In this document: positions 1 through 32,107 of the stretch, one piece after another
How positions within the stretch are numbered: the stretch's first letter is position 1
Layout of the letters: every line of letters starts with the position of its first letter
IMG/VR virus record: IMGVR_UViG_3300029319_000265
Coordinates: 1-32,107 of that record
Direction: 5' to 3' (one strand)
DNA from: a virus
DNA length: 32,107 nt
The notes under the pieces: model-generated
The model's database searches: none
Seen by the model: the letters and a program-made list of their open reading frames with translations, nothing else
What the model was told of the DNA's origin: nothing
Program-made: the position numbers and the translations under genes

Positions 1-158
1 CAAGTTTCAGATTTACGATTAGGCGATATTCTTCTTTAACAGAAAAATTCCGCATATCTTACGATTCAAAGACATTTGATATTCAATATATCAAAGATAT
101 AGAAGAAGGTAGAAAAAAATTTCAAGAAATATTGGCAACTGAAGGTGTAGCGACATAA
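1..158 (+). CDS. Head-closure / head-tail adaptor protein, 3' fragment
   Basis: These are the last 51 or so codons of a head-tail adaptor cut by the window edge. The complete copy is at 31408-31737. The reading frame starts at base 3 and ends with TAA at 156-158. Compared with the full copy, the three differences in this part (89, 134, 143) are all third-codon-position and silent. The stop overlaps the next start as TAATG, so translation of the two neck proteins is probably coupled. See the full-length entry for the family call (SPP1 gp16-like, PF05521). Confidence 0.85.
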   Translation, partial: SFRFTIRRYSSLTEKFRISYDSKTFDIQYIKDIEEGRKKFQEILATEGVAT

Positions 159-528
159 TGGGAATATCTGTTCAGATAGATAGCAAGATTGATCAAAATA
201 AAAAAAAGATCGATAAACTATTCATGCAAAATGCAACAAGACATGTTAATCGTGTTGCAGTGTATTTTCAAAATGAGATCAAAAGAGGTATGCAAAAAAC
301 ACCAAAAACAGGTGAAATATACACAAGGGGCAAAAAGAAACATATTGCATCATCTGAGGGCAATCCACCTGCGATTGACACAGGAAGATTAATTAGCAGT
401 ATTTTGGTGAGTCCTGCGACTGGTCTTGGTGCAGTTCCAACTGCAAAGGTAAAAACAAATGTAGAATATTCGTATAGACTTGATAAAGGCGAATTAAACA
501 GACCATTTATGAGTGAAAGAAGTACTGC
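1..528. repeat. Left copy of the 528-bp terminal redundancy
   Basis: This stretch aligns without gaps to 31580-32107. By direct comparison I count 11 substitutions, at 89, 134, 143, 211, 218, 238, 247, 317, 322, 395 and 451. It covers the end of the head-closure gene and most of the gp10-like gene. It shows that the molecule is circular or circularly permuted and that the window is slightly more than one genome long. It is not a repeated gene set inside the phage. Confidence 0.93.
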
Positions 529-583
529 ATATCAGAAGGCAAGATTGTTCTCTCAAAAGATAATGAAAAATATTTTTAGGTGA
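158..583 (+). CDS. HK97 gp10-like neck/tail-completion protein
   Basis: A 141-aa protein with the hallmark core of the HK97-gp10-like family (PF04883): a basic, helical N-terminal part, then a segment reading HIASSEGNPP followed by AIDTGRL at about residues 64-80, then a beta-rich end. Members sit at the head-tail junction and help attach the tail. ATG at 158 overlaps the upstream stop, with GAAGGTG about 10 nt upstream acting as ribosome binding site. It sits between the head-closure protein and the DUF3168-like tail terminator, the normal neck order. A near-identical truncated copy is at 31737-32107, with two conservative amino-acid changes (I/V and S/G). Confidence 0.87.
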   Translation: MGISVQIDSKIDQNKKKIDKLFMQNATRHVNRVAVYFQNEIKRGMQKTPKTGEIYTRGKKKHIASSEGNPPAIDTGRLISSILVSPATGLGAVPTAKVKTNVEYSYRLDKGELNRPFMSERSTAYQKARLFSQKIMKNIFR

Positions 584-586
584 TTT

Positions 587-994
587 ATGGGATTTCATTC
601 ATTTGATCTACAAACAACAATATTTACCACCTTATCTAATGATTCTTCTTTAGATACCAAGATTGGCAACAATAAGGTATTTGATAGTGTTGCACCACAA
701 GATACGGCATATCCATATGTGATTATTGGTCTTGAAACCAGTACAGAAAACAATGCCAAAGAAAGATCAGGAAGAACATACAATGTCGATATTGAATGTT
801 GGTCTCAATATCGAGGTCAAAAAGAGATCAAGGAAATCATGGAAATATTGCATAATCTTTTCGATAATGTTAGCTTATCAGTGTCAGGTGCGACATCGGT
901 GATTAGCACTGTTGTCTCAACAAACACTCTGGTAGAGGCTGATGGGATAACACGACATGGAATAGTAAATATAGATTTTTTAATATTTGATTAG
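587..994 (+). CDS. Tail terminator-like protein (DUF3168 family)
   Basis: A 135-aa protein resembling DUF3168 (PF11367), the lambda gpU / SPP1 gp17-type family that caps the tail tube at its head-proximal end. Visible features are an N-terminal helical segment (LQTTIFTTLSND), the conserved YPYVIIG strand near residue 45, then the stretch VDIECWSQYRGQKEIKEIME near residues 65-85, typical of these short alpha/beta proteins. It starts 3 nt after the gp10-like stop and precedes the tube protein, which fits a tail-terminator role. The family call rests on pattern and context. Confidence 0.78.
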   Translation: MGFHSFDLQTTIFTTLSNDSSLDTKIGNNKVFDSVAPQDTAYPYVIIGLETSTENNAKERSGRTYNVDIECWSQYRGQKEIKEIMEILHNLFDNVSLSVSGATSVISTVVSTNTLVEADGITRHGIVNIDFLIFD

Positions 995-1002
995 AGGTAA
1001 TT

Positions 1003-1431
1003 ATGGCAGTTTTAAAAGGTAAAGATTTTTTACTCAAAGATAATTCAACAGGATCGGCGGCGACAGTCGGATCTATGAGAAGTACATCAATGACAATTAA
1101 TGGCGAAATGATTGATGTAACAAGCAAAGACAGTAATCCATTCGTATCAGGTGGCAGTGCATTTGGCAGAGATATACTTGATGGTGGTGGTGTCAATTCT
1201 ATGACAATGACATGTGCAGGTATATTTGATGATACCGCCGCATTAAATAGAATGATTGGTTTTGTCAATGCAGGTACAAATCAGGCATATGTATTGCAAT
1301 TCGGTGATGGCAGTAATTATTCAGGTAATTTCAAAATCACATCATTTGAGACTGGTGGAGAATATAATGCTGAACAAACATACAGTATTACATTAGAATC
1401 ATCAGGACAAGTAACATATACATCAGCATAA
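1003..1431 (+). CDS. Major tail tube protein
   Basis: A 142-aa protein rich in Gly, Ser, Thr and Asn with predicted beta strands throughout, as expected for the hexameric rings of a long non-contractile tail tube (Phage_tail_2/TP901-1 class). The N-terminus (MAVLKGKDFLLKD) and the central region around GEMIDVTSKDSNPF match the usual tube-protein pattern of a strand and the IDVT motif. A GAGG ribosome binding site lies just upstream. It lies between the terminator and the tail assembly chaperone, the standard place for the tube gene. Confidence 0.83.
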   Translation: MAVLKGKDFLLKDNSTGSAATVGSMRSTSMTINGEMIDVTSKDSNPFVSGGSAFGRDILDGGGVNSMTMTCAGIFDDTAALNRMIGFVNAGTNQAYVLQFGDGSNYSGNFKITSFETGGEYNAEQTYSITLESSGQVTYTSA

Positions 1432-1432
1432 T

Positions 1433-1714
1433 ATGTGGCTACCTAAGACAGTTAAAGTCGGCTCTAATGATTTAGATTGTTCAATCAATATCAAAAATAA
1501 TATTGTCGAAATCGAACTGCCATTCGTTGAAGATTGGGCGAAATTATTAGAGTCAGATGGTATTATGTTAGATGGTAGCAAACTCAAAATTCTATCTACA
1601 ACCAATGTCGCAGGTAGAAATGAAAAGATATTCATAACTTGTACGAAAGAAAAGAATAAAAAAACAGAGAGGGGCACAAATGAACAATCCACTAAGAGCA
1701 GAAAAAACAATTAA
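1433..1714 (+). CDS. Hypothetical protein between tail tube and tail chaperone
   Basis: A 93-aa protein I do not recognise. The N-terminal two thirds looks like a small mixed alpha/beta fold, with hydrophobic strands such as NNIVEIELP and a helix EDWAKLLESDG. The last 25 residues are almost all Lys, Glu, Asn, Thr and Arg, because they are encoded in the overlap with the next gene. Its ATG comes 1 nt after the tube-protein stop with no clear Shine-Dalgarno, so translation is probably coupled. The final 35 nt overlap the chaperone gene and contain that gene's GAGAGGGG ribosome binding site. A tail role is inferred from position only. Confidence 0.6.
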   Translation: MWLPKTVKVGSNDLDCSINIKNNIVEIELPFVEDWAKLLESDGIMLDGSKLKILSTTNVAGRNEKIFITCTKEKNKKTERGTNEQSTKSRKNN

Positions 1715-2009
1715 ACTTGGCGATAACGAGTATAAAGCTCGTATGTCATTAGATACCATTGCAAGAATAGAAGATACACTTGGTATATCAATTCTGAAAG
1801 TCGGTCAAATATTGACCACACAAGACATCACACAAAAACAATGCAATATCATTCTTACCTTATGTATAAGGGCAGGTGGCAATGATGTTGAGGAAAAAGA
1901 TATCTGGAAAATGATGTCCGAGCAAGATTTGGTCAAAACGATCACACAGGTCGGTGAATTATTTGCCGTTGCACTTCAGACAGAACAGACAACAGAAAAA
2001 AAAAGCTAA
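1680..2009 (+). CDS. Tail assembly chaperone, short (zero-frame) product, gpG-like
   Basis: A 109-aa protein whose order (an N-terminal strand IKLGDNEYKARMSLDTIARIE, then helices) resembles the gene-transfer-agent tail chaperone family (GTA-gp10-like, Phage_TAC_11). These proteins bind the tape measure during tail assembly and do not end up in the virion. It starts with ATG at 1680 behind GAGAGGGG. The reading frame ends in a run of nine adenines (1996-2004) followed one codon later by TAA at 2007-2009, the layout of a programmed -1 frameshift like lambda G/GT. The long form is listed separately. Confidence 0.75.
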   Translation: MNNPLRAEKTIKLGDNEYKARMSLDTIARIEDTLGISILKVGQILTTQDITQKQCNIILTLCIRAGGNDVEEKDIWKMMSEQDLVKTITQVGELFAVALQTEQTTEKKS

Positions 2010-2218
2010 CAGAAGAAGATCAAGAATTCCCTATTGAAAGATATCTAGAGGTTTTGGTTGGTATGATCGGAATATCACCAGATGTTGCTTGGGATATGTC
2101 ATTCAAAGAAGTTACACTAGCGATTAAAGGTTTTAGAGAATATAATGGTGGAAATAAAGAAGATCCAATCACAAGAGAGGATATGGATAAATTGAAAGAA
2201 TTATATCCTGATTATTAA
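1680..2218 (+). CDS. Tail assembly chaperone, -1 frameshift product (GT-like)
   Basis: A -1 slip on the A9 run at 1996-2004 would continue reading at 2003 (AAG CTA ACA GAA) and stay open for 71 codons to TAA at 2216-2218, 2 nt before the tape-measure ATG. The fused product would be about 179 aa. The extension contains a segment GISPDVAWDMSFKEVTLAIK, which closely matches the Phage_TAC_6/DUF2376 pattern (short helix, aromatic, 'MT/MS..E..LAL'). The extension has no ATG at its beginning, which argues for frameshifting over independent initiation. In other siphoviruses this gene pair is also made by frameshifting and lies just before the tape measure. Confidence 0.72.
1996..2006 (+). promoter_or_regulatory. 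Slippery sequence for -1 frameshift
   Basis: Nine adenines followed by GC. In the zero frame the codons are GAA AAA AAA AGC TAA, so a lysyl-tRNA pair can slip back one base on A-AAA-AAA. The zero-frame stop lies one codon downstream. I see no strong stimulating hairpin immediately downstream. Confidence 0.7.
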
Positions 2219-2220
2219 AT

Positions 2221-3960
2221 ATGGCAGATTTAGATAAATTAGTTGTACGTATTGAGGCTGATCTTAATGATCTGAAAAAAGGTCTCAATGATGCTGAAAG
2301 AAAGGTAAAAGATTCATCAAGCAAAATTGGTAATTCTTTTAAAGGTATAGATAACAGATTACAGTCTCTAGGTGCATCTACCATTCGATTTGGTGCAATT
2401 CTTGGTACGACATTCGGTGTTCTTGCAATAAAAGACATTGTTGGTGTTGGTGTTGAGATTGAAAATTTAAGAATCAGATTCAAGGCATTATTTGGTGATG
2501 CTGAGACAGGTGCTAAGGCATTTGATGAATTATTGGCATTTGCAGGTAAGGTACCATTCAGTTTACAAGAAATACAAGCAGGTGCAGGATCACTTGCTGT
2601 TGTATCAAACAATGCAGAACAACTGGCAAAAAATTTAGAGATCACAGGTAATGTCGCAGCGGCAGGTGGTTTGACATTCGTTGAGGCGGCACAACAAATA
2701 CAAAGAGCATTCGGTGCAGGTGTTGCATCTGCTGATCTATTACGAGATCGTGGTGTATCTGCATTGGCAGGTTTTCAATCAGGTGTTCAATATACAGCTC
2801 GTGAGACAATAAAAGTATTTGAAGAAAATTTTAGCAAGGGTGGTAAATTTGGAAATCTAACAAATGAATTAGCTGATAGTGTCGCAGGTACATTCAGCAT
2901 GATTCAAGATAGTATATTCTCATTCAAGGTTGCGATATCTGAAGAATTTATGAAAGAGATTGCAGTTCAGTTAAATTTATTAGATGGCAGTCTGAAGGCA
3001 AATGCAGAAGAGATAAACAGATTAGGTACAGAGATTGGTAAATCATTAGCAGAGGTAACTGCATCTGTTATTAACAACCTTGATAAGATTGGCACTGCAG
3101 TGAAAATTGTTAGCACAGTTCTTGTTGGCAGTGCATTCTACAGATTCGTAACCAATCCAGCATTAGCAGTCGTCATTGGTGGGTTATATTTATTGACAGA
3201 GGCATTCAATGCAGTGCCTGTTGGTGTAAAAAAATCAACCAATGCATTAAAAGATAATAAAAAAGAACTCGATGAAATATTAGATATTATTAAAAATAAT
3301 CCACTCATTTTTGGTAAATATGTCCACACATTAGATCAAGCAACAAAATCACAACTTGATTTTAGTGTATCAATACAAGATACCATTGATATTTTAGAAA
3401 AAACAAAAGAAATTGTAGATGATGCTACACAATCAATATCAGATTCTTTCGCAGAGGCGATTGTCAGAGGCGGTGATTTCAAAGAATCGTTGAAAGAGGT
3501 ATTCAGAGCGGCGGCACAAGAAATTATTTCATTCACAGTTAAATTGTTATTTTTAGAAAAGGTTATGAAACAAGTCAAAGAGGCGATTGAAGGTCTTATC
3601 AAAGATCAAAAAGAGGCACAGAAGAATCAATTAATAAGTACAGCAGTCAATGCCTTTGCAGGTAGCATACCATTTTTAGCAAATGGTGGTAATGTTTTAC
3701 CGAATAGACCAGTTGTCGTTGGTGAAAGAGGTGCTGAATTATTTGTACCAAAACAAGCAGGTGATATAATTCCGAATAATCAATTATCAAATGGCGGTGG
3801 TATTACAATTAATCAAACATTATCATTCAGTACAGGTGTAAACCAAACTGTAAGAGCAGAAATTATGAATCTATTACCAGTCATAAAACAAGAAACAGTA
3901 AATGCAGTTGCAGAGAGCAGATCACGAGGTGGTACCTTTGCAAGAACATTCGGAGCATAA
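2221..3960 (+). CDS. Tail tape measure protein
   Basis: A 579-aa protein with the features of a tape measure. It has an N-terminal coiled-coil segment (residues 1-45), hydrophobic Gly/Ala-rich helices (about 50-85 and 285-330), a middle region resembling the tape-measure domain (residues 85-200), and a C-terminal motif VVGERGAELFVP near residue 500, common in lambda-like tape measures. It starts 2 nt after the frameshifted chaperone stop, the classical neighbour. The small size, if length scales as in other phages, implies a short-to-medium tail. I see no muralytic domain. Confidence 0.88.
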   Translation: MADLDKLVVRIEADLNDLKKGLNDAERKVKDSSSKIGNSFKGIDNRLQSLGASTIRFGAILGTTFGVLAIKDIVGVGVEIENLRIRFKALFGDAETGAKAFDELLAFAGKVPFSLQEIQAGAGSLAVVSNNAEQLAKNLEITGNVAAAGGLTFVEAAQQIQRAFGAGVASADLLRDRGVSALAGFQSGVQYTARETIKVFEENFSKGGKFGNLTNELADSVAGTFSMIQDSIFSFKVAISEEFMKEIAVQLNLLDGSLKANAEEINRLGTEIGKSLAEVTASVINNLDKIGTAVKIVSTVLVGSAFYRFVTNPALAVVIGGLYLLTEAFNAVPVGVKKSTNALKDNKKELDEILDIIKNNPLIFGKYVHTLDQATKSQLDFSVSIQDTIDILEKTKEIVDDATQSISDSFAEAIVRGGDFKESLKEVFRAAAQEIISFTVKLLFLEKVMKQVKEAIEGLIKDQKEAQKNQLISTAVNAFAGSIPFLANGGNVLPNRPVVVGERGAELFVPKQAGDIIPNNQLSNGGGITINQTLSFSTGVNQTVRAEIMNLLPVIKQETVNAVAESRSRGGTFARTFGA

Positions 3961-3963
3961 AAC

Positions 3964-4587
3964 ATGGCATCACCAACATATCCATTGACCATGCCAACAA
4001 CACCAGGATTTACCACATCAGAATGGCAAATTGTCAGACAGGTATCAATGACACAATCACCATTTACCATGGCACAACAGGTCGCTGAATTTCAAGGTGC
4101 TGTGTGGACAACAACTGTTTCTTTGCCACCAATGACAAGATCACAAGCAGGGGTATGGCAAGCATTTTTTATGCAATTACATGGCAGAAGTGGAACATTT
4201 CTGATTGGTGATCCTGATGGTCAATCTTTGCTCGGATCATTGACAAATACAATTCAGGTGAACGGTGATCATTCAGTAGGTGCATTTGATATATCCATTG
4301 ACGGTGCAGATGCAAGTACAGTAATATTTAAGGCAGGCGATTATGTGCAATTTGGGAGTGGGGCATCTAGTAAATTGCATATGATTATTTCTGATGTTAC
4401 ATCAGACTCATCTGGTAATGCTACACTACCTGTAGAGCCCCCTCTCAAGTCGAGCTTATCAGATGATGCCTCAATTGTTACATCATCAACAAAAGCAGTC
4501 ATGCGCATGAATTCTAACGAGCTAGGTTGGTCTGCATCAAGAATATCGCTTTATGGAATCAGTTTTGCTTGTACTGAATCGCTATAG
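3964..4587 (+). CDS. Distal-tail (Dit)-like minor tail protein
   Basis: A 207-aa protein that follows the tape measure at a 3-nt gap and has GGAG upstream. It contains the segment VSLPPMTRSQAGVWQAFFMQLHGRSG continuing into FLIGDP (about residues 52-82). I recognise this from minor tail proteins that occupy the gpM/Dit position in many siphoviruses. The C-terminal half is beta-rich and ends in a short domain with a conserved-looking Trp. It probably forms the ring joining the tube to the tip. It is the last gene of the neck/tube cassette; the other tip genes lie at 20008 onward. Confidence 0.65.
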   Translation: MASPTYPLTMPTTPGFTTSEWQIVRQVSMTQSPFTMAQQVAEFQGAVWTTTVSLPPMTRSQAGVWQAFFMQLHGRSGTFLIGDPDGQSLLGSLTNTIQVNGDHSVGAFDISIDGADASTVIFKAGDYVQFGSGASSKLHMIISDVTSDSSGNATLPVEPPLKSSLSDDASIVTSSTKAVMRMNSNELGWSASRISLYGISFACTESL

Positions 4588-4721
4588 TCTCGTTTTCAGC
4601 ATTTTACTGATATCTGTCATATCATCATATCCGAACAAATAAAACACCGAAAAAAGGCATTTAAGCGCGAAATACAGGGTATTTGATGATTTTGGTCGTT
4701 TTTATCAATTTATTTTCATTA

Positions 4722-4746
4722 ATTTATATCTCATACGAATATAATT
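4722..4746. promoter_or_regulatory. Operator-like inverted repeat, site 1
   Basis: Left arm ATTTATATCT, spacer CATAC, right arm GAATATAATT. The arms match imperfectly (7 of 10), but the right arm shares CGAATATAAT with site 2 exactly 30 bp away, about three helical turns. The half-site GAATATA is also found in the palindrome at 9299-9321. Probably a binding site for the Cro-like protein encoded at 9352. Confidence 0.5.
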
Positions 4747-4747
4747 G

Positions 4748-4775
4748 TTGATATTATATCCCTATCGAATATAAT
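4748..4775 (+). promoter_or_regulatory. Sigma70-type promoter for the small-gene train
   Basis: TTGATA at 4748-4753, a 16-nt spacer and a perfect TATAAT at 4770-4775. The start of transcription would fall near 4782, leaving a 24-nt leader with AGAGGA 5 nt before ATG 4806. Operator-like site 2 covers the spacer and the -10 box, so a bound repressor would block polymerase. Confidence 0.68.
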
Positions 4776-4776
4776 A
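4752..4776. promoter_or_regulatory. Operator-like inverted repeat, site 2
   Basis: TATTATATCC, spacer CTATC, GAATATAATA: 9 of 10 arm positions are complementary. Arm length, 5-nt spacer and half-site are the same as in the perfect palindrome at 9299-9321. The site overlaps the -10 box of the promoter at 4748-4775. Confidence 0.58.
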
Positions 4777-4805
4777 ATTATATGAAAACAAACAAGAGGA
4801 CAACA

Positions 4806-4994
4806 ATGAAAGAGACAATAACTATTAATGGTGATGAATATTTCATCTATTTTAATATGAGTGGTATTGAATGGCTTTGGACAGGTTCAAAGATTATCGG
4901 TGGTGTAAAACCTACTGGTTTGACATTGACAAAACCAATATTCAAAAAATTCAAAACCAAAGAAGAATTGATTGAATATATCAAGGCACAATAA
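4806..4994 (+). CDS. Small hypothetical protein, first gene of early train
   Basis: A 62-aa protein of unknown function. I start it at ATG 4806 because AGAGGA lies 5 nt upstream and because the in-frame ATG at 4782 coincides with the predicted transcription start. The protein has a beta-strand start (MKETITINGDEYFIYF), a Trp-rich middle (GIEWLWTGSK) and a Lys-rich helical end, giving a small alpha/beta look. The stop overlaps the next start as TAATG. It opens a train of nine overlapping small genes, probably early host-interaction genes; this is inferred from size and promoter position. Confidence 0.65.
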   Translation: MKETITINGDEYFIYFNMSGIEWLWTGSKIIGGVKPTGLTLTKPIFKKFKTKEELIEYIKAQ

Positions 4995-5227
4995 TGACAT
5001 ATTCACATCACAAAAAATTTGAAAAGATATCAGATACAGAATATGGTCTTAGAACACAAATCAAAGACCTCAATGCTGAACTGAAATCACATCTATCTAA
5101 TATGAATGTAAGACATATCAGTGAACTTTCTATTGATGAAAGATCATTATATGAATTCTTGAATAATTATTTAGATCAATTGAGAACATTATACAAATCA
5201 AAATATAACAAAGAGGTAAAACTATGA
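4994..5227 (+). CDS. Small helical hypothetical protein
   Basis: A 77-aa charged, mostly helical protein with no recognised domain. Heptad-like spacing of hydrophobics (LRTQIKDLNAELKSHLSNM) suggests a short coiled coil in the first half. It begins within the TAATG overlap with the previous stop, has no strong ribosome binding site of its own, and overlaps the next ATG by 4 nt, so it is probably translated by coupling. Confidence 0.6.
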   Translation: MTYSHHKKFEKISDTEYGLRTQIKDLNAELKSHLSNMNVRHISELSIDERSLYEFLNNYLDQLRTLYKSKYNKEVKL

Positions 5228-5448
5228 AAACAGAAAAAATATATACACATAAACAGGTGTCAAATATTGTTAATATCTTCAGAGATGATAATAAGAAATT
5301 GACAGAATTCAAAGATGATATCAAACAAATGATACGAAACTATATTTCATCTGATACAAGTGATGAAAATGTTTATAAAGTATTAGAGAAATTATGTATC
5401 AATCATATGTTAGAACAGAATGACAAAATTGAGGAAAAACAACTATGA
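5224..5448 (+). CDS. Small hypothetical protein
   Basis: A 74-aa charged helical protein of unknown function. It is rich in Lys, Asp and Glu and carries one hydrophobic patch near its end (VYKVLEKLCINHML). ATG lies in a 4-nt overlap with the previous stop, with AGAGG upstream. It ends in the next gene's ATGA overlap. The context is the early rightward train. Confidence 0.6.
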   Translation: MKTEKIYTHKQVSNIVNIFRDDNKKLTEFKDDIKQMIRNYISSDTSDENVYKVLEKLCINHMLEQNDKIEEKQL

Positions 5449-5999
5449 AAAAACTAGAAAGTTATGGAAAAAATGGTAAAACAGTATGGATCGGTTCATT
5501 CTATCCTGAGAAAATTAATCAAACCAAAAGATTGAAACCTGAGGGTAAAGTCTATGCTGAGATATACAAAACAAAAATATACGCAATGAAAAAAGACAAA
5601 AAAGGTACTCATGTAACGAGAAAGATCAAAATCTCATCATTGTCAGAATATGGGAAATCTGATACTGGTTTTGAATGGATAACGATTGATCCATCTCTAC
5701 TTAGTACAAATAAGAATGATGTTATTGATATTATGAAAATAAAATATAAAAAACATATTGAGAATGTTATCAAACAACATCAGGACTTTGTTGATTCAGA
5801 AGATGAGAGAATCTTAAAAGAGAAACAAAAGACAGAGAAAAGAAAATCAATTATCAAACAATACGAACATATATTGAATGATAAAGAGATATCGGCTGAT
5901 GATTTTCATTGGAATGTAAATCTAGAAGATGAAACAATAACATCTAGAAAATTATTTATCAATGAAAATAAAAAGATGCCGAGTACATTTATTTTATAA
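5445..5999 (+). CDS. Hypothetical protein, 184 aa, early train
   Basis: The largest protein of the early rightward train, not recognised. The N-terminal 85 residues contain beta strands with aromatic residues (TVWIGSFYPEK, VYAEIYKTKIYAM), followed by a long charged helix (about residues 95-150, rich in Lys/Glu) and a short C-terminal segment. This looks like a small basic domain plus coiled coil. The start is an ATGA overlap with the previous stop. Confidence 0.62.
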   Translation: MKKLESYGKNGKTVWIGSFYPEKINQTKRLKPEGKVYAEIYKTKIYAMKKDKKGTHVTRKIKISSLSEYGKSDTGFEWITIDPSLLSTNKNDVIDIMKIKYKKHIENVIKQHQDFVDSEDERILKEKQKTEKRKSIIKQYEHILNDKEISADDFHWNVNLEDETITSRKLFINENKKMPSTFIL

Positions 6000-6014
6000 T
6001 CACGGGGGTACAAT

Positions 6015-6335
6015 ATGCTTTTATTTACAAAATCAATAGAAAAGAAACTGATCTCTAATTATGAGAAATTCAAATACGATTCTTATAATGAGAGACCAGT
6101 CGTAAAATTATTTCTACCTGAAGGTAGTTCTTACATGTTATTGACAGAATACAATCCTGAAGATGATCTAGCATTTGGATTATCATATATACATTGTAAA
6201 GAAATCGGTCTTGTTGATATGAGAGAAGTTCGTGCAATAAGATCGCCGTTATTTCAACTGCCAATGGAAAGAGATAGATATTACAAAACAAAGAAAACGA
6301 TAAATCAAATATTATACGAGGGCGATGATGAATAA
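6015..6335 (+). CDS. DUF2958 domain protein
   Basis: A 106-aa protein that matches the DUF2958 pattern (PF11171) over its length. It starts with a LLTK-like beginning (MLLFTKSIEKKLISNYEKF), then PVVKLFLPEG...WYATEY-like strands (here MLLTEYNPEDDLAFGL), and ends in the characteristic PLFQLPMERDRYY near residues 80-95. DUF2958 proteins are common in plasmids, conjugative elements and phages; their function is unknown to me. GGGGG upstream of ATG 6015 can serve as ribosome binding site after a 15-nt gap from the previous gene. Confidence 0.82.
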   Translation: MLLFTKSIEKKLISNYEKFKYDSYNERPVVKLFLPEGSSYMLLTEYNPEDDLAFGLSYIHCKEIGLVDMREVRAIRSPLFQLPMERDRYYKTKKTINQILYEGDDE

Positions 6336-6513
6336 AGAAAAAATCACAAAGATAAAGAAATGTATAAAAGAATGCAAAGATAGATTGATATTGTTTGCAG
6401 GTAAGAATAAAACATTACTGAAAAATGGATATGATCAAGAACAAGCTGACATTGATCGTAAAGTTATAAATCATTTTGAATCATTAATTAAAATAAACGA
6501 GAGGGAAAAATGA
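6325..6513 (+). CDS. Small basic helical hypothetical protein
   Basis: A 62-aa Lys-rich helical protein of unknown function. It overlaps the DUF2958 gene by 11 nt; GAGGGCG directly upstream serves as ribosome binding site for ATG 6325 or 6328. Two Cys residues (positions 13 and 17, with a CIKEC pattern) are the only notable motif. The next gene starts in an ATGA overlap. Confidence 0.58.
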   Translation: MMNKEKITKIKKCIKECKDRLILFAGKNKTLLKNGYDQEQADIDRKVINHFESLIKINEREK

Positions 6514-6803
6514 AACCAAAATATCAATATAATTATCTTGTCGTAGATGTCAAAAAACATTATAACGACAAAGTATTATCTGTTAGAGATTACATTGTAA
6601 AAAAAGGTACACAATGCGAAGGGTTGAATATTCAATATAATGGCAAGACCGTTCTTGTAGTTGATAGACAATCTTGTATTGATGCCTTGAACAATTGTAA
6701 AAATAAACCAATCAAATCTAAATTCAATGCCACGACATACAGACTGGTAGATTTTAGATTCAATGATGAATACACAAATCAAAACCAACAGGAGTTGATA
6801 TGA
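6510..6803 (+). CDS. Hypothetical protein, 97 aa, early train
   Basis: An unrecognised 97-aa protein with alternating beta strands (YNYLVVDVKKHY, VRDYIVKKG, KTVLVVDRQSC) and a helix (CIDALNNCKNK). It looks like a small soluble alpha/beta domain. GAGAGG precedes ATG 6510, and the end overlaps the next gene as ATGA. Confidence 0.6.
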   Translation: MKPKYQYNYLVVDVKKHYNDKVLSVRDYIVKKGTQCEGLNIQYNGKTVLVVDRQSCIDALNNCKNKPIKSKFNATTYRLVDFRFNDEYTNQNQQELI

Positions 6804-6952
6804 GAGATAAAAAAACAAGAAGAATATATTGCAGAAATAGACAACTTATTTCTAAAATATTAAAAAATAAATCATCAAATATATCTGTCGTAACATCTAA
6901 ACCGAATGATTATATTGATAGACTTTTAAAAAGAGAACAGGAGGCAATATGA
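6800..6952 (+). CDS. Very small basic hypothetical protein
   Basis: A 50-aa very basic protein (start MRDKKTRRIYCRNRQL). It has a good ribosome binding site (AGGAG 7 nt upstream of ATG 6800) and ATGA overlaps at both ends. Coding is supported by the ribosome binding site and tight packing rather than homology. The basic N-terminal half could bind nucleic acid, which is a guess. Confidence 0.58.
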   Translation: MRDKKTRRIYCRNRQLISKILKNKSSNISVVTSKPNDYIDRLLKREQEAI

Positions 6953-7056
6953 GACCATTAGATGAAATAATGAACGTATTTGATAAGTTACCTGATACGA
7001 TCAAGATGATAATAATTATCTCAGCGATTGCATTGTTTTGGGACTTTATTCTTTAA
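6949..7056 (+). CDS. Single-pass membrane mini-protein
   Basis: A 35-aa protein behind a strong GAGG site (AGGAGG ending 4 nt before ATG 6949). The first 19 residues are polar, then a hydrophobic segment IIIISAIALFW reaches nearly to the C-terminus, giving one membrane span. It is the last gene of the rightward train and overlaps the convergent leftward gene by 11 nt. Its role is unknown; small early membrane proteins often affect host envelope or exclusion. Confidence 0.55.
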   Translation: MRPLDEIMNVFDKLPDTIKMIIIISAIALFWDFIL

Positions 7057-7255
7057 TCTTTAGATTGATTAAATCTTTTGTTCCGAGCAAATTATTTATT
7101 GAATAGAATTTTAATGCCACTTGTCTGAGATCATCAGGATCAAGTGGCTCGTTATATAATTTTTTGAACATGTCATTGATACCGACATCATTCAAATCTT
7201 GTTGAATCAATCGTGTTAGATTTTTTAAATTATTTCTAAAAACTTCTTCTGTCAT
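7046..7255 (-). CDS. Small hypothetical protein, end of leftward operon
   Basis: A 69-aa helical protein of unknown function (MTEEVFRNNLKNLTRLIQQD...). It has no Shine-Dalgarno in front of its ATG, but a 25-codon ORF upstream stops in an ATGA overlap with it, so translation is probably coupled. It is the last gene of the leftward operon and converges on the rightward train with an 11-nt overlap. Confidence 0.6.
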   Translation of the reverse strand: MTEEVFRNNLKNLTRLIQQDLNDVGINDMFKKLYNEPLDPDDLRQVALKFYSINNLLGTKDLINLKIKE

Positions 7256-7329
7256 ATCTTGGTGGGGGCGACCAACCCATGCTGATCGCCAGTTATGTGA
7301 GGAACAACTATAAAAACTTCATATCTCAT
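7252..7329 (-). CDS. Possible 25-aa leader/coupling ORF
   Basis: An ATG at 7329 (minus strand) opens a 25-codon frame, MRYEVFIVVPHITGDQHGL and so on, ending at TGA 7252-7254, which overlaps the ATG of the next gene. It fills most of the only gap in this otherwise overlapping operon. Its own ribosome binding site is weak. It may be a real micro-protein or only a device for translational coupling. Confidence 0.4.
   Translation of the reverse strand: MRYEVFIVVPHITGDQHGLVAPTKI
7267..7290 (-). other. Hairpin in the leftward operon gap
   Basis: On the minus strand GGCGATC and GGTCGCC (7284-7290 and 7267-7273) can form a 7-bp stem with one G-U pair around a 10-nt loop. The sequence is far more GC-rich than its surroundings. 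It is not followed by a U-run, so it does not look like an intrinsic terminator. It could be an mRNA processing or stability element. Confidence 0.4.
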
Positions 7330-7362
7330 TTTCTAGCTATTTCTTACAGTCTTGTTCTTTTT

Positions 7363-7773
7363 TCATTCATTGTCAATCTTTTTATCAGGTGCGACATATG
7401 TATTTTCTTTGTATGAATAATATGTGTCATTGTCCCAGATATCGTATTTCTTTTCAGGTATTGATGTAATCATATTGTGATCATATCTTATTTTGCCATA
7501 ACATAGTTTCTTTGCATTACCCTCGCCTTGAAATTTATTCTTTTTAAAATTACCTATTTTGATATAAAAACCGAAGTTTTCACTAACAAAACCATTACCA
7601 TCAGAATCCGTACCGTGAAAGACCTCATGTACCAATAATGTCTTCTTAGGTATTTCTGATCCATCTTCAATCTTGCCTGTATGCAGTATTGTTGGTGGTT
7701 TTGGATAATTTGTGTGATTATCGTTGGTTGTGAATTTTATTTCTTCTTTATCATCTTTTTTATGAATACTCAT
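7363..7773 (-). CDS. Hypothetical protein, 136 aa, leftward operon
   Basis: An unrecognised 136-aa protein. The first 35 residues are polar and low-complexity, followed by a beta-rich middle (TLLVHEVFHGTDSDGNGF, FGFYIKIGNFKKNKF) and an aromatic-rich C-terminal part (KKYDIWDNDTYYSY). AGAGGTG precedes the ATG, and the start overlaps the upstream stop as ATGA. It is part of the ERF recombination operon, so a DNA-metabolism role is possible but unsupported by motif. Confidence 0.62.
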   Translation of the reverse strand: MSIHKKDDKEEIKFTTNDNHTNYPKPPTILHTGKIEDGSEIPKKTLLVHEVFHGTDSDGNGFVSENFGFYIKIGNFKKNKFQGEGNAKKLCYGKIRYDHNMITSIPEKKYDIWDNDTYYSYKENTYVAPDKKIDNE

Positions 7774-8108
7774 TTTGACACCTCTTTATTCTTGAATGTA
7801 AATAAATTATCTGCATTTTCTATTTCTTCTATAACAACGTCTTTTATATCTTCATCAATCAGCACCATCATTCCATCTTTGTTTGAATATGTCGCATCAT
7901 AAATATTAAAAGAAATGCCATCACATAAAATATTGATATCCCATGTCCATTGGTCCAATATATAGTGTGATCCGATTGAACTGCGACTGAATTCAGCATT
8001 TGATAGATTTACTTTTGTCACTTCGATATGAATGCCTTTATACTCAAAATCAACATATTTGGTATTCGGTATCGTTTGTAGTTTGGTTTTTGAATTTTGA
8101 ATAATCAT
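7770..8108 (-). CDS. Hypothetical protein, 112 aa, leftward operon
   Basis: An unrecognised 112-aa acidic protein with a beta-sandwich-like pattern of strands (YVDFEYKGIHIEVTKV, SHYILDQWTWDINILCDG, ISFNIYDATY) and an acidic helix near the end. GAGGT lies before the ATG, and ATGA overlaps occur on both sides. No family is assigned. Confidence 0.62.
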   Translation of the reverse strand: MIIQNSKTKLQTIPNTKYVDFEYKGIHIEVTKVNLSNAEFSRSSIGSHYILDQWTWDINILCDGISFNIYDATYSNKDGMMVLIDEDIKDVVIEEIENADNLFTFKNKEVSK

Positions 8109-8332
8109 TTTTTATACCTCACATATAAAGTTAATTTACACCAACCGAAATGTCCTTTTACAATCTTTTCTAATTTTTTATAGTTCTTCAAAGAATCTAA
8201 TTGTTTTTGTTCTTCATCAGTTGGTTTCTCACTTATCGCCAAAAAAATTGGCTCAACCTTACCCTCTAGCTCAGGAAAATAAGCTAGAGGTGTACAGTAT
8301 CCATTATTATTTGTCTTGTTCTTTAATAGCAT
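8105..8332 (-). CDS. Small hypothetical protein downstream of ERF
   Basis: A 75-aa protein of unknown function. It has a hydrophobic/Pro segment (CTPLAYFPELEGK), a charged helix and a C-terminal HFGWCKLTLYVRYKK. It overlaps the end of the ERF gene by 26 nt. There is no clear Shine-Dalgarno, so coupling to ERF translation is likely. Its coding sequence contains a perfect 9-bp inverted repeat (8263-8290). Confidence 0.58.
   Translation of the reverse strand: MLLKNKTNNNGYCTPLAYFPELEGKVEPIFLAISEKPTDEEQKQLDSLKNYKKLEKIVKGHFGWCKLTLYVRYKK
8263..8290. repeat. Perfect 9-bp inverted repeat inside a coding sequence
   Basis: CCTCTAGCT, a 10-nt spacer and AGCTAGAGG are perfectly complementary. The element lies within codons 15-25 of the small gene at 8105-8332. 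No U-run follows on either strand. It could form a stable mRNA hairpin shortly after the ERF stop, perhaps separating ERF from downstream expression. Confidence 0.55.
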
Positions 8333-8939
8333 CTAATGGATTCACATGTTTTTTATTTGCAGATGTGATGTCGTTCTTCTTAGATTTATCAGATTTTACC
8401 TTGATCCAATAATTTCTTTCAGCGATTTCACAAATGTCTTGCAGACTGTTGCCTTCATCATCTTTAAAGCCTTGAGTCATTTCTTTGACTGCTTTTAATC
8501 TATCTAGATATGTCATATCTTCTAGACCATCATTATCTTTGTCAGGTAATGATAAAAGATTTTGATAACATTGTCGTTTTGCATATGTCCAAGCACCTTT
8601 TCTACCCTGTGATGTAGATTTATCACATGGCATTTGAACGACCTTGATGATCTCTGTTCCTGTTTTCACAAATACACAAATCATTTTGCATATTAGAATA
8701 TCAGGATTTTCTTGTATGATTTCATCAAAATGTACATGAAATTGATGTTTTCTCATGATTGGCTCTATTTCTTCAATAATCTGTTCTAATGGCAGATATT
8801 GATTTTGATATTGTCCCTGTCCTCTTGGTTTGAGATCAAGATTTGCAATATCATTTTTTGCCTTCATTAGATAAACATGATGTTCATGTGTCAATCCATG
8901 ATTATCTTTTATATATTTTTCTACTGGTCTTTCAGACAT
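8307..8939 (-). CDS. erf: ERF-family single-strand annealing recombinase
   Basis: A 210-aa protein of the ERF superfamily (PF04404). The N-terminal half has the helix LMKAKNDIANL, a helix LEQIIEEIEPIM and central strands. The signature GRKGAWTYAKRQCYQNLLSL at residues 112-131 is followed by an acidic DKDNDG stretch, the classic ERF pattern. Such proteins anneal complementary single strands and promote phage genome circularisation and recombination. A strong GAGGAGG sits 7 nt before the ATG, inside the preceding gene. The C-terminal 50 residues are Lys-rich. I see no partner exonuclease or SSB in the window. Confidence 0.88.
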   Translation of the reverse strand: MSERPVEKYIKDNHGLTHEHHVYLMKAKNDIANLDLKPRGQGQYQNQYLPLEQIIEEIEPIMRKHQFHVHFDEIIQENPDILICKMICVFVKTGTEIIKVVQMPCDKSTSQGRKGAWTYAKRQCYQNLLSLPDKDNDGLEDMTYLDRLKAVKEMTQGFKDDEGNSLQDICEIAERNYWIKVKSDKSKKNDITSANKKHVNPLDAIKEQDK

Positions 8940-9124
8940 TTTGCAACCTCCTCAACTTTTTTGATTTCTCTTTTCAACATATCTTTTTTGAGTTTGTCTT
9001 TAAGCCCTTCGGCAGTAGAATCATCGGCACAATCAATTATGATTGTATCATCAAAGAATTTATCTATGCCTTTTTTTAGTGTTTGTTTGATATCATCTGA
9101 TACCAATGTTTTATTTTTGCTCAT
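8921..9124 (-). CDS. Small hypothetical protein, first gene of leftward operon
   Basis: A 67-aa very charged helical protein of unknown function (Lys/Asp/Glu-rich, with KLKKDMLKREIKKVEEVAK near the end). GAGGT lies 6 nt before the ATG. It overlaps the ERF start by 19 nt and carries the ERF ribosome binding site. Its mRNA begins with a long structured leader (9148-9228). Confidence 0.6.
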   Translation of the reverse strand: MSKNKTLVSDDIKQTLKKGIDKFFDDTIIIDCADDSTAEGLKDKLKKDMLKREIKKVEEVAKCLKDQ

Positions 9125-9147
9125 TGTAACCTCACATTACATTCTAA

Positions 9148-9228
9148 GGATAGATACAAGGTACGAACAGCTTGACTTCGATTACAATAATCTACTTCGC
9201 AAGACACATTCAGTATTAGTATCTATCC
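9148..9228 (-). ncRNA. Structured leader element of the leftward operon
   Basis: Outer arms GGATAGATAC (9148-9157) and GTATCTATCC (9219-9228) are perfect complements. Nested inside are TAC and GAA (9162-9167) with TTC and GTA (9209-9215), CTTG/CAAG (9171-9174, 9200-9203) and GATTA/TAATC around CAA (9180-9192). All pairs share a centre near 9186-9188, which is unlikely by chance. It lies between the predicted leftward transcription start (about 9261) and the first start codon (9124), so it would be in the 5' leader RNA. As DNA it could instead be a cruciform or origin-type element. Confidence 0.5.
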
Positions 9229-9267
9229 CACGTTATAGGGAAAACAGACTACCTGTCCCCTGTCTGT

Positions 9268-9276
9268 ATTATATCA
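9268..9276 (-). promoter_or_regulatory. Extended -10 promoter of the leftward operon
   Basis: On the minus strand the sequence reads TGATATAAT, a consensus extended -10 box (TGN then TATAAT). The -35 position has only a weak match, as is usual for extended -10 promoters. Transcription would start near 9261 and give a 137-nt leader before ATG 9124. The upstream edge of the promoter abuts the palindrome at 9299-9321. Confidence 0.55.
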
Positions 9277-9294
9277 AAATAATTATATCTTTTA

Positions 9295-9323
9295 TAGATA
9301 TATATTCCAAAAGAATATATAAT
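9295..9323 (+). promoter_or_regulatory. Promoter of the rightward regulator/replication genes
   Basis: TAGATA (4 of 6 to the -35 consensus) at 9295-9300, 17-nt spacer and a perfect TATAAT at 9318-9323. Transcription would start near 9330, giving a 22-nt leader with GGGAG before ATG 9352. The spacer and first part of the -10 box are covered by the palindrome 9299-9321. Confidence 0.58.
9299..9321. promoter_or_regulatory. Perfect operator palindrome between divergent early promoters
   Basis: TATATATTC, spacer CAAAA, GAATATATA: perfect 9-bp arms. It overlaps the rightward promoter spacer and lies just upstream of the leftward promoter. The same half-site and 5-nt spacing occur at 4722-4746 and 4752-4776. 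The gene directly downstream encodes a Cro-like protein, so an autoregulated operator is the simplest reading. Confidence 0.65.
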
Positions 9324-9351
9324 GTTTGGTACAATAGAATACGGGAGATTT

Positions 9352-9537
9352 ATGAAACTAAAAGAATATTTACGAGATAATGGTATATCTGTTGCCAAAT
9401 TCTCTAAAAAATCAGGTATCAATTCATCAACATTATCAGGATACATATACCATAAGAAAATACCAATGCCAGAGAAAATGAGGTTGATCTACAAATCTAC
9501 AGACAGATTAGTACGACCAGATGATTGGATTTTATGA
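9352..9537 (+). CDS. Cro-like helix-turn-helix regulator
   Basis: A 61-aa protein: helix LKEYLRDNG, then SVAKFSKKSG and INSSTLSGYIYHKK as the helix-turn-helix (residues about 12-38), ending RLVRPDDW like many phage Cro/XRE proteins ('...G.V.P.D'). ATG 9352 is chosen because GGGAG sits 4 nt upstream. The in-frame ATG at 9322 lies inside the -10 box. It follows a perfect palindrome that probably is its operator. There is no larger CI-like repressor in the window, so it may act alone as an early-gene regulator. Confidence 0.78.
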   Translation: MKLKEYLRDNGISVAKFSKKSGINSSTLSGYIYHKKIPMPEKMRLIYKSTDRLVRPDDWIL

Positions 9538-9866
9538 GTTTTAGGGCAATAGGTTGGGCATTAAGACAAAATTGTAAACACCCTACTAGCAAACTGGTAC
9601 TGATCTTATTGGCAAACTATTGCAATGATGAAAACGAATGTTACCCATCACAAGAACATATTGCAAAACGAGCAGGGTGTAGTTGCAGGTGTGTAATAGA
9701 TCATATTAAGAAATTAGAGGTTTTAAAGTACATAGTTAAGATTAAGATAAGAAAAGGCAAAAAATATCATAACAGGTATAAATTGATGATTCCGAAAGAT
9801 TTTGGAAATGAAAATACTTCACATAATACTAATATATTAAAAAACAAGAATTTTTTAGCTGGATAG
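9534..9866 (+). CDS. HTH replication-initiator-like protein
   Basis: A 110-aa protein with the pattern SKLVLILLANYCNDENECYPS...IAKRAGCS...VIDHIKKLE (about residues 18-68). This is the winged helix-turn-helix (HTH_36-like) found in phage replication initiators and RepA-like proteins. The C-terminal tail is basic and Asn-rich. I start it at ATG 9534, which overlaps the regulator stop as ATGA; the upstream TTG is less likely. It directly precedes a DnaB-type helicase, an O/P-like arrangement, so it probably recruits the helicase to an origin, possibly within its own gene. Confidence 0.7.
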   Translation: MSFRAIGWALRQNCKHPTSKLVLILLANYCNDENECYPSQEHIAKRAGCSCRCVIDHIKKLEVLKYIVKIKIRKGKKYHNRYKLMIPKDFGNENTSHNTNILKNKNFLAG

Positions 9867-10028
9867 ATGATTATAAAAAAAGAAGATTATCAGAAAATTG
9901 CAGATATCATCAGAAGTGATCAAATGTTGTTGAAAGACATTTTCAGAATCTTCCAAGAAAATCCTGATTTTTTTAAATGGTATACAAAAAATATGGATCA
10001 TATTGGGGGTTGGTTTGATGAAAAATGA
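9867..10028 (+). CDS. Small hypothetical protein between initiator and helicase
   Basis: A 53-aa protein (MIIKKEDYQKIADIIRSDQ...) that starts directly after the initiator stop and overlaps the helicase start by 11 nt. It is mostly helical, with aromatics near the end (FFKWY, GGWF). Function unknown. By place it could be a helicase loader-type accessory, but it is very short for that and no motif supports it. Confidence 0.5.
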   Translation: MIIKKEDYQKIADIIRSDQMLLKDIFRIFQENPDFFKWYTKNMDHIGGWFDEK

Positions 10029-10893
10029 AAAAATAACAGATGGTATATATACAGCAAATGATTTGTATGATTCGGTAATGTCATTGTATGAGGGGAAGTC
10101 TCATAAACAGTTTTCTACTGGTTTTGACACACTTGATCAATATTGGAAGATTGTAAAACCATGTTTCACTGTCATAACAGGAACACCAAACAGTGGTAAA
10201 AGTTCATTAAGTTATGATATAGCCATGAATCTTGCCAAATCAGAAGATTTTAAATTTGTTATTTTCAGTCCTGAGCATTCTCTTGCTATGAATGTGAAAC
10301 GATTGATTGAGAAATATACAAAGAAACCATTTGATAAAATGTTTAAGAACAGGATATCAGTTACTGAGCTTGGTGAGGCATTGGTCTTCATTGACCAACA
10401 TTTTTGGTTTATTGATAAAAAATCAGATAGTCCCGATATTGATTGGATTCTAGAAAAGGCATATTTCTGTACAAAAAAGTTGAAGATAGATGCATTAATC
10501 ATTGATCCGTATAACGAGATAAACCCAAATCGTACGGTTTTGCGAGAAGATGAGCATATCTCAGTTGTTATTTCTAAGATTAAAAGATTTAACAGAGAGA
10601 CCAACACAATAAGTTTCTTGGTCGCACACCCTAACAAACAAATCAGAAATCCCGATGGTAAGTTTGTTGTTGATAGCCTGTATTCTATTTCTGGCAGTTC
10701 TCATTTTAACAATAAGGCAGATATTGGTGTAATTGTTACTAGAGATTTTGAGCTTGGTCAGACAGAAGTCAGAATTGCCAAGGTCAGAGAGTTAGATTTA
10801 TATGGAAACATCGGCTCTGTTATCTTGAAATGGTCAGGCAATACAAGATCATTTCATACAGAGAGAGAATTCACCAAGATAAATGGTAAATGA
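10018..10893 (+). CDS. DnaB/Twinkle-type replicative helicase
   Basis: A 291-aa RecA-fold ATPase. Walker A is GTPNSGKS at residues 55-62, the DnaB-type strand VIFSPEH follows near residue 85, Walker B is ALIIDPYNEI, and the C-terminal half has FLVAHPNK and the SGSSHFNNKADIGVIV arginine-finger region typical of DnaB/Twinkle C-terminal domains. The protein has no N-terminal primase or DnaG-binding domain, so it must use a host primase. ATG 10018 has GGGGG upstream; a TTG at 10003 would add five residues. With the initiator upstream it forms the replication module. Confidence 0.82.
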   Translation: MKNEKITDGIYTANDLYDSVMSLYEGKSHKQFSTGFDTLDQYWKIVKPCFTVITGTPNSGKSSLSYDIAMNLAKSEDFKFVIFSPEHSLAMNVKRLIEKYTKKPFDKMFKNRISVTELGEALVFIDQHFWFIDKKSDSPDIDWILEKAYFCTKKLKIDALIIDPYNEINPNRTVLREDEHISVVISKIKRFNRETNTISFLVAHPNKQIRNPDGKFVVDSLYSISGSSHFNNKADIGVIVTRDFELGQTEVRIAKVRELDLYGNIGSVILKWSGNTRSFHTEREFTKINGK

Positions 10894-10921
10894 AATATTT
10901 TAATGATATATTCTATCTCAT

Positions 10922-11545
10922 ATGAACATAAATCTTGTAGATATATCAGAAATCAAACCCTATGAGAACAATCCAAGAATAAAAAGTAATATCACAAAGG
11001 TCGCAGAATCTATAAAAAAATTTGGTTTTCAACAACCAATTGTTGTAGACAGGCAGAATATAATAATCGTAGGTCATTCAAGATACGAGGCATCAAAACA
11101 GTTAAATTTACAAAAAATACCTGTTCTTGTGGCAGAGAATATGTCTGCAGAAGATGTAAAGGCATATAGAATAGCAGATAATCGTACAAATCAAGATTCA
11201 GAATGGGATTTTCCCAAGTTAAATAAAGAATTTGGCGATCTTCTTGATATGAATTTTGATCTCACAGAATTAGGTTTTGATGAGAAAGAGATTGAAAATA
11301 TGATCACATTTAAAGGTGATGAAACATATTTTGATTCAGACATGGCAAGAGAACATTGGACAGAAATGCCTGATTTTATACATGAAGATAACAAACCATA
11401 CAGAACAATATTTTTACATTTTGATGATGATAAACAGGTAGAAGAATTTGCACAGATGATAAATCAAATAATTACAGACAAGACCAAAACGATTTATTTC
11501 AAAGAAAGAGAACAAAGGGTTTTGAAAGATAAGGTCTATGAGTGA
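10922..11545 (+). CDS. ParB-like nuclease-fold protein
   Basis: A 207-aa protein. Residues 1-95 form a ParB/sulfiredoxin-like domain, with DISEIKPYENNPR at the start and the GHSRYEA phosphate-binding motif at 51-57. The C-terminal part (about 140-207) has MPDFIHEDNKPYRTIFLHF continuing into ITDKTKTIYF, a second domain that I recognise as recurrent in phage ParB-like proteins near DNA-modification genes. It is a stand-alone ParB with no ParA. Its stop overlaps the glycosyltransferase start by 8 nt, so the two are co-translated. A role in DNA modification or nicking is inferred from this pairing. Confidence 0.78.
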   Translation: MNINLVDISEIKPYENNPRIKSNITKVAESIKKFGFQQPIVVDRQNIIIVGHSRYEASKQLNLQKIPVLVAENMSAEDVKAYRIADNRTNQDSEWDFPKLNKEFGDLLDMNFDLTELGFDEKEIENMITFKGDETYFDSDMAREHWTEMPDFIHEDNKPYRTIFLHFDDDKQVEEFAQMINQIITDKTKTIYFKEREQRVLKDKVYE

Positions 11546-12422
11546 TCTACAACCACAATTCCCATTATATATACCAAGCAAGGGCAGATATGAAAAAAGG
11601 CTAACTGCTAATGCGCTTGATGAACAACGCGTACCTTACAAATTGGTTATTGAAGAACAAGAATACACAAAATATGCAAGATTCGTAGATAAATCAAAAC
11701 TGCTGGTGTTAGATAAAAAATATCAGCAAGATTACGACACATTAGATGATCTTGGTTTTCAATTATCTAAGGGACCAGGTGCGGCGAGAAACTTCATTTG
11801 GGATCATTCAATATCAGAAGGGTACAAATGGCACTGGGTAATGGACGACAATATCGCTAAATTCAAAAGATTCATCAAGAATTCAGAAATAGATATTAAA
11901 TCAGGATCTATGTGGCGAGCCATGGAAGATTTCTGTCTTAGATATACAAATGTCGGTATGGCAGGACCAAATTATAATTTTTTTGTTGTTGATAATGCAG
12001 GTGCAGATTATGGTCCATTCACTGTGAATACACGAATCTATAGTTGTAATCTAATCAGAAACGATATTCCATTTAGATGGCGAGGCAGATATAACGAAGA
12101 TACAATATTGTCTTTAGACATGCTGAAAAAAGGTTGGTGCACCATTCAATTTAATTGTTTTCTTCAATGCAAGGCAAAAACATTATCAATGAAAGGTGGT
12201 AATACAGATGATTTATATAAGAAAACCAACAATAGATTAGAATTTGCGAATATGTTGCAATCAGTTCACCCAGATGTAACAGAGGTAAAAATGAAGTATG
12301 GCAGATGGCATCATATGGTCAATTACAGAAGATTTAAGAAACAAAACAAGCTAATTTACAAAGAAGGATTGACATTCAGTAAAAAACCAAATAATTATGG
12401 TCTTGTATTGAAACGAAAATAG
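11538..12422 (+). CDS. TET-associated-type DNA glycosyltransferase (TAGT family)
   Basis: A 294-aa protein with the pattern of the TET-associated glycosyltransferase family (PF20691). LYIPSKGRY lies at residues 10-18, GAARNFIWDH at 81-90, WHWVMDDNI at 98-106 (nucleotide-sugar binding acidic cluster), RYNEDT at 184-189, GWCTIQFN at 199-206 and KGGNT at 219-223. In known phages TAGT enzymes add sugars to oxidised 5-methylpyrimidines made by a TET/JBP dioxygenase. Here no TET, methyltransferase or hydroxymethylase gene is visible. It overlaps the ParB-like gene and precedes the terminase, so modification just before packaging is plausible. Confidence 0.78.
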   Translation: MSDLQPQFPLYIPSKGRYEKRLTANALDEQRVPYKLVIEEQEYTKYARFVDKSKLLVLDKKYQQDYDTLDDLGFQLSKGPGAARNFIWDHSISEGYKWHWVMDDNIAKFKRFIKNSEIDIKSGSMWRAMEDFCLRYTNVGMAGPNYNFFVVDNAGADYGPFTVNTRIYSCNLIRNDIPFRWRGRYNEDTILSLDMLKKGWCTIQFNCFLQCKAKTLSMKGGNTDDLYKKTNNRLEFANMLQSVHPDVTEVKMKYGRWHHMVNYRRFKKQNKLIYKEGLTFSKKPNNYGLVLKRK

Positions 12423-12450
12423 GTTTTTATTTTTACATTATAAAAAAGGT

Positions 12451-12846
12451 ATGCCAAAAGATATAAAAATAACAGATGATAAAAAAGAGGTTGTCAAAAA
12501 AGCATCAGGTATGGGATTGCCACATGATCAAATATGTTCATTGTTAAATATTAGTAGACCAACACTGTACAAATATTATCAGGAAGAATTACGAGAGGGA
12601 AAGGCGACTGCAAATTTCAAGGTAGCTAATAATCTTTTCAAGATTGCAACAAGTCAATCAAATGGTGCAGTAACAGCAGGTATTTTTTGGTTGAAAACAC
12701 AGGCAGGTTGGAAAGAACATAATGTAATCGAGGTTACAAACAGTAAACAAGAACATGACACATTTAGAAAACTCATTACAGACATTCGAGATGCTAAGCT
12801 ATCGAAACAAGATAGCATCGAATCTACTCACAAGCTGGATTCGTAA
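12451..12846 (+). CDS. terS: Terminase small subunit
   Basis: A 131-aa protein with an N-terminal helix-turn-helix (residues 12-45; MGLPHDQICSLLNISRPTLYKY). A helical segment follows with VANNLFKIATS and GAVTAGIFWLKTQAGW (about 67-95), a pattern I recognise from terminase small subunits of alphaproteobacterial phages. It recognises the phage DNA and feeds it to TerL. It lies directly upstream of TerL and overlaps it. The C-terminal 30 residues are charged and lie in the overlap. AAAAAAGG immediately before the ATG serves as ribosome binding site. Confidence 0.78.
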   Translation: MPKDIKITDDKKEVVKKASGMGLPHDQICSLLNISRPTLYKYYQEELREGKATANFKVANNLFKIATSQSNGAVTAGIFWLKTQAGWKEHNVIEVTNSKQEHDTFRKLITDIRDAKLSKQDSIESTHKLDS

Positions 12847-14029
12847 GGCAAGAGATAATCAACTCGTAGTAGATGATCCAAGATATAACATTTATTTGTT
12901 TTTGTGTGGTCGTGGGTGGGGTAAAACCTTATGTGGTGCGTACGATATCATACAATATTGTTTGATGAATGATAATGTTACATGTGGTGTTGTTGCACCA
13001 ACATATTCAGATTTAAGAAGGGTTGTATTTACTGGTGATAGTGGAATTATGAATGTTATCAACAGAGATTTACTAGATGAAACAGGTTATAACAAATCAA
13101 ACAATGAGATCAATTTTTATAATGGATCTAAGGTCATGGGATTCCCTGCACAAGAACCTGATAGGTTAAGAGGTGTGCAATTTCACAGAGCATGGTGTGA
13201 TGAATTGGCATCTTGGCGATATCCTGAATCTTTTGATAATTTGATGATGGCATTACGATTAGGGCAAGAGCCAAAATGTATTATTACAACAACACCAAGA
13301 CCAACAAAGATAATAAAAACATTGGCAAAAAGAGATGACACAAAGGTAATCAGAGGTACAACATTTGATAATGTAGATAATCTCGCAAAATCATCAATTG
13401 AAATGTTAAAAGAAAGATATATGGGAACAAGGTTAGGTAGGCAAGAGTTGTATGCTGAGATTCTTGAAGATGTAGAAGGTGCATTGTTCAACATAGATTT
13501 GATAGAACAATCAAGAGTGAGAGATGTTCCTGATCTTGAAAGAATTGTTGTTGCAATTGATCCTGCAGTTACCAATAATCCACATTCAGACGAAACAGGT
13601 ATTGTCGTTGCAGGTAGAGATACACGAGGTCATTTTTACATTCTTAATGATTCAAGCATGATAAATAATCCTGATACATGGATAAACAAGGCAATCAGTT
13701 TGTATCATCAATACGATTGCGATAGGATAGTGGCAGAAGTAAACAATGGTGGTGATCTTATTGAAAGACTCTTACGAACAAAAGAACAAAATATTTCTTA
13801 CAAAAGTGTAAGAGCAACAAGGGGAAAAATAATCAGAGCAGAGCCAATATCAGCATTGTATGAACAAAAAAGGGTACATCATGTGGGAATATTAACCGAA
13901 TTAGAAGAACAGATGTGTCAATTCACAGGAAATAATGTAAAATCACAACATGACGATAGAGTTGATGCATTGGTTTGGGCGATAACATCATTACAGAGTT
14001 CAGGTCAGGCAGTATTTAGGATTAGTTAG
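12755..14029 (+). CDS. terL: Terminase large subunit
   Basis: A 424-aa packaging ATPase/nuclease. Walker A is GRGWGKT at residues 52-58, Walker B ends in CDE at 148-150, the coupling motif TTTPRP lies at 178-183, the first nuclease aspartate is in AIDPAVT (D269), and the last nuclease aspartates are in HDDRVDAL near residue 400. The length is normal for a gene-transfer-agent/HK97-like TerL. The start is uncertain: ATG 12755 overlaps TerS by 92 nt, while ATG 12791 would remove twelve residues and reduce the overlap to 56 nt. Headful packaging would fit the circularly permuted genome. Confidence 0.92.
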   Translation: MTHLENSLQTFEMLSYRNKIASNLLTSWIRKARDNQLVVDDPRYNIYLFLCGRGWGKTLCGAYDIIQYCLMNDNVTCGVVAPTYSDLRRVVFTGDSGIMNVINRDLLDETGYNKSNNEINFYNGSKVMGFPAQEPDRLRGVQFHRAWCDELASWRYPESFDNLMMALRLGQEPKCIITTTPRPTKIIKTLAKRDDTKVIRGTTFDNVDNLAKSSIEMLKERYMGTRLGRQELYAEILEDVEGALFNIDLIEQSRVRDVPDLERIVVAIDPAVTNNPHSDETGIVVAGRDTRGHFYILNDSSMINNPDTWINKAISLYHQYDCDRIVAEVNNGGDLIERLLRTKEQNISYKSVRATRGKIIRAEPISALYEQKRVHHVGILTELEEQMCQFTGNNVKSQHDDRVDALVWAITSLQSSGQAVFRIS

Positions 14030-16237
14030 ATGGGTATACTTGATAAGTTTTTCAAGACACAAGAAAAGGTTGTAAAACAAACCAAAGAGGCACCAACCAT
14101 AATGATCAATAGGTTGTATGCTGATACACAAAAAGGTCAAAGAAGATACAAAGATTATGCAAAAGAAGGTTATCAAGAAAATGCAATTGTTCATAGATGT
14201 ATAAAATTAATATCAGATAGTGCATCAGCTGTTGATCTGTGTGTTTATGATGATGACATCAAGCTAGAAAATCACGAATTAATTAGTCTTTTGGCGAGAC
14301 CAAATCCAACACAGAGTGGTACAGAATTCTTTTCAAGCCTTTATTCTTTTTTGATGATATCAGGCAATAGCTATATTCTCAGAGATTCAGATGCAATCAA
14401 AATGCCAAATGAATTGTATCTATTGAGACCAGATCGCATTGAAATAGAATCAAGCACAACAATCATACCCTCAGCATACAAATACATAATCAATGGTGTT
14501 GAGAAGGTAAAATATCCAGTAGATCAAAATACAGGATTGTCTCAAATAAAACATATAAAATTATGGAATCCATTAGATGATTATTATGGATCATCACCAA
14601 TGATGGCATCAGCATACAATATTGATCAACACAATCTTGCAGGTTTGCACAATGTGGCATTATTGAAAAATGGTGCGACACCAAGTGGTATGTTGAAATT
14701 CAAACCAACAGATGAATCAGGTATGTCTACGACATTGACAGATGATCAAAGAGCAAGATTATTAGAAGATTTAGAATTTAGATTTCAAGGTAGTCATAAT
14801 TCAGGAAGACCAATGTTGTTAGAAGGTGACTTTGATTATACACAACTTGGTCTATCACCAAAAGATATGGATTTTCAAGATTTACAAAATATGTCAGCTA
14901 GAGAAATTGCATTATCATTTGGTGTCCCTGCACAATTGATCGGTATACCAGAGGCAAATACATATTCAAATATGGAAACTGCAAAATTATCTTTGTATGA
15001 AGAAACAATTATACCAATCTTGAAAAGAGTTGAATCTGATCTAAATGAATTTCTTGCACCATTGTATGAGGGTAATATTTCATTACGATATGATTTAGAT
15101 TCAATACCTGCTATGACAGAGAAAAGAAAACAGATTTACGAGAATGTTGTTGCAGGTGTTCAGGCAGGCATACTCACAAGAAATGAGGCAAGAGAACGAT
15201 TAGGTCTAGAAGATGTATCAGGTGGTGATGATTTATATATCCCAAGCAATTTATTTCCAATCGGTGAGGTCAGTGGTACAAGTGATCAAGAAAATGCAAA
15301 ACCTGTTGATCCTGATGGTGCAGAAAAAGATTTTAATGCAATATATGGCACAAAAGAGGCAGTTGATGTTGATACATATTCAACAGAGGAAGAGGCGATT
15401 GATCGTGCTGAAGAATTAGGTTGTCAAGGCATACATTCTCACAACCAAGATGGTCAGATGGTCTATATGCCATGCAAAACACATGATGAATATGAACAAA
15501 GATTGAGAGATAACAAGGCACTCAGTGATTTAGATTTAGTTGGTACAGATGCAATGGCAGAAGAGGCGAAACGAGGTCTAGAATGGCGAAAAGAATTTGG
15601 TCGTGGTGGAACACAGGTTGGTGTTGCAAGGGCAAATCAGTTGGTCAATAAAGAACGAATGTCGCCAAACACAGTATTAAGAATGTACTCGTTTTTTTCT
15701 AGACATGAGGTAGATAAACAGGCAGAAGGTTTTGAAAGAGGCGAAGATGGTTATCCATCAGCAGGTAGAATCGCATGGGCTTTGTGGGGTGGTGATGCAG
15801 GTTTCTCATGGTCAAAAACCAAAAGAGATCAAATCATGCGAGAAGAAGAAAAAGACGAAGAAGATTACGAATACATAGAAGAAGCATGTATTGACAATGA
15901 AGAGGTCAGGGCATACGAAGAAAAAGCACCATTAAGTGAATCTGTAAAAAAAGGTCTTCAAGGCAAGGTAGACAAACACAATGAAAAATATGGCAATCAA
16001 AAAGGTAAAAAGGTTACTGTAAGAATGTTAGGTGCAGTATTTAGAAGAGGTGTTGGTGCATATAGAACAAACCCAAGTTCAGTTAGACCAAGTGTGAGAG
16101 CACAGGGTGGTGAAGACAGATGGGCTTATGCAAGGGTAAATGCATTTCTTACTGCAGTAAGAACAGGCAAATTTAGAAGTGGTAAATTTGATCTAGATTT
16201 GTTACCAAAAGGTCACCCTTTATCATCTAAAAAATGA
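14030..16237 (+). CDS. Portal protein with long multi-domain C-terminal extension
   Basis: A 735-aa protein. Residues 1-425 are an HK97-type portal (Phage_portal, PF04860), with motifs such as NAIVHRCIKLISDSAS, SYILRDS and SAREIALSFGVPAQLIGI. HK97-type portals are usually about 400-500 aa, so about 310 residues are extra. Three modules can be seen: EEAIDRAEELGCQGIHSH with VYMPC (about 448-495), the segment MSPNTVLRMYSFFSRHEVDK with GYPSAGRIAWALWGGDAG (about 500-605), and a C-terminal part with VTVRMLGAVFRRGVGAY and WAYARVNAFLTAVRTGKF (about 637-735). I know these as recurrent phage domains of unknown role, sometimes in other head proteins. TerL ends directly before its ATG. Confidence 0.9.
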   Translation: MGILDKFFKTQEKVVKQTKEAPTIMINRLYADTQKGQRRYKDYAKEGYQENAIVHRCIKLISDSASAVDLCVYDDDIKLENHELISLLARPNPTQSGTEFFSSLYSFLMISGNSYILRDSDAIKMPNELYLLRPDRIEIESSTTIIPSAYKYIINGVEKVKYPVDQNTGLSQIKHIKLWNPLDDYYGSSPMMASAYNIDQHNLAGLHNVALLKNGATPSGMLKFKPTDESGMSTTLTDDQRARLLEDLEFRFQGSHNSGRPMLLEGDFDYTQLGLSPKDMDFQDLQNMSAREIALSFGVPAQLIGIPEANTYSNMETAKLSLYEETIIPILKRVESDLNEFLAPLYEGNISLRYDLDSIPAMTEKRKQIYENVVAGVQAGILTRNEARERLGLEDVSGGDDLYIPSNLFPIGEVSGTSDQENAKPVDPDGAEKDFNAIYGTKEAVDVDTYSTEEEAIDRAEELGCQGIHSHNQDGQMVYMPCKTHDEYEQRLRDNKALSDLDLVGTDAMAEEAKRGLEWRKEFGRGGTQVGVARANQLVNKERMSPNTVLRMYSFFSRHEVDKQAEGFERGEDGYPSAGRIAWALWGGDAGFSWSKTKRDQIMREEEKDEEDYEYIEEACIDNEEVRAYEEKAPLSESVKKGLQGKVDKHNEKYGNQKGKKVTVRMLGAVFRRGVGAYRTNPSSVRPSVRAQGGEDRWAYARVNAFLTAVRTGKFRSGKFDLDLLPKGHPLSSKK

Positions 16238-16241
16238 TATA

Positions 16242-16257
16242 CTCTCAAACGAGAGGG
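16242..16257 (+). promoter_or_regulatory. Hairpin that can hide the HNH gene's ribosome binding site
   Basis: CTCTC-AAAC-GAGAG forms a short hairpin whose right arm is the Shine-Dalgarno GAGAGGG before ATG 16262. It could damp translation of the nuclease gene between two abundant structural genes. The stem is only 5 bp. Confidence 0.4.
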
Positions 16258-16261
16258 ACAG

Positions 16262-16558
16262 ATGAACAAAAAAGAACGAGAACATCTCAGGAAGGTTGCT
16301 GAATTATGTTGTATCGTTTGCAGAAAAATGGGATATCACGATTCACCTGCAGAGATTCATCACATCAAAAAAGGTATCATGTCTAAGAGATCAACACATT
16401 ATGAAACCATACCATTATGTCCATATCACCATAGAACATCAAAAGAATCATATCACCAGAATCCAAAAGAATTCACTGAAAAATGGGGTACACAAGAAGA
16501 ATTATTAGATGAAACACTTAAAATGATTTATGGCGAAGATAAGATTAAACAGGGCTAG
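16262..16558 (+). CDS. HNH nuclease, Ref-like
   Basis: A 98-aa protein with a zinc-binding/HNH layout: Cys17-x2-Cys20, HH at 33-34 within AEIHHIKKG, and PLCPYHH at residues 51-57, then YHQNPKEF and WGTQEELLDETL. This pattern resembles the RecA-dependent nuclease family of P1 Ref (PF16786) more than a generic homing HNH. Small HNH proteins next to terminase genes can help TerL cut DNA during packaging. Here it sits between the portal and the gp7-like gene, and its end overlaps the latter by 29 nt. Confidence 0.75.
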   Translation: MNKKEREHLRKVAELCCIVCRKMGYHDSPAEIHHIKKGIMSKRSTHYETIPLCPYHHRTSKESYHQNPKEFTEKWGTQEELLDETLKMIYGEDKIKQG

Positions 16559-17303
16559 AGAATACAAAGAATTATTGAGATTATTGCTTACCCTCAGTAA
16601 TGCCATGAGAAAAGATATCCGAGAATTGTTTTATAAATACAGAGATAAGACAGAAAGAGAATATCTCAGAAATCAAGAAATATCAGGCGATACCTACACA
16701 AAATTCTCACAAGAACTGAAAAAGATATTTGATAAGAATACAAGAAGAATCATGGAAACCATGAGAGATAGAATTCAAAGAACGAGAATGCAAAAACAAG
16801 ATGATTCTATTGATCCCATAATTACACAATATGCATCTCAATTCTCTGCAATGAATGTATCAAACATTACAGAAACGACCAGAGCATCTCTTAAATTAGA
16901 AATTACGAGAGGTTTAGATACAGGGCAAGAGATTGATACCATAGCAAAAAATATAAGAAATTCAGTCGCATTCTCTCTGTGGCGATCCACCATGATTGCA
17001 AGAACAGAGACACATTCTGCCATGAATTTTGGCAATCAAGAAATAATTAAAAGCCTTGGTCTCAGTAAACCTGTCAAAGAGTGGGCATCAGCTGTTGATG
17101 AAAGAACAAGGTCATGGCACGCCAATATGAATCTAATGCAAGTTGGAGTTGATGAGGATTTCTTGGTGATGACACCAATAAGTGGTGGTGGATTTGTAGA
17201 AAAACCAATGTCATTTCCTGGTGATATGAAAGGTGGTCCAAGTAATGTAATCAATTGTCGTTGTTTCACATTTAACTATGATGAAGATGATATTGTTGAT
17301 TAA
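16530..17303 (+). CDS. SPP1 gp7 / Mu F-like head morphogenesis protein
   Basis: A 257-aa protein. The N-terminal 120 residues are charged helices. The C-terminal part carries the PF04233 signature: ARTETHSAMNFGN (about 155-167), VDERTRSWHANM with its conserved Arg/His, a PGD...GGPSNVINCRC segment near residues 228-243. Proteins of this family bind the portal and are ejected or packaged in small numbers in the head. It follows the portal region and precedes the protease, the normal place. Starts at ATG 16530 inside the HNH gene. Confidence 0.86.
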   Translation: MAKIRLNRAREYKELLRLLLTLSNAMRKDIRELFYKYRDKTEREYLRNQEISGDTYTKFSQELKKIFDKNTRRIMETMRDRIQRTRMQKQDDSIDPIITQYASQFSAMNVSNITETTRASLKLEITRGLDTGQEIDTIAKNIRNSVAFSLWRSTMIARTETHSAMNFGNQEIIKSLGLSKPVKEWASAVDERTRSWHANMNLMQVGVDEDFLVMTPISGGGFVEKPMSFPGDMKGGPSNVINCRCFTFNYDEDDIVD

Positions 17304-17325
17304 TTATATATTTTCTTGCTAGAAT
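17296..17325 (+). promoter_or_regulatory. Promoter before the head protease/capsid genes
   Basis: TTGATT at 17296-17301, 18-nt spacer, and TAGAAT at 17320-17325 preceded by TGC (TTGCTAGAAT), an extended -10 box. It lies in the short gap after the gp7-like gene and would raise expression of protease and capsid. Confidence 0.55.
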
Positions 17326-17352
17326 ACCTGTAAAGAATAAAGAGGTGTTCAT

Positions 17353-18039
17353 ATGCCAGAACTAGCAGAAGATTTGATCAATGAGATATCAGAAGAAATC
17401 CTTGATCTCAGTTGCGAATACAAAGGTCTTGAAACAGATGAAGATGGCAGATTTGAGGGGTATGCATCTGTATTTGGCAATAAAGACTTAGGTAATGATG
17501 TAATAGAAAAAGGTGCATTTCTAAAATCTATCCATAGAAAAAAACCAAAAGATATAAAATTATTGTATCAACATAAGACAGATGAGCCAATTGGTGTTAT
17601 TGAATCAATAGAAGAAGATAATAAAGGTCTCAAGGTAAAAGGCAAATTGGTCTTAGGCACACAAAGAGGCAGAGAAACATACGAATTGATGAAGGCAGGA
17701 GCAATCAACTCTATGTCTATTGGTTATCGTTTGAATCCGAAAGGGTATCATTACGACGACAAAAACAAAAAAAGAGTAATCAAAGAGGTTGATCTTATGG
17801 AAATCTCAATGGTTACATTTCCAATGAATCCAAAAGCCAAAGTAGATAAGGTCAAAATGGCAGATGGTACGATTACAACGAGAGAAATTGAAAGTGTTTT
17901 GTGGGACTCAGGCATCTTTTCTTACGATCTTTGTAAATCAATAGCAAGTTACCTACACGATAAATACGGAGGTTTACGAGATGTAGCCGATGATGATATT
18001 GAAGGTATCAAGCAATTAATCAACATTCTTAAAAAATAG
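17353..18039 (+). CDS. HK97-type prohead protease
   Basis: A 228-aa serine protease (PF04586). The domain opens with RFEGYASVFG (about 33-42), with conserved His in LLYQH (H74), the catalytic Ser in INSMSIGY (S122) and the acidic strand VDLMEISMVTFPMNP. It cleaves the capsid protein's N-terminal scaffold domain during head maturation. AGAGGTG precedes the ATG. The C-terminal 60 residues beyond the domain are helical and resemble the accessory tail of this family. It is followed 8 nt later by the major capsid gene. Confidence 0.9.
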   Translation: MPELAEDLINEISEEILDLSCEYKGLETDEDGRFEGYASVFGNKDLGNDVIEKGAFLKSIHRKKPKDIKLLYQHKTDEPIGVIESIEEDNKGLKVKGKLVLGTQRGRETYELMKAGAINSMSIGYRLNPKGYHYDDKNKKRVIKEVDLMEISMVTFPMNPKAKVDKVKMADGTITTREIESVLWDSGIFSYDLCKSIASYLHDKYGGLRDVADDDIEGIKQLINILKK

Positions 18040-18047
18040 AGGTAAAA

Positions 18048-19259
18048 ATGTCAGAAGAAATTAAGCCGATTTTGGAGGATCTTGGTAAGTCTTTTCACGA
18101 TTTCAAACAAGAAAATGATGCAAGATTATCTGAGATCGAAAAAAAAGGACATGCTGATCCATTACTTCAGGAGAAAGTAGATAAACTCTCAGAAGAGGTT
18201 GCAAAAAATGCTGAGTTAAAACAAACAGTTGAAATACAACAAAAGAATCTTGCTGATGCAGAAGAAAAGTTGAGTAAGCTAGAAAGCACACTCGCTAGAC
18301 CAGAAACAGCACATTCTGAAAATGTAGATAGACAAATGAAAGCATTTGATACATACCTCAGAAAAGGTCAAATGGATCCTGAAGAAACAAAGGCACTTTA
18401 TGAATCAGATGATACATTAGGTGGGTTTTATGCACCTGCTGAATATGTCGCTGAATTGATAAAAACAGTTACAGAAATCTCACCAATCAGACAGATTGCT
18501 AGAGTAAGACAAACAGACAAAAGAGGTATTGAACTACCAAAAAGGACAGGTCAATTCTCTGCTGTTTTTGTAGCAGAAACTGCAACAAGATCAGAAACAA
18601 CAGGGTACACAACAGGCATGATGTCTATTGATGCACACGAAATGTCTGCGATTGTCGATATCTCACAGGCACTTCTTGAAGATTCAGCATTTAATTTAGA
18701 GTCAGAAATGGCAGGTGAATTTGCTGAGAGATTTGCTTTGAGAGAAGGAACTGCATTTGTATCAGGTGATGGTATTGGTACACCATTAGGTTTTACAGAT
18801 TCTACTGCAGGTGTAGGCACAACCAATTCAGGTAGTGGCTCTGCATTGACTGCAAATGGTCTGTTAGATTTGGTGTATGCAGTAAAATCAGAATACTTGA
18901 ACAATGCTCGTTTCGTATTCAGTAGAGCAACATTTGCCAAAATTCTACAACTTGAAGATGGCGAAGGGCAAAAGATATTCCATGTAGGTCTAAATCTTGT
19001 CAGTGGTGCACCAACAACATTAGTTGGTTTCCCATACACATTGGCAACAGATATGCCTGCAATTGCTGGATCAGCTAAACCAGTTGCATTCGGTGATTTT
19101 TCAAGAGCATATACAATTGTCGATAGAATCAATATGTCTGTACAAAGAGATGCTTTGACACAAGCAACCTCTGGTAACATCAGATATGTTGCTCGTAAAA
19201 GGGTTGGTGGTGCAGTAGTACTACCAGAGGCAATCAGACTTCAAAACATTAGTGCTTAA
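18048..19259 (+). CDS. Major capsid protein, HK97 fold
   Basis: A 403-aa protein with the two-part layout of HK97 gp5. Residues 1-85 form a coiled-coil delta (scaffold) domain rich in Glu/Lys, then about 300 residues of HK97 fold starting near DDTLGGFYAPAEY. Recognisable blocks are ISPIRQIARVRQT, ETTGYTTGMMSIDAHEMSAI, the segment FVSGDGIGTPLGF, and a C-terminal GNIRYVARKRVGG. The upstream protease would remove the coiled-coil part. RBS GAGGT precedes ATG. Confidence 0.93.
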   Translation: MSEEIKPILEDLGKSFHDFKQENDARLSEIEKKGHADPLLQEKVDKLSEEVAKNAELKQTVEIQQKNLADAEEKLSKLESTLARPETAHSENVDRQMKAFDTYLRKGQMDPEETKALYESDDTLGGFYAPAEYVAELIKTVTEISPIRQIARVRQTDKRGIELPKRTGQFSAVFVAETATRSETTGYTTGMMSIDAHEMSAIVDISQALLEDSAFNLESEMAGEFAERFALREGTAFVSGDGIGTPLGFTDSTAGVGTTNSGSGSALTANGLLDLVYAVKSEYLNNARFVFSRATFAKILQLEDGEGQKIFHVGLNLVSGAPTTLVGFPYTLATDMPAIAGSAKPVAFGDFSRAYTIVDRINMSVQRDALTQATSGNIRYVARKRVGGAVVLPEAIRLQNISA

Positions 19260-19270
19260 GGGAGGATAAC

Positions 19271-19702
19271 ATGAGAGATATTTCAAATAGAACAAAAGCT
19301 GTTACCTGTCAAGATGCTAAAGTTTTTACAGCTGACACTGATGGTACAACAGTAGACAGACAGGGTTTTGAATCCGTTATGTTTGTCGTAAATAGTGGTA
19401 TAGAAGGCGATACTCTTTCAGGATCAGTCAAATTTGACTTCATTCTGCAAGAATCTTCTGATGATTCAACATTCACTGCGGTAACATCTTCAACAAGTGT
19501 TACTGAGGGAACAGTCGATTCATCAGGTATCTTTTTAACACTAGATGCAAATGGTGAAACACCACAAACAAGCCAAATAGGGTATATTGGCGGAAAAAGG
19601 TATGTTAGGGTAAAAATTGATGCGACAGGTACTCATAGTAATGGGACACCTATCAGCATACAAGCAATCTTAGGTAATCCAACTGATTCCGAAGATGCAT
19701 AA
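19271..19702 (+). CDS. Putative head accessory/decoration protein
   Basis: A 143-aa beta-rich protein directly after the capsid gene, with GGGAGG before the ATG. It begins RDISNRTKAVTC and has a strand-rich core (FESVMFVVNSG, FDFILQESSDDSTF, IGYIGGKRYVRVKI). This closely resembles small proteins found after the capsid gene in many alphaproteobacterial phages. Position suggests a head decoration or stabilising protein; I do not know an experimentally defined function. Confidence 0.6.
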   Translation: MRDISNRTKAVTCQDAKVFTADTDGTTVDRQGFESVMFVVNSGIEGDTLSGSVKFDFILQESSDDSTFTAVTSSTSVTEGTVDSSGIFLTLDANGETPQTSQIGYIGGKRYVRVKIDATGTHSNGTPISIQAILGNPTDSEDA

Positions 19703-19721
19703 ACCTTAGCGGTAAATGGTG

Positions 19722-19745
19722 GACAGGGTGATTATTCGCCCTGTC
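19722..19745 (+). other. Strong hairpin after the head genes
   Basis: GACAGGG and CCCTGTC (19722-19728, 19739-19745) form a 7-bp GC-rich stem, extended by two inner pairs around ATTATT. There is no U-run after it, so it is not a typical terminator. It lies in the only gap between the head accessory genes and could act as an mRNA 3'-end stabiliser or processing barrier that sets capsid-gene mRNA levels. Confidence 0.6.
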
Positions 19746-19768
19746 TTGCCAAATAATAGGAGTAAAAA

Positions 19769-20008
19769 ATGCAAATTAAAATGTTACAAGATGCAGAAGG
19801 TACAATAAATGCTAGTGGTAATGCGACAAAGACATATAAAAAAGATGAAATCGTAGAATGTGATAAACCATGGCAAGAAACATTGGCAAAAATATTTGTT
19901 GATGAAGGTTTTGCAGAAGAAATAAAAATTACAAAACCAACTGAAACCAAAAAAGCAAAAACAGCAGTTAAGAAAAAAAAGAAAGTAACATCAAAAAAGA
20001 GTAAATAA
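19769..20008 (+). CDS. Small head/neck-region protein with Lys-rich tail
   Basis: A 79-aa protein. The first 50 residues look like a small SH3-like domain common in phages (MQIKMLQDAEGTIN, YKKDEIVECDKPW, then ETLAKIFVDEGFAEE, pattern 'DEI.E.....A..L...GFAE'). The last 25 residues are almost all Lys, Thr and Ala. AGGAG sits upstream of the ATG. The stop overlaps the tail hub start as TAATG. Function unknown. Confidence 0.62.
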   Translation: MQIKMLQDAEGTINASGNATKTYKKDEIVECDKPWQETLAKIFVDEGFAEEIKITKPTETKKAKTAVKKKKKVTSKKSK

Positions 20009-20586
20009 TGGCTAGAACACTCGGTACAGATTTTTCTGCACAATTAGAGAGTTCATCATTTACACCTTTCTATGCAATATCAATTGCATTCTCACCAAAT
20101 AAATTAAATCTTTGGACAGGTTATAATGATTTGTTTTTTGATAGTGAAACATATGTTGGATCAGGAAATCTTTTACTGATTTCAAATATAGAAGAAACAT
20201 CAGACATCAAGGCAACAGGCATGAGCATATCTCTTTCAGGTTTAGATTCTAATATTCTTGCAGAAATATTGACAGAAGATGTGCAAGGTACATCTGTAGA
20301 GGTCTACTTTGGTGTTCTTACAACAACCGATAATCAAACTGTTCTCGTAGATGATCCATACAAGGTATTTGATGGTTTCATTGATACAATGACAATTGCA
20401 GAATCTGGCGAAGAATCAACAGTAAGAGTCACTGTTGAGAATAAATTAATCACATTAGAAAAGGCAAAATCTAAAAGATATACAGACCAAGACCAAAAAC
20501 AACTGTTTCCGACAGATAAGGGTTTAGAATTTGTTGATGATCTACAAGACAAGTCACTGGTATGGGGCGGTGGAACAAGAAATTAG
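20008..20586 (+). CDS. Tail tip hub-like protein (DUF2163-like)
   Basis: A 192-aa beta-rich protein. It opens with ARTLGTDFSAQLESSSFTPF, then an LNLWTGYNDLFFDSETYVGSG pattern, a strand-rich middle and the family-like C-terminal RYTDQDQKQLFPTDKGLEF with QDKSLVWG. This is the pattern of the DUF2163/gpL-like proteins found before the gpJ-like tip protein. It likely forms part of the tail tip ring. Its end is overlapped by the acyltransferase gene. Confidence 0.68.
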   Translation: MARTLGTDFSAQLESSSFTPFYAISIAFSPNKLNLWTGYNDLFFDSETYVGSGNLLLISNIEETSDIKATGMSISLSGLDSNILAEILTEDVQGTSVEVYFGVLTTTDNQTVLVDDPYKVFDGFIDTMTIAESGEESTVRVTVENKLITLEKAKSKRYTDQDQKQLFPTDKGLEFVDDLQDKSLVWGGGTRN

Positions 20587-21001
20587 AAATGATGCATTAG
20601 AGATCATTTATTTCTTACGGAAATTTGAAAAATATGATCATGTTGGCGATCTTGATTTATTAAATTATCTTAGACCATTCATAGATAACAGACAATTCAA
20701 ATTATTCAGAAATGAAGGTGTCGTATCAGGGTATGTATCATGGGCATTTTTTGATGATCTAAACCAACATATATTTAAAAAGATCGGTACACCACACAGG
20801 ATCAATTCAGGGCATAATGCATGGATTATAGATGTTGTTTCAACAGATAATGTAAAAAATCAAGTCAAATGGTTATTTAATTATTTTAGAAATAAATATG
20901 GTATAAACAAGAAAATAAACTATATCAGGGTAGATCAATATAATAATATCTGTACTGTAGGATCAAAATATACAAAGGAATATCATAGATGGGCGGAGTA
21001 G
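20537..21001 (+). CDS. HlyC-like toxin-activating lysine acyltransferase
   Basis: A 154-aa protein whose pattern matches the RTX toxin-activating acyltransferases (HlyC, PF02794). A His at residue 35 (YDH) lies about 32 residues before GYVSWAFF (65-72), equivalent to HlyC His23 before YCSW. WIIDVVS (97-103) holds the Asp equivalent to HlyC Asp92, and YIRVDQ (129-134) matches the FRAIRVD region. HlyC transfers fatty acyl groups from acyl-ACP to lysines. The start is uncertain: ATG 20537 overlaps the hub gene by 50 nt, and GTG 20570 is an alternative. It overlaps the gpJ-like gene by 13 nt, so it is part of the tail-tip operon. Confidence 0.74.
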   Translation: MIYKTSHWYGAVEQEIRNDALEIIYFLRKFEKYDHVGDLDLLNYLRPFIDNRQFKLFRNEGVVSGYVSWAFFDDLNQHIFKKIGTPHRINSGHNAWIIDVVSTDNVKNQVKWLFNYFRNKYGINKKINYIRVDQYNNICTVGSKYTKEYHRWAE

Positions 21002-23940
21002 TTAGAAGTATAACAAGAGGCGTATCGAGAGCAGTCAGTGGTATTGCGGGTGCAGTAGCAGATTTTGCACAATCAGATTTAGGTCAAATAGTATTAGCAA
21101 CAACAGGTAATGTCTTTGTGGCGGCGGCGATAACCTATGGCGCGGCATTATTGTCACCAAGACCAACAATATCACATTCTTCATTAGGTGGTGATGCATA
21201 CAGATCACAATTACAAAACAGATCATTGATGGTCAAACAACCGATCATACCAAGAGATATGGTTTATGGTGAGACGAAAAAATCAGGTGGTATCATTTTT
21301 ATGGATACCTCAAACAATAATAATTTTGTACATCTTATCGTTCAGATCGCATCACATGAAATACAATCTTTTGATAAAATATTCTTCGGTGATCAAGAAC
21401 TGACAATATCAAGCACAGGTAATGATGCAAATGGTATTGCGAGATATAAAGTAACAGCACCTACACAGTTTTCAAAAATATCCAATCAATTAGGTATTGG
21501 TAACCAACAGGTACGAATAAAACTTCACACAGGAACAGATGCACAGTTAGCAGATGCAGATTTGGTTTCAGAATCATCAAAATGGACAACAGATCATAAA
21601 TTATCAGGTATTGCCTATATCTATGTACGACTAGAATATGATGCAGATACATTTCCGAATGGTTTGCCAAATATATCAGCACAGATAAAAGGCAAAAAAT
21701 TATTTGATTTTAGAGATTCATCAACTGCATTTTCAAGTAACCCTGCATTATGTCTTTTCGATTATTTGACTGATACACGATTAGGTCTGGGAATATCTAC
21801 ATCATCAATAGATACAACATCATTTACAACAATGGCAAATCTTGCAGATACCGATATCACATTATCAGGTGGAGGCACAGAAAATAAATACGAAACCCAC
21901 GGCATTGTGTATAACGATATTGCACCTATGAATATAATTGAAGATATGCTGACATCATGTGTTGGTATATTGTCTTATACCAATGGCAAATTTGTTTTAA
22001 ATGGTGGACAGTATGTATCACCTACAATGTCATTAGATGAAGATGATTTTATCAGTTCAATTAAGGTACAAACAAAACAATCTAGAAAAGAATTATTCAA
22101 TACCGTGAAAGGTTTATTCACATCACCTGAATCCAATTTTCAACCGAGTGATTACCCAATGGTTACAAGTTCTACATTTGTTGATGCAGATGGTGAGACA
22201 ATATTTGCAGATATTGATCTGCCATTCACAAAATCTAGTTCAATGGCACAGAGAATTGCAAAGATAGCATTATTCAAGAACAGACAACAAATTGTCTTAT
22301 CTGCGAAATTAAATATGAAAGCATTTAAATTACAGGTAGGCGATACTGTAAATGTAACAAATTCCAGATTGGGATTTTCTAGCAAGGTGTTCGAGGTTGC
22401 AGAATGGGTATTTGATTCAGGAACAGACAATATTGGTGTTAATGTCATATTAAAAGAAACTGCATCAAGTGTATATGATTGGAATGCAGAAGAATCTGCA
22501 TTTGCATTAGACAATACAACATTACCACAACCAACTGATGTAACAGCACCTGCAATAGTTGTAACAGATGAATTAAGAATATATGCAGAAACACCTATAA
22601 CAGTTTTGAAGGTTGTGTGTTCATCAAGTCAGGCAACGACCAACGAATTTGAGGTAGAGGCACAAAATACCAATGATTCTGATGGCGATTTTATTACATT
22701 AGGTAGATCAAAAGGCAATATTTTTGAATTGGTAAATGCAGAAGATGGTGCTATTTACAATGTCAGGGCAAGATCAATTAATGCATTTAATGTTCATTCT
22801 GATTTTACAACCACAACACATGAGGTTATTGGTAAAACTGCACCACCAAGTGATGTTACAAATTTTTCAACCAATGTTATTGGTGATTTTGTTCATCTTA
22901 ATTGGACACCAGTAACAGATTTAGATTTATCACATTACATTATCAGGCATACATCTGATACTACATCAGCAACATTTCAAGAAGGTAGCATTGTAGCCAA
23001 AAAGGTTGGTAAACCTGCAAACAGTTTGGTATTACCTGCACAGACAGGTACATACATGATCAAGGCAATTGATGTTCTTGGTCTTGAATCTGTAAATGCA
23101 ACAAAATCTGCAATCATTCTTAATAGAATCAATAATGATCTCAATGTGGTTGCCACATCAACACAGAGTCCGAACTTCACTGCAGGAACAATAGGTACTG
23201 ATCTTGAGGTTGTTACGAGAGATAGCACCAATTTTTTACAACTCATTGAAGGCATATTGTTTGATGATACAACAGGCAATTTTGATGATGCTACTGGTAA
23301 TTTTGATGATGGTGGTACAACCTCATCATTTAACAGTGAAGGTAATTATGATTTCCCATTAATTGATCTAGGTGCGATATATACCTCTAGAATCACCATA
23401 AACACCGTTTTTACGAGATTTGATACAGCATCATTGTTTGATGCAATAAATGGCAATTTCGACGACAGAGAAGGCTTATTTGATGGCTCATACGAAGACC
23501 ATAATGATATCAATGTAGAGCATTTCATTTCTGTATCTAATGATAATTCAACCTATACAGATTTCAGAAGTTATCAATTAGGCGAATATAAGGGAAGATA
23601 CATCAAGATAAGGACACAATTACAGGGTTTCGTATCAAGTGTAACACCTGCGATCAGTACATTATCTGCAACGATAGATATGCCAGATAGAACGACTGCA
23701 GAAGATGATGTCGCATCAGGTACAGCAAGTGGTGGTAAAACAATTACATTCTCACCTGCATTCAAAGAATTACAAGGTTTGGGTATATCAGCACAATCAC
23801 TGGCTACTGGTGATTTTTACGAATTGACATCAAAAAGTGCTACAGGGTTTACTATCAAATTCAAAAATTCTAGTGGTGCAGTCGTAGATAGGTCTTTTGA
23901 TTATGTTGCAAAAGGTTTCGGATATCTAGAATCTAGTTAA
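20989..23940 (+). CDS. Central tail tip protein, gpJ-like
   Basis: A 983-aa protein with a hydrophobic, Gly/Ala-rich N-terminus (residues 1-50, including a VFVAAAITYGAALL stretch). An N-terminal tip domain follows (PIIPRDMVYGETKKSGGI near 85, conserved in gpJ-type proteins), then hub domains and fibronectin type III-like segments (about 510-700). After that come repeats of the form LFDDTTGNFDD, TGNFDDG and NGNFDDREGLFDG (about 755-835), and a C-terminal domain with KELQGLGISAQ resembling a gpJ/DUF family end domain. It forms the tail tip and contacts the host. The upstream neighbour is the acyltransferase, and fibres follow. Confidence 0.85.
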   Translation: MGGVVRSITRGVSRAVSGIAGAVADFAQSDLGQIVLATTGNVFVAAAITYGAALLSPRPTISHSSLGGDAYRSQLQNRSLMVKQPIIPRDMVYGETKKSGGIIFMDTSNNNNFVHLIVQIASHEIQSFDKIFFGDQELTISSTGNDANGIARYKVTAPTQFSKISNQLGIGNQQVRIKLHTGTDAQLADADLVSESSKWTTDHKLSGIAYIYVRLEYDADTFPNGLPNISAQIKGKKLFDFRDSSTAFSSNPALCLFDYLTDTRLGLGISTSSIDTTSFTTMANLADTDITLSGGGTENKYETHGIVYNDIAPMNIIEDMLTSCVGILSYTNGKFVLNGGQYVSPTMSLDEDDFISSIKVQTKQSRKELFNTVKGLFTSPESNFQPSDYPMVTSSTFVDADGETIFADIDLPFTKSSSMAQRIAKIALFKNRQQIVLSAKLNMKAFKLQVGDTVNVTNSRLGFSSKVFEVAEWVFDSGTDNIGVNVILKETASSVYDWNAEESAFALDNTTLPQPTDVTAPAIVVTDELRIYAETPITVLKVVCSSSQATTNEFEVEAQNTNDSDGDFITLGRSKGNIFELVNAEDGAIYNVRARSINAFNVHSDFTTTTHEVIGKTAPPSDVTNFSTNVIGDFVHLNWTPVTDLDLSHYIIRHTSDTTSATFQEGSIVAKKVGKPANSLVLPAQTGTYMIKAIDVLGLESVNATKSAIILNRINNDLNVVATSTQSPNFTAGTIGTDLEVVTRDSTNFLQLIEGILFDDTTGNFDDATGNFDDGGTTSSFNSEGNYDFPLIDLGAIYTSRITINTVFTRFDTASLFDAINGNFDDREGLFDGSYEDHNDINVEHFISVSNDNSTYTDFRSYQLGEYKGRYIKIRTQLQGFVSSVTPAISTLSATIDMPDRTTAEDDVASGTASGGKTITFSPAFKELQGLGISAQSLATGDFYELTSKSATGFTIKFKNSSGAVVDRSFDYVAKGFGYLESS

Positions 23941-23980
23941 ATGCTATGGTATATTTAAAACAATTTAATAAAGGTGATTT

Positions 23981-24682
23981 ATGAGCCAACATGATTTTGA
24001 TATTGCAAACCAGACATTCCCTGCAACTCGTACAGATTTAAATAATGCATTACAGGCATTAGCAAGTACATCATCAGGAACATCTGCACCAAGCACAACA
24101 TATGCCAACCAATTTTGGTACGACACGGCAAACAATAAATTATATATCAGAAATGAAGATAATGATGCCAATATTGAGATCATGGTGTTAGATCAAACAA
24201 ATGACACAGTTGAATATTTTAAATCAGATTCTATAAGAACTGCACTAATTGAATTCACAGATGGTGATGATGCAATCACTATTGCAGATGGGGGTGCAAT
24301 CACGACAAGTGGTGATGCGACTGTCACAGGTAATTTAGTTTTAGGTGGTAGTAATAAAGAATTAAGATTTATGGAAGGCTCAAACTTTGTAGGCTTTGAG
24401 GCACCTGCATTAACAGGTGATCAGATATTTGTATTACCTGCTGCCGATGGTACTGCGAATCAGGTTTTGCAGACAGATGGATCAGGAAATTTATCTTTCG
24501 CTACGGCTACCGCAGGTGCAACTGGTGGTGGTACAGACCAAATATTTTTTGAGAATTCAAGAACAGTAACAACAAATTACACCATAACAAGTAGCAAATC
24601 TGCACATGCCGTAGGACCACTTACCATAAACAGTGGGGTTACTTTGACTGTGCCTAGCGGTGAACGACTGGTAATTTTGTAA
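23981..24682 (+). CDS. Tail fibre protein
   Basis: A 233-aa protein with typical marine phage fibre architecture: an N-terminal helical/attachment part (residues 1-70, with FPATRTDLNNALQAL and QFWYDTANNKLYIRN), then a beta-rich shaft rich in Gly, Thr, Ser and Asp (VTGNLVLGGSNKELRFMEG). It ends in a small beta domain with LTINSGVTLTVPSGERLVIL. The N-terminus probably docks on the tail tip and the end trimerises. Precedes the S74 fibre. Confidence 0.75.
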   Translation: MSQHDFDIANQTFPATRTDLNNALQALASTSSGTSAPSTTYANQFWYDTANNKLYIRNEDNDANIEIMVLDQTNDTVEYFKSDSIRTALIEFTDGDDAITIADGGAITTSGDATVTGNLVLGGSNKELRFMEGSNFVGFEAPALTGDQIFVLPAADGTANQVLQTDGSGNLSFATATAGATGGGTDQIFFENSRTVTTNYTITSSKSAHAVGPLTINSGVTLTVPSGERLVIL

Positions 24683-24692
24683 AGGAGAAAAG

Positions 24693-25601
24693 ATGGTTAG
24701 CAAGATCAATGCAGACACAAGTGACGGATTAAAGATAACATCTGATACATCAGGAACACTTGATATTCAATCAGGTGGTACAACCAAAATGACTGTCGGT
24801 AGCACGATTGATTTACAAGGTAACGAATTAGTATTAGATGCTGATGCAGATAGTAGTATTCACGCATCAGGCGATGACCAAATAGATTTCAAGGTGGCAG
24901 GTGCAGACTGCATGAAAATTAATTCATCAGGTAATCTCGTAATGGCAACAGGTAAAAATCTGTGTATAGGTGATGATGATGATGTAGTTATCGGTAGAGC
25001 AACTGACAATAGAATGACTTTCAATACTAATGGTGTTGAACGAGCTAGAATATTAGAAGGGGGACATGTTTTATTTGGCACATCAACACAATATGGCAGT
25101 AGCGATGCACTCGTGCATATAAACGTAGATGCGGCAGCAACTGGTGGTGGTGCAGTTATGTCTCAATGCTCAGGAACAGGAGATGTTTTTCATTATCATT
25201 TTCGTAATGGGAATGGTGGTGTTGGTGGTATAAAAACTACAAGCTCATCTTCTGCTTTTGTAACATCATCAGATTACAGATTGAAAGAAAATGTAAGTTA
25301 TACATTTGATGCCACATCAAGACTTAAACAATTAAAACCATGTAGGTTTAATTTTATTGCAGATGCAGACACAACCTTAGATGGGTTTTTAGCACACGAA
25401 GTTTCGAGTATTGTTCCTGAAGCAATACATGGAACAAAAGATGCTACAAAAGTGCAAAATGTACTAGATGAAAACAACAACATTACAGGCACAGAAACAG
25501 TTATAGATCCACAAGGTATTGACCAAAGCAAACTTGTACCTCTATTGGTTAAAACTATACAAGAATTAGAGGCAAGAATAACAGCATTGGAGAGTGAATA
25601 A
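24693..25601 (+). CDS. Tail fibre/spike with peptidase S74 chaperone domain
   Basis: A 302-aa protein. Residues 1-190 are a beta-rich fibre. Residues 193-302 are an intramolecular chaperone (Peptidase_S74, PF13884): SDYRLKENV at 193-201 has the catalytic Ser, followed by LKPCRFNFI, GFLAHEV and LVKTIQELEARITALE as C-terminal coiled coil. In this family the chaperone assists trimer folding and cleaves itself off. AGGAG precedes ATG. The mature fibre would be about 192 residues. Confidence 0.85.
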   Translation: MVSKINADTSDGLKITSDTSGTLDIQSGGTTKMTVGSTIDLQGNELVLDADADSSIHASGDDQIDFKVAGADCMKINSSGNLVMATGKNLCIGDDDDVVIGRATDNRMTFNTNGVERARILEGGHVLFGTSTQYGSSDALVHINVDAAATGGGAVMSQCSGTGDVFHYHFRNGNGGVGGIKTTSSSSAFVTSSDYRLKENVSYTFDATSRLKQLKPCRFNFIADADTTLDGFLAHEVSSIVPEAIHGTKDATKVQNVLDENNNITGTETVIDPQGIDQSKLVPLLVKTIQELEARITALESE

Positions 25602-26626
25602 TGAGTGTAACAGTATCAGGAACAGGCACAGATAATTTAGCAGGTTTGCTCAGACCAAGAAAAACTGCGACACCGATAATTATAAATGGTGATATGCAGA
25701 TTGCACAAAGAGCAACAAGTGGCACATACACAGGCACAGAAGATGAGATAGAAACTTGCGACAGATGGAAAGGATTTATAGGTAGTGCAGGGACATTTAC
25801 AAACACACAAGATACAGATGTTCCGACAGGTTATGGTTTTGCCAAAGCATGGAAAATAGACTGCACGACTGCTGATAGTTCTCTTAGCTCGACAGACTTC
25901 TTTTTTGTGAGACAAAAAATAGAAGGTCAAAATTTACAGGTGTTCAAAAAAGGTACATCATTGGCAGAAACATTCACACTCGCATTTTGGGTAAAATCTC
26001 ATGTAGCAGGAACTTACACATGTGAGCTAGAAGATAAAGATAATTCAAGAAGTGTGTCAAAAAGTTACACGATATCAAGCGCAAATACATGGGAAAAGAA
26101 AGTTATAAATTTTCCTGCTGATACATCAGGAGCATTTGGAAATGATAATGGAGCAAGTCTTGAAGTAAAATTTTGGTTATGTGCAGGTAGTGGTTTTTCT
26201 AGTGGAACATTACAAGAGACTTGGGATAGCACGACAACAACAGAACAGGTTGCTAGTGGTCAAGTAAATCTTGCAAGTAGCACAGACAATAATTGGTGGT
26301 TTACAGGTGTTCAACTAGAGGTCGGTACATTCTCATCAACAGATTTGCCTGACTTTCAGTTTGAAGATAGATGTACAAGTCTAGCTAGATGTCAAAGATA
26401 TTTTTCTAAGACTTTGGGTGCATATGAATCTTCAAGTGGTGGTAGTGGTAGCAAAAAAGTTTATTGGCATTATAAAGTAACTATGAGAGCAACACCTACT
26501 ATAGTAGAATCAGGAACTACAAAAAGTGGTGTTCAAGTAACTAATGCAGACTGTTATGGCATCAATCGTTCAGGTGATAATTCAGCAACACTTGGAAGTG
26601 GCACGACAGCAGATGCAGAGTTATAG
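25601..26626 (+). CDS. Tail fibre/receptor-binding protein with carbohydrate-binding-like fold
   Basis: A 341-aa protein with a pattern I recognise from many marine phage fibres: IIINGDMQIAQRATSGTY near residue 30, CDRWKGF, a jelly-roll/CBM-like middle (AETFTLAFWVKSHVAGTY at about 120), WWFTGVQLEVG near 230, and PDFQFEDR...LARCQRYFSK around 250. The C-terminal part is Gly/Ser/Lys-rich and may hold the adhesin tip. It overlaps the S74 fibre stop by one base. Confidence 0.8.
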   Translation: MSVTVSGTGTDNLAGLLRPRKTATPIIINGDMQIAQRATSGTYTGTEDEIETCDRWKGFIGSAGTFTNTQDTDVPTGYGFAKAWKIDCTTADSSLSSTDFFFVRQKIEGQNLQVFKKGTSLAETFTLAFWVKSHVAGTYTCELEDKDNSRSVSKSYTISSANTWEKKVINFPADTSGAFGNDNGASLEVKFWLCAGSGFSSGTLQETWDSTTTTEQVASGQVNLASSTDNNWWFTGVQLEVGTFSSTDLPDFQFEDRCTSLARCQRYFSKTLGAYESSSGGSGSKKVYWHYKVTMRATPTIVESGTTKSGVQVTNADCYGINRSGDNSATLGSGTTADAEL

Positions 26627-26634
26627 GAGATAGA

Positions 26635-26805
26635 ATGGAAATTAAATCAGCAAAATATTTAGAAGATGAATCAAACCAAAAAATTGGTATTGAATCAGTC
26701 ATTGATGATGTGACAATGATAGTACCCATTGATACAGGAAATAGACACTACCAAGCAATTCAAGAATGGGTTGCAGATGGTAACACAATAGAGGAAGCAG
26801 ATTAA
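26635..26805 (+). CDS. Small fibre-associated protein
   Basis: A 56-aa protein with AGGAG before ATG 26635. The pattern NRHYQAIQEWVADGNTIEEAD at the C-terminus resembles short proteins (XkdW-like) that lie beside tail fibre genes in many phages and may assist fibre assembly. It is overlapped by the next gene (TAATG). Confidence 0.62.
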   Translation: MEIKSAKYLEDESNQKIGIESVIDDVTMIVPIDTGNRHYQAIQEWVADGNTIEEAD

Positions 26806-27362
26806 TGGCATTAGTAATTAAAGGATCTAGCTCAGGACAGGTAACAGTAGATGTACCAGCTGCTGCTGGAACAAATACACTTTCGTTACCAGCAGAAACA
26901 GGAAATATAATAACTTCTGTTACGACAGGCACATTGCTAAATGTTGTATCAGAACAAACTAACTCAACAATTTCTAGCACATCTACAAGCCCTGTATCAT
27001 CAGGACTTACTGCTACGATTACTCCACAAACAGTTAATTCTAAATTTTTAGTTATGACTACAGGCGGTAATGTATTTCCAAGTAGCGAACAAACAGAAAT
27101 TCATATTTACCATTATGTAAGTATTGGTGGTGGTACTGCACAAGCAGTTATAGATTCAGAGCCAAGAGGTTTAATTAGAAATGGTTTAGTAGGTGGCTCA
27201 GAACAAAAAGGTATGCAATCAACATTATCTTTTTATGATGCTAATACAACAAGTCAATTAATTTTCGTGCCATATTTTAAATCAACAAATAGTGGGAGTA
27301 CTGCTCATTTTAATCAAGGCTCAGTATATGTTCAATTAACAGTTATGGAGTTTGCAGGATAA
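26805..27362 (+). CDS. Tail fibre / adhesin-like protein
   Basis: A 185-aa beta-rich protein. The N-terminal half (IKGSSSGQVTVDVPAAAGTNTL, LPAETGNIITS) is a repetitive strand pattern as in phage fibres. The C-terminal half (STISSTSTSPVSSGLTATI, KFLVMTTGGN, SAHFNQGSVYVQLTVMEFAG) resembles a small trimeric head domain found on the tips of marine phage fibres. The start overlaps the previous stop. Confidence 0.72.
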   Translation: MALVIKGSSSGQVTVDVPAAAGTNTLSLPAETGNIITSVTTGTLLNVVSEQTNSTISSTSTSPVSSGLTATITPQTVNSKFLVMTTGGNVFPSSEQTEIHIYHYVSIGGGTAQAVIDSEPRGLIRNGLVGGSEQKGMQSTLSFYDANTTSQLIFVPYFKSTNSGSTAHFNQGSVYVQLTVMEFAG

Positions 27363-27631
27363 TGCTAAGACATGATGCAATATATGCCACTCACGATAAA
27401 GTCGTAACTATTCGTGGTGATGGTGCAGATGAAAAATGTTACGACAAAGATGAAAACATAATTACAATCAATGAATCTTTAGTGACTGCTAAACTAGCAG
27501 AGACAGAATATCAAGATAAAAGAAGAGCAGAGTATCCGAGTATTATAAACCAGCTAGATGATATTTATCACAATGGTATAGATGGTTGGAAAGCAACAAT
27601 CAAAGCAGTCAAAGACAAGTATCCTAAATGA
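27362..27631 (+). CDS. Fibre-associated protein
   Basis: An 89-aa protein. Its end has the motif YPSIINQLDDIYHNGIDGWKATI followed by KDKYPK (residues 58-89). I recognise this from many phage tail fibre neighbours, likely as a tail fibre assembly or chaperone-type protein. The N-terminal part is a small beta domain. The start TAATG and stop ATGA are both shared with neighbours. Confidence 0.7.
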   Translation: MLRHDAIYATHDKVVTIRGDGADEKCYDKDENIITINESLVTAKLAETEYQDKRRAEYPSIINQLDDIYHNGIDGWKATIKAVKDKYPK

Positions 27632-27792
27632 GAACAGTAACTAATTCACAAATACTTGAAAAGCTAGAATCTCTGGAAGACAGGATTACAAAGCTAGAAG
27701 AAACCATTAACAAAGGCAAAGGTGCAATATCATTTATGGCATGGCTTGGTGGTATCGCCGCAATAGTCGGAGGCTATTTTATTTCAAGATGA
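27628..27792 (+). CDS. Coiled-coil plus membrane-span small protein (XhlA-like)
   Basis: A 54-aa protein: a charged heptad coiled coil (residues 8-30, ILEKLESLEDRITKLEETI), then a hydrophobic segment (about 33-52, ending GGYFISR). This coiled coil then C-terminal membrane anchor pattern matches XhlA-like holin-associated proteins. It overlaps both neighbours as ATGA. It could be part of the lysis cassette with the next gene; function is inferred. Confidence 0.6.
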   Translation: MRTVTNSQILEKLESLEDRITKLEETINKGKGAISFMAWLGGIAAIVGGYFISR

Positions 27793-28223
27793 TCCCATTA
27801 GAATTATTGTCTATGCTCACAAGTACGATACTTGGCGGTGTTCTATCTATAATGGCGCAAAAATCAAAAGATAAGGCAGATGAACAAAAAATGCTGATGC
27901 AAAGAGCGAAGTTTCAATCTGAACAATTTGATAAAGCCAGAGATGTTCAAGATCCATTTACAAAGAATACAAGGCGCTGGATTGCCTTGATTAGTGTTGT
28001 TTCTATATTGGTGATACCTAAACTTGCACCGTTCATTGATCCATCAATGCCTATTTATGTGGGATATACCGAGACTGTATCTCAAGGGTTTTGGATATTT
28101 GCTAGTGATATAGATATGACACAATGGAAACCAATGACAGGATTAGTCATCACACCACTAGATACACATGTAGTTAGCTCAATTATTGGACTATATTTTG
28201 GCGGTAGTTTAGTGCGTCGATGA
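27789..28223 (+). CDS. Holin-like membrane protein
   Basis: A 144-aa protein starting MIPLELLSMLTSTILGGVLS. The upstream in-frame part of a longer frame is discarded because ATG 27789 overlaps the previous stop as ATGA. It has an N-terminal hydrophobic span (about 1-20), a charged loop, then hydrophobic segments ISVVSILVIPKLAPF (about 68-85) and HVVSSIIGLYFGG near the C-terminus, so up to three spans. Position after the fibre genes and beside the XhlA-like gene suggests a holin. I see no endolysin next to it. Confidence 0.5.
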   Translation: MIPLELLSMLTSTILGGVLSIMAQKSKDKADEQKMLMQRAKFQSEQFDKARDVQDPFTKNTRRWIALISVVSILVIPKLAPFIDPSMPIYVGYTETVSQGFWIFASDIDMTQWKPMTGLVITPLDTHVVSSIIGLYFGGSLVRR

Positions 28224-28263
28224 AGGCAGATTTTTGCACTTTGAACTATGGTATTTCTGTTTT

Positions 28264-28290
28264 TTGTTTTATGCTTATTCTGTATATAAT
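28264..28290 (+). promoter_or_regulatory. Promoter before the secreted-protein genes
   Basis: A perfect TATAAT at 28285-28290 with TTGTTT 15 nt upstream (a short spacer) in an 82-nt gap, followed by AAAGGTG 6 nt before ATG 28306. The -10 match is strong and the -35 weak. Confidence 0.45.
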
Positions 28291-28305
28291 ATTTAAAGGT
28301 GAATA

Positions 28306-28926
28306 ATGCACAAAATATTTATAGCGATTATTTTTTTAATAATATTGATTATTGCATATGGCATAGAGAATGCTCTGTCAGATGTTACATCATCTGGTGC
28401 CACGACAAACACACAAACGAACAATGCAGGATCAAACACGGCGATTACAGGCGGATATGAAAGTTCTACAACATATCAGTCTGGAAGTAGCTCGAACACT
28501 ACGACCACTAATACTACGAATAATTCAACGAATCAAAAGACTGCTGTAAATACATCATCAGCACCTGCAATGTCAGTATATGGTCAAGATAGTTGTGTAA
28601 TACCATTATCTCTCGGAATGACTGTGATAGGTTTTTCAACAAGTATGGGAACATATTACCATGATGAAAAATGCGAGAGAAGAAAAAAGGTAAAAGTTTT
28701 AAATGCTTTGGGAATGAAGGTCGCAGCGATATCATTGATGTGCCAAGACAAAGATACATGGAATGCCATGTTAAATGCAGGTACACCATGCCCTATTGAT
28801 GGTCTCATTGGCGAACAGGCGAAGAAAAAATGGAAAGAAGTCGGTGGTTTTGAAATGAAGAATTATTGGAATGGCAAAAAAATACCATCAGGAAAAATAA
28901 ATGCGAATGGTCATCTTAATAAGTAG
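28306..28926 (+). CDS. Membrane-anchored/secreted protein of unknown function
   Basis: A 206-aa protein. Residues 1-24 are a hydrophobic N-terminal span (IFIAIIFLIILIIAYGI), a low-complexity Ser/Thr/Asn/Gly linker follows (30-85), then a conserved-looking C-terminal domain (about 88-206) with MSVYGQDSCVIPL, KCERRKKVKVLNALGMKVAAISLMCQD and a GTPCPIDGLIG motif. I recall this C-terminal domain, with its Cys residues, from several marine phage proteins of unknown function. The N-terminal span could be a signal-arrest-release segment or a signal anchor. Confidence 0.62.
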   Translation: MHKIFIAIIFLIILIIAYGIENALSDVTSSGATTNTQTNNAGSNTAITGGYESSTTYQSGSSSNTTTTNTTNNSTNQKTAVNTSSAPAMSVYGQDSCVIPLSLGMTVIGFSTSMGTYYHDEKCERRKKVKVLNALGMKVAAISLMCQDKDTWNAMLNAGTPCPIDGLIGEQAKKKWKEVGGFEMKNYWNGKKIPSGKINANGHLNK

Positions 28927-29026
28927 TTTATTGTTGGTCAGTTGTGCGAGTCATAGAATCGTACTTGGCGAAATAACTGTTTATGGTAATAATGAACAAG
29001 AAATACCTGCACCAGAACGAAGATGA
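28901..29026 (+). CDS. Small lipoprotein, possible o-spanin
   Basis: A 41-aa frame too small for usual gene calling: MRMVILISSLLLVSCASHRIV and so on. It has a short positive/hydrophobic signal and a lipobox (LVSC, Cys at residue 15) followed by a polar tail. AGGAAA lies 8 nt before ATG 28901, and its stop overlaps the next start as ATGA. It is embedded across the end of the preceding gene (26-nt overlap). A mature polypeptide of about 27 residues is within the range of tiny outer-membrane spanins; whether it pairs with the coiled-coil protein at 30387 is speculation. Confidence 0.55.
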   Translation: MRMVILISSLLLVSCASHRIVLGEITVYGNNEQEIPAPERR

Positions 29027-30405
29027 GATATTTATTAATTATTCTATTACCGATTTCATTATCTGCACAAGAATTGCAAACAGACAATCTCATAACAAAC
29101 GGTACATTCGAAAGTGGTAATTCAAATGGTTGGACAACAAATGGTGATGTTCAGGTTATCGGTGATTGTTGTGGTAGTCAGTATGATCTAGAGTTTGGCG
29201 ATAGTGGCAGTATTGAACAAGATTTTAAATTATATTCAGATACAATTACACAACCAATGCTCAACAATGGTATTACACTAGACAGTTCTGTATTGGTACA
29301 AAACGGCGAGGGTGGTGCAGGTGGTTGGGCGCCAAATCGTGGTGGTGCAGATTCTTTCAGTATAAGATTACAAATAAAAGATTCAGAATCAAATGTCTTA
29401 TCTGAGACAACACAGACTCGTACGACAACAACCAATATCAATGGACAAACATTTACTGATTCTGTGTCTTATACAGGAACAGGATCACGAACAGGTAATA
29501 TTCAGATATCTGGAACTGATGCAAATGCACCTGCTACACTTGGTGGTCCGAATGTTGATAATATCTCTGTAATAATGACATATGATCCGATTGTTTTGTC
29601 ATTAGCACAAACACAGGCGATTACAGAAATATTTGAAGAAATCGAAGAAGTTTTTGCACAAGAAGAATTGACACAAATAGAGGAATTGGTTTTTGAAGAA
29701 ATATTTTTAGAGCCAATGGTGATAGAAGAAACTTATGTTGAGATTATTGAAGAAATGCCTGAATTGACAATAGAAGAACAATTCATTGAAGAAACGATTG
29801 TTCTTTCACCTGTTATGTTAGAAGAAGAAATCATAGAAGAATCTATTGAGGTCGTTGAGGAACCTGTTATGGAAGAAACGATTGTTGAATCTGTTGTAGA
29901 AACTGAAACAATCACAGAAGAATCGGTAGAGGTGGCAGAAGAAGTTTTTGAAGAAATCATTGAGGTTGCAGAATTACCAACAGAGGAAATCACAAATGAA
30001 GAAATTGAATCAGAATCTATCACAGAAACAGAAACCGAGACTGAAACAGAAACTGCAGAATCACCAGAAGAAACAAATACAGAATCAGCAGAAGATGAAA
30101 CACCTGTTCAAAACAACGACAGGAATACTCAAATTGCAATAAATGTTCAAGATATCGCCATCAAGGTCGCAGATAAAATCAAAACGATAGATGGTCAATT
30201 AAAAGCAACACAAATGATCGTTGCAAAGGTAATGCAGAACAGTAGTAAAATATCAGCATATTCTAATATTAACCAAGATATATTCATACAACCACAATTA
30301 GAAACAATTGACATTGGCACATACACCAACAATACTTATGTTGATATAAGAAATATATATCCAAATCAAACATACGAGGATAAATTATGGACATCAAGAC
30401 AATAG
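29023..30405 (+). CDS. Secreted protein with CBM-like N-terminus and Glu-rich repeats
   Basis: A 460-aa protein. A signal peptide covers residues 1-15, with likely cleavage after LSA. Residues 19-190 have a carbohydrate-binding-like start (NLITNGTFESGNSNGW) and Gly-rich beta strands. Residues 203-362 are extremely acidic, a degenerate EE-I/V repeat with short TETETE tracts. The last 98 residues (VQDIAIKVADKIKTIDG, ATQMIVAKVM) form a separate helical domain. No catalytic motif seen. Its start overlaps the lipoprotein stop; its end overlaps the next gene. It may act in the periplasm or at the surface, or bind the virion. Confidence 0.68.
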   Translation: MRYLLIILLPISLSAQELQTDNLITNGTFESGNSNGWTTNGDVQVIGDCCGSQYDLEFGDSGSIEQDFKLYSDTITQPMLNNGITLDSSVLVQNGEGGAGGWAPNRGGADSFSIRLQIKDSESNVLSETTQTRTTTTNINGQTFTDSVSYTGTGSRTGNIQISGTDANAPATLGGPNVDNISVIMTYDPIVLSLAQTQAITEIFEEIEEVFAQEELTQIEELVFEEIFLEPMVIEETYVEIIEEMPELTIEEQFIEETIVLSPVMLEEEIIEESIEVVEEPVMEETIVESVVETETITEESVEVAEEVFEEIIEVAELPTEEITNEEIESESITETETETETETAESPEETNTESAEDETPVQNNDRNTQIAINVQDIAIKVADKIKTIDGQLKATQMIVAKVMQNSSKISAYSNINQDIFIQPQLETIDIGTYTNNTYVDIRNIYPNQTYEDKLWTSRQ

Positions 30406-30623
30406 CAGGTATAGTCGGTCTGGCAATAACCATAGGAGGTCTTTTCGTTTTTCAAGGTCAGTTGATTGAACGAGTAGAGGTACTTGAATCGAAGGTTGTA
30501 GATACTAAACCGATTGAAAAAGAAATTATTGCTATCAAAAAAGATATTGAAAAAGAAATTATTGCGATTAAAAAAGACATTGAACAATTACAAAAGAAAT
30601 CAAGCAATCCATTATCTCAATAA
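30387..30623 (+). CDS. N-terminal membrane anchor plus coiled coil, i-spanin-like
   Basis: A 78-aa protein: an N-terminal membrane span (residues 5-25, IAGIVGLAITIGGLFVF) followed by a coiled coil (26-70) with two near-identical 11-residue repeats (IEKEIIAIKKD). An inner-membrane anchor with a periplasmic coiled coil is the architecture of an i-spanin. It could pair with the small lipoprotein at 28901, although they are not adjacent. AGGATAAATT upstream is a moderate ribosome binding site. Confidence 0.55.
   Translation: MDIKTIAGIVGLAITIGGLFVFQGQLIERVEVLESKVVDTKPIEKEIIAIKKDIEKEIIAIKKDIEQLQKKSSNPLSQ
30513..30578 (+). repeat. 33-bp tandem repeat, two copies
   Basis: 30513-30545 and 30546-30578 are two 33-nt copies differing at four positions by my reading. 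They encode an 11-residue hendecad (IEKEIIAIKKD) in the coiled coil of the spanin-like protein. A recent in-frame duplication is the simplest explanation. Confidence 0.75.
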
Positions 30624-30624
30624 T

Positions 30625-30702
30625 ATGGAATCAGAAATGATTATTATGTTTACCTTTGCAATATCTTTTTTTATTGCATTTTTATTCATATATTTTAGCT
30701 AA
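30625..30702 (+). CDS. Single-pass membrane mini-protein
   Basis: A 25-aa frame (MESEMIIMFTFAISFFIAF...) whose body is one hydrophobic span of about 20 residues. It starts 1 nt after the previous stop and lacks a clear Shine-Dalgarno, so translation would depend on coupling. Plausible as a small lysis or membrane protein, but the evidence is limited to composition and packing. Confidence 0.4.
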   Translation: MESEMIIMFTFAISFFIAFLFIYFS

Positions 30703-30739
30703 TAAGCTATCATAAGGTTATTAAATAATAGAGGTTATT

Positions 30740-31408
30740 ATGGCAGGTTTAACAGTTGTAACAGCAGAAACAGCATTTGCAGTAACATCTACAGAGGTAA
30801 AAACACATCTTCGTATTGATGGATCTGATGATGATACACAAATAGATAATTTAATCAAAGCATCACATAACTGGGCGAAAAGATATACAAAAAGAAGTTT
30901 AACCACACAGACATTAAAATTATCTATAGATGCAGTATATGATACTGATATTCCATTACGAGAAGGTATGTATGTTGGTGTTGATCAAGATATTACCAGA
31001 AGAAGTATTTTATTACCTGAATCGCCTGTTGCATCAATAACTCATGTAAAATCTTTTGATGATTCTGATACAGAAAGCACATTTGCATCAAGTAATTATA
31101 TGCTTGATAGCGCAGGTGTTCCTGCTAGATTTGTTTTAAGAAATGGTAAAAGTTACCCTACAGGTCTGAGAGTTGCCAATGCATTAGAAATCACATATGT
31201 TGCAGGTTATGGTGCAACAACAGATATACCTTTTGATATCAAATTAGCATGTTTGAATTATATCGCATATTTATTTGAACAAAGAGGTGATCAAGATACA
31301 CCTGTAAATGCACCAACATCAGCAACAAGATTATTACAACCTTATGTAATAAGACAATTTGGTACAAATCCATATAGAGGTACTGCACACTACGGGGGTA
31401 TGATTTAA
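30740..31408 (+). CDS. Head-tail connector, HK97 gp6-like
   Basis: A 222-aa protein with the pattern of phage gp6/gp15-type connectors (PF05135-like): VKTHLRIDGSDDDTQIDNLIKASHNWAKRYTKRSL at residues 20-54, LEITYVAGYGATTDIPFDIKLACLNYIAYLFEQRGD at about 153-190. It binds below the portal as an adaptor ring. AGAGG precedes ATG 30740 in a 37-nt gap. It starts the neck/tail-tube cassette, far from the head genes that end near 20008. Confidence 0.85.
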   Translation: MAGLTVVTAETAFAVTSTEVKTHLRIDGSDDDTQIDNLIKASHNWAKRYTKRSLTTQTLKLSIDAVYDTDIPLREGMYVGVDQDITRRSILLPESPVASITHVKSFDDSDTESTFASSNYMLDSAGVPARFVLRNGKSYPTGLRVANALEITYVAGYGATTDIPFDIKLACLNYIAYLFEQRGDQDTPVNAPTSATRLLQPYVIRQFGTNPYRGTAHYGGMI

Positions 31409-31737
31409 TGTCTCTTATTGGTGAAATGAGAAACAGAATCGTATTGCAGACACTAGGCGGATCAACAGATGCAGGTGGTGGTACAACATCAACATATTCT
31501 ACGGCAACGACAGTATGGGCGAAGGTAGAAAATTTATCAGGCAGTGAATCTGTGTTTGGTGATCAATTACGAGCAATCGCAAGTTTCAGATTTACGATTA
31601 GGCGATATTCTTCTTTAACAGAAAAATTCCGCATATCTTACGATTCAAAGACATTTGATATTCAATACATCAAAGATATAGAAGAAGGTAGAAAAAAATT
31701 TCAAGAAATATTAGCAACTGAGGGTGTAGCGACATAA
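31408..31737 (+). CDS. Head-closure / head-tail adaptor protein
   Basis: A 109-aa protein of the phage head-tail joining family (PF05521, SPP1 gp16-like): MRNRIVLQT at residues 7-15, STATTVWAKVENLSGSE at 31-47, FTIRRYSSL, and a C-terminal FDIQYIKDIEEGRKKFQEI. Starts in a TAATG overlap with the connector and ends in the same way before the gp10-like gene. The distal part is duplicated at the left edge (1-158). Confidence 0.85.
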   Translation: MSLIGEMRNRIVLQTLGGSTDAGGGTTSTYSTATTVWAKVENLSGSESVFGDQLRAIASFRFTIRRYSSLTEKFRISYDSKTFDIQYIKDIEEGRKKFQEILATEGVAT

Positions 31738-32107
31738 TGGGAATATCTGTTCAGATAGATAGCAAGATTGATCAAAATAAAAAAAAGATTGATAAATTAT
31801 TCATGCAAAATGCAACGAGACATGTAAATCGTGTTGCAGTGTATTTTCAAAATGAGATCAAAAGAGGTATGCAAAAAACACCAAAAACAGGTGAAGTATA
31901 TACAAGGGGCAAAAAGAAACATATTGCATCATCTGAGGGCAATCCACCTGCGATTGACACAGGAAGATTAATTGGCAGTATTTTGGTGAGTCCTGCGACT
32001 GGTCTTGGTGCAGTTCCAACTGCAAAGGTGAAAACAAATGTAGAATATTCGTATAGACTTGATAAAGGCGAATTAAACAGACCATTTATGAGTGAAAGAA
32101 GTACTGC
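31580..32107. repeat. Right copy of the 528-bp terminal redundancy
   Basis: Counterpart of bases 1-528. Relative to the left copy it carries T-to-C at 31668, G-to-A at 31713 and eight more downstream changes besides 31722. Nine of the 11 changes are silent. Genome unit is therefore 31,579 bp if the offset is constant, which it is because no indels occur. Confidence 0.93.
31737..32107 (+). CDS. HK97 gp10-like protein, 5' part of second copy
   Basis: The first 123 or so codons of the same gene as at 158-583, cut by the right edge. Compared with the left copy it has I-to-V and S-to-G changes and otherwise only silent differences. It represents the same locus of the circular genome, probably from a sister strain. 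Confidence 0.87.
   Translation, partial: MGISVQIDSKIDQNKKKIDKLFMQNATRHVNRVAVYFQNEIKRGMQKTPKTGEVYTRGKKKHIASSEGNPPAIDTGRLIGSILVSPATGLGAVPTAKVKTNVEYSYRLDKGELNRPFMSERST

Follow-up and report, generated by a model that had tools for sequence, protein, structure and literature searches.

A TAGT glycosyltransferase paired with a ParB-borne MP domain as a putative stand-alone DNA-glycosylation module of phages

Glycosyltransferases of the TAGT family (PF20691) are encoded in TET/JBP-linked phage cassettes of the type ParB-TET-TAGT (PF12851 plus PF20691), and a 2013 paper by Iyer and colleagues is said to have introduced these systems. The family is not confined to TET phages, as PF20691 also takes in the beta-glucosyl-HMC-alpha-glucosyltransferase of phage T6 (Ggt). 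According to the available text of PMC13216743, Ggt adds a second glucose to glucosyl-hmC, a GT-A fold has been reported for the T6 TAGT, and a TAGT is present without an alpha- or beta-GT in 288 of the 753 phage genomes counted. Such solitary TAGTs, noted there in 2026 and termed potentially novel in function, are already known, as is an enzyme of phage Aeh1, a glucosyl transferase which the available text of PMC8056088 lists after Iyer 2013 as presumably DNA modifying with an “unknown base” and with no mention of a partner domain. The ParB_N fold, in turn, is described in the available text of PMC12704722 as binding several NTPs and as being fused to methylases in phages.

The locus described here belongs to a small marine phage and is located in IMG/VR record IMGVR_UViG_3300029319_000265, the entire 32,107-nucleotide stretch of which represents the window under analysis. 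Because a 528-bp repeat with 97.9% identity is present at its ends, the record is considered effectively complete, with a unit genome of approximately 31,579 bp. A ParB-like gene and a TAGT gene lie, in that order, between those encoding a DnaB-like helicase and the terminase subunits (Table 1). The original prediction, that an intact TAGT is preceded by an overlapping ParB-like gene and sits directly before the terminase, agrees with this arrangement, and the upstream gene likewise overlaps TAGT in 65 of 77 related viral loci. A profile search with PF20691, which had been proposed as a check, returned a full-model match (model positions 1 to 205, window positions 11559 to 12200) scoring 131.7 bits (cut-off, 27.5) and containing no stops.

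The ParB-like product was also matched by phrog_620 (ParB-like; 9.7e-49) and by phrog_498 (“DNA methyltransferase”; 1.6e-40), the latter via the ParB part only. It does not qualify as a canonical ParB partition protein, scoring 43.7 bits against TIGR00180 (cut-off, 58.45), and no ParA partner was found among the window genes covered by the Pfam scan. The same N-terminal ParB fold is positioned beside a DNA-modifying enzyme in phage ParB-methylase fusions (phrog_498) and in the ParB-CTPase-fold fusions surveyed in PMC12704722; however, the available main text of that survey makes no mention of a glycosyltransferase, whereas the window protein possesses an MP tail (see below) and appears to serve a glycosyltransferase.

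Table 1. Positions of the cassette, its borders, and the end overlap in the window
Feature	Position	Strand	Evidence
ParB_N-MP protein, 207 aa (N-terminal ParB/Srx-fold plus C-terminal MP)	10922..11545	+	PF02195, 37.9 bits; phrog_620; alignment
ParB_N domain with P-motif-like GHSRYEA	10928..11158	+	Pfam match, residues 3-79; sequence
MP domain (W..MPDF ... F ... TDKTKTIYF), residues 138-207 of ParB	11333..11542	+	Alignments, locus tallies, reciprocal scan
ParB/TAGT reading-frame overlap, 8 nt	11538..11545	+	Sequence
MP-type TAGT glycosyltransferase, 294 aa, predicted GT-A fold	11538..12422	+	PF20691, 131 bits; modelled relative
DDN motif (D103 D104 N105), presumed metal/UDP-sugar site	11844..11852	+	Invariant in TAGT alignment
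RWRGRYNED motif (residues 180-188), presumed active-site segment	12075..12101	+	Nearly/fully invariant in TAGT alignment
DnaB-like helicase, left border of modification slot	10003..10893	+	PF03796; kept in relatives
Terminase small subunit, right border of slot	12451..12846	+	phrog_309; kept in relatives
Terminase large subunit, query for sister phages	12755..14029	+	PF03237/PF17289
End overlap, left copy	1..528		97.9% identity to 31580-32107
End overlap, right copy	31580..32107		97.9% identity to 1-528

The last approximately 65 residues of the ParB-like protein constitute a domain for which the name MP is coined here, and which follows the pattern W-x2-MPEF and, after a stretch that reads beta-alpha-beta, T-x-KTK-x-IW[FY]P. 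In the ParB alignment, most of the invariant positions fall within MP (W146, M149, P150, and F176), ParB_N contributing only N17 and G51. MP has no family match in Pfam or NCBIfam, and a fold search using a 70-residue MP model, itself a weak model, returned nothing significant.

When viral contigs were scanned with TAGT alone, at least 598 relatives were recovered, of which 80 were retained, and wherever upstream room exists TAGT is preceded by a ParB-type gene or by a short gene encoding 76 to 104 aa. MP occurs in three forms, namely, as the tail of ParB, as a separate gene product of 74 to 115 aa, or fused to TAGT. The script placed MP next to TAGT or in fusion with it in 74 of the 80 loci retained from at least 598 relatives, in 40 of 52 loci of the genome TAGT scan, and in 50 of 52 loci of the viral 1.124.O scan; nearly all loci scored as being without MP have no upstream sequence, are truncated or frameshifted, or represent overlap artifacts that conceal an existing MP. 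Thus, L060, L105, L138, L144, and L152 do contain MP despite a script output of “no MP detected,” while TAGT is split over two frames in L225 and partial in L153, and a divergent MP-like stretch is discernible, by eye only, in L134/L133 and L149. The reciprocal MP-only scan, whose query was a subset of closer MP sequences and which is thus biased toward MP sequences near that subset, found TAGT in 77 of 77 loci, of which 72 have it as the adjoining gene and 5 at a distance of up to 1 kb, and TET in none. Fusion of MP to the N terminus of TAGT is evident in the cultured phages Aeromonas Aeh1, Tenacibaculum PTm1, Vibrio Kuja, Pectobacterium POP12, and Vibrio 1.076.O and 1.124.O, and a single polypeptide of one contig (L130) harbors ParB_N, MP, and TAGT together. 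The ParB proteins of 36 TET loci, on the other hand, are without MP.

This pairing is spread over hundreds of contigs of very different phages, and MP is, as read from the sequences, the constant partner of the DDN-type TAGT clade (see below) in essentially all readable loci, with ParB_N being optional. Defining an MP-TAGT module as MP adjoining or fused to a DDN-type TAGT, the window cassette is one such module. The original prediction had named the correct partner and its intactness, yet was incomplete, having overlooked MP as well as MP-TAGT fusions, the division of TAGTs into DDN and DDD types, and the swapping of whole modification cassettes in the slot. A second short MP-like gene was observed directly downstream of the fused MP-TAGT gene of Aeh1 (L243, 11122 to 11322) and of one other contig (L093, 4861 to 5040).

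The motif HW[VIL]xDDN was read in 162 of 172 distinct strong MP-linked TAGT matches, the remaining 10 being truncated or departing from the exact pattern, while DDD replaces DDN in seven TET-linked TAGTs and in T6 Ggt. The ED pair of RWRGRYNED aligns with the ED of T6 Ggt and of the TET-linked TAGTs. In a 38-sequence tree, 30 MP-type TAGTs fall on one side of a branch with support of 91/88; the TET-linked TAGTs are located outside this clade on long branches, and their mutual order is, therefore, uncertain. The predicted model of the Aeh1 relative of the window TAGT (pTM, 0.84) has GT-A enzymes as its best PDB fold matches, and from this model, coupled with DDN, the window TAGT is predicted to adopt a GT-A fold with an acidic metal motif. 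A PDB sequence search with the TAGT profile yielded 0 matches.

Compared with the described systems, the TET/JBP-linked cassettes resemble the window in Pfam family and ParB_N partner and, in sister phages, occupy the same helicase-terminase slot, but differ in that the window has no TET and possesses MP and DDN, whereas their TAGTs carry DDD and lie outside the MP clade. T6/T2 Ggt is likewise a PF20691 member with the GT-A DD motif and the ED pair; however, in T6 a dCMP hydroxymethylase is encoded next to ggt, and Ggt is not accompanied by MP. The solitary TAGT phages of PMC13216743 resemble the window in having TAGT without an alpha- or beta-GT, but an MP partner, TET absence, and cassette exchange are not described in its available text. 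The Aeh1 enzyme is an MP-type TAGT fused to MP, its identity with the listed Aeh1ORF087c being assumed. None of the accessible papers was found to describe MP, the DDN signature, or the swapping of cassettes.

It had also been predicted that the essentially complete genome has no visible dioxygenase, methylase, or hydroxymethylase, a claim with which all searches concur. No match to PF12851 (TET/JBP), PF00303 (thymidylate synthase), or PF00145 (C5-methylase) was obtained in the 32-kb window, the PF12851 control reaching 105 bits in Pelagibacter phage HTVC112P and the positive controls for PF00303 being matched. A Pfam scan of nearly all called window open reading frames detected no dioxygenase, methylase, or hydroxymethylase, and PHROGs detected no base hydroxylase among the early genes. 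A dioxygenase among the small early proteins was considered and rejected, as neither Pfam nor PHROG matches support it, profile searches being blind to a small or novel enzyme outside any profile. By these profiles, the window harbors neither a TET in the same genome, as in the TET-linked glycosylation system, nor the dCMP hydroxymethylase of T-even hmC glucosylation.

Beyond the window, 50 viral records, many of which are fragmentary such that absences are only suggestive, contained TET over the cut-off in 0 cases, thymidylate synthase in 0, and a C5-methylase in 3; a TET match of 14.8 bits in the L060 record was under the cut-off and was rejected. TET is present in 0 of 7 cultured MP-TAGT phages. 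Thymidylate-synthase homologues, possibly hydroxymethylases, occur in five of the seven, namely, Aeh1, PTm1, POP12, Kuja, and henriette, all with genomes of >100 kb, and the approximately 48-kb cultured Vibrio phages 1.076.O and 1.124.O, which encode the fused enzyme, have no TET, thymidylate synthase, or annotated hydroxylase. Among the 14 host genomes searched, each with an MP-TAGT locus on its contigs and including cultured Pantoea, Erwinia, Chryseobacterium, Rhodovulum, Xenophilus, and Marivivens, TET was found in one (Winogradskyella) and was absent from 13. A host-provided acceptor, one of the sources originally suggested, is, therefore, unlikely as far as the TET route is concerned. The accompanying suggestion that early genes of the window make the acceptor retains little weight, because the same TAGT and the same partner occur in very different phages and no third gene recurs within 6.5 kb of TAGT other than the ParB/MP gene and core replication, packaging, and head genes.

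Sister phages, which were found by terminase similarity (66 to 92% identity in the best matches), keep the order Rep-DnaB-slot-TerS-TerL, and the content of the slot is subject to exchange. It is occupied by ParB_N-MP and TAGT in L245, L247, and L249; by ParB, TET, and a TET-linked TAGT in L254, L268, L276 to L278, L281, and L318; by ParB and a C5-methylase in L293 and L308 to L310; by ParB fused to an N6/N4-methylase in L263, L265, L267, and L270; by an N6/N4-methylase in L300 and L301; by ParB and a PAPS-reductase-like protein in L291; and by ParB and ABC-GNAT in L261 and L262. Other slots contain ParB alone, genes without a recognized family, or no larger genes, and in Psychrobacter phage Y8A ParB and then a Mom protein are encoded ahead of the terminase. 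The TET cassettes of sister phages carry their own DDD-type TAGT, without MP. That enzymes with a known or presumed role in DNA modification alternate with MP-TAGT in the slot represents the strongest evidence that MP-TAGT would also act on DNA and need no TET, and slot content points to a stand-alone DNA-modification module.

Several further features of these slots and of related cassettes were observed. The ParB-linked ABC-ATPase fused to a GNAT domain (L262, 4587 to 5669) is possibly another DNA-modifying enzyme, and a 204-aa protein without a recognized family recurs in the slot, sometimes before ParB-methylase (L250, 1159 to 1773, and relatives). Pelagibacter phage HTVC112P (L098, 4001 to 6223) possesses a cassette of ParB, TET/JBP, and an FkbM-type methyltransferase, the TET of which is annotated in the record as DnaJ/SNF2, in what looks like a misannotation.

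With a probability of approximately 60%, we consider ParB_N-MP and TAGT to form a stand-alone phage DNA-glycosylation module, and the minimal DNA-glycosylation system originally suggested is also the likeliest reading here. The gene pair probably attaches sugars to the phage's own DNA. TAGT would function as a GT-A glycosyltransferase drawing its sugar from the host nucleotide-sugar pool, with MP as its obligate docking or positioning subunit, while ParB_N, which carries MP in the window phage, would probably bring the enzyme to DNA in a nucleotide-dependent manner; the sugar would be put on phage DNA before packaging and may thereby block restriction. As no TET or thymidylate-synthase-type enzyme is encoded, the acceptor would either not be a TET product or be made by an unrecognized route. 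The proposed module is weakened by the usual requirement of GT-A enzymes for an accepting nucleophile, which no recognized gene provides, by the thymidylate-synthase homologues of the five cultured phages, and by the lack of a fold match for the weak model of MP alone. In a somewhat doubtful version of this proposal, MP would form part of the acceptor site and an unhydroxylated DNA position, whether on a canonical base or elsewhere in the DNA, would be glycosylated directly, one enzyme of two parts thereby taking on the work for which other systems use both TET and TAGT. Tentatively, the acceptor may instead be ordinary 5hmC or 5hmU made by an unrecognized phage enzyme or a non-TET host enzyme, MP-TAGT being otherwise TAGT-like: the best-studied relative, T6 Ggt, acts on an already glucosylated hydroxymethylated base (available text of PMC13216743), several large MP-TAGT phages encode the homologues just mentioned, and one contig (L129) carries MP-TAGT and ParB-TET-TAGT side by side. 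Such an acceptor is, however, less in keeping with the recurrence of only core phage genes near MP-TAGT, with the absence of TET and thymidylate synthase from the 50 viral records and the two cultured approximately 48-kb phages, with the 13 of 14 very different hosts without TET, and with the distinct, MP-free TAGT which accompanies TET in sister phages.

A protein target, whether a virion protein, the terminase, or a host protein, would explain the missing hydroxylase and is in keeping with the location of TAGT near head and packaging genes and with GT-A fold neighbors which include protein glycosyltransferases, e.g., COLGALT1; it is nonetheless unlikely, given that DNA-modification enzymes fill the slot in sister phages, that many phages encode fusions of ParB_N with DNA methylases (available text of PMC12704722), and that the closest named relatives act on DNA. 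Far less probable is that MP is itself glycosylated by TAGT or inhibits it, the pair then being a small self-modifying or toxin-like unit. Such a role is favored by the small size of MP, its adjacency to TAGT, and its strong conservation at W, MP, F, and TK.IW, but its fusion to TAGT or ParB_N in many loci and its constant position on the same side of TAGT are a better fit for a subunit than for a substrate.

Solitary TAGTs, a stated open problem in the available text of PMC13216743, are hereby given a defining partner domain and a motif signature, and the sister phages in which a TET-based cassette takes the place of MP-TAGT at this locus represent a natural experiment. If DNA is indeed glycosylated without prior hydroxylation, this would constitute a new DNA-modification chemistry and a useful tool enzyme; if glycosylation is not direct, a hydroxylation route shared by these phages would be a well-defined object to search for. 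The target of MP-TAGT can be tested directly in the cultured phages Vibrio 1.076.O and 1.124.O and Aeromonas Aeh1.

Additional sugar enzymes are encoded within certain cassettes, including a second TAGT (L064, L104, and Kuja), a DXD sugar transferase (L047), a GT-B-like gene between MP and TAGT without a convincing NCBIfam match (L139), and a SAM-dependent methyltransferase beside or fused to an MP-type TAGT (L030, 9110 to 10759; L012, 9208 to 10014), which is weakly like sugar O-methyltransferases. Given these enzymes, the sugars of some phages may be extended or capped. On a single contig (L129, 533 to 3409), a fused MP-TAGT (DDN) lies beside TET and a DDD-type TAGT on the opposite strand, and the gene upstream of MP-TAGT in L134 (7746 to 9473) opens with another TAGT-like domain (LDDD), followed by a region without assignment. 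Elsewhere in the window, a DUF2958 protein (62.5 bits) is encoded in the early-gene region (6015 to 6335, plus strand), and an HlyC-like acyltransferase-type protein (PF02794, 39.9 bits) is encoded at positions 20531 to 21001 (plus strand) amid an otherwise ordinary tail operon.
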